A DNA stretch of 40,519 nt from a virus. A program made the translations under genes and the position numbers. Below are positions 1 through 40,519 of the stretch, piece by piece (within the stretch, counting starts at the first letter, position 1; the number at the start of each line of letters is the position of its first letter). The notes under the pieces were generated by a model. It did not search any database and was not told the origin of the DNA. It was given only the letters and a program-made list of their open reading frames with translations. The stretch spans positions 1 to 40,519 of IMG/VR virus record IMGVR_UViG_3300033145_002427. The stretch is one strand, 5' to 3'.

Positions 1-114
1 AAATGTTGCTGATGATTGGTGGAATGCTTACTCTGATTTTATGGGAACTACAACTACAGATAAATGGTGTAAGTGGGATGGTTCTCAAATAGATTGTAAT
101 GTTGAACCAGTTAC
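1..114. repeat. Terminal direct repeat, left copy
   Basis: These 114 bases are identical to the last 114 bases of the window (40406-40519). An exact end-to-end overlap in an assembled contig normally means a circular map, either a circular molecule or circularly permuted packaged DNA. The adhesin frame that leaves the right end continues in frame here, which supports joining. A true short terminal repeat of a linear genome is possible but less likely, because the repeat lies inside a coding sequence. Confidence 0.93.
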
Positions 115-358
115 AGATACAACTTATTCAGCAGGAGAGGGAATTAGTTTAAGCACAACTACATTTAGTGTTGCTGGTGGAGATGGATTAACACAAGAAA
201 CAAGTGGACTTAAAGTAACCCCAGATGGAATTGGAAACACACAATTAGAATATGATACAGGACAAGCATTAACAACAACAAGTAATCCTCAATTTAATAA
301 TGTAACATCAATTTCTTGTTTGGTGTTTGATTCGGGAGGGCAGATTTGTAGTAATTAA
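1..358 (+). CDS. Fibre-like adhesin, C-terminal part (continued from 40519)
   Basis: Last part of the adhesin beginning at 37362; the frame is open from base 2 of the window, and the internal ATG at 41 is not the true start. The final ~80 residues contain a tail-fibre-like region (AGEGISLSTTTFSV, GDGLTQETSGLKV, GQALTTTSNPQFNNVTS). This resembles the glycine/threonine-rich C-terminal segments that precede trimerisation regions in phage fibres. The end (CLVFDSGGQICSN) has two cysteines. The next gene starts one base after the stop. Confidence 0.8.
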   Translation, partial: NVADDWWNAYSDFMGTTTTDKWCKWDGSQIDCNVEPVTDTTYSAGEGISLSTTTFSVAGGDGLTQETSGLKVTPDGIGNTQLEYDTGQALTTTSNPQFNNVTSISCLVFDSGGQICSN

Positions 359-359
359 A

Positions 360-2816
360 ATGAATAAAAAGAAATTAAGATTAATGTATGGAATATGGGT
401 TTTTGTAGTTGCTTCTTTATTTTTAATAAGTCAGCTTATTCCTTTAATTTCTGCTTCACCTGCCCTTACTGCGACACTTTATGATTCAGCAGTTTCAAAC
501 AATGTTGCAACAAATTTTAATTCCACAAGCATTCTTTATATTTTTAACACAGACCATTATGAAGGTGAAGCAACTTCAACTAGTTATTACAGTATCTTCC
601 AGAAATTAAGTCAAGGGATTGAAGGATTCAATATGTCAACTTCAATGCGCAAAGTTAGGGGGTCCGGTCAGGATTTACAGATAGGATTTGGAGATAAGGA
701 AGTGACTTCCATTGTAGGTGATGTCCCAATGACATGTGGAGTTGGGAATCAACCTTCCGTAGTAAATAATGGTTATTTAATTGGGATTAATAGGGGAAGA
801 ACACAATATGGACTCTACAAGGTAGTTTCAGGTGCAGTCACCCTTTTGGGAAGTTGTAAAACAATATCAGACCCAGGAGATGCAACATTTTTCCCAGTAA
901 ATTTGACTTATGATGAATCAACAATTGAAGTTTATGTGAATGGAGTGAAAGATACAATCTCAGATTCAAGTTATACTTTATCCGCTACAACTTCATTCGG
1001 ACAAGCAGTTTATTATGGAACTTCAAATGGGGGACAATCAAAAGTTAAAGATATGTATATTTTTAACACACCTTCAGACCAACCTCCAACATATTCAAAC
1101 GCCCAAACAAATAGCACAACTGCAGGTCAAACAACAAAATTCTCTCTTTTAGTTAATGATGATACCGCATTAGAACCAAATGGTCAATATATTTTCTCTA
1201 CAAATAATACAGGAACTTGGACAAATGATTCAGCAGTTAATTTTACAACAACACCACAATGGGCAAATGTTTCAAAGATGTTAAATGATACTCAAGAAAT
1301 TACAATCGGTTATAAATGGTATATAAAAGATAATAATTTAAATCTCGTTCAAACACCTATATATTCTTTTTTAATTCCAGATACAACTCCTCCAGAAGTA
1401 TATTTAATCTCTCCAATTAATAATACATTTTCAAGTAATTTAACTCAAACATTTATAGTAAATGGAACTGATAATATAGATTTAAAGACTGCTACTTTGC
1501 ATATTTGGAATTCAACTGGAGATGAAATAACTACTACAACAGATTTAACAGGAGATATGTGGATTGCTGATTATAATGGAGGAGGACATGGATATGTTAC
1601 AAAGGTTTTACCAAATGGAACATCTTTTGCTTATTCTCTAACAGGAACATTTAATTATGCTCATTGGATAGCAATGGATAATGATTCTAATATGTGGATT
1701 GTAAGTTATGGGAGTGGGGCAGTAGAGAAAGTTTTACCAAATGGAACATCTTTTATTTATTCTGGGGGTCAGCAGTATAAAAGATATATAGCTTATAACC
1801 CAAGTGATAATTCTCTTTATATGTGTGGAACTAATACTGATGTTGAAAGAGTATTATTAAACGGAACAATTTTAACTGGAATTGCAACACTTCCTGGAAC
1901 TGCTTGTAATGCCATAGCTTTTGATGGAGTGAATATGTGGTTTATGTCTGGAACTGGAGGGGGAATATACTCAAAACTTCTTCCAAACAGAACATTAATT
2001 AATTATACAACAGGAGCAAAAGCTCCAAATGGAGTGGCATTTGATGGAGTTAATATGTGGGTAGGAGGAGGACAAACAGGGAATACACAGGTATCAAAGA
2101 TAAACATAAACACTGGAATAATTACAAATTATACTGTTAGTAGCACACAAGCAGTGTTTCCTTTTTATGATGGTTCAAGTGTTTGGTTTGAAAGTTGGGA
2201 TAATGCTACAGCTATAAGATTTCTTTCAAATGGAAGCATTCAATATTATAAAGGTCTTGGATTAGCACCTTATGGTTCAGCATATAATCCATCCCAAAGG
2301 GCAATGTGGTTTGCTTCAAGAGATAGTAATATAATTACAAAAATTTATATAGATAATGGAACAATGACTAATTACACTTTACCAAATTCGTATGACCCTC
2401 ATGGAATGGCTTTTAGTGGAGCTACTCTTTCAGCTTCTAATCCTCCTTACGGAGTAAGTAATACCAAGATAAACTCAATTTCAGGAATATCAAACCAAAC
2501 ATCTTGGGATTATAATTTATCTTCAATAGGAACTTATTTATGGAATGTTAATGTTTGTGATAATGCTGGGAATTGTGCTTTTAATTCAACAAATTATACT
2601 ATTACAATAACCTTAGCAGATACTTGCACATGTCCAGGAGCTGGAAATGATTGGGAAATTGATATGTCTGATTACTGCAATATAACTGAAGCTTGTGATT
2701 TAACAACAGGAACATTAAGCTTTACAGGAACAGGAATTACAAGAATAAATTCAACAATTAAAACAACAAATTTAGGAGACCCTGGAGCAAATGGGATTCT
2801 TAAATGGAAACAATAA
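360..2816 (+). CDS. Large secreted/virion glycoprotein with nested beta-propeller
   Basis: An 818-residue protein. I choose ATG 360, one base after the adhesin stop, because it gives a clean signal anchor (MNKKKLRLMYGIWVFVVASL). Residues ~25-240 look like a concanavalin/LamG-type beta-sandwich (VNLTYDESTIEVYVNGVKD). Next is an NxT-rich domain (YIFSTNNTGTW, YKWYIKDN), then an Ig-like domain starting DTTPPEVYLISPINN. This Ig-like domain is interrupted after IWNSTGDE (~residue 385) by a propeller-like region with repeated MW-x-[A/V/F] blades (MWIADYNG, MWIVSYG, MWFMSGTG, MWVGGGQ, MWFASRD), and resumes at ~695 (SNTKINSISG, GTYLWNVNVCDNAGNC). It is rich in sequons. It probably sits on the virion surface for host binding. 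A cleaved signal versus a membrane anchor cannot be decided. Confidence 0.72.
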   Translation: MNKKKLRLMYGIWVFVVASLFLISQLIPLISASPALTATLYDSAVSNNVATNFNSTSILYIFNTDHYEGEATSTSYYSIFQKLSQGIEGFNMSTSMRKVRGSGQDLQIGFGDKEVTSIVGDVPMTCGVGNQPSVVNNGYLIGINRGRTQYGLYKVVSGAVTLLGSCKTISDPGDATFFPVNLTYDESTIEVYVNGVKDTISDSSYTLSATTSFGQAVYYGTSNGGQSKVKDMYIFNTPSDQPPTYSNAQTNSTTAGQTTKFSLLVNDDTALEPNGQYIFSTNNTGTWTNDSAVNFTTTPQWANVSKMLNDTQEITIGYKWYIKDNNLNLVQTPIYSFLIPDTTPPEVYLISPINNTFSSNLTQTFIVNGTDNIDLKTATLHIWNSTGDEITTTTDLTGDMWIADYNGGGHGYVTKVLPNGTSFAYSLTGTFNYAHWIAMDNDSNMWIVSYGSGAVEKVLPNGTSFIYSGGQQYKRYIAYNPSDNSLYMCGTNTDVERVLLNGTILTGIATLPGTACNAIAFDGVNMWFMSGTGGGIYSKLLPNRTLINYTTGAKAPNGVAFDGVNMWVGGGQTGNTQVSKININTGIITNYTVSSTQAVFPFYDGSSVWFESWDNATAIRFLSNGSIQYYKGLGLAPYGSAYNPSQRAMWFASRDSNIITKIYIDNGTMTNYTLPNSYDPHGMAFSGATLSASNPPYGVSNTKINSISGISNQTSWDYNLSSIGTYLWNVNVCDNAGNCAFNSTNYTITITLADTCTCPGAGNDWEIDMSDYCNITEACDLTTGTLSFTGTGITRINSTIKTTNLGDPGANGILKWKQ

Positions 2817-3214
2817 CTAAAACAAATATTGGAACAGGAGCAGTAGGAGTATTAGCAGTGCTTAGTTTGATAATTAGTATGGGTGGTGCACCAGATATGG
2901 GAAATTGGTATTATGGAATAGATAATCAATCAAACATAATTTGTGGCCCACTTCAATGTGATAAATTAAGTGCACAAAATGATTTAGGAATTAGTAGTAG
3001 ATGTTATTTCTTTTCTGAAGAAAAAAATAGAACAACCTATAAAACATGTAAAAGTGGGTGGGTTAAATTTGAAAATGTAGAAAAAAGTGAACAAATTAAC
3101 TTTTCTGAAACTGATCATGTTTACTTATATTGTATGAAAGGAAAAAATAGTTTAGTTAGTGAATGTCAAGTAATAGATAATAATCAAACAATATTTAAAT
3201 TGGAGAATAGTTAA
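2804..3214 (+). CDS. Small membrane-anchored, cysteine-containing protein
   Basis: 136 residues, overlapping the upstream gene by 13 bases and the next by one base (TAATG). Residues ~10-28 form a hydrophobic segment (GAVGVLAVLSLIISMGG). The rest is predicted to be extracellular, with seven cysteines (NIICGPLQC, SSRCYFF, KTCKSGW, YLYCMKG, SECQV) and sequons. It lies between the large surface glycoprotein and the head-tail connector genes, so a virion-surface or accessory role is likely. The family is not recognised. Confidence 0.62.
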   Translation: METITKTNIGTGAVGVLAVLSLIISMGGAPDMGNWYYGIDNQSNIICGPLQCDKLSAQNDLGISSRCYFFSEEKNRTTYKTCKSGWVKFENVEKSEQINFSETDHVYLYCMKGKNSLVSECQVIDNNQTIFKLENS

Positions 3215-3819
3215 TGACAACCAAAACAGAATATTATAATGGAAGTGATTGTTCTGGAAGTGATGGTGATTCAAATAGAGTTTTAATACTTTCTAATACA
3301 GGAATAACTTCAACTAATGAATTTTTAGTTTATGTAAGCGGTTTAGCTTTATCTACAACAACAGAATATACTGTAGTTCATAAAGATGGTTCAACTGAAA
3401 TAACTTTTTTAAACAAATTATGGGATGATATGACTATAATTGTTCAGTATAGTGAAAAGATAACTGGATTAGGAAGTGATTTTGAATTAGGGCCATTAGG
3501 TGATTTTGGAGTTGAAGTTGTTAGAACTCCTGTGACAGTAACAACAGATTTCAGTGGAAATAAAAATTATACAAATGGAACAAATGAAACAATAGAAGTA
3601 GTATTTGAAGTTTATAATGAAAAGCATAATTTAGATAAATCAGGATTAACAAAAGTTTATGATGCTAAGATGTTTTTAAAACCAAATCAAACATTAAATA
3701 AATATGATAAAATAACTTATGATTCAAAAGTGTATATGGTTAAAGAAGTAAGTATTAGAAATTTTAATGGAACTACAATTTTTCATGTAGCAGGATTATT
3801 TTATCTAAAAGAAGAATAA
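3214..3819 (+). CDS. Head-tail stopper-like connector protein
   Basis: 201 residues. The C-terminal half has a stopper/head-closure look: a beta-rich region with KPNQTLNKYDKITYDSKVYM followed by VKEVSIR, like the 'D-x-i-x-y-d-g-x-x-y-x-v' strands of SPP1 gp16-type and HK97 gp7-type proteins. The N-terminal ~85 residues form a separate beta-sandwich-like segment (TEYTVVHKDGSTEITF, TIIVQYSE), similar to the N-terminal segment of the protein at 4234. It is immediately followed, with one-base overlap, by an HK97 gp10-like gene, matching the usual stopper, gp10, terminator order. Function rests on order and partial similarity. Confidence 0.55.
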   Translation: MTTKTEYYNGSDCSGSDGDSNRVLILSNTGITSTNEFLVYVSGLALSTTTEYTVVHKDGSTEITFLNKLWDDMTIIVQYSEKITGLGSDFELGPLGDFGVEVVRTPVTVTTDFSGNKNYTNGTNETIEVVFEVYNEKHNLDKSGLTKVYDAKMFLKPNQTLNKYDKITYDSKVYMVKEVSIRNFNGTTIFHVAGLFYLKEE

Positions 3820-4175
3820 TGAATGAAATTCAAAGGTTATTAGATAAAGCATTGCCAAATATTGCCAGGCGATTATTAAATGAATTAATAATTACTTGTC
3901 CTGTGGATACTGGAAGATTAAGATCAAGTATTAAAGTAAAATCAACAGATGAAGGTTTAATTATTTGGATGGTAGAATATGGAAAGTATGTAGAATTTGG
4001 AAGAAATCCAAGAATAATTGTTCCAACAAATAAGAAAGCATTAGCATTTAAAAAAGATGGAAAAACAATAATAGTAAAAAAGGTTAGACAAGGAGCAGTA
4101 AGGCCAAATCCTTTTATTCGAAATGCAATCCAAAATAAATTAAGAAAGATTATAATTGAAGAAATCAGCAGATAG
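3819..4175 (+). CDS. HK97 gp10-like tail completion protein
   Basis: 118 residues with the recognisable gp10-like pattern: an N-terminal amphipathic helix, CPVDTGRLRSSIKV, then VEYGKYVEFG, and a C-terminal RPNPFIRNAIQNKLRKII. The family acts in head-tail joining of siphoviruses. The start overlaps the upstream stop by one base (AATGA). Length is normal for the family (110-150 residues). One of the firmest calls in the tail module. Confidence 0.82.
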   Translation: MNEIQRLLDKALPNIARRLLNELIITCPVDTGRLRSSIKVKSTDEGLIIWMVEYGKYVEFGRNPRIIVPTNKKALAFKKDGKTIIVKKVRQGAVRPNPFIRNAIQNKLRKIIIEEISR

Positions 4176-4192
4176 ACAACAATATTTAAATA
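4171..4192 (+). promoter_or_regulatory. Archaeal-type promoter before the tail gene at 4234
   Basis: GACAACAATATTTAAATA ends in a TTTAAATA TATA box at 4185-4192. The same CAACAATATTTAAATA string occurs before the portal (27.6 kb) and protease (31.2 kb) genes. Expected transcription start is around 4212-4216, leaving a short leader with the SD-like AGAGGTT before the GTG at 4234. Confidence 0.62.
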
Positions 4193-4233
4193 CTTTAATG
4201 AATTTAAAAAATAAACCAAGAGGTTAAATTCAA

Positions 4234-4878
4234 GTGAATATACAAAAAATAAAGCAAGAGCAAGTAGTATTTTTAAGAAATCAAAATGTATTTACTATAA
4301 CTCAGCGAGGAGTAACAACGGCAAATGCAACTGGAACACTTTCTGGAACAAAAGTTATAACAATTGATAAAATAAATGTAAAAAATATTAGAAGTATAAT
4401 AGTTGATTCAGTTTCAAAATCAATTGGTACAGATTATACAGTTAATTATAAGCATTCAACAGGTTGTGTTATTACCTTTGGATCCAATCAAACAGGAGAT
4501 TATGTAGTTTCGTACGATTATGGTCATGACAAAATTTATCCAGATTTTCCAAGGGATGATTTAACAATTAGTTCATATCCAAGAATTGCAGTAGATATTT
4601 TAAATGTAGGAATAGATGCTTTTGGAATTGGAGGAAGTCAGTTTATTTCAAATGTTTCTTTTACAATTGTTATTTATTCAAATAATACAGATGATTTAGA
4701 TAGTTATATTCAAACAATTAAAGATTTATATATATCAAATTCAAAAGAATTTTATTATCTTAAATTTATTAAACCAACATTAATTGGGCCAACAATTAAT
4801 AGTTTAGAAAGATCTAATGAAATAATGTCAAAAAACATAGATTTATTGGGAATGTTTAATGTGGATACAGCAGAATGA
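4234..4878 (+). CDS. Tail terminator / completion-like protein
   Basis: 214 residues, GTG start, SD AGAGGTT about 10 bases upstream. The N-terminal ~90 residues form an Ig-like beta segment (GTKVITIDKINV, DYTVNYKHSTGCVITFGS, YVVSYDYG) resembling the N-terminal part of the 3214 protein. The C-terminal part (YPRIAVDILNVGIDAFGIG, VSFTIVIYSNNTDDLDSYIQTIKDL) resembles tail terminator proteins, which cap the tail tube and have a beta-sheet packed against helices. Position between the gp10-like and tail-tube genes fits. The family was not matched formally. Confidence 0.55.
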   Translation: MNIQKIKQEQVVFLRNQNVFTITQRGVTTANATGTLSGTKVITIDKINVKNIRSIIVDSVSKSIGTDYTVNYKHSTGCVITFGSNQTGDYVVSYDYGHDKIYPDFPRDDLTISSYPRIAVDILNVGIDAFGIGGSQFISNVSFTIVIYSNNTDDLDSYIQTIKDLYISNSKEFYYLKFIKPTLIGPTINSLERSNEIMSKNIDLLGMFNVDTAE

Positions 4879-5060
4879 ATAACAAAGAATTAAAAAAATT
4901 AATGACCAATTTAGCAAAAGGGAAGATTTCAAAGGAAGAGGTAGATATGGTTATAAATAAGGAAAAAGTCGCCCAGAACAAGCCTATTAAGAAATTTAAA
5001 GGAAAGAAATATACTCATAAGAGAAAGAAATCAATTAAAGTACGGGAGGTTAAACAATGA
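4875..5060 (+). CDS. Small basic protein of the tail module
   Basis: 61 residues, ATGA overlap with the upstream stop and with the downstream tail-tube start. The first half is acidic/neutral and helical (KELKKLMTNLAKGKISKEEVDMVI); the second half is very basic (KPIKKFKGKKYTHKRKKSIKV). Translational coupling on both sides makes it a real gene. Role unknown; a small assembly factor or nucleic acid-binding protein is possible. Confidence 0.6.
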   Translation: MNNKELKKLMTNLAKGKISKEEVDMVINKEKVAQNKPIKKFKGKKYTHKRKKSIKVREVKQ

Positions 5061-6064
5061 CACAAAATTATTTAGGAGGAGGAAGTACAGTAGCACTTTA
5101 TGCTTTTGAAGATATGGATGGTTGGACCAAAGCAGCAGCAAGTCATACAAAAAGTGCTGAAACTTATGTACCATTTGGACAAGGAGTAGAAGTAACAGTT
5201 ACAAGAAACAATAATGCAGAGAGAGTTTTTGGAGTTGGTGCACGAAATGCAACAGCTACAGTAAATAAGAATTATGGTGGAGCTTTGACAGTAAGTGGAG
5301 TTCTTTCAAATGCTTATTGGTTATTAGGAGTTTTAGGAGCAAATGAAGATGGAGGAACAGTCGGGGCATACACTCATACTTACACAGAAGCAGATATATT
5401 ACCAAGTTTTACAACTATAACAAGTTTTGAATTAGGAACAACAGATTTTGCAAGTGATTTGATTGGATGTGTAATAAATTCTTGTACAATTTCAGCAGCA
5501 GTAAATGAGGCTTTAAAGTTTAGTCTTGAAGGAGTATATAGATATGAATCACTTGGAGAAACTAAGACATCAGATAATGCAGATGTAGAACCAGTATTTA
5601 CTTTTGCACATGGAAGTATAGAAATGCCAGATGGAACAACTATTGCAGCAGTTCAAAGTTTTGAATTAACAATAGTTGAAAATGCAGAAGCAATATATGG
5701 TATTGGAAGTAGATTTATGACAGGAGTAGTTGCAAAAAATAGGGAATATAATTTTTCTATGACTGCAGCATTTAATGATTATACTGATTTATTGACATAT
5801 TTTATGAATGGTACCAGCACAGCAACAGCACCAACAACAGGAAGTGGAACAGAAATAGCAACTTTAGAATTAACATTTACAAATGATGATGGGGATATTT
5901 TAGATATTAATTTAACAGGAATTCATTTAAATGAAGAAACATTACCACAAACACCAAATGAAATTATAAAAGAAGATGTAACTGGTTGGGCAAGAGCATG
6001 TACAAATGTTATTTATACAAATGATGTGGAAACAGCACCTAAAGCAGCAACAAATATAGAATAA
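5057..6064 (+). CDS. Major tail tube protein
   Basis: 335 residues, preceded by GGGAGGT and overlapping the upstream stop. It is beta-rich with a tail-tube style: an early FGQGVEVTVTRNNNAERVFG, repeated SFELTI/FELG strands, FSLEGVYRYES, and a late DILDINLTGIHLNEET. Position just before the frameshifted chaperone and tape measure is the classical place of the siphovirus tube gene. Somewhat longer than many tube proteins (150-250 residues), suggesting an extra domain. Confidence 0.75.
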   Translation: MTQNYLGGGSTVALYAFEDMDGWTKAAASHTKSAETYVPFGQGVEVTVTRNNNAERVFGVGARNATATVNKNYGGALTVSGVLSNAYWLLGVLGANEDGGTVGAYTHTYTEADILPSFTTITSFELGTTDFASDLIGCVINSCTISAAVNEALKFSLEGVYRYESLGETKTSDNADVEPVFTFAHGSIEMPDGTTIAAVQSFELTIVENAEAIYGIGSRFMTGVVAKNREYNFSMTAAFNDYTDLLTYFMNGTSTATAPTTGSGTEIATLELTFTNDDGDILDINLTGIHLNEETLPQTPNEIIKEDVTGWARACTNVIYTNDVETAPKAATNIE

Positions 6065-6438
6065 TGGTTGAAAAAATTATTCCAGATTTGGGTATTGATG
6101 CAAAGAAAAGAATTATTGAACAGACAAAGAATATTCCTTTATTAGTTAATGGAAAAGAAATCTTAATTAAAATTAGGAAATTAAGTACTGGTGTAAGAAA
6201 TAAAATCAGAAGTGAATGCACTAAGACAACTATTCTTGGAGGACAACCACAAGTTAAGGTTGATGAAACAGAAATACAAGAGAAAATCTTAGCAAAAGCA
6301 ATAGTAGAAGCACCTTTTGAAATTTCAGTAGAAATAATAAAGAAACTTCCTTTTGATGTAACAGATTATATTTTTGAAGAATATAGTCAATTTGCAGAAC
6401 CTACTCAAAAAAAAAATTTAGAATTAGAGAAAGCCTAA
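6064..6438 (+). CDS. Tail assembly chaperone, short (G-like) product
   Basis: 124 residues, start overlapping the tail-tube stop (AATG). It is helical, beginning MVEKIIPDLGIDAKKRII, and ends LELEKA at 6438. In siphoviruses this gene between tube and tape measure makes the G product and, by -1 frameshift, the longer GT product; both bind the tape measure during tail assembly. A run of ten A (6407-6416) near its end is the likely slip site. Confidence 0.75.
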   Translation: MVEKIIPDLGIDAKKRIIEQTKNIPLLVNGKEILIKIRKLSTGVRNKIRSECTKTTILGGQPQVKVDETEIQEKILAKAIVEAPFEISVEIIKKLPFDVTDYIFEEYSQFAEPTQKKNLELEKA

Positions 6439-6614
6439 AAGGAAATTATCTTGATGATCCAGGAATATCAGAAGAATTTACTTATTGGTTTTTTGCTAAT
6501 CGGTTTGGTTATACCCCTAATCAAGTGGATAATCTTCCTTATGATAGGATGGTATACTTTTTAGAGTTAGAAAGAGAACTCAAAAAGCAAGAAAAATTAA
6601 GCATGAATAAATAA
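6064..6614 (+). CDS. Tail assembly chaperone, frameshifted (GT-like) product
   Basis: Reading the G-like frame to the A-run at 6407-6416 and slipping back one base continues into an open frame to TAA at 6612-6614. The extra ~65 residues (RIRESLKGNYLDDPGISEEF, then TYWFFANRFGYTPNQVDNLP, ending KLSMNK) look like a normal T domain: helical, with aromatic residues and no start codon of its own near the overlap. The stop lies two bases before the tape measure ATG. The -1 direction and location match the conserved tail chaperone frameshift. Frameshift frequency is not knowable from sequence. Confidence 0.78.
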
Positions 6615-6616
6615 AA

Positions 6617-7855
6617 ATGGTAGAAGGATTTGAAATAAAAGTTCCAATCACTTTAAAAGGTGGTCAAGAAGGAGAAAAAGTTGGAAAGCAAATAGGAGAA
6701 AACATAGCATCGCAGCTAAAAAGAAATCTTAAAGCAATTAATATTGGGGGAACAGGAGGAACAGGAAGTGATATTACAGGAATGCTTGGAGTGACAAAAG
6801 GACTTAAAGGAGTAACAACAAAATTAGGTGTTGTTGGGGCAGCAATTGCAGCATCAGTAGGATTATTATCAAAAGCAAGTCCATATTTAAAAGGGATATT
6901 AAAGATTTTTGGTAGGGCATTTATGATTTTTTTTAGACCATTTGGAGATTTTTTGGCTACTTTATTAAGACCATTAGCAATTTTAATGATGAAGATGGCT
7001 GTTGCATTTTTAAAATGGACAAGACCAATAAGTACCAAAGTAAGAGAATCTGTTGCAGAGGTACCACAAATTAAGAGAACAGGAATGATATTGCCAGATA
7101 TTGGTGTTGGATTAGCAAACTGGGCATTGAAAGTTGGAGCAGCATTTGGTACAGTTATTGTAGAAATAGGTAAAAGTGCTTTTAATCTTGGGACAAAAAT
7201 TGGAGAATGGTTATTAAAGTATGTTATAATTCCTGCTGGAGAATGGCTTGGAACAAAACTTTTTGGAATTTGGTCATGGACTAAAGATTTTTCAAAATGG
7301 TTATGGGAAAAAATAACAAGTATTTGGTCATGGGGGGATAATTTTCCTGGATGGATTTGGAGTAAAATAACAAATATTTGGAGATGGGGTTATGATTTTG
7401 GTTATTGGATTTGGGGAAAGATAACAAAGATTTGGTCTTGGGGGTATAATTTTGGAAGTTGGTTGTGGAGTAGAGTAAGAAGTATTTGGTCTTGGGGGTA
7501 TAATTTTGGAAGTTGGTTGTGGGGAAGAATAACAAGTATTTGGTCTTGGCATTATAATATTGGTTCTTGGTTATGGAATAAAATAACAAACGCATTAGGT
7601 CATTTTAGTTTTGGTGGATTTTCAAGTAGAGGTTATGCCACTGGAACACCTTTTGTTCCAGAAACAGGATTATATCAATTACATAGGGGAGAAGAAGTTA
7701 TTCCAAGAACAAAAGTAACACAGAATAAATCAACAATTTTAAATCCAACATTTAATTTTAATGGGAACGTAACACCAGAAATGGATATGGATGAAATAGC
7801 AAGACGTACAAGCAGGGTTATTGAAATGGAATTAAAACAAAAGGGGATAATATGA
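6617..7855 (+). CDS. Short tape measure protein with Trp-rich repeats
   Basis: 412 residues. N-terminus: a helical, Gly-rich start (EIKVPITLKGGQEGEKVGKQ). Residues ~70-135 contain long hydrophobic helices (FMIFFRPFGDFLATLLRPLA). Residues 218-325 are six consecutive 18-residue Trp-rich repeats. The C-terminus has the tape-measure-like ETGLYQLHRGEEVIPRTKV and ends in helix. Position after the G/GT gene and before distal tail genes identifies it. If the usual ~0.15 nm per residue holds, the tail would be about 60 nm. Its length is at the low end for tape measures. Confidence 0.75.
   Translation: MVEGFEIKVPITLKGGQEGEKVGKQIGENIASQLKRNLKAINIGGTGGTGSDITGMLGVTKGLKGVTTKLGVVGAAIAASVGLLSKASPYLKGILKIFGRAFMIFFRPFGDFLATLLRPLAILMMKMAVAFLKWTRPISTKVRESVAEVPQIKRTGMILPDIGVGLANWALKVGAAFGTVIVEIGKSAFNLGTKIGEWLLKYVIIPAGEWLGTKLFGIWSWTKDFSKWLWEKITSIWSWGDNFPGWIWSKITNIWRWGYDFGYWIWGKITKIWSWGYNFGSWLWSRVRSIWSWGYNFGSWLWGRITSIWSWHYNIGSWLWNKITNALGHFSFGGFSSRGYATGTPFVPETGLYQLHRGEEVIPRTKVTQNKSTILNPTFNFNGNVTPEMDMDEIARRTSRVIEMELKQKGII
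7268..7591 (+). repeat. Six tandem 54-bp repeats encoding Trp-rich 18-mers
   Basis: Each unit has the form IWSWGYNFGSWLWGRITS with four Trp at fixed positions (2, 4, 11 and 13). Units 4 and 5 are nearly identical in DNA (TTTGGTCTTGGGGGTATAAT); units 1, 2, 3 and 6 are more diverged. The array totals 24 Trp in 108 residues. Confidence 0.95.
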
Positions 7856-8256
7856 GTAATACAACTTTAAACGGGGTAGTTTTACATAATGGTTCAAATG
7901 CAATAATAATTGAAAATAATTGTAAAAAAGAAGGTATTTTATCTGTATTGCCACTTTATTTAAGTGATTCTGATTCAACTGATGTTTTTGATTTTGGAGG
8001 AACAATTAAAACAATTAATTTGACAGGAACTTATATTGGAACAAATCTTGCAGCAAGTAAAAATTGGTTAGAATCTGTTGAAGCATTAATTCAAGGGCAT
8101 CAAGATATTGAAGCAGGAGCACCTTATACTTTTGTAGATGATCTTAGAGGAACAATTAAAGTAAAAATTCTTGATTTTAATACTAATTGGAGGGAAGCAA
8201 ATACCGCAAGAATTGATTGGACAATTAAATTGGTACAATCAAGCACAAATGCATAA
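7852..8256 (+). CDS. Distal tail / tail accessory protein
   Basis: 134 residues, ATGA overlap with the tape measure stop and one-base overlap with the next gene. It contains beta strands and a helix (NWLESVEALIQGHQDIEAGA) followed by TIKVKILDFNTNWREANTA and IDWTIKLVQ. That ending, a strand pair with 'i-k-v-k-i-x-d-f' and '-r-i-d-w-t-i-k-l-v', resembles small tail proteins placed right after the tape measure in archaeal and bacterial siphoviruses. Probably a distal tail or tube-tip component. Confidence 0.6.
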   Translation: MSNTTLNGVVLHNGSNAIIIENNCKKEGILSVLPLYLSDSDSTDVFDFGGTIKTINLTGTYIGTNLAASKNWLESVEALIQGHQDIEAGAPYTFVDDLRGTIKVKILDFNTNWREANTARIDWTIKLVQSSTNA

Positions 8257-10805
8257 TGGGAAATAAAAGAATTTATTTAGGAAGAGAAAATAGCAAGTAT
8301 GCAAAGATAGTAGGGGGGGCAATTATAACAATTACTTCTTTATTTTTTGTTTTAATGGCAGTAGGATTTGAAATAACTGGAAGTAATGATAATTGTATTG
8401 GAACATTAGATAACCCTTGTGTTTCCTATGGAAAGATTTGTAATTTAGGGCCAAATAATTATGATATTTATAATTCTGAAGGGATTAAATTAGATTTCTC
8501 ACCAACAATAAAAGATTATTGGATTTTTTTTAAAGATGGGAGAGTTAAAAAGGAATTTCTTTATAATTTAGGAGTAAATTGTTCTACAAAAGGTTGGAGA
8601 TATGAAAATTTTACAAATTTAACAAAGCCAAGAAAGGATAGAATATATGTTCATAGATTTGCGAGGTATAATTGCCAGGATTATATGTTGGTTGGATTAA
8701 AAGAAAATCCAAATGATATAGTTAAGTGGGGTTTTGGTGTTGAAAAAGAATATTTAGATCCTTTTTGGTATGGTGTTGGAAATGAAACAGCAGATATTTC
8801 TGTTAGTACGATTCTTATGGAATTAGGTAGTCAAGTTAATGTTTCTGCAAACATCACTGGAGTCGGAACAGTTTGTGTTGATGTAGATCACCCTGATTAT
8901 GGAATGGAATATGCTTGTGGTTCTCCAAATGCTCAATTTTTATTTAATATTTCATACTTTAGAAAAACAGAATTAAATGATTCAAGTACTACAAAAAACT
9001 TAAGTTTTAGTGGCCCACAAAATCAAACAATTTATATTGAAAGCCATCAGTATGATAAAATTATAAATTTGACTATGAACTTAACAGGATATATACATAA
9101 TGGAACTTATCCTAAAATTAAGATTTATATAAATAATAGTTTGAGTAATACAATTAACACCGTTACTGCAGGGGTTATGGATGTTAATGAATTAACTGAT
9201 GAATCTACAGAAAAAAATTATTCTTTTATCAAGAGTTCAACATTAAGTGATACATTTAAAATCCAAAAAGAGGCTACAGTTAATTCTGCACATTTTAATC
9301 TTAGTGGATATAATAGTGATGAGTGGGTTTATACAAATAATAATTTTAATGCTCTTCACCAAGAAAAAGAAATGGTCTGGGATGGGAATCATTTTTGGTT
9401 ATTATCTTGGGATTGGATTGGTGGAGAACAAAGTACTGTTTATAAATATGATATCAATCTTAATTATTTAGGAGAATCTTATGGGATAGGAGGAGATAGT
9501 ATAAGTGATTTTATTTCTACCTTGGCATGGAATGGATCAAATTATTTTGGACTTTCAAGAGGTCTCGTAACTTGGTACAATTCAACATGGGATGTACAAG
9601 GAAGTTATGGTACTGGTGTTCTTGAACTAAGAGGTATAGCTTGGAATGGAAGTAATTGGTTTTATAGTGATGGTGCAACAGATTCAGACATAAAGGAATA
9701 TGATGCAATGTGGAATTATATTAGGATATATTCTAATGTTGGCGTAGATGTAAATGAGATGGTATGGAAAGATAATTATTGGTATCTTTCAGATGGTTCT
9801 AATGTGTATAAATATAATCCTGATTTCACAAATACAGGAATTAATTATAGTTTATCAGAAGATCTTATGTGGGATATAAAAGAAGGAAATAATAATTGGT
9901 ATTCACTTGGTTATAACACAAAAAAAGTTTATCAATATACTTTTCCGATAGTTCCAATTAATCCAAAATTAGAAGTAGGGACCATAGATGGTTATCCAGA
10001 ATGGAGTTACTCTGGAAATTTTAGTGGAAAAGATAATGTAACATCTGATTTCAATTCTTCAATAAATTTTTATCTATCTTCATGTTCAGCAGATGATGAT
10101 GGATTTTGTGCTGTTCCATTTTACCTTACAAGTGAATCAGCGGGGGTGATAATGGTTTCAAATATCAATATAAGTTATACTCAAGACATAAACCCTCTTT
10201 ATTTAGATTCAAGTCTAATAGAAACTTTTTTAGAAAATTCCATCAACTTTATAGATATTCCTATTACTTTTGAAAGTTCTAAAAATGGGATATTAGAAAT
10301 CACAGATATAAGGTATGATTATATTGGAGGGAATGATACAATTGAAGTGCTAGTATATGAACAAGGAAATAAGGATAATAATGAAACTTTAAATCTTTTT
10401 GTTTACTATTCAAACTTTTTAAAAGGGTTGCCATATACATGGATAGATAAAATATTTTTTATGCCAAGAACAAAGAATTCTAAAAATGTGAATGCATATG
10501 GACAAACAAGTACTATGCCAATTTATAATATTACAACAACAAATTATGGGGGAAATATTAATTTATCTATTAGAGTAAATGAAAGTTTTTCTTGTTTAAA
10601 TATTACATGGAATACTAATAATACTAAACCTATTGGAAATAAAATTAATACAACTTGGCAAGAGATTATAACAAATTTAGAATATTTAAATAATACAAAC
10701 ATTTGGTTGTGGGCAGATTTTGATAATTGCAATGTATCTGAACAAAAAATATTACAATCAGATCTTCAAATAGAAGGATATTGTGTGGATTGTATATGGA
10801 GTTAA
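8256..10805 (+). CDS. Large membrane-anchored tail-associated glycoprotein with nested beta-propeller
   Basis: 849 residues, ATG overlapping the previous TAA. One transmembrane helix near residues 20-45 (AIITITSLFFVLMAVGF). Then a domain with DYWIFFKDGRVKKEFLYN and a Cys pair region, then sequon-rich beta domains. Residues ~345-565 hold propeller-like blades (MVWDGNHFWLLSWD, LAWNGSNYFGLS, IAWNGSNWFYSD, MVWKDNYWYLSD, DIKEGNNNWYSLG). This segment interrupts a sandwich domain whose halves are AHFNLSGY and INPKLEVGTIDGYPEWSYSG. The C-terminus has Cys pairs (SFSCLNITW, GYCVDCIWS). Location between distal tail and hub genes suggests a receptor-binding or tail-tip surface protein. Confidence 0.68.
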   Translation: MGNKRIYLGRENSKYAKIVGGAIITITSLFFVLMAVGFEITGSNDNCIGTLDNPCVSYGKICNLGPNNYDIYNSEGIKLDFSPTIKDYWIFFKDGRVKKEFLYNLGVNCSTKGWRYENFTNLTKPRKDRIYVHRFARYNCQDYMLVGLKENPNDIVKWGFGVEKEYLDPFWYGVGNETADISVSTILMELGSQVNVSANITGVGTVCVDVDHPDYGMEYACGSPNAQFLFNISYFRKTELNDSSTTKNLSFSGPQNQTIYIESHQYDKIINLTMNLTGYIHNGTYPKIKIYINNSLSNTINTVTAGVMDVNELTDESTEKNYSFIKSSTLSDTFKIQKEATVNSAHFNLSGYNSDEWVYTNNNFNALHQEKEMVWDGNHFWLLSWDWIGGEQSTVYKYDINLNYLGESYGIGGDSISDFISTLAWNGSNYFGLSRGLVTWYNSTWDVQGSYGTGVLELRGIAWNGSNWFYSDGATDSDIKEYDAMWNYIRIYSNVGVDVNEMVWKDNYWYLSDGSNVYKYNPDFTNTGINYSLSEDLMWDIKEGNNNWYSLGYNTKKVYQYTFPIVPINPKLEVGTIDGYPEWSYSGNFSGKDNVTSDFNSSINFYLSSCSADDDGFCAVPFYLTSESAGVIMVSNINISYTQDINPLYLDSSLIETFLENSINFIDIPITFESSKNGILEITDIRYDYIGGNDTIEVLVYEQGNKDNNETLNLFVYYSNFLKGLPYTWIDKIFFMPRTKNSKNVNAYGQTSTMPIYNITTTNYGGNINLSIRVNESFSCLNITWNTNNTKPIGNKINTTWQEIITNLEYLNNTNIWLWADFDNCNVSEQKILQSDLQIEGYCVDCIWS

Positions 10806-10806
10806 A

Positions 10807-12237
10807 ATGAGAGAAACAACAGAAATATTTATACCAATTCCAAAAGCAAGAAATTCTCATTGTAAGGTTGAAATAAATGGAGATGATTTAACTGGTAGAG
10901 TAAAAGAAAGTTTATGGGTATATCCAGTAACAAAAGGAATAGGCACTTTTAAATTAGTTCTTTCAAATGCATTCGGCCAATTGACAGGGAAATACACTGC
11001 AGGAGATGCAGTAAAATTTTATGCAGATAACTTAGATGCAAGTACATTACAATTTTGGGGGAGGATTGATTATATAAAAGATAACATAAGTAATAGTGGA
11101 CAATTTTTAGAAATAGAAGGAAGGCACAGATCCTATTTATTAACTGAATATTTAATTTGTCATTCAGACACTAATACAACACCCTCTCAAATTTTAAAAG
11201 ATATAATTGATAAACTTCCAAGTTCTTATGGATTTACTTATTTAAATGTTGATACTACAACCGATTTAATGAATGTTGAATGGAATTATAAACCATTTTG
11301 GGATTGTGTTAGGGAACTTAGTAATTTTATAGGATATGATTGTTATGTTGATAATGATTTAGATTTTCATTTTTTTAAGGCAAATTCAACCACAAATAGC
11401 AATGAAGCAGTTGTGGAAGGAGATAATTTATTAGATTCTAAAAATTGGGGAACTAATGATTATTATGAAAAAACAAGGGTAACGGTTATAGGTCAAAGTG
11501 AAGATGGATTACCAATAGTATATACAGCAATTAGTGATGATGAGGTAGAGATAAGAGAAATTTTTATAAAAGATAGTTCAGCAAATAGTGTAAAAAAAGT
11601 TCAAGATATAGCAGATGCAAAATTATTAGAAATAACTAATCGAACACCACAAGCAAATATAAAATCTTTTGGATTAGAAACAATCAAACCAGGAGAAAAT
11701 CTTTGGATTTTAATTCCCAGACAAGAGATTCATGGGCAGTATAAAATAATTCAAATTAACCATTCATTTGGTGCAAAAAGTGGAGGATGGAGAACAGAAT
11801 GTATAATTGAACAACAAGAAATGGGAATATCCCAAATGATTCAAAATTTAAATCAAAAGAGTGATAGATCAATAATGGTTGAGAATGTAAATAAATTAAA
11901 TTATTCTTGGAATTTTGAATTTAATAGTTTTTCTGGAATACATTCAGATACAGAAATAACTGATGGAGTTTTAAAAACTGATGGTAGTGATTCAGGAATA
12001 TGGATAAGTGAAATAAAAGCATTAGATGAAAATGCAACCAAATGTGAATTGAGAGTCAAAGGAGAAACAATTCCTGGAACTATTTTTTCTATAAGTATAG
12101 ATAGTGGAATAAATTATCAATCAATAACACCTAATACCTTAAAAATATTAAGTCCCCCAGGACCAAACTTGAAGATTAAAGTAGAAATAAATTCGGCATC
12201 AACACAAATATATAGTATAGCTTTATTATATTCATAA
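10807..12237 (+). CDS. Baseplate/tail hub protein (gp27-like)
   Basis: 476 residues; ATG 10807 is one base after the upstream stop, better than an upstream ATG at 10783 that lies inside the previous gene. N-terminal beta-barrel features of hub proteins are visible: LVLSNAFGQLTGKYTAGD, VKFYADN, QFWGRIDYI, LEIEGRHRSYLLTEYL, then TPSQILKDIIDKLP and a domain-3-like FWDCVRELSNFIGYDCYVD. A later GENLWILIPRQEIHGQYKI followed by a strand resembles hub domain ends. The last ~110 residues form a separate beta domain. The family (T4 gp27 / siphovirus Tal-like) anchors the tail tip. No protease or lysozyme domain is seen. Confidence 0.7.
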   Translation: MRETTEIFIPIPKARNSHCKVEINGDDLTGRVKESLWVYPVTKGIGTFKLVLSNAFGQLTGKYTAGDAVKFYADNLDASTLQFWGRIDYIKDNISNSGQFLEIEGRHRSYLLTEYLICHSDTNTTPSQILKDIIDKLPSSYGFTYLNVDTTTDLMNVEWNYKPFWDCVRELSNFIGYDCYVDNDLDFHFFKANSTTNSNEAVVEGDNLLDSKNWGTNDYYEKTRVTVIGQSEDGLPIVYTAISDDEVEIREIFIKDSSANSVKKVQDIADAKLLEITNRTPQANIKSFGLETIKPGENLWILIPRQEIHGQYKIIQINHSFGAKSGGWRTECIIEQQEMGISQMIQNLNQKSDRSIMVENVNKLNYSWNFEFNSFSGIHSDTEITDGVLKTDGSDSGIWISEIKALDENATKCELRVKGETIPGTIFSISIDSGINYQSITPNTLKILSPPGPNLKIKVEINSASTQIYSIALLYS

Positions 12238-12258
12238 ATAAAATCAGGAGGTTAAAAA

Positions 12259-12432
12259 ATGAAACAAAAATACAACTTTTGGATAGGATTAGGAAAAACA
12301 GCAAAGAATTCGGCAGTTTTACTTGTTCCTTTTCTATTAGCAGTGATGGCAACAGTTCCAGCAAAGTATGCATGGATTGCAGGGCCTGTAATTTATTTAT
12401 TAAAGAATTGGTATAGCAATAGAAGTAAATAA
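12259..12432 (+). CDS. Holin-like small membrane protein
   Basis: 57 residues with a strong SD (AGGAGGT) 6-7 bases before the ATG. Two hydrophobic segments separated by a short turn (SAVLLVPFLLAVMATV and YAWIAGPVIYLLKN) and a basic C-terminus (NWYSNRSK) match a class II holin layout. It follows the last tail gene. Without a recognisable cell-wall hydrolase, lysis could depend on membrane permeabilisation alone or on an unrecognised partner. A structural membrane protein is the alternative. Confidence 0.62.
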   Translation: MKQKYNFWIGLGKTAKNSAVLLVPFLLAVMATVPAKYAWIAGPVIYLLKNWYSNRSK

Positions 12433-12471
12433 GGATCCATACAAATAGGAATATGTGGATAATGAATAAAT

Positions 12472-12505
12472 AACAATCTTTTTAAAGGAGATTGTTTTGT
12501 CTTTT
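12472..12505 (+). terminator. Hairpin with T-rich tail after the holin-like gene
   Basis: AACAATCT (12472-12479) pairs with AGATTGTT (12489-12496) around a 9-base loop and is followed by TTGTCTTTTT. It lies 40 bases after the holin-like stop. A likely end of the tail operon, or a leader element for the next gene. Confidence 0.5.
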
Positions 12506-12541
12506 TGATAAGAAAATGAATCAAAAAGATTTTTTCATAAT

Positions 12542-12578
12542 CGCAGCAGGCCTGCGAATTAAATGTGCCGGTAGCTCG
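12542..12578 (+). promoter_or_regulatory. GC-rich palindromic leader before the 12598 gene
   Basis: CGCAGCAGGCCTGCG contains the perfect palindrome GCAGGCCTGC (12546-12555). It is followed by GTGCCGGTAGCTCGGAC, which can form a small CCG/CGG stem. This is the most GC-rich intergenic patch of an AT-rich genome and sits 20-55 bases before the start codon, so an operator or structured 5' leader is plausible. Function is inferred only. Confidence 0.35.
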
Positions 12579-12597
12579 GACAAACAAGGAGGTTAAA

Positions 12598-13173
12598 ATG
12601 GAAATACATAATGGCTTAGCAACTTTAATAGCAATTTTATTGTTAGGGATTGGACTTTTTGCAGGGGTAGTATTATTCGGAGGAACAGAAATAGTTGAAG
12701 TCGAAAAAATAGTTGTCCAAGAGAAGTTAATCGAAAAAGAATGTCCAGTGTGCCCAGACATAGTGATCCCAGAGATTGAGAACGCAGATAATGTTTTGCT
12801 TAATGAATTTTTGGAAAGTGAGTTTGATTTAGAGTATGAAGCAATTGAAGAAAATGCAATACTTTATGCTGAAGAAGAATTAGAGGATCATAGCTACAGA
12901 GTAGTTGTTGATTATTTAATGTCTTTGATTGAGGGTATTGATGAAGATTCAATTAATGTTGATGTGGATGAAATTGATGCTAAGGTGACTAAACTTGGTC
13001 TTGGAGAAGATGAAGATAAATCAGCAACTGTAACGTTCGAAGTTGAAGTTGATTATAGATTCGAAGAAGGAGTCAATACAAAATTCAATAAGGATTTAGT
13101 TGTGGTTTACAATGTTTTATTCGATGAAGGAGACTTCAGCGATGAAGATGTTGAATTAGTTTCAATAATTTAA
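12598..13173 (+). CDS. Acidic membrane-anchored protein
   Basis: 191 residues; ATG 12598 is chosen because AAGGAGGT lies 7 bases upstream, whereas an upstream GTG at 12565 has no SD and adds no recognisable sequence. Residues ~7-28 are one transmembrane helix (LATLIAILLLGIGLFAGVVL). A Cys pair follows (KECPVCPD), then a highly acidic domain (NEFLESEFDLEYEAIEEN and later DEDSINVDVDEIDAKVTKLG) with beta strands. Codon use differs from neighbours (more TTC, GAC, GTC, TTCGA contexts), which hints at separate acquisition. It ends at a strong terminator. Function unknown. Confidence 0.68.
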   Translation: MEIHNGLATLIAILLLGIGLFAGVVLFGGTEIVEVEKIVVQEKLIEKECPVCPDIVIPEIENADNVLLNEFLESEFDLEYEAIEENAILYAEEELEDHSYRVVVDYLMSLIEGIDEDSINVDVDEIDAKVTKLGLGEDEDKSATVTFEVEVDYRFEEGVNTKFNKDLVVVYNVLFDEGDFSDEDVELVSII

Positions 13174-13179
13174 ATCAGC

Positions 13180-13236
13180 AATATTTTAATTTTTTTATTT
13201 TAATTTTTGTGGGGAGAAAGTCTCCCCTTTTTTTTT
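13180..13236 (+). terminator. Strong hairpin terminator
   Basis: A T-rich stretch (ATTTTAATTTTTTTATTTTA) leads into GGGGAGA (13211-13217), loop AAG, TCTCCCC (13221-13227), then nine T. It closes the late operon. The T-rich tract before the hairpin could terminate archaeal polymerase by itself. Confidence 0.82.
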
Positions 13237-13246
13237 AAAAAAAATA

Positions 13247-13298
13247 ATGATTAGTTAAGGATATAGCCTACAAGTAGGTATTTTATTCTGTTAATCAT
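13247..13298 (+). other. Nested hairpin element in the control region
   Basis: ATGATTA (13247-13253) pairs with TAATCAT (13292-13298). Inside lies ATAGCCTACAAGTAGGTAT, a second hairpin (CCTA/TAGG, loop CAAG, extended by ATA/TAT). The two-level symmetry suggests a structured RNA 3' part or a protein-binding/origin-like DNA site. No coding frame covers it. Confidence 0.4.
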
Positions 13299-13304
13299 AG
13301 TTTT

Positions 13305-13326
13305 ATTACTTAAAAGTAATTTATAA
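13305..13326 (+). promoter_or_regulatory. Palindrome next to a TATA-like box
   Basis: ATTACTTAAAAGTAAT (7-base arms, 13305-13320) is directly joined to TTTATAAA (13319-13326). Expected start would be ~13348. A regulator-binding site overlapping a promoter is plausible. No gene starts within the expected short leader, so it may drive RNA transcription or be inactive. Confidence 0.38.
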
Positions 13327-13371
13327 AGATTGATATTCTTAAAAAAAGAAGATTTTCATTGAATAACAAAC

Positions 13372-13404
13372 TTTATAACCTTTAATTTCTTGTTAAATTA
13401 AAGG
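13372..13404 (+). promoter_or_regulatory. Promoter with operator for the small RNA candidate
   Basis: TATA-like TTTATAA at 13372-13378, preceded by the A-rich AATAACAAAC. Between it and the predicted start lies an inverted repeat, CCTTTAATTT (13379-13388), CTTGTT, AAATTAAAGG (13395-13404). A 10-base-arm palindrome placed exactly between TATA box and start site is where a repressor would block archaeal initiation. Confidence 0.5.
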
Positions 13405-13458
13405 GTGTGGTCCTATTCCAATATTGATTGGTTTACATTTAATTCCCACACCTTTTTT
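13403..13458 (+). ncRNA. Candidate small structured RNA
   Basis: The predicted start (~27 bases after the TATA centre) falls at GGGTGTGG. GGTGTGG (13404-13410) pairs with CCACACC (13446-13452), which is followed by six T. Inside, CCAAT (13418-13422) and ATTGG (13427-13431) form a second hairpin with loop ATTG. The result is a compact ~55-nt RNA with closing stem, internal hairpin and T-rich 3' end, without a coding frame. Alternatively it is only a terminator-like hairpin. Expression is not shown by sequence. Confidence 0.45.
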
Positions 13459-13528
13459 ATATTCTGTAACCCATTAGTGATTAATTAGAAATAGAAGATT
13501 TTAAAAAGCAAGAAATAATTATAAGTAC

Positions 13529-13666
13529 ATGAAAGAATTAAATGTAAATCAGTTAAGCGATTTTTACTTCCATGTAAGAAGCAATTTTATTGCGGCTAAT
13601 GGCTTTACCTTGTTTGCATGCAATAGGGAAATAAGAAGGCTGGATTACACCCGGAGGGAAAGGTAG
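13529..13666 (+). CDS. Small hypothetical protein, 45 residues
   Basis: The sequence starts MKELNVNQLSDFYFHVRSNF and ends in a basic tail (REIRRLDYTRRER). It has mixed, protein-like composition and less A-rich codons than the neighbouring array. AATTATAA lies 6-12 bases before the ATG, too close to be a normal TATA box for this start, and no SD is seen, so the start is uncertain. It is followed within 20 bases by a run of eight T. Not recognised. Confidence 0.42.
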   Translation: MKELNVNQLSDFYFHVRSNFIAANGFTLFACNREIRRLDYTRRER

Positions 13667-13820
13667 TGTAAAAACTTCTTTTTTTTAAAATAGAAAATAA
13701 TCAAACTCAATTACAAATCCAATATCAACTTAAAGGAAAAGAAAAAAGAAAATGGATTTTTCAAAAAAAGTCTATTTTTTGTAAAAGTTATAACTAAGAA
13801 AGAAAAAAGGTGTAATACAA
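13667..13820 (+). promoter_or_regulatory. T-run and promoter region before the RHH-like gene
   Basis: After the 45-residue gene comes ACTTCTTTTTTTT (13673-13685), a probable terminator. The rest is A-rich and without a gene. GTTATAAC (13787-13794) is a TATA-like box about 27-34 bases before ATG 13821, and GGTGT lies 6-10 bases before that ATG, so this is the likely promoter of the small-gene operon. Confidence 0.45.
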
Positions 13821-14078
13821 ATGTCTTTAAAAAAAATTAGAAGAAAAGAAAAACCAAATAGATTAAGATTTAATCCAATAATAGGATTTAGATCAAAATT
13901 AAATCCAGAAACACTTGGATATATTAAAAAATTATCATTACAAAAGCAGAAATCAAATTTTATTAATCAAGCAATTGAACAAAAATATTTTTTAATAACA
14001 AACAAGAAACAATTTTTAAAGCAAATGATACAACAAGATTATGAATTGTGTAGATTTTTATTAAGAAAGGTTAAATAA
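13821..14078 (+). CDS. Ribbon-helix-helix-like regulator
   Basis: 85 residues, very basic. Residues ~24-55 have an RHH-like layout: a strand (GFRSKLNPE), helix 1 (TLGYIKKLSLQKQK) and S-N-F-I-N-Q-A-I-E-Q in helix 2. The C-terminal extension (NKKQFLKQMIQQDYELCRFL) is helical. It is the first gene of the small-gene operon behind its own promoter, typical for an autoregulator. The assignment rests on pattern only. Confidence 0.45.
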   Translation: MSLKKIRRKEKPNRLRFNPIIGFRSKLNPETLGYIKKLSLQKQKSNFINQAIEQKYFLITNKKQFLKQMIQQDYELCRFLLRKVK

Positions 14079-14257
14079 TGGTAGAAAAAAAAGTTAAAAA
14101 AATAGATCCAAAGTATTATACTATTAGGGCCGTTGAAAAAAAGAATAGTCAATTATTTATTAATGCAAGAACAAGAAAATCTAAGGATATAAAAATAGCC
14201 CAAAATTGTAAAAAGAAAGTGATTAAGAAAGAAAAGAATAAATTGAATTTTTTTTAA
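14078..14257 (+). CDS. Small basic protein
   Basis: 59 residues, start overlapping the previous stop (TAATG), so it is translationally coupled. Very Lys-rich; central part KYYTIRAVEKKNSQLFINAR is strand-like, ends KKEKNKLNFF. Probably nucleic-acid interacting. Not recognised. Confidence 0.5.
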   Translation: MVEKKVKKIDPKYYTIRAVEKKNSQLFINARTRKSKDIKIAQNCKKKVIKKEKNKLNFF

Positions 14258-14265
14258 TTTGGTGC

Positions 14266-14287
14266 ACCTAAAAAGTAGTATTTAGGT
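14266..14287. promoter_or_regulatory. Inverted repeat upstream of the 14350 gene
   Basis: ACCTAAA (14266-14272), 8-base spacer, TTTAGGT (14281-14287). It lies upstream of TATA-like candidates TTTTTTAAAG (~14306) and GTATATATTT (14325-14334). Possible operator for the operon starting at 14350. Confidence 0.35.
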
Positions 14288-14349
14288 TTAAAGGGAAATA
14301 GAAGGTTTTTTAAAGGGGATTAACGTATATATTTTAGGAGAATTTAAAA

Positions 14350-14466
14350 ATGAAAACAAAAACAACAAAAAAACAACCAGAAGTTAAAGTAGATTTTAAA
14401 TTTATTGTAAAGCATTGCAAAACAATTGGGGATTTAAGAAAATTAACTGAAGAGGTGTTGAAATGA
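14350..14466 (+). CDS. Very small protein, 38 residues
   Basis: Starts MKTKTTKKQPEVKVDFKFIV; the end is GDLRKLTEEVLK. SD-like TAGGAG lies ~10 bases upstream. Its stop overlaps the next start (ATGA). Coupling and SD support translation; function unknown. Confidence 0.48.
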   Translation: MKTKTTKKQPEVKVDFKFIVKHCKTIGDLRKLTEEVLK

Positions 14467-14687
14467 CAAAAGCATTGGAAGAATTTTTTAAAAATAATAA
14501 TATAAAGATTATAACAAACAAAACAAAAGTATTTCAAAGGGATATTCCAGTAAAAACTAAAATAGATTATTATAATTTTCTTAAATTAAATTATGGGGAA
14601 GATTATGCAAGTAATACTTTAAAAGAAGAAATAGAAATGAATATTGGTGGATTATTAGTAATGTATAAATTGGAGGTTTTAAAATGA
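14463..14687 (+). CDS. Small hypothetical protein, 74 residues
   Basis: ATGA-coupled to genes on both sides. Helical N-terminus (TKALEEFFKNNNIKIITNKT), then a Tyr-rich middle (KIDYYNFLKLNYGEDYAS) and a helical C-terminus. No cysteines and no recognised family. Confidence 0.55.
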   Translation: MTKALEEFFKNNNIKIITNKTKVFQRDIPVKTKIDYYNFLKLNYGEDYASNTLKEEIEMNIGGLLVMYKLEVLK

Positions 14688-14857
14688 GTATGCAATATTG
14701 TGAAGGGTGTGATAAAATGATAGATACAGATTATTATGAATTTTTTAGTGAAAGAATTTGTATGAAATGTCATTTAAATGGTTATGAAGAATCTTCAGAA
14801 CAAAAAGAATTAACATCTAAACAAGAAGATTTAATTTTAGCGAGGGAAGGAGAATGA
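14684..14857 (+). CDS. Small zinc-finger protein
   Basis: 57 residues, SD TGGAGGT just upstream, ATGA coupling downstream. Two Cys pairs (YCEGCDKM and ICMKCHLNG) about 20 residues apart form a probable zinc-binding knuckle pair; the tail is acidic. Likely a DNA-, RNA- or protein-binding accessory factor. Confidence 0.55.
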   Translation: MSMQYCEGCDKMIDTDYYEFFSERICMKCHLNGYEESSEQKELTSKQEDLILAREGE

Positions 14858-15006
14858 AAGTTAGAGTTTTAATTCCCAGATCTATGAGTGAACAAAAGAA
14901 AGGAGAAATAATAAATATGTTTAATATTGAAAAAGAAAATAAAATATTTTATTTATTTGGTGGAACATACGAAAAGATAGAGGAAGATTTGGAGGAAAAA
15001 GAATGA
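14854..15006 (+). CDS. Small protein, 50 residues
   Basis: MKVRVLIPRSMSEQKKGEII followed by IFYLFGGTYEKIEEDLEEKE. Alternating strand-helix-strand-helix pattern in a tiny protein. ATGA-coupled on both sides with GGAGG just before the next start. Unknown function. Confidence 0.5.
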   Translation: MKVRVLIPRSMSEQKKGEIINMFNIEKENKIFYLFGGTYEKIEEDLEEKE

Positions 15007-15230
15007 GTGAATTAAAAACTTTGAAAGATTTAAGAGAAAATATAGGAGTTCTTGTAGAAGGAGGAATTGTATATCAAAAACTAAAACAAGAAGCAATTAA
15101 GAGGGTTAAGGGATGTAAAGAAATAGTTGGTTTTACATTAGAATGTAGAAATGCAACAAAAGAAAGTAAATGTGGTGGATGTAAAAGGGATATTTGGTTT
15201 AACAACATAACAGAGGAAGATTTAAAATGA
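15003..15230 (+). CDS. Small Cys-containing array protein ending EEDLK
   Basis: 75 residues. Helical start (SELKTLKDLRENIGVLVEGG), then a zinc-like cluster (LECRN...SKCGGCKRDIWF) and the ending ITEEDLK. The protein at 16500 has a similar build (FGCGKV... then NEDLK). It is the first of the array genes whose 3' end carries GATTTAAAATGA, the shared junction sequence. Confidence 0.55.
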   Translation: MSELKTLKDLRENIGVLVEGGIVYQKLKQEAIKRVKGCKEIVGFTLECRNATKESKCGGCKRDIWFNNITEEDLK

Positions 15231-15454
15231 AAAAAGAATTTAAAAAAGAATTTGAAAGGGCTGAAGGCAGGACTGAACAGTGGTGTGCTGTAAAAAGATT
15301 AGAAGTTAGTTTTGAAGAATTTATTAAGAAGTTGAAAGAGGAATTAAGGGAAAGTAAACCTTATCCTAATACTCAATATGTTATGGATTTATATAAATTA
15401 TTTAAAATAGAAATAGAAACAAAGATTGATAAACTTTCAGGGGAGTTGAAATGA
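15227..15454 (+). CDS. Array small protein, AEG-TEQW family, copy 1
   Basis: 75 residues. N-terminal module MKKEFKKEFERAEGRTEQWC, AVKRLEVSFEEFIKKLK is nearly identical to the N-terminus of the 16948 gene, while the C-terminal part differs (KPYPNTQYVMDLYKLFKIEI) and ends EIETKIDKLSGELK. Start by ATGA coupling inside the shared junction. Helical, charged, soluble. Function unknown; interest lies in the modular relationship to its neighbours. Confidence 0.6.
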   Translation: MKKEFKKEFERAEGRTEQWCAVKRLEVSFEEFIKKLKEELRESKPYPNTQYVMDLYKLFKIEIETKIDKLSGELK

Positions 15455-15630
15455 AAAAGAAAATAGAAAAAACAGAAGAAGAAATAAAAAATGAACCACT
15501 AATAATGAAAATGACTGGAAAGAATGGAGAAACAGATTTTTATCTTTATATTAAAGGAGAAGATAAAAACATAAGGAAAGTTATTGGTTTTTTACAGAAA
15601 TATCTTACTTTATGTAAAGTTAAGAAATAA
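15451..15630 (+). CDS. Small protein, 59 residues
   Basis: ATGA-coupled start. Charged N-terminus (MKKKIEKTEEEIKNEPLIMK) and a beta-alpha part (GETDFYLYIKGEDKNIRKVI, GFLQKYL). Unlike its neighbours it lacks the MKKEFK start and the DLK end. Four bases separate it from the next gene. Unknown. Confidence 0.5.
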   Translation: MKKKIEKTEEEIKNEPLIMKMTGKNGETDFYLYIKGEDKNIRKVIGFLQKYLTLCKVKK

Positions 15631-15634
15631 TAAA

Positions 15635-15891
15635 ATGAAAAAAGAATTTAAATTAAGTGATGAAGAAATAATTAAAAAGATTTTAGAAGAAGTAAAGTGT
15701 GGTTATTCTTCAAGCCAAAGAGAATATGAATTTGATGCTATGATTTCTTCTATGACAAAAAGAGTTCTTGAAATTAAAGAGAAAGAATTCAAAGAATTTA
15801 TTAAGATAAAGAAGATGGGGAAGAAAAATGGTATACTAAAGAAGATATTGTGGAGGAAATTGATAAACTCACAGAGGAATATTTAAAATGA
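15635..15891 (+). pseudogene. Array small protein with a frameshift near 15808
   Basis: Start ATG 15635 with the family N-terminus MKKEFKLSDEEIIKKILEEV. Up to ~15807 the frame reads normally (KEFKEFIKI). After that the open frame goes to an atypical Trp/Arg-rich end at 15886, while the -1 frame reads EDGEEKWYTKEDIVEEIDKL followed by TEEYLK and stops at 15889-15891 with the ATGA junction, like the other array genes (compare EIDKLAGDLK). So the ancestral protein probably used the -1 frame for its last ~27 residues. A one-base indel, a sequencing error or programmed slippage could explain it. Confidence 0.6.
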
Positions 15892-16097
15892 AAAAAGAAT
15901 TTAAATTAAGTGATAAAAGAAAATTAATTTATGACAAATTATATACATGGGTAAATAAAGGATTTGCTGATACAATTATTAGTGTAATTAAAAGTCAAGA
16001 TAAAGAGTTTATTAAAAAGTTGAAGAAGCTTAATAGTATTGCTATTAATGAGAATTTGATTAAAGAAATTGATAAACTCGCAGGAGATTTAAAATGA
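15888..16097 (+). CDS. Array small protein, module fusion
   Basis: 69 residues. The N-terminal half (MKKEFKLSDKRKLIYDKLYT) is related to the 16094 gene start. The last ~30 residues, EFIKKLKKLNSIAINENLI then KEIDKLAGDLK, are identical in protein to the end of the 16948 gene, and the DNA is almost identical too. ATGA-coupled on both sides. A mosaic of modules found elsewhere in the array. Confidence 0.62.
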   Translation: MKKEFKLSDKRKLIYDKLYTWVNKGFADTIISVIKSQDKEFIKKLKKLNSIAINENLIKEIDKLAGDLK

Positions 16098-16354
16098 AAA
16101 AAGAATTTAAATTAAAAGATAAAAGACAAGATTTAAGAAATTGTAAATCTACTTTTTTTGTTCCTATTTATTTCGAAGAAGCTGTTAAAGAAGCAACCCA
16201 GAATTTAAAGAAAGAATTGGAAGAAAATTTTAATGATTTTAAAGATAAAATAAGGGTTTATGGGATTGCAGATGTTGATATTCCAGAGGAAATTGATATA
16301 TTGGAAATTAAACAAGACAAAGCATTTGAAAAACATATTGGAGATTTAAAATGA
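16094..16354 (+). CDS. Array small protein, KEATQNLKKE / FEKHIGDLK type, copy 1
   Basis: 86 residues. Starts MKKEFKLKDKRQDLRNCKST, contains AVKEATQNLKKELEE and ends KAFEKHIGDLK. Both latter blocks recur in the 16682 gene. Helical and charged with no catalytic motif seen. ATGA coupling at both ends. Confidence 0.6.
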   Translation: MKKEFKLKDKRQDLRNCKSTFFVPIYFEEAVKEATQNLKKELEENFNDFKDKIRVYGIADVDIPEEIDILEIKQDKAFEKHIGDLK

Positions 16355-16464
16355 AAAAAGAAATAAAACCTTTGAGTGAGAAAGCATTTTGGGAAGACGA
16401 AGAATGGAGAAAGAAAGAAATAAAGAAAAAAAAGGACAGCGGAAAGTGGAATAAGGAAGTTTGA
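16351..16464 (+). CDS. Very small basic protein, 37 residues
   Basis: MKKEIKPLSEKAFWEDEEWR then a Lys-rich stretch ending KWNKEV. It begins in the shared junction sequence but lacks the DLK end, so it may be a truncated array member. Confidence 0.42.
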   Translation: MKKEIKPLSEKAFWEDEEWRKKEIKKKKDSGKWNKEV

Positions 16465-16499
16465 AGAATATCTTAAATCAGGGAGCAGAACTTATTAAA

Positions 16500-16685
16500 A
16501 TGAAAAATAAAACTTTAGAACTTGAAACTAATTGGACAATGGAAAGTTTATTAAAACAAATTAAAGAATGTGAAGGAAAACATATTCAACAAGTTGTTTT
16601 TAGCACTTATCATAAAGCATTAACTCAAATTTGTTTTGGATGTGGAAAAGTTAGAACTATGTTAAAAAATGAGGATTTAAAATGA
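16500..16685 (+). CDS. Small Cys-containing array protein ending NEDLK
   Basis: 61 residues from ATG 16500; a TTG at 16461 overlapping the previous TGA would add 13 residues and cannot be excluded. Middle ESLLKQIKECEGKHIQQVVF, then ICFGCGKVRTMLKNEDLK. One CxxC plus an upstream Cys may bind zinc. Related in layout to the 15003 protein. The 3' end is the shared junction. Confidence 0.52.
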   Translation: MKNKTLELETNWTMESLLKQIKECEGKHIQQVVFSTYHKALTQICFGCGKVRTMLKNEDLK

Positions 16686-16951
16686 AAAAAGAATTTAAAT
16701 TATTTGAGAAAATATATGTAACTGATAGATTAGGAAATAGTCTTTCTAATGAAGATTTAATTAAAGTAAATAAAGTAGAAGATGTTAAAGAAGCAACACA
16801 GAATTTAAAGAAAGAAGTGAAGAAAAATCATATAGTAAGATTGGAAGGACATATTACTCCAGATTATAAAGAAGGGTTTTGGGAAGGTGTTAATTTTATG
16901 AGAAAAAAAACAGACAAAGCATTTGAAAAACATATTGGAGATTTAAAATGA
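16682..16951 (+). CDS. Array small protein, KEATQNLKKE / FEKHIGDLK type, copy 2
   Basis: 89 residues. Starts MKKEFKLFEKIYVTDRLGNS, has VKEATQNLKKEVKKNHIVRL and ends DKAFEKHIGDLK, matching the 16094 gene in the middle and end but not between. The unique insert is HITPDYKEGFWEGVNFMRKK. ATGA coupled. Confidence 0.6.
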   Translation: MKKEFKLFEKIYVTDRLGNSLSNEDLIKVNKVEDVKEATQNLKKEVKKNHIVRLEGHITPDYKEGFWEGVNFMRKKTDKAFEKHIGDLK

Positions 16952-17130
16952 AAAAAGAATTTAAAAAAGAATTAGAAAGGGCTGAAGGTAATACTGAACA
17001 GTGGTGTGCTGTAAAAAGATTAGAAGTTGATTTTAAAGAATTTATTAAAAAGTTAAAGAAGCTTAATAGTATTGCTATTAATGAGAATTTAATCAAAGAA
17101 ATTGATAAACTCGCAGGAGATTTAAAATGA
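16948..17130 (+). CDS. Array small protein, AEG-TEQW N-module fused to KLAGDLK C-module
   Basis: 60 residues. The first ~33 residues match the 15227 gene (MKKEFKKELERAEGNTEQWC); the last ~30 match the 15888 gene (NSIAINENLIKEIDKLAGDL). It is thus an exact two-module chimera of two other array genes, supporting recombination as the source of the array. ATGA coupled. Confidence 0.62.
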   Translation: MKKEFKKELERAEGNTEQWCAVKRLEVDFKEFIKKLKKLNSIAINENLIKEIDKLAGDLK

Positions 17131-17372
17131 ATAAATTTAAATGTGAAATTTGTAAGAAAAGGGAAGTGGATAACAGGCATGCAAAAGATTATAATCATGC
17201 AAATATAAGAATGCCAGGAAATATGGCCAGATTATGTAAGTATTGTCACACAGCATTTCATAAATTAAATCAAAAGAATTTTTTTGATTGGGATTATATG
17301 ATTAAAAACAAAAAGCAAGAAATAATTAAATTAGCAGACGAATTAGAAAAAAAGGGGAAAAAATTAATATGA
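17127..17372 (+). CDS. HNH-like zinc-finger protein
   Basis: 81 residues. FKCEICKKREVDNRHAKDYN and MARLCKYCHTAFHKL give two CxxC pairs around a His-rich loop, as in small HNH/recombination endonuclease VII-like proteins. The C-terminus is helical (KKQEIIKLADELEKKG). ATGA coupled to the array. Whether it is an active nuclease is uncertain, because the central HNH histidines are not in a textbook arrangement. Confidence 0.5.
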   Translation: MNKFKCEICKKREVDNRHAKDYNHANIRMPGNMARLCKYCHTAFHKLNQKNFFDWDYMIKNKKQEIIKLADELEKKGKKLI

Positions 17373-17375
17373 ATA

Positions 17376-17443
17376 ATCTCTTAAGAGATACCAATTGGGG
17401 AGGGGTGAATTCTTACAAAAGTTTGAATTCTCCTGCCCCTCTA
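17376..17443 (+). promoter_or_regulatory. Structured leader/operator region before the 17467 gene
   Basis: A perfect 14-base palindrome ATCTCTTAAGAGAT (17376-17389) is followed by a two-part stem-loop: GAGGGG with CCCCTC outside, and GAATTC with GAATTC inside, around TTACAAAAGTTT. It occupies the whole gap between the small-gene array and the annealing-protein gene. It could be an operator, a transcript processing signal or a regulatory leader. A strong SD (AAGGAGGT) follows. Confidence 0.5.
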
Positions 17444-17466
17444 ATTAAATTTAAGGAGGTATATAA

Positions 17467-18006
17467 ATGGAAACAACAATAGTTAAAATTGAAGGAAACA
17501 AAATTCAAGCAATTGTAGATAATGACATTAAAGAGTTTGAACTTGAAGAATGGGTTAAGCCAGAATTTGTAAAGTTGGGATCAGCAGATATTACAATAAA
17601 AGATGGAAAGGTGGCTTTTTGTTTAATGAAAAAAATAGAAAAACCTGCAGAGAAAATGGATTCAATACCAAAAAAGACGGGCAAATGGGAAGATGACATG
17701 GTTACATTTGAAACATTATTAACAAAAGCACATAGTTTGAAAGTGCCTTTTTCAATAAAGACAGAAATGTTAGCTGTAGATTTAGAAAAGAAGTATGCTT
17801 TATTTAAGGCAAAAGTGATTGTATATAACCATAAAGCAAGAGGAGAAGAAGGCTTTATTGTATTTGAAGGACATGGAGATGCAACAAATGAAAATGTTAC
17901 TGGAGATTATATAAAACCACATTTTATCAGAATGGCTGAGACAAGAGCAATAGTTCGGGCACTTAGGTGGTATACGAATAATGCATGTGCTGAAGAAGAA
18001 AAATAA
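17467..18006 (+). CDS. Putative Rad52-like single-strand annealing protein
   Basis: 179 residues with SD AAGGAGGT. The N-terminal ~75 residues are beta-rich. The C-terminal half has EGHGDATNENV and HFIRMAETRAIVRALRWYTN. That 'ETRAIxRALRxY' helix after a beta-sheet is the type of signature seen in Rad52/Sak-like annealing proteins of phages and archaeal viruses. It heads the recombination/modification block (nucleases, RusA), fitting homologous recombination during replication. Assignment is by motif only; a different DNA-binding role is possible. Confidence 0.52.
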   Translation: METTIVKIEGNKIQAIVDNDIKEFELEEWVKPEFVKLGSADITIKDGKVAFCLMKKIEKPAEKMDSIPKKTGKWEDDMVTFETLLTKAHSLKVPFSIKTEMLAVDLEKKYALFKAKVIVYNHKARGEEGFIVFEGHGDATNENVTGDYIKPHFIRMAETRAIVRALRWYTNNACAEEEK

Positions 18007-18007
18007 A

Positions 18008-18139
18008 ATGGATAAAGAAATAGTAATTGCTGATTTAATTGAAGCAAATAAAAATATCAAAGAATCTCAATCAGATGGAGATGAGTTTATAAAAGAGATT
18101 ATAGCAATAGATAATGCAATACATTTTTTAAAAGAATAA
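18008..18139 (+). CDS. Very small acidic helical protein, 43 residues
   Basis: MDKEIVIADLIEANKNIKES then DEFIKEIIAIDNAIHFLKE. It starts two bases after the annealing gene stop. It is followed by a T-rich terminator, so it closes this operon. Unknown function. Confidence 0.48.
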   Translation: MDKEIVIADLIEANKNIKESQSDGDEFIKEIIAIDNAIHFLKE

Positions 18140-18183
18140 TTTATTTTTTTTATTTTTTAATTTTTAGTGAGGGAGTAACTCCC
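18140..18183 (+). terminator. T-rich tract with hairpin
   Basis: TTTATTTTTTTTATTTTTTA followed by ATTTTTAGTGA and GGGAG-TAA-CTCCC (18171-18183). The arrangement (T/A-rich tract, GTG, then a GGGAG-type hairpin) mirrors the terminator at 13180-13227. The hairpin lacks a following T-run, so it may be a leader element for the next gene instead. Confidence 0.6.
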
Positions 18184-18215
18184 AAGAGCAAACAAGAAAA
18201 CAATGGAGGAAAAGA

Positions 18216-18359
18216 ATGGAAGAAAAAGTAATTTATGAATTGAAATTGACTAAAGATGAAGAAAGGTTTTTGAAAGAAATCTTAGAGAAAGGGATTTATT
18301 CAATTGCCTATACTATTATTAGAAAAGCAGATAAAAGGGGAGATTTTAATAAAAAATGA
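18216..18359 (+). CDS. Very small protein, 47 residues
   Basis: SD GGAGG about 6 bases upstream of the ATG. MEEKVIYELKLTKDEERFLK, then EILEKGIYSIAYTIIRKADK. Strand-helix-helix pattern, possibly RHH-like. Stop coupled by ATGA to the zinc-ribbon gene. Confidence 0.5.
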   Translation: MEEKVIYELKLTKDEERFLKEILEKGIYSIAYTIIRKADKRGDFNKK

Positions 18360-18490
18360 AAAAATGTCCAGTATGTGGAAGTACAAGATTTAAAGAAGGA
18401 TCCTGCAAAAGATGTGGGTATGTTAATAATCCAAATTACGGGAGGAAAAATGCCAACCTACGCACAGGAAAGGAAAAAACAGGAAAATAA
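18356..18490 (+). CDS. Small zinc-ribbon protein, 44 residues
   Basis: CPVCGSTRFKEGSCKRCGY is a classical CxxC...CxxC ribbon at residues 4-21, followed by a basic tail. It starts by ATGA coupling and its 3' end overlaps the next gene. This frame is preferred over the overlapping upstream extension of the 18450 gene. Confidence 0.55.
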   Translation: MKKCPVCGSTRFKEGSCKRCGYVNNPNYGRKNANLRTGKEKTGK

Positions 18491-18584
18491 GGATGATTCC
18501 AGAAATTATGAAGATTATGAATTTGGAAAACTTCGAGATAAAAAGCAAAAGAAATTAAAAAAATGGTTTGGAGATGAAGAATGA
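18450..18584 (+). CDS. Small highly charged protein, 44 residues
   Basis: ATG 18450 has GGGAGG a few bases upstream. MPTYAQERKKQENKDDSRNY, then KLRDKKQKKLKKWFGDEE. Probably disordered or helical. Overlaps the end of the zinc-ribbon gene and couples (ATGA) to the SWIM gene. Function unknown. Confidence 0.48.
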   Translation: MPTYAQERKKQENKDDSRNYEDYEFGKLRDKKQKKLKKWFGDEE

Positions 18585-18826
18585 TAGTAATATTAAAAGC
18601 AGCAGAATTTATAAAGAAAGGAAAGGTTAAAATAATAGGTTATAATAAAAAGAGTATAAAAGTGAAGGTTGGAGATGATTTAGTAACTTTAAAAAAAATG
18701 CCGGGAAGAATAATTGATTCGTGTTCATGTCAAAATCATGCAAGATTTTGCAAGGAAAATCCAAGATGTGCACATAAACTTGCAGCGGAAACATTCATTG
18801 TAATGAAAAAAATAAAATGGAAATAA
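18581..18826 (+). CDS. SWIM-type zinc-finger protein
   Basis: 81 residues. N-terminal beta-rich part (KKSIKVKVGDDLVTLKKMPG), then CSCQNHARFCKENPRCAHKL, matching CxC...CxH of SWIM domains. SWIM proteins in archaeal viruses and plasmids accompany recombination genes; DNA or protein binding is expected. Overlaps the next gene by 10 bases. Confidence 0.66.
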   Translation: MIVILKAAEFIKKGKVKIIGYNKKSIKVKVGDDLVTLKKMPGRIIDSCSCQNHARFCKENPRCAHKLAAETFIVMKKIKWK

Positions 18827-19875
18827 AAGATATAATAATTGATAAAGAATTTAAAGATTTAATCCCAGATTTATCTTATGAAGAATATTGTGGATTAGAA
18901 GAATCACTTAAAAAAGAAGGAAACAGGGATGCAATTGTTGTGTGGAAAGGAAAAAATATACTTTTAGATGGTCGTAATAGAAAGGAAATTTGCAAACCAT
19001 ATAAGATTCCATTAAAAAAACCTATTGAATTAGAATTTGAATCAAGAGAAGACGCAAAAGAATGGATTATATTAAATCAGTCTATAACAAAAAGGAATCT
19101 AAATAAATCCCAAAAAGCAATTTTGGGTTTGGAGTATAAACCCATTTATGAGAGAAAATATCCTCGAGGAAGACCAAAAAAAGGTGATACTAATATCACC
19201 TTAAAAGATGAAGATAAAAAGGTTAGAGATTTGATTGGGACTAAAATAGGTGTTTCTGGAGCATATATTCAATGGGTAGCAGAAATAAAACAGAAAAATC
19301 CAAGATTATTCAGAGAGATATTTGAAGGCAAAAAAACATTAACTGAAGCAAGGAAGGAATTAAATGTTCATGTAAGCTACAATTCTGGAGAAAGTGAATG
19401 GTATACTCCAAAAAAATATATAAAATTAGCAAGAAAAGTTATGGGGGGTATAGATTTAGATCCAGCATCATCAGAGGAAGCAAACAAAATTATTAATGCA
19501 AAAAAATATTTTACAAAAGAAAATGATGGATTAACTAAAAAATGGTTTGGAAATGTTTGGTTAAATCCACCCTATGCGCAACCACTCATAAATAAATTTT
19601 CAAAAGCTGTCACAGAAAAAGTTGTATTAAAAGAGATAAATCAAGCGATTGTTTTAGTAAACAATGCAACAGAGACAAAATGGGGGCAAAGGTTATTAAA
19701 AAATTGTTCGATGGTTTGTTTTATTGGAGGAAGAGTTAAATTTATAGACAAAGAAGGAAAATCTACGGGAGCACCACTTCAAGGCCAAATGATATTATAT
19801 TTTGGTAAAAATACCAAAAAGTTTCAGGAGATATTTAAAGAAATAGGGGTGATATTATGGAAAGAGGAAAAATAA
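18817..19875 (+). CDS. ParB-like domain fused to Dam-type adenine methyltransferase
   Basis: 352 residues. Residues ~1-100 are ParB/Srx-like (LEESLKKEGNRDAIVVWKG, ILLDGRNRKEI). A linker has an AT-hook-like RGRPKKG and a KorB-like helix-turn-helix (TKIGVSGAYIQWVAEI). The C-terminal half is the phage Dam (N6-adenine) type: EWYTPKKYIKLARKVMGGID, LDPASSEEANK, then WLNPPYAQPL with the catalytic NPPY. It would methylate viral DNA, likely against host restriction. No cognate restriction enzyme is evident, though a PD-(D/E)XK gene follows. Confidence 0.78.
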   Translation: MEIKDIIIDKEFKDLIPDLSYEEYCGLEESLKKEGNRDAIVVWKGKNILLDGRNRKEICKPYKIPLKKPIELEFESREDAKEWIILNQSITKRNLNKSQKAILGLEYKPIYERKYPRGRPKKGDTNITLKDEDKKVRDLIGTKIGVSGAYIQWVAEIKQKNPRLFREIFEGKKTLTEARKELNVHVSYNSGESEWYTPKKYIKLARKVMGGIDLDPASSEEANKIINAKKYFTKENDGLTKKWFGNVWLNPPYAQPLINKFSKAVTEKVVLKEINQAIVLVNNATETKWGQRLLKNCSMVCFIGGRVKFIDKEGKSTGAPLQGQMILYFGKNTKKFQEIFKEIGVILWKEEK

Positions 19876-20270
19876 AATATCGAGGAAGAGCAAAACAAAT
19901 AAAAGATTTTTCTGGTTTAAGATGGAAAAACATAACTCCTACAGATATAGATGGGTTTGTAGAATTTGGAAACAAGGTTTTTATTTTTATTGAATTTAAA
20001 TGTTTTGGGGTTGAGTTGCCTTTTGGGCAGAGATTAGCAATAGAAAGATTGGTAGATGCAGTTTCTTTAACTGGAAAATCATGTATTGGAATAGTTGCAG
20101 AACACAATAATCCAATAGGAGAAGATATAAATTGTGAAGAAGCAATTGTTAAAGAAATAAGAAAAGATTCACAATGGAATTCTTCGGAAAAAATTAATTT
20201 AAAAAAAGTCATAGATATCTTTTTGGAGGAGCATGCGCCAGAATATGTTAATAATCAAATAAAATGTTAG
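19857..20270 (+). CDS. PD-(D/E)XK-like nuclease
   Basis: 137 residues, overlapping the methyltransferase gene by 19 bases. PTDIDGFVEFGNKVFIFIEF followed by K gives the D...ExK core of this superfamily, with an upstream helix containing R/K. Such small nucleases in viral recombination blocks act as resolvase-, restriction- or VRR-like enzymes. Direct adjacency to the Dam-type gene makes a restriction-like pairing possible but unproven. Confidence 0.55.
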   Translation: MERGKIKYRGRAKQIKDFSGLRWKNITPTDIDGFVEFGNKVFIFIEFKCFGVELPFGQRLAIERLVDAVSLTGKSCIGIVAEHNNPIGEDINCEEAIVKEIRKDSQWNSSEKINLKKVIDIFLEEHAPEYVNNQIKC

Positions 20271-20473
20271 GACCAAAAAAATGCCCAGAGTGGCTTAAAA
20301 AAGCATACAAGAAAGCAGTTGATTATACTTGTGAAGATTGTGGGAAAAAAGAACCAGAAATAAAATTAGAGATTCATAGAATAATTCAAGGATATAAAGG
20401 AGGAACATATAGGCCAGGGAATGTGAAAGTGCTTTGTAAAGAGTGTCATAAAAGATATGCAGAAGAATGGTAG
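20264..20473 (+). CDS. Small HNH endonuclease
   Basis: 69 residues. YTCEDCGKKEPEIKLEIHRI, then YRPGNVKVLCKECHKRYAEE: two CxxC pairs, the H of EIHRI, N of PGNV and H of ECHKR form the HNH (beta-beta-alpha metal) signature. Small freestanding HNH genes are common in virus genomes as packaging-related or homing nucleases. Overlaps the upstream gene by 7 bases. Confidence 0.7.
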   Translation: MLGPKKCPEWLKKAYKKAVDYTCEDCGKKEPEIKLEIHRIIQGYKGGTYRPGNVKVLCKECHKRYAEEW

Positions 20474-20778
20474 AAGTAATAAACAAAAAAGTAATATTAA
20501 TGGAGAAAGATAAATGTAAAAGGTGTGGAGAATGTTGTAGATATTTAAGATTCAGAGTTGAAGGAATAGGAAAAGATAAGGATCAATTAGAATATTGGAA
20601 TGCCAGAGGATGCACAATTGAGGGGGATGTAATTGTAATACCATTTGTTTGTCCTCATTTAAAAAATAATTTGTGTGATATTCACGAAACTAAACCAAAA
20701 CTATGTAAACAATTCAGGGGACAAAAAGAATCAAATTTTTATGTACCTAAAAATTGTGGGTATAATAATGATAATTAA
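20467..20778 (+). CDS. YkgJ-like Cys-rich metal-binding protein
   Basis: 103 residues from ATG 20467, which overlaps the HNH stop; ATG 20500 is an alternative. CKRCGECCRYLRF near the start and VCPHLKNNLCDIHETKPKLC later match the YkgJ (CxxCxxxCC) zinc/iron-chelating family, here of full length. Its role in viruses is unknown; the family is linked to metal or Fe-S chemistry. Confidence 0.7.
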   Translation: MVEVINKKVILMEKDKCKRCGECCRYLRFRVEGIGKDKDQLEYWNARGCTIEGDVIVIPFVCPHLKNNLCDIHETKPKLCKQFRGQKESNFYVPKNCGYNNDN

Positions 20779-21163
20779 AATACCCTTTAAAACTCCAAGT
20801 GTAAATCATCTTTATTTTAATTGGAATAATAGAAGAATATTAACAAAAGAGGCAAGAGAATTAAAAAAAGAAATTAGAAAGATTGTTATAAAGTCATTAC
20901 CATTTGTGAACATCAATTTGAAGGATGGATTGAAAGTGGAAGTAGAAATTCATGAAAATTGGTTAACAAAAAAAGGAGAGATTAAAAAGAAAGATATCTC
21001 AAATAGAGAAAAATTTTTAATTGATGCTATATTTGATACTTTAGGAATAGATGACAAATTTATATTTGAAAATATACTAAGAAAAATTCAAGACAAAGAT
21101 GAATTTGCAATGATAAGGATAAAAAGATACAAAGATTTAAATAAAAGGATTACTTTAAAATAA
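20768..21163 (+). CDS. RusA-like Holliday junction resolvase
   Basis: 131 residues from ATG 20768 (10-base overlap with the YkgJ-like gene). Starts MIIKIPFKTPSVNHLY, the typical RusA first strand 'i-p-x-k-p-s-x-N'. Later KKDISNREKFLIDAIFDTLG is the acidic D-x-x-N-x-x-K-x-x-x-D region of the active site. It resolves branched DNA before packaging. The ISN in place of the usual VDN is a mild deviation. Confidence 0.72.
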   Translation: MIIKIPFKTPSVNHLYFNWNNRRILTKEARELKKEIRKIVIKSLPFVNINLKDGLKVEVEIHENWLTKKGEIKKKDISNREKFLIDAIFDTLGIDDKFIFENILRKIQDKDEFAMIRIKRYKDLNKRITLK

Positions 21164-21336
21164 TGTCTAAAATGAAAAACTTAGAAAAGATAACAAAAAA
21201 AGAAGCAGAGAAATTAGTAAAAGAACATAAAGCTACTTTTATAAGTTATGGATTTGATGAGAAATATATTTTAGTAAAGGGGAATAGTTATTATAAAAAA
21301 AATATATTTAAAACTTTTTATAAGAGGTTAAAATGA
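21163..21336 (+). CDS. Small protein, 57 residues
   Basis: Coupled on both sides (TAATG and ATGA). KNLEKITKKEAEKLVKEHKA then FISYGFDEKYILVKGNSYYK: one helix and two strands, basic. Not recognised. Confidence 0.5.
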   Translation: MSKMKNLEKITKKEAEKLVKEHKATFISYGFDEKYILVKGNSYYKKNIFKTFYKRLK

Positions 21337-22151
21337 GTTATATACAAAATGTTCAAAACAAAATTGCAATGGAAAAGGCACTTAGATATGAAGAAACACA
21401 TCCAACAATTAATAGAAGAAAATTTAATACTAAAAGTTTACAATTATTTTTAGTGGGGGATGAACATATTGGAAATGCACAACATGATAGAGAAAAATTA
21501 ATGAAGAATCTTGATTGGGCTTATAAAAATAATATTTATTTATTACATATGGGGGATGGAATTGAAACAGCAACAAAAAATTCAGTAGGAGCAGGGGTTT
21601 ATGAACAAACAGAAATAGTAGACCAACAAATGTCTGAATGGATTGCTATTTATGAGCCATTTGTAAAGAAAGGATTATTTTTAGGAGCACATGTAGGAAA
21701 TCATGAATTAAGAGCATATAAAGATGAAGGAGTAAATTTAATGAGACATATGTGTAGAGAAATTGGTGCAAAATATTTGGGAATAGGAAAAGCAAGTTTA
21801 TTAAGAGTTGGAAATCAGACATATACTTTATACACCACACATGGAAGTTCTGGAGCAAGATTACCCTATACAAAAATAAAAGCAGCATTGGATTTAGAAA
21901 AAATAATAGATGTAGAAATATATGCTATTGGGCATGTTCATCAGTTAAGTCATCATATTAGAGAATTTTATTCAGTAGATAAAAAGAATAAAATTATAAA
22001 AAGAAGCAATAAGCATTTTATTCTTACAGGAAGTTATCTTGACTATTGGAACTCTTATGCACATGTAAGTTGTATGGAACCAAGTAGAACAGGAAGTCCT
22101 TTACTTACTTTAAATGGAGAAAAACATCAAATAAATGTATCTTTACAATAA
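21333..22151 (+). CDS. Calcineurin-like metallophosphoesterase
   Basis: 272 residues. Motifs in order: FLVGDEHIG (D-x-H variant), HMGDGIE, HVGNHELR, TTHGSSG and IGHVHQLSHH, the set of metal ligands of binuclear metallophosphoesterases. Phages often carry such genes with replication and recombination genes, possibly as nucleases or nucleotide phosphatases. It ends the operon; a promoter/operator follows. Confidence 0.8.
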   Translation: MSYIQNVQNKIAMEKALRYEETHPTINRRKFNTKSLQLFLVGDEHIGNAQHDREKLMKNLDWAYKNNIYLLHMGDGIETATKNSVGAGVYEQTEIVDQQMSEWIAIYEPFVKKGLFLGAHVGNHELRAYKDEGVNLMRHMCREIGAKYLGIGKASLLRVGNQTYTLYTTHGSSGARLPYTKIKAALDLEKIIDVEIYAIGHVHQLSHHIREFYSVDKKNKIIKRSNKHFILTGSYLDYWNSYAHVSCMEPSRTGSPLLTLNGEKHQINVSLQ

Positions 22152-22179
22152 ATTGGAATTATTGAAAAAAACCAAAAGG

Positions 22180-22208
22180 TTTAAATAGAAGGATATAATT
22201 ATATCCTT
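22180..22208 (+). promoter_or_regulatory. TATA box plus perfect 20-bp palindromic operator
   Basis: TTTAAATA (22180-22187) is followed by AAGGATATAATTATATCCTT (22189-22208), a perfect palindrome, directly abutting ATG 22209. Start of transcription is expected at or next to the ATG, so the gene is leaderless. A repressor bound here would cover the initiation region. The winged-helix-like product of the next gene is a candidate autoregulator. Confidence 0.68.
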
Positions 22209-22466
22209 ATGGAAGATAAATTAAAAGTAATAAAAAAACCAGATCCTTCTATGAGAAGAAATATACAAGTAGCTACATTAAATAAAATTAAATCATTTCT
22301 AAAAGAACAATTAACACCAGTATATAAATCAGAAATAGTTAAACAAGTTGGGGTAGACTATAATTCTTTAAATCTTGCATTATGCATGTTAGAAATTGAT
22401 ATAAATAAAAATGGACAAATTAGTATTAAAAATAATCAACGAAAAAAGGATAATAACGATGCTTAG
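22209..22466 (+). CDS. Winged-helix-like regulator
   Basis: 85 residues, leaderless start. Middle part TLNKIKSFLKEQLTPVYKSE, IVKQVGVDYNSLNLALCML has a helix-turn-helix layout (IVKQVGVDYNSL), followed by a wing-like IDINKNGQISIKN. Basic at both ends. Placed right behind a palindromic operator, so autoregulation of this late-early switch is plausible. Family not identified. Confidence 0.55.
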   Translation: MEDKLKVIKKPDPSMRRNIQVATLNKIKSFLKEQLTPVYKSEIVKQVGVDYNSLNLALCMLEIDINKNGQISIKNNQRKKDNNDA

Positions 22467-22694
22467 ATGTTTTTTATCTGGAGACACGAAACAGAAACAG
22501 GGGAAGAATAAAAAAATTAAGCATATGCCTGTGGATGTGGAAATCACGTTGATATAATTAAAATGAAAAAAAACAAAAAGAAAAAAAATCCAGTAGTTGA
22601 ACAATTAAAGAAAGAAATAAGAGAAGCAGAAATTATAAATAGAGCAAGAGAGGTAAGAAAAGAAAAAAATGAAAAAATTATCAAAAAAACATAA
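22459..22694 (+). pseudogene. Probable frameshifted small zinc protein
   Basis: ATG 22459 opens MLRCFLSGDTKQKQGKNKKI, but this frame ends at 22557 in MPVDVEITLI. The -1 frame over the same bases reads AYACGCGNHVDIIK and runs into MKKNKKKKNPVVEQLKKEIR, ending at 22694. Joining the first ~20 residues to the -1 frame would give one zinc-binding, helical protein. As it stands only 22563-22694 (43 residues, ATG start) is intact. An indel or sequencing error near 22522-22530 is the likely cause. Confidence 0.4.
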
Positions 22695-22750
22695 AAATAT
22701 GATTAAGGGGGTAAACTAAAATTTATAGATTTATAGCACAGAGGAGATAT

Positions 22751-22999
22751 ATGAGGCTTTTATTTGCAATTAATGGAAAAAATCTTCATAAACTTAGTCA
22801 AGAAGTAGATATGACTACAAGTCATCTTTCTAATGTTATGGATCAATGGAGTAGAGAAGGAATTATAGAAAAAGAAAAGAAAGGAAGAGAAACTGAAATA
22901 AAAACAACAGAGATAGGAAAAAAGGTTATTGGAATTTTAAGGGAATATGAAAAGATTGCGACAGAACAATTAAGAAAAGTAAAAGAAATAAACAATTAA
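22751..22999 (+). CDS. MarR/ArsR-like winged-helix regulator
   Basis: 82 residues; SD GAGGAG before ATG. MRLLFAINGKNLHKLSQEVD, MTTSHLSNVMDQWSREGII then a wing KKGRETEIKTTEIGKKVIG: a standard winged helix with recognition helix TSHLSNVMDQW, the layout common in archaeal transcription regulators. TTTATAG boxes at ~22722-22735 are a probable promoter. Confidence 0.72.
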   Translation: MRLLFAINGKNLHKLSQEVDMTTSHLSNVMDQWSREGIIEKEKKGRETEIKTTEIGKKVIGILREYEKIATEQLRKVKEINN

Positions 23000-23017
23000 A
23001 TTACAGGAGGTTAAATA

Positions 23018-23197
23018 ATGGAAAAAAAATACCTAGCATTTTGTGTCAGATGTAAAGAAAGAGTTGAAGTGTCTGAGCCAGAGCTTGATGAAATTAAGGG
23101 AAGTAGAGGAGTTCGAAAAGCAGTAAAAGGAAAATGCTCAAAATGTGGAACAAAAGTATTTGCTATTTTAAAAAATGATGGAACCCAAAATAAGTAG
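23018..23197 (+). CDS. DUF5679-like zinc-ribbon protein
   Basis: 59 residues with a strong SD (AGGAGGT). YLAFCVRCKERVEV, later VKGKCSKCGTKVFAILK: two CxxC pairs separated by a helix and strand, the DUF5679-like ribbon. Such ribbons are widespread next to virus and chromatin genes. Overlaps the start of the coiled-coil gene by 23 bases. Confidence 0.62.
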   Translation: MEKKYLAFCVRCKERVEVSEPELDEIKGSRGVRKAVKGKCSKCGTKVFAILKNDGTQNK

Positions 23198-23609
23198 TAA
23201 TGTGAAGTATGATGATAGAAGAAAAGAAATGATTCACACAACAACAGAAATTAGAGAAGCAAAAATTGGAGAAGACATAATTGGAGAAGTTTCTCTTGAA
23301 AGCAAAGGGACATACAATGAAGAAGGAATAAGAAAAATTTTAAAAGATTTGGTATCTAAGAAAAAAGTTTTAGAAGGGAATATAAAAACTTTAAAAGAAT
23401 TGCAAACAAAAGTAACTTTAACAAAAGAACAAGAAAAATTGAAAGAAGATTTAAAAATACTTCAATTAGCAAATCATCAGGAAAACACAGATAAAGCAAA
23501 ACTTGAAAAAGAATTTAAGGATTTAAAAGACAATAAAAAAGAATGGAAGAAAGTGAATAAAGACATACAAGATATTGAAAATGCGATTGGATCAAGATTA
23601 AAATTTTAA
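23175..23609 (+). CDS. Coiled-coil protein
   Basis: 144 residues (ATG 23175 or the adjacent ATG 23178). The N-terminal ~50 residues are mixed (MMEPKISSNVKYDDRRKEMI, IGEVSLESKGTYNEEGI); residues ~50-140 are a long Lys/Glu coiled coil (KKVLEGNIKTLKELQTKVTL). Located between a zinc ribbon and a methyltransferase. Function unknown; structural scaffold or DNA accessory factor. Confidence 0.6.
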   Translation: MMEPKISSNVKYDDRRKEMIHTTTEIREAKIGEDIIGEVSLESKGTYNEEGIRKILKDLVSKKKVLEGNIKTLKELQTKVTLTKEQEKLKEDLKILQLANHQENTDKAKLEKEFKDLKDNKKEWKKVNKDIQDIENAIGSRLKF

Positions 23610-23627
23610 AATTGGTGGAGAATTTAA

Positions 23628-24815
23628 ATGAAATTAAAAATAGAATATTTAAAAATAAATGATATTAAACCTTATTCAAAAAATCCTAGAAAAAACGAAA
23701 AAGCAGTAGAAATAGTAACAAAGAGTATAAAAGAATTTGGATTTAAGAATCCAATAATTTTAGATAAAAATAATGAAATAATTGCAGGACATACAAGATT
23801 AAAAGCAGCAATTAAATTAAATCTTAAAGAAGTACCAGTAATATGGGCAAAAGATTTAACAAAAGAACAAGTAAAAGCATTTAGAATTATGGATAATAAA
23901 AGTCAAGATTTTGCAGAATGGGATGAAGAATTACTAAAAGAAGAATTTTATGCATTAGAAGGATCAGATGCATTTGAATTCACTGGATTTACAGATGAAG
24001 AAATAAGTAATATTTGGGATAAAGAAACAAAAGAAGATGATTTTAAATTACCAAAAGAAGCGAAATATAAAATAGAACAAGGCGAAATATGGCAATTAGG
24101 AAATCATAGGCTCATGTGTGGGGATGCCACTAAAAAAGAGGATGTAGGTAGGTTAATGGGTGAAAACAAGGCAGATATGGTATTTACTGATCCTCCATAT
24201 AATGTAAATTATTCAAGCCTCGGCTTGAATAAAAATTTAGGGAAATTAAAGAATGATAATTTGTCTTCAGAAGAATTTGATAAATTTTTGATGGACACTT
24301 GTAAATCAATAAATGATTTTCTTATAGAAGATTGTCCAATATATCTGTGTCACGGGGACACAGATATGAATGCATTGCCTTTTTATAAGATATTTAATAA
24401 AATGGATTGGAAAAGAAGCACAAGTATTATTTGGGCAAAGAATGTAGCAAGTATGGGGTGGCAAGATTATAGAAACCAGCACGAAGTTATTAGTTATGGA
24501 TGGAAAGGAAAAAAACCATATTTTACAAAAGAGAGAGATAAAACAAGTTTATGGTTAATTAAAAGGGATGCACCACAAAAATATGAACATTCAACACAGA
24601 AACCAGTAGAATTATCTTCTGAAGCAATAAAAAATAGTTCTAAATTAAATGATATAGTTTTAGATTTATTTGGTGGCTCAGGAAGTACCTTAATTGCATG
24701 CGAACAATTAAACAGAAAGTGTTATATGATGGAGATAGACCCTGTTTATTGCTCAATAATCATTGAAAGATGGGAAAAGTTCACTGGAAACAAGGGGGTA
24801 AAAGAGAGTGGATAA
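23628..24815 (+). CDS. ParB-like domain fused to beta-class DNA methyltransferase
   Basis: 395 residues, SD GGTGGAG. N-terminus is ParB-like: INDIKPYSKNPRKNEKAVE, FGFKNPIILD, IIAGHTRLKAAI. From ~residue 150: GEIWQLGNHRLMCGDATKKE, the catalytic TDPPYNVNY (motif IV), then QKPVELSSEA and VLDLFGGSGSTLIACEQLN (motif I). Motif IV before I defines the beta class, which methylates adenine N6 or cytosine N4. Full-length for ParB-MTase phage proteins. Second modification enzyme of the virus, adjacent to the terminase. Confidence 0.83.
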   Translation: MKLKIEYLKINDIKPYSKNPRKNEKAVEIVTKSIKEFGFKNPIILDKNNEIIAGHTRLKAAIKLNLKEVPVIWAKDLTKEQVKAFRIMDNKSQDFAEWDEELLKEEFYALEGSDAFEFTGFTDEEISNIWDKETKEDDFKLPKEAKYKIEQGEIWQLGNHRLMCGDATKKEDVGRLMGENKADMVFTDPPYNVNYSSLGLNKNLGKLKNDNLSSEEFDKFLMDTCKSINDFLIEDCPIYLCHGDTDMNALPFYKIFNKMDWKRSTSIIWAKNVASMGWQDYRNQHEVISYGWKGKKPYFTKERDKTSLWLIKRDAPQKYEHSTQKPVELSSEAIKNSSKLNDIVLDLFGGSGSTLIACEQLNRKCYMMEIDPVYCSIIIERWEKFTGNKGVKESG

Positions 24816-25248
24816 GAAAGAAAATTCACAAAAGTCACAAAATTCAGTAAAAAAGATAAGAATTCTTAGTGGAAAGAAGAAAAGAATGTTTGAGGCATTA
24901 CAAGATCAGTTAGGGGTGATTACTGCTGCAGCAAAACAAACAGGAATATCTCGAAGAACACATTATAAATGGTTAAAAAAGGATGATAATTATCAATATT
25001 GGATTAAGCAGATTCCAGATTTATGTTTGGATTTTGTAGAAAATGCTTTATTTAAAAATATTAAAGCAGGAAAGACTGCTGAGATTATTTTTTATTTAAA
25101 AACTAAAGGGAAGCATAGAGGATATATTGAGAAGTCTGAAATAGATATTTTGGATGAAAGAACAAGAATAATTATTCAAAAAGCTGATGATGAAAGTAAT
25201 AAAGTGGAAACCAAGTCAAAGGCAGGAGAAGGCCTTAAAACTTCTTAA
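24808..25248 (+). CDS. terS: Terminase small subunit
   Basis: 146 residues, GTG start preceded by AAGGGGG and overlapping the methyltransferase by 8 bases. KKKRMFEALQDQLGVITAAA, KQTGISRRTHYKWLKKDDNY is the DNA-binding helix-turn-helix of small terminases, followed by a helical oligomerisation region. Located immediately before the large terminase. The original large terminase start (25187 or 25190) lies inside its last ~60 bases. Confidence 0.78.
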   Translation: MDKKENSQKSQNSVKKIRILSGKKKRMFEALQDQLGVITAAAKQTGISRRTHYKWLKKDDNYQYWIKQIPDLCLDFVENALFKNIKAGKTAEIIFYLKTKGKHRGYIEKSEIDILDERTRIIIQKADDESNKVETKSKAGEGLKTS

Positions 25249-25282
25249 TGATGGTTTTTTAAATGTGAGAGTTGTTAAATAA
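25187..25282 (+). pseudogene. terL: Truncated 5' end of the original large terminase gene
   Basis: This frame reads MMKVIKWKPSQRQEKALKLL then NDGFLNVRVVK and stops two bases before the HNH gene. It aligns with the start of the second copy at 25804 (MKTITWKPSKRQERALELLN), about 15 of 20 positions identical in the W-K-P-S-x-R-Q-E-x-A-L-x-L-L-N-D block. It ends exactly where the P-loop strand should begin. So it is the remnant (or separate exon-like part) of the terminase N-terminus cut off by the HNH insertion. Confidence 0.75.
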
Positions 25283-25284
25283 AT

Positions 25285-25794
25285 ATGGGATTACATAAAG
25301 GACAAACAAATTCTGGAAGTTTCAAGAAGGGAGAACATAGAAGTAGATTGACAGAATTTAAAAAAGGAGAAAGAAATTCAAAAGAAACTGAATTTGGAAA
25401 TAAACCTCCTTGGAATAAAGAAAAAAAAACAGGGCAAGTTCCATGGAACAAAGGGAAAAAAGGGGTTTATTCAGAAGAAACAATAAAAAGGATAAGTGAT
25501 AGTTTAAGAAAACCAACAACACTTATAAAAAGGGCTTTGAGAGATCATTTTAAATCAACTGCATGGAGAATGGCTGTTTTTGAAAGAGATAATTATACTT
25601 GTCAAGATTGTGGAAAAAGAGGATATTTAGAAGCACATCACAAAAAACCATTTATTCAAATTATAGAAGGAAATAATATTAAAACATTGAAAGAAGGGAT
25701 ATTCTGTGATGAATTATGGGATTTAGATAATGGTATTACCTTATGTAAAAAATGTCACAAAAAGAGACATAAAAAAGAGGGATATAGGAGGTGA
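25285..25794 (+). CDS. NUMOD3/HNH homing endonuclease between terS and terL
   Basis: 169 residues. N-terminal half has repeated NUMOD3-like segments (GSFKKGEHRSRLTEFKKGER, PPWNKEKK, VPWNKGKKG, YSEETIKRISDSLRK). The C-terminal half is an HNH domain: FERDNYTCQDCGKRGYLEAH, H-K-K-P-F, LDNGITLCKKCHKKRHKK. Freestanding homing endonucleases of this type target conserved genes beside them; here the two flanks are two versions of the terminase 5' end. Its tail carries the SD (GGAGGTGA) for the second terminase start. Confidence 0.82.
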   Translation: MGLHKGQTNSGSFKKGEHRSRLTEFKKGERNSKETEFGNKPPWNKEKKTGQVPWNKGKKGVYSEETIKRISDSLRKPTTLIKRALRDHFKSTAWRMAVFERDNYTCQDCGKRGYLEAHHKKPFIQIIEGNNIKTLKEGIFCDELWDLDNGITLCKKCHKKRHKKEGYRR

Positions 25795-25803
25795 AATTAA
25801 TCC

Positions 25804-27149
25804 ATGAAAACAATAACATGGAAGCCATCTAAAAGACAAGAGCGAGCATTAGAATTACTTAATGATAATGTCCACACTGAAATCTTTTACGGTGGCGGAG
25901 CCTAGCGGGAGGAGGTAAGTCTTATCTTGGGTGTGCATGGTTAATTTTTAATTGTATTGATTATCCTGGAAGCAGATGGTTAATGGGTAGGGCAATTCTT
26001 AAAAGTTTAAAAGAAAGTACATTATTAACCTTTTTTCAAGTATGTAAAGAATTTAATTTAAAGCCAGGAGTAGATTATAAATATAATGCAATTGAAGGAA
26101 CAATTAAATTTTGGAATGATAGTTCAATTTATTTAAAGGATTTATTTTTATATCCAAGTGATCCAGAATTTGATTCGCTTGGAAGTACGGAATATACAGG
26201 AGCATTTATTGATGAGGCAAGTCAAATCACAGCCAAAGCAAAGAATATTGTTATGAGTAGAATAAGATATAAATTAGATGAGTTTAGTTTGGTACCAAAA
26301 CTTTTAATTGCAAGTAATCCAGCAAAGAACTTTTTATATTTTGAATTTTATAAACCAGATAAAGAAGGAACAATTGAACCATATAGAGCCTTTATTCCAG
26401 CATTAGTAGGGGATAATCCTTTTATATCAAAATATTATATTGAAAATTTAAAAAAGTTAGATAGAATTTCAAAAGAAAGGTTGCTTTATGGTAATTTTGA
26501 ATATGATGATGATCCAACCAGATTATTTGAATATGATGCAATTATAGATTTATTTACAAATTCAGTAGAAAAGGGGGATAAGTATTGCACAGTTGATGTT
26601 GCAGGTAGAGGCAGGGATAGAACAATGATTTTAATTTGGAATGGGCTTTTTATTGAAAAGATTTATAATCTTAGTAATATTTCAAATGAAGAATTAGATA
26701 ATATTTTAACAAAGAACAAAGTTCAAAGAAGTAAGTGTGCAATTGATGAAGATGGTGTAGGATTTGGATTAGTAAAGGATTTGCCAGGAGTAAAAGGATT
26801 TGTAAATAATGCAAGGCCAATAACAAGAAAAAAAGAAACAGAAACTGAAAAAGCAATACATAATTATGCAAATTTAAAAGCACAGTGTTGGTTTGAATTA
26901 GCAAATTATGTAAATTCAGGATGGATAGGAATTACAAAAGATGTTAAGGTAGAAACAAGAGAAATGATTATTGAAGATTTAGAACAAATAAAACAAAAGG
27001 ATCCAGGCAAAGATCAGCCACTTAGAATATTAACAAAGGATGAAATAAAAGAAAATTTAGGTAGATCAACAGATGTTGGTGATGCAATGATGATGAGAAT
27101 GTTTTTTATAGTTTCAAAAAATGAAATGGTTTTGGAGTTTGTGGATTAA
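25804..27149 (+). CDS. terL: Terminase large subunit with broken Walker A reading frame
   Basis: From ATG 25804 (SD AGGAGGTGA) the frame reads MKTITWKPSKRQERALELLN then EIFYGGGA and hits TAG at 25903-25905. The proper continuation GGGKSYLGCAWLIFNCIDYP starts at 25908 in another frame; deleting five bases (CCTAG or CTAGC) restores FYGGGAGGGKS. Downstream all large terminase features are intact: Walker B GAFIDEASQ, SNPAKN (coupling motif region), nuclease motifs TVDVAGRGRDRT, CAIDEDGVGFG and STDVGDAMMMR. The only intact start downstream (ATG 25983) would lack the P-loop. Sequencing error, strain chimera, true mutation or an unusual decoding/splicing event are all possible. Confidence 0.85.
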
Positions 27150-27150
27150 A

Positions 27151-27375
27151 ATGAAATTACAAGAAATAATAGATAATATGCCCATAATTAGGTTTTTCCA
27201 AAAATTAAAAGAACCAGACATTATTGGAAAATGTCAGTGTGGTTATTATGGTAAGTTTAAATATAGTCATTCAAAAGAAAATAATAACAAAGTATATAAT
27301 GCCTACTATACTTGTCCAAAGTGTAAAGAAATATTTAAAGAAGAAATTTTATTCAAAAACAAAAATGATAGATAA
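27151..27375 (+). CDS. Small zinc-ribbon protein
   Basis: 74 residues from ATG 27151 just after the terminase stop; an ATG at 27121 lies within terL. IIGKCQCGYYGKFKYSH and YYTCPKCKEIFKE give CxC...CxxC ligands of a ribbon. Sits between terminase and portal, where small accessory proteins often occur. Overlaps the next gene by 11 bases. Confidence 0.55.
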   Translation: MKLQEIIDNMPIIRFFQKLKEPDIIGKCQCGYYGKFKYSHSKENNNKVYNAYYTCPKCKEIFKEEILFKNKNDR

Positions 27376-27610
27376 AAAAAAAGTTAATGAAATAAGTAAA
27401 ATGTTACTTAATTTGAAAGAACAATGTAAAGGTATTAAGATGAAAACTAAAACAATTGAATCTCTTTTTGAAGGTGCTGAAATAAGAGAGTGTCCTTATT
27501 GTCATACTCTTAATTTAGTTTATTTGGTGGGAAGTGATAAAGAAAAATTTGATATGTATTTTTGTAATAAATGTAATAATACTTATATGGAAAGGTGGGA
27601 TAAATTTTGA
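27365..27610 (+). CDS. Small zinc-ribbon protein
   Basis: 81 residues from ATG 27365. A helical, basic N-terminus (MIDKKKVNEISKMLLNLKEQ) precedes ECPYCHTLNLVYLVG and MYFCNKCNNTYMERW, two CxxC pairs. Probably a DNA- or protein-binding packaging accessory. Longer upstream extension would overlap the previous gene and is rejected. Confidence 0.55.
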   Translation: MIDKKKVNEISKMLLNLKEQCKGIKMKTKTIESLFEGAEIRECPYCHTLNLVYLVGSDKEKFDMYFCNKCNNTYMERWDKF

Positions 27611-27631
27611 TTGAACAACAATATTTAAATA
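27606..27631 (+). promoter_or_regulatory. Archaeal-type promoter of the portal gene
   Basis: TTTGATTGAACAACAATA leads into TTTAAATA (27624-27631). The whole 26-base block is identical to the one before the protease gene at 31.2 kb. Expected start ~27652-27656, some 10 bases before ATG 27666; no SD in between, so the portal mRNA is leaderless or nearly so. Confidence 0.72.
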
Positions 27632-27665
27632 ATCATATAAATTTATTAAATTACCATTCATACTC

Positions 27666-30600
27666 ATGGAAATAAATTTTAAGAATTTATTTGGTTTAAT
27701 AAAAGAAAAATCTGTACCGATAATAGATCCAATCAGTGAACAAACAAGAAATGCACAGCCGAAAGCTTATATTCCAAAGTTCATATATAAGCCACCTTTT
27801 GGTTATCCTAGATTTGTAGATTTACCAAACATTAGAAGATTAGCAGCAACACCTTTTGTAGAAATGTGTGTATCAACAACAGTAGATGAATTGTGTGCAG
27901 TTGAATGGGATATTGTTGCAAAGGAAGGAAAAGAAGATTCTCCAACACTTGAAGACCATATTAAACAGGTTAAAAATTTTTATGACAATCCAAATACAAA
28001 TAAAGAAAGTTTTGAAGAAATTAGAAGAAAATATTTAAGAGATCTTTTAGAAATTGATTCTGGAGTTATAAATAAACTTTTTAATATGAAAGGTGAAATG
28101 GTTGAGATAGTGGCAAGAGATGGAGCAACATTTACTAAGAATCCAGATATTTATGGAATGATGACTGATCGTGAAGATTTGATAATGGATACAGAAATCA
28201 ATACATCTAAAGAAGCAAGATTAATGGAGCCAGGATGGATTACAGCAGCAGATGCAAGGGAGAAAGCAGCTTATTTTCAATATGGTTGGATTAGTGGAGC
28301 AAGACCAGTTCCATTTGGAAAAAAAGAAATTGTTTGGTTTGAGAAAAATCCTCGAACAGATTCAATTTATGGAAGAAGTCCAGTGCAAGTTTTGGCAGAA
28401 ACAATTCAAACATTAATCTATTCAATTGAACATAACTTAGAATATTTTTCAGATAATGAAATTCCACGAGGAATAATTGGATTAGAAAATTCAAGTGCAG
28501 AAGAAGTGAAAGCATTTAAAGACCAATGGAAAGAAAATCTAAGAGTAAAAGATAGTGCAGGAAATTGGAAAAAGAAATTCCACCACATTCCTGTTACAAA
28601 TAAAACACCTACTTTTACAAGATTAGAATTAACAAATTCAGAATTAGAATTATTAGAAGGACAAAAATGGTGGGCAAAATTAGTGTGGGCCTGTTATGAT
28701 GATAAAACAGAAATATTAACAGATGATGGATTTAAATTATTTAAGGATTTAATAAATGAAAAAGTTGCAAGAGTTAATCCAGAAAATTTAGAGATAGATT
28801 TTGTTAATCCAGTGGATAAGCAAGAATATGATTTTGATGGAGAATTAATTAATTATAAAACTAAATCTTGTGATTTGATGGTAACACCTGAGCATAAAAT
28901 GCTTATGTGCAATAGAAGTAAATTTTATGAGGGAAAAGTTAACTGGGAAGAAAAACAGGCAAAGGATTTTGATGAAGGAATAATCCCTCAGGCAGGAAAT
29001 TTTAATGGAGAAAAGATTGAAAAGGTTAAATTTGGAGATTTGGAAATAGATGGAGATGATTTCTGTAAATTTATGGGAATTTGGTTAAGTGATGGATGGA
29101 TTGAAAGTTCAAATAATAGGGTTTGTTTATGTGCAAGCCAAGTTTATCCAGAAAATATGAAATTCATTGAGAATTTATTAGTAGATTTTGGGGTAGATTA
29201 TAAAATAAAAGTAAGTGAACCAAATGCATTAATTCAAGGAAAAGCAGTTAAAATAAATGGGATGATGAATTATTATAGATTTTCTAATCCAGAATTAAAA
29301 GAATATTTAATTCAATTTGGAAAAGCAAAAGAAAAGTTTGTCCCAAAGATTATTTTAAATGCAAGTAAAGAACAAAGAGAATTATTTTTAGATGCTTTTA
29401 TGTTAGGAGATGGTTCAAGAGGATGTAAGGGAAGAAATGATAGGTATGGAAGTATGAGCAAAAATTTATTAGATGGATTACAAGAAATATTAATTAAAAA
29501 TGGAAAATCAGCAACATTATTCCAAAATAGTTTTAATGGTTGTTGGGAATTAACAGTAAGAAAAAATAAATCTGATAAAATAAAAGAAAAATATTATTCA
29601 AGGATTATTAAGGAAAATGTTTCAAAACAAAAATATAAAGGAAAAGTTTATGATGTTACAGTTCCAGAAAATCACTTTTTAGTTGTTAGAAGGAATGGTA
29701 GGGTTTCAATAAGTGGAAATTGTTTTGGAGTAACTGCAACAGAACTTGGATATACTGAAGAATCAAAAGGAATGTCTAATCAGATAGTGCAAAGTAATAT
29801 TTTCAAAAAAAGAACATTAAATCCAATTTTAAGATTAGAAGAATATAAACACAATAAAGAAATAATTAGTGAATTTGAATTTGATGATATTGAATTTAAG
29901 TTTATGATGTTTGATGTTGAAGATGAAACAAAGAAAGCAAATTTATATAAAACACAATTAGATGCAGGTTATAAATCAATTAATGAAATTAGATTAGAAG
30001 AAGGATTAGATGAAGTAGAATGGGGGGACAAAATGTCTGAACAAGATAGATTTGATATGAATAATCAATTTGGAGATGAAAATCCTTTTGGAAGTGAAAA
30101 AGAAGATTTAGAAAAAGAGAGCAAATTACAATCAAGAACAGAAAAACCTGAAAAAGAAAAGAAGGGGTTGATGAGAAGAAAATTTAATAAAAGTGAAGAA
30201 GCTAGAAAAGCAGAACAATTACTTAATGAAGAAGGGATTCATGCAGTTTTACCTTTTGATGATGGAGGAATGTCTGTTGTAATTAGTGATAAAGATGTAG
30301 ATGAAGCAAAAAGAATTTTAGATAATAAAGGATTGATAGGGGTAAAAGATATAGAATCTAAACCAGGAATGGGGCATTCAGACAAATGGTGGGATATGTA
30401 TCATGCATTAATTAAACAAGGCCATTCAAAAGAAAGTGCAGCCAAAATAACTAATTCTAAAATAAAAAGTAAAGCAATGCAAACAGATAATCCTTTAATT
30501 TTAAAACCAAATGAAAGAATGGATGATAATAGACTAAAACAAAGCATAGTTTATTTAATGAAACAAAATGAAAAAAAAATTAAGGAATTAATTGAAAAAG

Positions 30601-31211
30601 AAATGGGACAAAATAAATTAATGAAGATTAAATCTGTTGATAGTATAGCCAAAAGAATTAAAGATTTAATTACATTTCAAGGATTAAAAACAATCAGCGA
30701 TGCTGTTATTAAGAATACTTTTATGAATGGTTGGGATAGTGCAGAAAAACAATTAGATAGAAATTTTATAGTTAATCGTGAAGTAATAGATTATATACAA
30801 AATTATACCTTTAATAATATTAAAGGAATGACTGAAGAAATATCTCAAGATTTAAGACAAGAATTAGAAAGGGGAATTATGTCTGGGGAAGGAATTACAA
30901 AAATAAAAGCCAGGATAAGTAAGGTTTTTGATGTGGGAGAAAATCGTGCAGATATGATAGCACGGACAGAAACAAATAGAAGTGAAAATCAAGGAAAATT
31001 ACAAGGATTCAAAGCAAGTGGAGAAGAGTTAAATAAAAAATGGGTTGCAGCTATGGATAATAGAACAAGTGAATTATGTAAAAGATTAAATGGACAAGTA
31101 GTAGGAATTAATGAAAATTTCAAAGATAAGCAAACTAAAGGAGAATGGCCTTGTCCTCCAGCACATGTGGATTGCAGAAGTGCAGTTATTTATTTATCAA
31201 AAGAAGAATAG
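27666..31211 (+). CDS. Portal protein with intein, fused to MuF-like head morphogenesis domain
   Basis: 1,181 residues; 838 after removing the intein at residues 343-685. The N-extein is portal-like: YIPKFIYKPPFGYPRFVDLP, LRDLLEIDSGVINKL, YGRSPVQVLAETIQTLIYSI, and resumes CFGVTATELGYTEESKGMSN. After the portal core comes a region resembling a DUF2007-type alpha-beta module (EEGIHAVLPFDDGGMSVVIS), then KWWDMYHALIKQGHSKESAA. The last ~140 residues are MuF-like (MIARTETNRSENQGKL, WVAAMDNRTSELCKRLNGQ, CPPAHVDCRSAVIYL). Portal-MuF fusion in one gene is uncommon but known; internal cleavage cannot be judged. Confidence 0.83.
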   Translation: MEINFKNLFGLIKEKSVPIIDPISEQTRNAQPKAYIPKFIYKPPFGYPRFVDLPNIRRLAATPFVEMCVSTTVDELCAVEWDIVAKEGKEDSPTLEDHIKQVKNFYDNPNTNKESFEEIRRKYLRDLLEIDSGVINKLFNMKGEMVEIVARDGATFTKNPDIYGMMTDREDLIMDTEINTSKEARLMEPGWITAADAREKAAYFQYGWISGARPVPFGKKEIVWFEKNPRTDSIYGRSPVQVLAETIQTLIYSIEHNLEYFSDNEIPRGIIGLENSSAEEVKAFKDQWKENLRVKDSAGNWKKKFHHIPVTNKTPTFTRLELTNSELELLEGQKWWAKLVWACYDDKTEILTDDGFKLFKDLINEKVARVNPENLEIDFVNPVDKQEYDFDGELINYKTKSCDLMVTPEHKMLMCNRSKFYEGKVNWEEKQAKDFDEGIIPQAGNFNGEKIEKVKFGDLEIDGDDFCKFMGIWLSDGWIESSNNRVCLCASQVYPENMKFIENLLVDFGVDYKIKVSEPNALIQGKAVKINGMMNYYRFSNPELKEYLIQFGKAKEKFVPKIILNASKEQRELFLDAFMLGDGSRGCKGRNDRYGSMSKNLLDGLQEILIKNGKSATLFQNSFNGCWELTVRKNKSDKIKEKYYSRIIKENVSKQKYKGKVYDVTVPENHFLVVRRNGRVSISGNCFGVTATELGYTEESKGMSNQIVQSNIFKKRTLNPILRLEEYKHNKEIISEFEFDDIEFKFMMFDVEDETKKANLYKTQLDAGYKSINEIRLEEGLDEVEWGDKMSEQDRFDMNNQFGDENPFGSEKEDLEKESKLQSRTEKPEKEKKGLMRRKFNKSEEARKAEQLLNEEGIHAVLPFDDGGMSVVISDKDVDEAKRILDNKGLIGVKDIESKPGMGHSDKWWDMYHALIKQGHSKESAAKITNSKIKSKAMQTDNPLILKPNERMDDNRLKQSIVYLMKQNEKKIKELIEKEMGQNKLMKIKSVDSIAKRIKDLITFQGLKTISDAVIKNTFMNGWDSAEKQLDRNFIVNREVIDYIQNYTFNNIKGMTEEISQDLRQELERGIMSGEGITKIKARISKVFDVGENRADMIARTETNRSENQGKLQGFKASGEELNKKWVAAMDNRTSELCKRLNGQVVGINENFKDKQTKGEWPCPPAHVDCRSAVIYLSKEE
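28692..29720 (+). mobile_element. LAGLIDADG intein in the portal gene
   Basis: 343 residues from Cys1 (CYDDKTEILTDDGF, block A) to Asn before the +1 Cys (SGN|CFG). Block B: SCDLMVTPEHKMLM with the TxxH-type TPEH. Endonuclease motifs: FCKFMGIWLSDGWIE and ELFLDAFMLGDGSRG, both LAGLIDADG-type. Block F: KVYDVTVPENHFLVVRRNG. The penultimate residue is Gly instead of the usual His. Removing it restores a continuous portal sequence WAKLVWA-CFGVTATELG. Frame is preserved at both ends. Confidence 0.88.
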
Positions 31212-31229
31212 TTTTAAAAGAAAAAAATG

Positions 31230-31255
31230 TTTGATTGAACAACAATATTTAAATA
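31230..31255 (+). promoter_or_regulatory. Archaeal-type promoter of the protease/scaffold gene
   Basis: TTTGATTGAACAACAATA followed by TTTAAATA (31248-31255), identical over 26 bases to the portal promoter. Predicted start coincides with ATG 31277 (centre of TATA to ATG about 25 bases), indicating a leaderless mRNA and deciding the start codon against ATG 31262. Confidence 0.75.
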
Positions 31256-31276
31256 CAATATATGATTTTACTTTTT

Positions 31277-32335
31277 ATGGAAAATCCAAGTTTTATTTTT
31301 AGTTCAGGACCAATTGAATTAAAATCAGAGGGAGAAAACTTTTTTGTTGAAGGATATATATCAACTCCTGATTTAGATTTAGTTAATGATATTGTTACAA
31401 AGAATTGTTTGATGGATATGGCAGAACAAATGCGGGAGCGAACAATTAAGTTAGATATTGAACATGAAAGTTTCAGAGGAAAAACAGATCTTGAAATGCA
31501 AATTAATAAAACAATTATTCCTGCAGCAAAAATAGAAGATTTCTTAATGGATAAAAAAGGTTTGAAAGTTCGAGCAATGTTAAACAGACATGTTGGAAGA
31601 TTTAATGAAGTTAAAAATAGTATTAAAGATGGATTTTTAGATGCTTTTTCAATTGCTTTTGTGCCAGTGAAACAAACAATAGTACAAAAAAATGGACAAG
31701 AAATAAGAATGCTTGATAAGATTAATTTATTAAATGTAGCCTTTACAGGAAATCCAGTAAATACTAATGCAAGTATTGAAAATGTTTTTATGAAATCATT
31801 AGATTACTTAGAAGAAAAAGAACAATTAAAGAAACCAAAACCACAACCAGATCCACATAAAGAACCAGAAGAAGAAGATGATGAAGAAACAAAAAAGAAA
31901 AAAGGGCCAGGAGGACATAAACCAGACAAAACAGGGCCACATGGAAGAGGAGAAGGGCCAGGAAAAGGAAAAGCAGATGGTTCTGGAGTAAAAGAAGAAA
32001 AAGGGGAATTAAATAATAATCATGAAAATGATACAATTAAATTACAGGAGGTTAAAAATATGACAGAGGATAAGAAAGAAACAGAAGAGTCTCAAGTTGA
32101 ACCTGAAAAAGAAGAAGTAAAAGAGGAAGTAAAAGAAGAAGTAAGTGAAGTAGTGAAAGAAGAACCAAATGCTGAGGTGAAATCTTTGGGAGAAGAAGTT
32201 GCTAATTTGAAAGAGGAAGTAGCTGATTTAAAAGCAAAGATGAAATTACCTATCAAAAAGGGGATTCAATCAATTGAAGATAAATCTAAAGACTTTGAAA
32301 ACAAATCTTTAAATCCTTTGGATGTTATAGCTTAA
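31277..32335 (+). CDS. Prohead protease with C-terminal scaffold
   Basis: 352 residues from ATG 31277 (leaderless; ATG 31262 would lie before the predicted transcript start). Residues ~1-170 are an HK97-type prohead protease: VEGYISTPDLDLVNDIV, KLDIEHESFRGK (catalytic His), GFLDAFSIAFVPV (catalytic Ser) and NVAFTGNPVN. From ~185 on it is a charged, low-complexity region (KPKPQPDPHKEPEEEDDEE, GPGGHKPDKTG) and then a Glu/Lys coiled coil (EEVANLKEEVADLKAKMKL) typical of scaffolds. It directly precedes the capsid gene. It would process the head and be degraded or released during maturation. Confidence 0.83.
   Translation: MENPSFIFSSGPIELKSEGENFFVEGYISTPDLDLVNDIVTKNCLMDMAEQMRERTIKLDIEHESFRGKTDLEMQINKTIIPAAKIEDFLMDKKGLKVRAMLNRHVGRFNEVKNSIKDGFLDAFSIAFVPVKQTIVQKNGQEIRMLDKINLLNVAFTGNPVNTNASIENVFMKSLDYLEEKEQLKKPKPQPDPHKEPEEEDDEETKKKKGPGGHKPDKTGPHGRGEGPGKGKADGSGVKEEKGELNNNHENDTIKLQEVKNMTEDKKETEESQVEPEKEEVKEEVKEEVSEVVKEEPNAEVKSLGEEVANLKEEVADLKAKMKLPIKKGIQSIEDKSKDFENKSLNPLDVIA
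32060..32335 (+). CDS. Nested scaffold protein from an internal start
   Basis: In the same frame as the protease gene, ATG 32060 is preceded by AGGAGGT (32046-32052) with 7-base spacing, the best SD of the region. The 91-residue product (MTEDKKETEESQVEPEKEEV to the shared stop) is just the coiled-coil scaffold part. Such nested scaffolds are known, for example lambda C/Nu3. Confidence 0.7.
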   Translation: MTEDKKETEESQVEPEKEEVKEEVKEEVSEVVKEEPNAEVKSLGEEVANLKEEVADLKAKMKLPIKKGIQSIEDKSKDFENKSLNPLDVIA

Positions 32336-32336
32336 G

Positions 32337-33473
32337 ATGAAAAATAATATGAGCGTAGGATTCACTGGAACAGGAAGTGTAGGAAGTGTTAATTACAAGG
32401 GTTCTTATGAACATTCTTTCGGAGCTTTAAGAGATAATACAAGATATGTTGATGCATGGAATAAGATTGATTTTAGGAATGAATTGAAGAGTAGAATGTC
32501 AATTGGAATGAAAGCATTGGAAACAGAAACAGGTGGAGCAGGAACAGCAGGTTATGCAATGATTCCTATTTATGTAGATCCAAGAATTGTTGATGTTACA
32601 CGAAAGTTCACACCATTAGTTGATTTAATTCCAAGAGTTACAAACCAAGGAATGACAGCAGATTACAATAAGATAACTGCAAAAGGTGGAGGATATGTAG
32701 CAGCAGAAGATGCAGCATTACCAGAAACAACAGATACCTATGATAGAGCAAGTACAGGTATTAAATTTTTGTATGCAGTAGGAAGAGTCACAGGACAAAT
32801 GCAAGCAGCAATGCCAAGCTATATTCTTGAAGGTTTCCAACCAACAGGAAATGGTTTAGGAGCAGGCAGTCCATTCAGTCCATCAGGAGTTCCAAATGCA
32901 AAACAATTAGAAGTTGTTATGAAAGCAAGAGAGATGAGAGAATTGGAAGAGGATTTAATAGTGAATGGGTCAACAAGTAGTGATTCAAATGAATTTAATG
33001 GAATTGTAACACTTCAAAGTACAACAAATGTAGTTGATCTTGACGGGGCAGCATTAACATGGGATGACATTGAAACAGCAGTTAGATATGCTTTTGACGA
33101 TGGTGGAAGGCCAAAGTTGGCAGTAGCATCAAGTGCAGTTTTACAAGATATTCGGAAGATTATAATTGATACATTTAGATACAATCCAAGTGATATTACA
33201 GGAAGTTTACCATTTGGAGTAAGTGCAGCAATTGTATTGCAGACATTAGTAGGACCAATACCAGTAATTCCAAGTATGTATTTGTCAAACACGTCAGGTG
33301 CAAAGCAAATCTATTTCCTAGATACAGATTACATTGAGATGAGGGTTTTACAAGATATGACTTATGAAGATTTAGCAAAAACTAATGATTCACAAAAATT
33401 CATGTTAAAGATATATGAATGTCTTATTATGAGAAACACTGCTTTCAATAGCTTTATAGACGACATACAATAA
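32337..33473 (+). CDS. Major capsid protein, HK97 fold
   Basis: 378 residues, two bases after the protease/scaffold stop. Features of the phage capsid family: AGYAMIPIYVDPRIVDVTRK, FTPLVDLIPRVTNQG (N-arm to E-loop transition), KAREMRELEEDLIVNGSTSS (spine helix), a P-domain with FNGIVTLQSTTN and TWDDIETAVRYAFDDGGRP, A-domain ending LVGPIPVIPSMYLS, and a late TDYIEMRVLQDMTYEDLAK. The N-terminal ~55 residues may be removed by the protease. Followed by a T-rich terminator. Confidence 0.85.
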   Translation: MKNNMSVGFTGTGSVGSVNYKGSYEHSFGALRDNTRYVDAWNKIDFRNELKSRMSIGMKALETETGGAGTAGYAMIPIYVDPRIVDVTRKFTPLVDLIPRVTNQGMTADYNKITAKGGGYVAAEDAALPETTDTYDRASTGIKFLYAVGRVTGQMQAAMPSYILEGFQPTGNGLGAGSPFSPSGVPNAKQLEVVMKAREMRELEEDLIVNGSTSSDSNEFNGIVTLQSTTNVVDLDGAALTWDDIETAVRYAFDDGGRPKLAVASSAVLQDIRKIIIDTFRYNPSDITGSLPFGVSAAIVLQTLVGPIPVIPSMYLSNTSGAKQIYFLDTDYIEMRVLQDMTYEDLAKTNDSQKFMLKIYECLIMRNTAFNSFIDDIQ

Positions 33474-33535
33474 ATCGTTTTTTTTTGTTTTTTTAGATTT
33501 AATTTTATTTTTTATTTTTTATAAAAAAAACAACC
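33474..33535 (+). terminator. T-rich terminator after the capsid gene
   Basis: CGTTTTTTTTTGTTTTTTTA and further T-tracts (ATTTTATTTTTTATTTTTTA) on the + strand, without a hairpin. This is the typical form of archaeal intrinsic termination. A new SD (AGAGGAGGT) follows. Confidence 0.75.
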
Positions 33536-33561
33536 AATTAAATTAGAGGAGGTATAAAAAT

Positions 33562-33819
33562 ATGACAACTCAAGAAATAAGTGCAACAAGTGTGACTGGA
33601 ATAACACCACAACTAGGTGGGACTGTAGCAGTTTTAACTTATACAAAGGTTAATGCAGGAGATACTATTGAAATTGGAGGAGATCTTCCAATTAGTACAA
33701 TACATTATATAACAGCAAGATTAGATACAGGAGCAGATGATCCTTGTTCATGGAGTGGAACAACTGTAACATTGACAGCAGGAACAGGAGCTGGAAGAAT
33801 ATTGATTGTTGGAATTTAA
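33562..33819 (+). CDS. Small beta-rich head protein (decoration-like)
   Basis: 85 residues with strong SD AGAGGAGGT. Thr/Gly-rich, all-beta: TTQEISATSVTGITPQLGGT, DTIEIGGDLPISTIHYITAR, TVTLTAGTGAGRILIVGI. Position right after the capsid gene and composition suggest a capsid decoration or stabilising protein. The high expression implied by the terminator-SD setting fits a structural protein. Family not recognised. Confidence 0.55.
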   Translation: MTTQEISATSVTGITPQLGGTVAVLTYTKVNAGDTIEIGGDLPISTIHYITARLDTGADDPCSWSGTTVTLTAGTGAGRILIVGI

Positions 33820-33820
33820 G

Positions 33821-34615
33821 ATGGCATTATCAAAAGGACTTAGAAGTAATAAAGGACCATCATCACCACCATATAGTAATGGACCATATGAATGGGACCA
33901 AGGAGTAATAATGCAAAAGCCATTAGTTGATAGTTACAAGAGATATACTTTAGAAGAACATTTTGAACATACACCTGGAATAAATGCAGATTTAGCAGAG
34001 ACAGCAGAAGCAACAAGAGTTCCTAGAAATAAGAATTTTGAAGTTAGTGGAACTAATGGTACAAGTGCATTAGCTACATTTTCAGCTACAACAGGAGGAA
34101 TAACAATAACCACTGCAACAGCAGAAAATGACCAGATGATTATAGGCCCACATACAGATACTAAGCAAACAGCTTGGTATGGAATTAAATGGGGAACTGA
34201 AAATCAGGTTATTTGGGAAGCAGTTATAAGAACAGGAGCAAGTATAGCAGCTTTAACAATTTGGGCAGGATTAAAACTTACAAGTACAAGTGTAGTTGCA
34301 ACAGATGATGATGCAGCATATTTTCGATTTGATACAAATGTAGCAAATTGGGAAGCAACAACATCAATTGCAGGAACAGATGTAGAACATGACACTGGAA
34401 TAGCTTTAGCAATAAATACAAGTTATTATTTTAGGATTGAAATTGATTCAGATAGAAAGGCACACTTTTTTATAAATAATAAAGAAGTATATCTATCAAC
34501 AGCTTTAACAAATGATAAAGATTTAATTCCATACATTGGTGTTCATACAAATGCATCAGCAGCAAAAGCAATTACAGTTATTAAGGAAAAGATTTCAAGG
34601 ATTATTTTTGAATAA
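33821..34615 (+). CDS. Virion structural protein with concanavalin-like domain
   Basis: 264 residues from ATG 33821, one base after the previous stop. N-terminal ~70 residues are extended (RSNKGPSSPPYSNGPYEWDQ). The remainder is a jelly-roll: TETAEATRVPRNKNFEV-like entry, WYGIKWGTENQVIWEAVIRT, AALTIWAGLKLTST, YYFRIEIDSDRKAHFFINNK, matching phage capsid or fibre proteins with a LamG/concanavalin fold (head spike-like). Likely a head surface protein. Confidence 0.62.
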   Translation: MALSKGLRSNKGPSSPPYSNGPYEWDQGVIMQKPLVDSYKRYTLEEHFEHTPGINADLAETAEATRVPRNKNFEVSGTNGTSALATFSATTGGITITTATAENDQMIIGPHTDTKQTAWYGIKWGTENQVIWEAVIRTGASIAALTIWAGLKLTSTSVVATDDDAAYFRFDTNVANWEATTSIAGTDVEHDTGIALAINTSYYFRIEIDSDRKAHFFINNKEVYLSTALTNDKDLIPYIGVHTNASAAKAITVIKEKISRIIFE

Positions 34616-34628
34616 ATTTTAATTTAAA

Positions 34629-34823
34629 ATGAAATTTAAAAATAATGGAAAAGTTCTTAAAGTAAGAATCCCTGAAGAAAGTGGATATAGATGGATTACA
34701 GTGAAGCATGGTGAAATTGTAGATATTTCCAAAGAAATTGGATTAATTAATAAATTTGAAGAAGTTAAACAGGAAAAATTAGTTAAAGTTAAAAAATCTA
34801 AGAAATATCATAAAAGAAAATAA
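34629..34823 (+). CDS. Small head accessory protein, short paralogue
   Basis: 64 residues. MKFKNNGKVLKVRIPEESGY then RWITVKHGEIVDI is clearly related to the first ~45 residues of the 35296 protein. It ends in a Lys-rich tail (VKVKKSKKYHKRK) instead of a helix-hairpin-helix. Followed by a terminator. Confidence 0.62.
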   Translation: MKFKNNGKVLKVRIPEESGYRWITVKHGEIVDISKEIGLINKFEEVKQEKLVKVKKSKKYHKRK

Positions 34824-34876
34824 TTTATTTTTTATTTTTTGTCTTTTTTTGATTTTTAGAAAAAAAGGCAGTCTTC
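34824..34876 (+). terminator. T-rich terminator and UUCG hairpin
   Basis: TTTATTTTTTATTTTTTGTC and further T-runs, then GGC-AGTC-TTCG-GACT, a small hairpin with a UUCG tetraloop upstream of the next SD. The T-tracts suggest archaeal termination; the tetraloop hairpin may protect the 5' end of the next mRNA. Confidence 0.65.
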
Positions 34877-34909
34877 GGACTTAAAATAATTAAATTAGGA
34901 GAAAAAAGA

Positions 34910-35296
34910 ATGGGAAACATAAGAAAGTACAAAATATCAAGTGGTTCAATAGCTGCAGATGGAAGTGCAATAGCTTATAGTGTACCTATAAGAGGCAAAA
35001 TACTAGCAGTCGGAGTGGGCTACCCAGCACATACTTGTACAGTAGATCTTGATTCACAAGGAGAAGCAACAGACCAAAAAATTTTGGATTTAGCTGCTGC
35101 AAGCACAGATGCAACTTATTATCCAAGGACACCAGTGCATACTTATACTGGAACAGCAGTTGATTTAAGTGATACAGAAGGTGGAAATAATGCACAATAT
35201 GAATCTTTTGTGGTTTATGGAAGGATAAAGTTAACAATTGCATCAGGAACAGCTGCAGAAAGTGTATCAGTATACATAATGGTTGAGGAGGACTAA
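34910..35296 (+). CDS. Beta-rich structural protein (decoration-like)
   Basis: 128 residues, SD TTAGGAG. Ala/Thr/Gly-rich beta protein: YKISSGSIAADGSAIAYSVP, IRGKILAVGVGYPAHTCTVD, RIKLTIASGTAAESVSVYIM. Similar in style to the 33562 protein, suggesting a second head decoration or fibre component. Overlaps the next gene by one base (AATG). Not formally assigned. Confidence 0.55.
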   Translation: MGNIRKYKISSGSIAADGSAIAYSVPIRGKILAVGVGYPAHTCTVDLDSQGEATDQKILDLAAASTDATYYPRTPVHTYTGTAVDLSDTEGGNNAQYESFVVYGRIKLTIASGTAAESVSVYIMVEED

Positions 35297-35682
35297 TGAA
35301 ATTCAGAAATAATGGAGAAGCTGTTCAAGTTAGAATGAGCCAAGGGGAAGGATATGAATGGATACTTTTAAGAAAAGGAGAAACAATCGAATTGCCAAGA
35401 TTAGTTGGAAAGGCATATAAATTTGAAGAAATAAAGGTTACTGAAGGAAATATAGGCAAGATAAAAGTAGAAACAAAACAAATAGAAGATTTTTCAAAAA
35501 TAGAAGTGCCTGAATTTGAAAAGGAATTAACAAAGATAAAAGGAATTGGAGTTAAGACTGCTTGGGACATAACAAAAGTATTTCCAACAGAACAAGCTTT
35601 GAGAATTGCTATTTTAAACGGAGAAGAAATGCCATTTCGTGATGATGTGGAAGCAAAATTAAGGAGGAAATATGACAAATAG
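35296..35682 (+). CDS. Head accessory protein with helix-hairpin-helix
   Basis: 128 residues. The N-terminus MKFRNNGEAVQVRMSQGEGY, EWILLRKGETIEL is paralogous to the 34629 protein. The C-terminus has KELTKIKGIGVKTAWDITKV, a helix-hairpin-helix (KGIGVKTA) that usually binds DNA backbone, and a helical end. Could link the capsid vertex or neck with DNA. Overlaps the next gene by 11 bases. Confidence 0.6.
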   Translation: MKFRNNGEAVQVRMSQGEGYEWILLRKGETIELPRLVGKAYKFEEIKVTEGNIGKIKVETKQIEDFSKIEVPEFEKELTKIKGIGVKTAWDITKVFPTEQALRIAILNGEEMPFRDDVEAKLRRKYDK

Positions 35683-35863
35683 TATTTTATCTAGGGAAAA
35701 TCGTGTAATGATTAATGAAATAAAAGAAGATATAAAAGAAATTAAGGTTAATATGGTTAATATTTCAAATCATTATTCTAAAAGATTGCCTGGATGGGTA
35801 ACCATAGTAATAACAGTTTTAGGAGCAACAGTCACTGGATTGATTGTTGCAGGAGTTAAATAA
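35672..35863 (+). CDS. Small single-span membrane protein (XhlA-like)
   Basis: 63 residues; SD AAGGAGG upstream. A soluble coiled-coil part (VMINEIKEDIKEIKVNMVNI) is followed by a C-terminal transmembrane helix (GWVTIVITVLGATVTGLIVA). This layout recalls hemolysin XhlA-type phage lysis proteins, which have the same order. Placement within the head module is unusual for a lysis gene. Function uncertain. Confidence 0.52.
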   Translation: MTNSILSRENRVMINEIKEDIKEIKVNMVNISNHYSKRLPGWVTIVITVLGATVTGLIVAGVK

Positions 35864-35900
35864 TGGCAGATTTTTTAAACTTGGGAGGTGTAGAATAAAT

Positions 35901-36521
35901 ATGGTATGGAATAAAGGAAAGAAATTATCAAAAGAACATAAAGAAAATTTAAGCAAAGCTCGTAAAGAATTTTATAAAAATAATCCTCATCCAAGAGGGA
36001 TGTTAGGGAAGACAAATAAATGGGGAAATCATTCTGAAGAAACTAAAAGATTAATTGGGAAAAAAAGTAAAGGAAGAAAATATCCAAATAGAAAAAGACC
36101 TCCAGCAATGACTCAAGAGCAAAGAATAAAAATTAGTAGGGCATTAAAGGGGAGAAAGAATCCAAATAAAGCGAGAATTGGAAAAAAGAATGGATTTTGG
36201 AAAGGTGGAATATCTTTTGAACCTTATGATGAACAATTTAATAACAAATTCAAACGAGTAATTAGAAAAAGGGATAATCATATTTGTATGATGTGTGGGA
36301 TTCATAGAGAAAAATTAAATAGGGCATTGGATATTCATCATATTAATTATAATAAATTAATTTCAATTCCTCAAAATTGTGTAAGTTTATGTCATTCCTG
36401 TCATGCTAAAACTGGTTGGAATAGAAAATATTGGATTAAATTTTTTCAAGGAATATTATCAGAAAAATATGGTTATAAATATTCTGAAAATAAAGATATA
36501 ATATTGGAGGTTGAAAAATGA
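35901..36521 (+). CDS. NUMOD3/HNH homing endonuclease before the connector gene
   Basis: 206 residues from ATG 35901 with SD GGGAGGTG; an upstream ATG at 35844 lies in the previous gene. NUMOD3 repeats: LSKEHKENLSKARKEFY, SEETKRLIGKKSKGRKYPN, TQEQRIKISRALKGRKNPN, then KKNGFWKGGIS. HNH domain: KRDNHICMMCGIH, ALDIHHINYNK, NCVSLCHSCHAKT, ending KYWIKFFQG. Second of this type in the genome. It overlaps the connector gene by four bases, so it did not disrupt coupling. Confidence 0.82.
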   Translation: MVWNKGKKLSKEHKENLSKARKEFYKNNPHPRGMLGKTNKWGNHSEETKRLIGKKSKGRKYPNRKRPPAMTQEQRIKISRALKGRKNPNKARIGKKNGFWKGGISFEPYDEQFNNKFKRVIRKRDNHICMMCGIHREKLNRALDIHHINYNKLISIPQNCVSLCHSCHAKTGWNRKYWIKFFQGILSEKYGYKYSENKDIILEVEK

Positions 36522-37360
36522 GATATGTAAATGTTGAATCTGTTCGTCGTACTGCAGGGATTTCAAGCAGTGAAATTAATGATGCGGATGTAGAAAGTAT
36601 AATTAATGAAGTTGAATATCAGATTGAAAGATTTTTTAATACAAAATTTACACCAACAGAAAGAATAGAAATTCTTGATGGAAATGGAACTACAAGATTA
36701 ATGTTAGATCATAATCCTTTATTGGCAGTAAGGGAATTAACAATAGATGGAGATGAAGAGGATCCTGCATATATACATACTTACAAAGAAAGTGGAAAAA
36801 TAGTTTTAGATTCAACTAAAGCCTTAACAAATAGTTTATTTAGAGAGGGGGATAAAAAGATTAGAATAAAATATATTTATGGATTGGTTGAAGAAAGTAC
36901 AACAAGTTCAACAACAACTGCTGATGAGATTGCAGGAACAGATGTAAGTATTGATTTAGGATCAATTACAGGATTTTCAGATGAAGATTGGGTTGAAATT
37001 TATGGAATGGATGGAAATAAAGAAGTTGCACAAATTAATGCAACTCCAGGAGCAGGAGCAATTGTAGTTGATAAATTAGTTCAAACACATGAATCAGGAA
37101 GTATAGTAGTTAAATTAGAAATAAATCCAATTTTTAAGAAATTAATGAATTATGCTTGTGCAATTTCAATGGTTGCAAGAATTGTAGGACAATCTTATAC
37201 AGACATAGTTGGTTATGGATTAGGAGAAATGCATGTTCAAAAGGGTGAACCTTATACTCAATGGCGTGAAACTGCAACACAATTAATTCGAGAGAGAGAT
37301 AGATTAATGGGAACTGCAAAGGTTCAAGGAGTATTAAAACCAAGACCGTATATAGCTTAA
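36518..37360 (+). CDS. Head-tail connector (gp6/gp15-like adaptor)
   Basis: 280 residues, ATGA-coupled to the HNH gene and with TTGGAGGT. Helical N-terminus (VESVRRTAGISSSEINDADV, ESIINEVEYQIERFF) as in adaptor proteins, then a beta region (RIEILDGNGTTRLMLDHNPL, LTIDG, KIRIKYIYGL), an inserted beta domain at ~130-200 (DVSIDLGSITGFSDEDWVEI), and a return to helices (KLMNYACAISMVARIVG, TATQLIRERDRLM). The family binds the portal. The inserted domain makes it longer than the usual 100-200 residues. Confidence 0.68.
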   Translation: MRYVNVESVRRTAGISSSEINDADVESIINEVEYQIERFFNTKFTPTERIEILDGNGTTRLMLDHNPLLAVRELTIDGDEEDPAYIHTYKESGKIVLDSTKALTNSLFREGDKKIRIKYIYGLVEESTTSSTTTADEIAGTDVSIDLGSITGFSDEDWVEIYGMDGNKEVAQINATPGAGAIVVDKLVQTHESGSIVVKLEINPIFKKLMNYACAISMVARIVGQSYTDIVGYGLGEMHVQKGEPYTQWRETATQLIRERDRLMGTAKVQGVLKPRPYIA

Positions 37361-37361
37361 A

Positions 37362-40300
37362 ATGAAAAGCAAAAATATTTTTATAATTGCAACTTTTTTA
37401 ATAGCTTTGACTGTGTTAGTTGCAGCAGATTTTACTCCACAAGGTAATATTAATCTTAGGGATTATTATAATCTTACAGGAGCTTTATATATAAATTCTA
37501 CACTTTATTATGGTAATGGAAGTCAATTAACTGGTGTGATTGGTTCAGCAAATAGTTCTGATTATTGGGATAATATGAATACTATTAATACAACACAAAT
37601 GGAAAACTCAGGTGGAGTTTTAAATATTTTAGAAAGTTGGTTAAAAAGTTTATTTTACACTAAAGCAGAAGTAAATACAAATATTGAAAATGCAAACACT
37701 TCAGTAGTTAATTGGGTAGATTTATTATTTCCAAGATTCACAGAGTTAGTTAATCAGGTAGGTAATTGGTCAGCAGACAAATCAGATTATTATACTTGGC
37801 CAGTAATAGATGCTTTTAATTTATCACATTGGACAGATGACTTAGGTGATAGAGGTTATACAGATTTATTAAATTTTACAAATAGTCCTGGATTTTACAA
37901 TTCAACTGATTTTGAAATTAGTAATTATTATTTAGTAAGTAATCCTTTTGATTATTATAACTCAACAAATCCTCAAACAGAAATAGACCCTTACTGGACA
38001 GCAAATCAAAGTTCTTATTCAACAACAGCAGACATAATTGCTTTTGGATATTATAATTCTTCTGATTTTGTAATTACTGATTATTTTACTAAATCAGATA
38101 TTGAAGGATTTAATTATTATAATTCAACAGATTTCAGCATTGCTGACTACTTTACTTCTGCAGAAGTTTTAGCTTTTGATTATTACAATTCTTCAGATTT
38201 TGACATTTTAGATTATGTAACCTCAACAACTTTATTAGGATATAATTATTATAATTCAACTGATTTTTCTATTTCTGATTATGCAACAAATGTAAAAGTA
38301 GATAGTATTGGGAATTTCACTGCTTGGAATAAAGATTATAATGATTTAATAAATACACCAACTTTTACAAACGACACTTGGGTTGATACAAATTTTGTTA
38401 GATTTACAGAATTAGTTGGACAGGTTGGAAATTGGACATCAGATAAAGTAAATTATTATACATCAACACAAACAGATACAGCTATTGAAAATGGAAATAC
38501 TACATTATATAATTGGATTGTTGCTCAAGATTATTTAGATGATTATACAGAAACAGATTCTTTAGCATACAATGGAACTCTTGCTTATTTATCTGATATT
38601 CTCGGATGGGATTATTATAACTCAACAGACTTTTCTATTTCAGATTATTACACAAAAGTGAATATAAATAGTTTTGATTATTACAATTCAACAGATTTTG
38701 ATTATAACGATTATTACTTAGATTCAAATCCAGATAACTTTATAGATTGGAGTAAAGCTGTAAATGGAACTTTGTTTTTATCTTCAGAATATAATGCTTC
38801 TGGATTAATTAAAGATTGGACTGTTGATTTGTCAGACTATCCAACATTAGATGAGATAATTGGTTTTAATTATTACAACTCAACAGATTTTGATTACAAT
38901 GATTATTATCTTAAATCTAACCCATTTAGTTTTTACAATATTACAAATGCCCCAACTTATATTAATGATACTTTTGCTGGAAACTATTCAACATTTTTAA
39001 CTCACATAGATTGGAGTGATGCAACAAATGGAACTTTAGCATTAAGTTCAGAAATTCCAACAAATAATAATCAATTAACAAATGGAAATAATTATTGGAA
39101 TGATACCTATGCGACTTTTAATAAAACTTATGGAGATACAATTTATTCTCCAATAAGTGAACCTTTATCTTTACATTTAAATCAAGACAATTGGTTTAAT
39201 GATTCTAATGATTGGATTTATTGGGATAATCCTACAATAACTTTTAATGAATCTAAATTAGAAACAACTTATTATTTAGCAAGTGCAATTAATGTAGTAA
39301 CAGGAACAGGAGCAGGTAGTTTAGCAGATATTCAAACTTATAATGTTGTTACTTATAATGTTACAGAAGTAAATTCAGATTTTGAGTTAATAGTTAATTT
39401 TACTGGAATAACTGATTTTACAACTCTTTTAGTAAGACATAAAATAGACACAACAGATGGACATAATCCTACAATTCAAATATGGGATTACACAACTTCA
39501 AGTTGGGAAGGATATGGATATTTAAGTGAATTAACAACATCTAAAATGCAAACATTGGGGGTTTATGATGCAGATGAACATATTAGTGGGGGGGTAGTTC
39601 AAGTTAGATTTTATTTAAATGAAATTGGAAATGCAGGACATGTTCATCAATTTGATTGGGTTGGATTAAGTAAAGGATATGGAACACCTGTAGGAGAAGA
39701 AATAGATCCTATATGGGTAGCAGAAAAATCAGATTATTATACTTCTGCTGAAACAGATACAGAAATAGGAAGTGCAAATACAAGTGTTGTTGGTTGGGCA
39801 GATGGAAAGTTTGTTGTAAATTCTGGAGGAGATAGTTTATCTGGACAATATGATTTTAATGGGGGATGGACAAGTAGTGGATTAAGTATAATTAATGGAA
39901 ACTTATATGCACAAACAGGTTATTTTTATAATATAAGTGGATTAGATGTTAATGATTTAAGGATTAATGGTTCACTTCTTCCAACAGTTGGATTTGATAA
40001 TCAATTTGATATAGGTAATTCAACTTTGAAGTGGAAGGATTTATATTTGGGTGGGAAAATTTTTGCAACAGACTGGACAAATGTTTCAATAACAGAAAGT
40101 CAAATAAGTGATTTACAAGATTATTATCTTAATTCAAATCCTTTTAGTTTTTACAATTCAACAGACTTTAGTATTTCTGATTATGCAACAAATGTAAAAG
40201 TAGATTCTATTGGAAACTTTACAGCATGGGATAAAGATTATAATGACTTAATTAATACACCAACAATTCCTATTTTATGGGATTCTGCATTTAACACAAC

Positions 40301-40519
40301 AGGAGATTCAAGATGGTTAACTTCTGTAGCATATAATGATTTAACAGGTAGTCCTGCAGATAGAATTACAACAAATAGTCATATTAGTTGGGATGGAGAT
40401 ATATTAAATGTTGCTGATGATTGGTGGAATGCTTACTCTGATTTTATGGGAACTACAACTACAGATAAATGGTGTAAGTGGGATGGTTCTCAAATAGATT
40501 GTAATGTTGAACCAGTTAC
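37362..40519 (+). CDS. Fibre-like adhesin with YYNSTDF repeats, N-terminal part (continues at base 1)
   Basis: This is the 5' part of a 1,133-residue protein that continues across the circle junction to the stop at 356-358. The ATG follows the connector stop by one base. Residues 1-22 form a hydrophobic signal peptide or anchor (FIIATFLIALTVLVAA). The body carries about ten copies of a motif of the form YYNS[T/S]DF[S/D]I[S/A]DY, each with an N-glycosylation sequon, separated by NxT/S-rich stretches. Position among virion genes, length and repeats suggest an extended surface fibre or adhesin. The secretory-type N-terminus is unusual for a bacteriophage tail fibre and fits a glycosylated archaeal virus. 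No enzymatic domain is recognised. The frame shows no stop to the window end. Confidence 0.8.
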   Translation, partial: MKSKNIFIIATFLIALTVLVAADFTPQGNINLRDYYNLTGALYINSTLYYGNGSQLTGVIGSANSSDYWDNMNTINTTQMENSGGVLNILESWLKSLFYTKAEVNTNIENANTSVVNWVDLLFPRFTELVNQVGNWSADKSDYYTWPVIDAFNLSHWTDDLGDRGYTDLLNFTNSPGFYNSTDFEISNYYLVSNPFDYYNSTNPQTEIDPYWTANQSSYSTTADIIAFGYYNSSDFVITDYFTKSDIEGFNYYNSTDFSIADYFTSAEVLAFDYYNSSDFDILDYVTSTTLLGYNYYNSTDFSISDYATNVKVDSIGNFTAWNKDYNDLINTPTFTNDTWVDTNFVRFTELVGQVGNWTSDKVNYYTSTQTDTAIENGNTTLYNWIVAQDYLDDYTETDSLAYNGTLAYLSDILGWDYYNSTDFSISDYYTKVNINSFDYYNSTDFDYNDYYLDSNPDNFIDWSKAVNGTLFLSSEYNASGLIKDWTVDLSDYPTLDEIIGFNYYNSTDFDYNDYYLKSNPFSFYNITNAPTYINDTFAGNYSTFLTHIDWSDATNGTLALSSEIPTNNNQLTNGNNYWNDTYATFNKTYGDTIYSPISEPLSLHLNQDNWFNDSNDWIYWDNPTITFNESKLETTYYLASAINVVTGTGAGSLADIQTYNVVTYNVTEVNSDFELIVNFTGITDFTTLLVRHKIDTTDGHNPTIQIWDYTTSSWEGYGYLSELTTSKMQTLGVYDADEHISGGVVQVRFYLNEIGNAGHVHQFDWVGLSKGYGTPVGEEIDPIWVAEKSDYYTSAETDTEIGSANTSVVGWADGKFVVNSGGDSLSGQYDFNGGWTSSGLSIINGNLYAQTGYFYNISGLDVNDLRINGSLLPTVGFDNQFDIGNSTLKWKDLYLGGKIFATDWTNVSITESQISDLQDYYLNSNPFSFYNSTDFSISDYATNVKVDSIGNFTAWDKDYNDLINTPTIPILWDSAFNTTGDSRWLTSVAYNDLTGSPADRITTNSHISWDGDILNVADDWWNAYSDFMGTTTTDKWCKWDGSQIDCNVEPV
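40406..40519. repeat. Terminal direct repeat, right copy
   Basis: Exact second copy of bases 1-114. Removing one copy gives a circular length of 40,405 bp. Confidence 0.93.

Follow-up and report, generated by a model that had tools for sequence, protein, structure and literature searches.

We analyzed the virus record IMGVR_UViG_3300033145_002427, a stretch of 40,519 nt which is referred to below, at its full length, as the window. Positions 1-114 and 40406-40519 form an exact direct repeat of 114 bp at the two ends. Therefore the record is probably complete and either circular or terminally redundant. A long repetitive NSTDF-rich protein spans the junction of the terminal repeats.

The terminase locus consists of a terS-like gene, followed by an HNH gene and then by terL, which occupies 25804-27149 in total (Table 1). 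No second terL was found in the 40,519 nt of the window.

Table 1. Features of the terminase locus in the window.
Feature	Position	Strand	Remarks
terS-like gene (small terminase position)	24808-25248	+	ORF; Pfam HTH matches below or near cut-off
Copy 1 of the terL 5' end, vestigial (ATGAAAGTAATAAAGTGG...)	25190-25252	+	73% identical to 25804-25866 over 63 nt
HNH endonuclease gene, free-standing, putative homing endonuclease	25285-25794	+	Pfam PF01844, E=1e-6; HNH_2, PF13391, E=8e-5
Copy 2, 5' part of terL: MKTITWKPSKRQERALELLNDNVHTEIFYGGGA, followed by the stop TAG (25903-25905)	25804-25905	+	
Remainder of terL in the resumed frame (AGGGKS...), with the ATPase and nuclease domains	25905-27149	+	Pfam Terminase_6N, E=1.6e-7
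Five extra bases compared with intact relatives: CTAGC	25902-25906	+	equivalently CCTAG, 25901-25905
Proposed bypass site GCC-TA-GCG	25900-25907	+	take-off GCC 25900-25902, gap TA 25903-25904, landing GCG 25905-25907

The broken terL gene and its duplicated start

The second copy of the terL start reads MKTITW...EIFYGGGA and then meets TAG, while GGGKS continues in a different frame past the five extra bases. A first-pass annotation of this DNA had reported that FYGGGA is followed by TAG and that GGGKS returns only when five bases are removed, and we confirmed it for both equivalent placements of the insert. The break lies about 100 nt downstream of the HNH gene, the 3' end of which is about 120 nt upstream of the Walker A lysine codon. 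The codons GCC and GCG on the two sides of the gap are synonymous (Ala), and the stop codon directly follows the first of them. The remainder of terL is open over 414 codons up to its normal stop, as had been described, and has 44 relatives among viral contigs. In pairs of broken genes we observed purifying selection on both parts of the split gene (for the downstream part, window versus the relative L005, dN was 0.097 and dS was 1.04), although dN/dS of such pairs partly reflects the time preceding the gain of the insert.

The earlier statement that the terL N-terminus occurs twice held true. The first copy was also said to stop exactly at the P-loop, and this part did not hold, as the two copies cease to be similar at LLND, which precedes the P-loop by about nine residues. 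The first copy sits within the 3' end of the terS-like gene, in another frame, as relatives with intact genes (e.g. L010) have overlapping terS and terL. An insertion which leaves both terS and terL complete necessarily duplicates this overlap. Duplications of the terL 5' end were also detected in L050 (77 nt, 78%) and in L151 (48 nt, 77%), in the latter with another kind of HNH gene. The gene between the two copies had been named NUMOD3/HNH; we retained HNH, and NUMOD3 was not called by Pfam for this gene.

The window contains two other HNH genes, at 35844-36521 and 20264-20473. The former encodes NUMOD3 and HNH, and the DNA of its 5' part resembles the HNH region adjacent to terL.

The record is of metagenomic origin, and both a wrong base call and a contig mixing strains had been proposed as sources of the break. 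We found the same five bases in L059, a separate contig of this virus (99.6% identity over 13.6 kb, with 8 mismatches and an indel), and in the diverged relatives L005 and L006 (87% amino acid identity). As independent assemblies with different SNPs and diverged relatives share the insert, an error of sequencing, base calling or assembly is ruled out, and we leave practically no probability to error or strain mixture as a whole.

Reassignment of TAG to a sense codon was rejected too: TAG ends ordinary genes of the window including the portal gene, there are no tRNA genes, and the frame changes at the break. An intein at this site was likewise rejected, as no frame is open across the break and true P-loop inteins (e.g. 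in L031) look different. Such inteins were present in the terL relatives L027, L031, L139, L158 and L186, where they end in ...HN before S or T.

Removal of the insert from RNA or DNA, by a mini-intron, by RNA editing or through a functional sub-population of genomes free of the insert, would also restore the protein, and a spliced terL intron beside a homing endonuclease in phage ICP1 (PMC10448857) makes splicing a known solution at terL. We consider it improbable. Inserts of 5-14 nt, the range found in this study, are far shorter than any known intron, which also makes the splicing bypass suggested earlier unlikely, and a removal machine would not need the synonymous codons next to the stop. 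We obtained no Rfam match at E<=1, to a group I or II intron or to another known RNA, in positions 24500-27500 of the window, and no intron in 12 other loci. The insert was, moreover, found in separate assemblies.

Recurrence of short inserts in the Walker A codons

We searched 2.9 million viral contigs for the five-base pattern together with its Walker A context. There were 15 matching contigs, all 15 in the Walker A codons of terL, and these terL genes belong to very different families. A looser pattern gave no additional matches in viral contigs. When any Ala codon was allowed at the take-off position, GCD-TAG-C was identified in six more terL genes. GCN-TA-GCN, as in the window, occurs in 17 further lineages. 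The cellular genomes scanned (257 Gb) contained only three matches to a near-identical pattern, all outside terL and attributable to chance. The five-base pattern at the terL Walker A codons is not due to chance.

When the two bases after T were left free, a stop codon was found in 16 of 17 matches (TAG in 14, TAA in 1, TGA in 1). The exception is L303 (887-917), which reads GCC-TTG-CTGG, with the sense codon TTG (UUG) replacing the usual TAG; an internally deleted HNH remnant lies upstream of it.

Further, we surveyed terL relatives with queries placed downstream of the motif and without reference to any break. The surveys returned about 180 intact terL genes, the five P-loop inteins mentioned above and other breaks at the same seven codons. 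The inserts at the Walker A codons were 5, 6, 8, 13 or 14 nt long. Their types included GGT-TGAAT-GGT, GGT-TGAAT-GGC, GGC-TGAAA-GGT, GGT-TAA-GGC, GCT-TAA-GCG, GCG-TGATAAAAAAA-GCT, GGT-TGACTAAACT-GGA and GGT-TA-GGT, together with less regular ones. In two terL families 13/80 and 6/80 of the surveyed loci were broken (query loci excluded). When broken and intact states were mapped on a tree of 181 terL proteins, 25 changes of state were required, and well-supported branches enforce at least 17 of them. The terL Walker A codons are a hot spot for short inserts containing a stop; the earlier description of the P-loop as a hot spot agrees with these inserts and with the five inteins.

The inserts are regular. 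Skipping exactly the insert regains the Walker A sequence of the family (GGGAGGGK, GGAAGGGK or GGSAGGGK) in 29/32 lineages, the stop stands right after the take-off codon in 29/32, and take-off and landing codons are synonymous in 25/32. We compared the 16 lineages found by survey with simulated random inserts of equal length. All 16/16 have a stop in frame within the motif (0.09-0.20 in the simulation), and in 9/16 the codon preceding the stop and the one where reading resumes are synonymous (0.08 in the simulation, p = 9e-7).

These values bear on the possibility that the broken genes are dead, i.e. that endonuclease cutting followed by failed or error-prone repair left genomes with a non-functional terL, which were then sampled. 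The breaks do lie at the presumed cut site and adjoin endonuclease genes. Random inserts would nevertheless give a stop and synonymous codons only at the low simulated frequencies, frame breaks further downstream are absent, and the same insert recurs in separate samples and in lineages whose dS reaches about 1 or above and whose dN/dS is low. The proportions of broken loci in the two families are also too high for dead ends. We therefore regard dead genes as very improbable. The five bases, which had been suggested to be a repair scar, are rather one case of a recurrent and stereotyped class of short stop-containing inserts.

A number of loci depart from the simple rule. The landing codon is ACA in L038, L153 and L226 and GTA in L149, hence not synonymous, and in L225, L229 and L232 one sense codon precedes the stop. 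Two separate breaks occur in one Walker A motif in L225 and in L232, and the second ones are regular (GGT-TAA-GGC and GGT-TA-GGT). In the clade of these two loci we counted five different breaks in 5/11 close relatives. As synonymous take-off and landing codons are missing in seven of 32 lineages, pure cognate re-pairing cannot explain all cases.

In L026, at about position 711, an in-frame TAG directly follows GGGKS and the frame is unchanged (AAATCTTAGCTTGG versus TAT or similar in relatives).

In isolated phages, a 52-nt query aligned to terL only with the insert gapped, and tblastn with terL queries detected no broken isolate among the few isolate P-loops that were read. The Walker A codons are intact in the isolates BS-TP3 and phi10:1, and terL is annotated as one continuous gene in Versailles and P12002L.

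HNH genes at broken loci and the proposed bypass

We compared the surroundings of broken and intact loci. An HNH gene or remnant was present within 1.3 kb of 18/27 broken and 6/123 intact loci (Fisher p = 5e-12), and it ended 94-155 nt upstream of the Walker A lysine codon in 16/27 and 1/123, respectively; broken loci served as seeds for the HNH profiles, which biases this comparison mildly. Three kinds of HNH genes were found at broken loci: the HNH/HNH_2 type of the window, an HNH_3 type and a NUMOD4-like HNH_3 type. Internally deleted remnants were detected in L005, L054 and L303. No HNH was found within 1.3 kb of the other 9/27 broken loci, which is expected if the endonuclease decays after fixation.

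The broken L056, which carries the same insert as the window, and the intact L141, with an empty site, are a near-identical pair. They are 90-100% identical in terS and again beginning some 30-60 nt beyond the lysine codon, while their identity falls to 60-84% from -120 to +30 around the insert. Judged from the alignment, this divergence is a conversion patch centred on the insert. A similar but less sharp pattern was observed between L229 and L227. The HNH association, the L056/L141 patch and the duplications in L050 and L151 support the earlier suggestion of a homing event that co-converted the 5' end of terL.

Similar breaks occur in dozens of unrelated viruses, often beside a gene for a DNA-cutting enzyme, so ribosomes probably jump over them. 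Our preferred reading, to which we give a probability of about 0.7, is that homing-endonuclease cassettes carry a tiny insert as a resistance mark and that ribosomes hop over this insert. The HNH gene and the five bases would form one selfish unit. The HNH protein would cut terL alleles within the Walker A codons, which are highly conserved, and during repair the recipient would acquire the donor's endonuclease gene, terL 5' end and five bases; of this step the footprints described above can be seen. The old terL 5' end of the recipient would remain as a duplicate because terS overlaps terL. The five bases would disrupt the cut site and thus protect the carrier. As changes of Walker A residues would not be tolerated, the mark must be silent at the protein level.

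The order of codons at the break suggests how this may be achieved. The ribosome would decode up to the Ala codon GCC and then meet TAG. Peptidyl-tRNA-Ala would detach from its codon and re-pair with the Ala codon GCG five bases downstream, and the ribosome would continue in the new frame, giving an ordinary Walker A, GGGAGGGKS. Inserts of 5, 6, 8, 13 and 14 bases at neighbouring codons in other viruses would follow the same logic with Ala or Gly at take-off. Later the endonuclease may decay or be lost, while the silent insert stays. We observed no unusual RNA structure around ten sites (folding compared with shuffled sequences, z from -1.7 to +1.5).

The same homing cassette might instead be decoded by a frameshift at the stop (a skip of UA or a shift of minus one), which would add one or two residues to the loop and involve no hop of peptidyl-tRNA. 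For all 5-nt inserts, shifting by +2 at the stop yields a motif that is one residue longer and still conforms to GxxxxGK[ST], and this would cover the unmatched cases with ACA, GTA, TCG or CTG. The inserts of 6, 8, 13 and 14 nt, however, restore the motif only when skipped whole. Furthermore, the extra residue would fall in a loop whose length is invariant among the approximately 180 intact relatives, and there is no slippery sequence. We consider a frameshift unlikely.

Beyond the window, we lean towards the view that introns and inteins are not the only mobile inserts that stay silent in the protein, and that a further general class exists. It would consist of translational bypass elements of 5-14 nt which, spreading with diverse free-standing HNH homing endonucleases, repeatedly colonised the TerL Walker A codons of tailed viruses; ordinary host ribosomes would hop over them with no need for RNA structures.

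Relation to known bypassing and mobile elements

To our knowledge, nearly all discussion of efficient natural bypassing of translation in phages has centred on T4 gene 60. There, as at the terL loci, an HNH endonuclease gene (mobA) adjoins a short insert in an essential gene, a stop directly follows the take-off codon, and take-off and landing codons are matched (PMC5009743, PMC3014915). The T4 insert is thought to protect against the adjacent mobA endonuclease (PMC5009743, PMC3014915), and a description from 2010 called the bypass unique to T4 (PMC3014915). Several differences can be listed. The T4 insert has 50 nt and lies in a topoisomerase gene, whereas the terL cases have 5-14 nt and lie in the Walker A codons of TerL. 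The T4 bypass needs a nascent-peptide signal and a stem-loop, while the ten terL sites that were folded are without evident structure. Finally, the T4 case was described in 2010 as the only one, and the terL inserts are of several types on at least 17 branches of the tree.

Stop-hops between matched codons flanking a stop, in a 9-nt layout, have been described in synthetic E. coli constructs, and no natural in-frame stop-hop was known (PMC5009743). L151 (GGT-TAA-GGC) and L189 (GCT-TAA-GCG) share exactly this 9-nt layout and are natural sites, unlike the laboratory constructs. A short coding gap in a phage terminase gene has also been reported (PMC5009743). Compared by its description, it is centred on a UUA codon and was proposed to be regulatory, and neither a homing endonuclease nor a Walker A hot spot is described there. 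In the mitochondria of Magnusiomyces capitatus many short inserted blocks within one system are silenced by ribosomal bypass; they are spread over many genes of one mitochondrial genome and no adjacent endonuclease is described (PMC5009743), whereas the terL cases affect one motif of one gene in many viruses.

Two other systems share the target. The terL intron of ICP1, which works with an outside endonuclease (collaborative homing), occupies the same gene, and the P-loop inteins of TerL share both gene and motif with the inserts; in these systems the endonuclease targets conserved codons and a silent insert protects (PMC10448857, PMC5050341). Intron and inteins are silenced by RNA or protein splicing, respectively, while the inserts of 5-14 nt carry no splicing element.

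We found no report of recurrent hopped inserts at the TerL Walker A in the open-access literature, to which our search was confined (subscription papers lay outside it). If the preferred reading is true, minimal versions of bypassing stand in those codons of a virus gene that are most essential, with many origins and often beside an endonuclease gene, and the loci would amount to a collection of natural hop sites for which gap length and stop are defined. A selfish DNA-cutting gene could then mark an unchangeable protein motif without an intron or intein, and such terL genes would have been missed in virus catalogues or mis-annotated there as broken.

Two further features of the window were noted. 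The portal gene (27666-31211; Phage_portal and Mu F-like domain) contains an intein with a LAGLIDADG_3 endonuclease domain at residues ~350-672. At 15003-17130 there are approximately eight small tandem genes, adjacent and overlapping, most of which start with MKKEFK and end in a similar ...GDLK tail.
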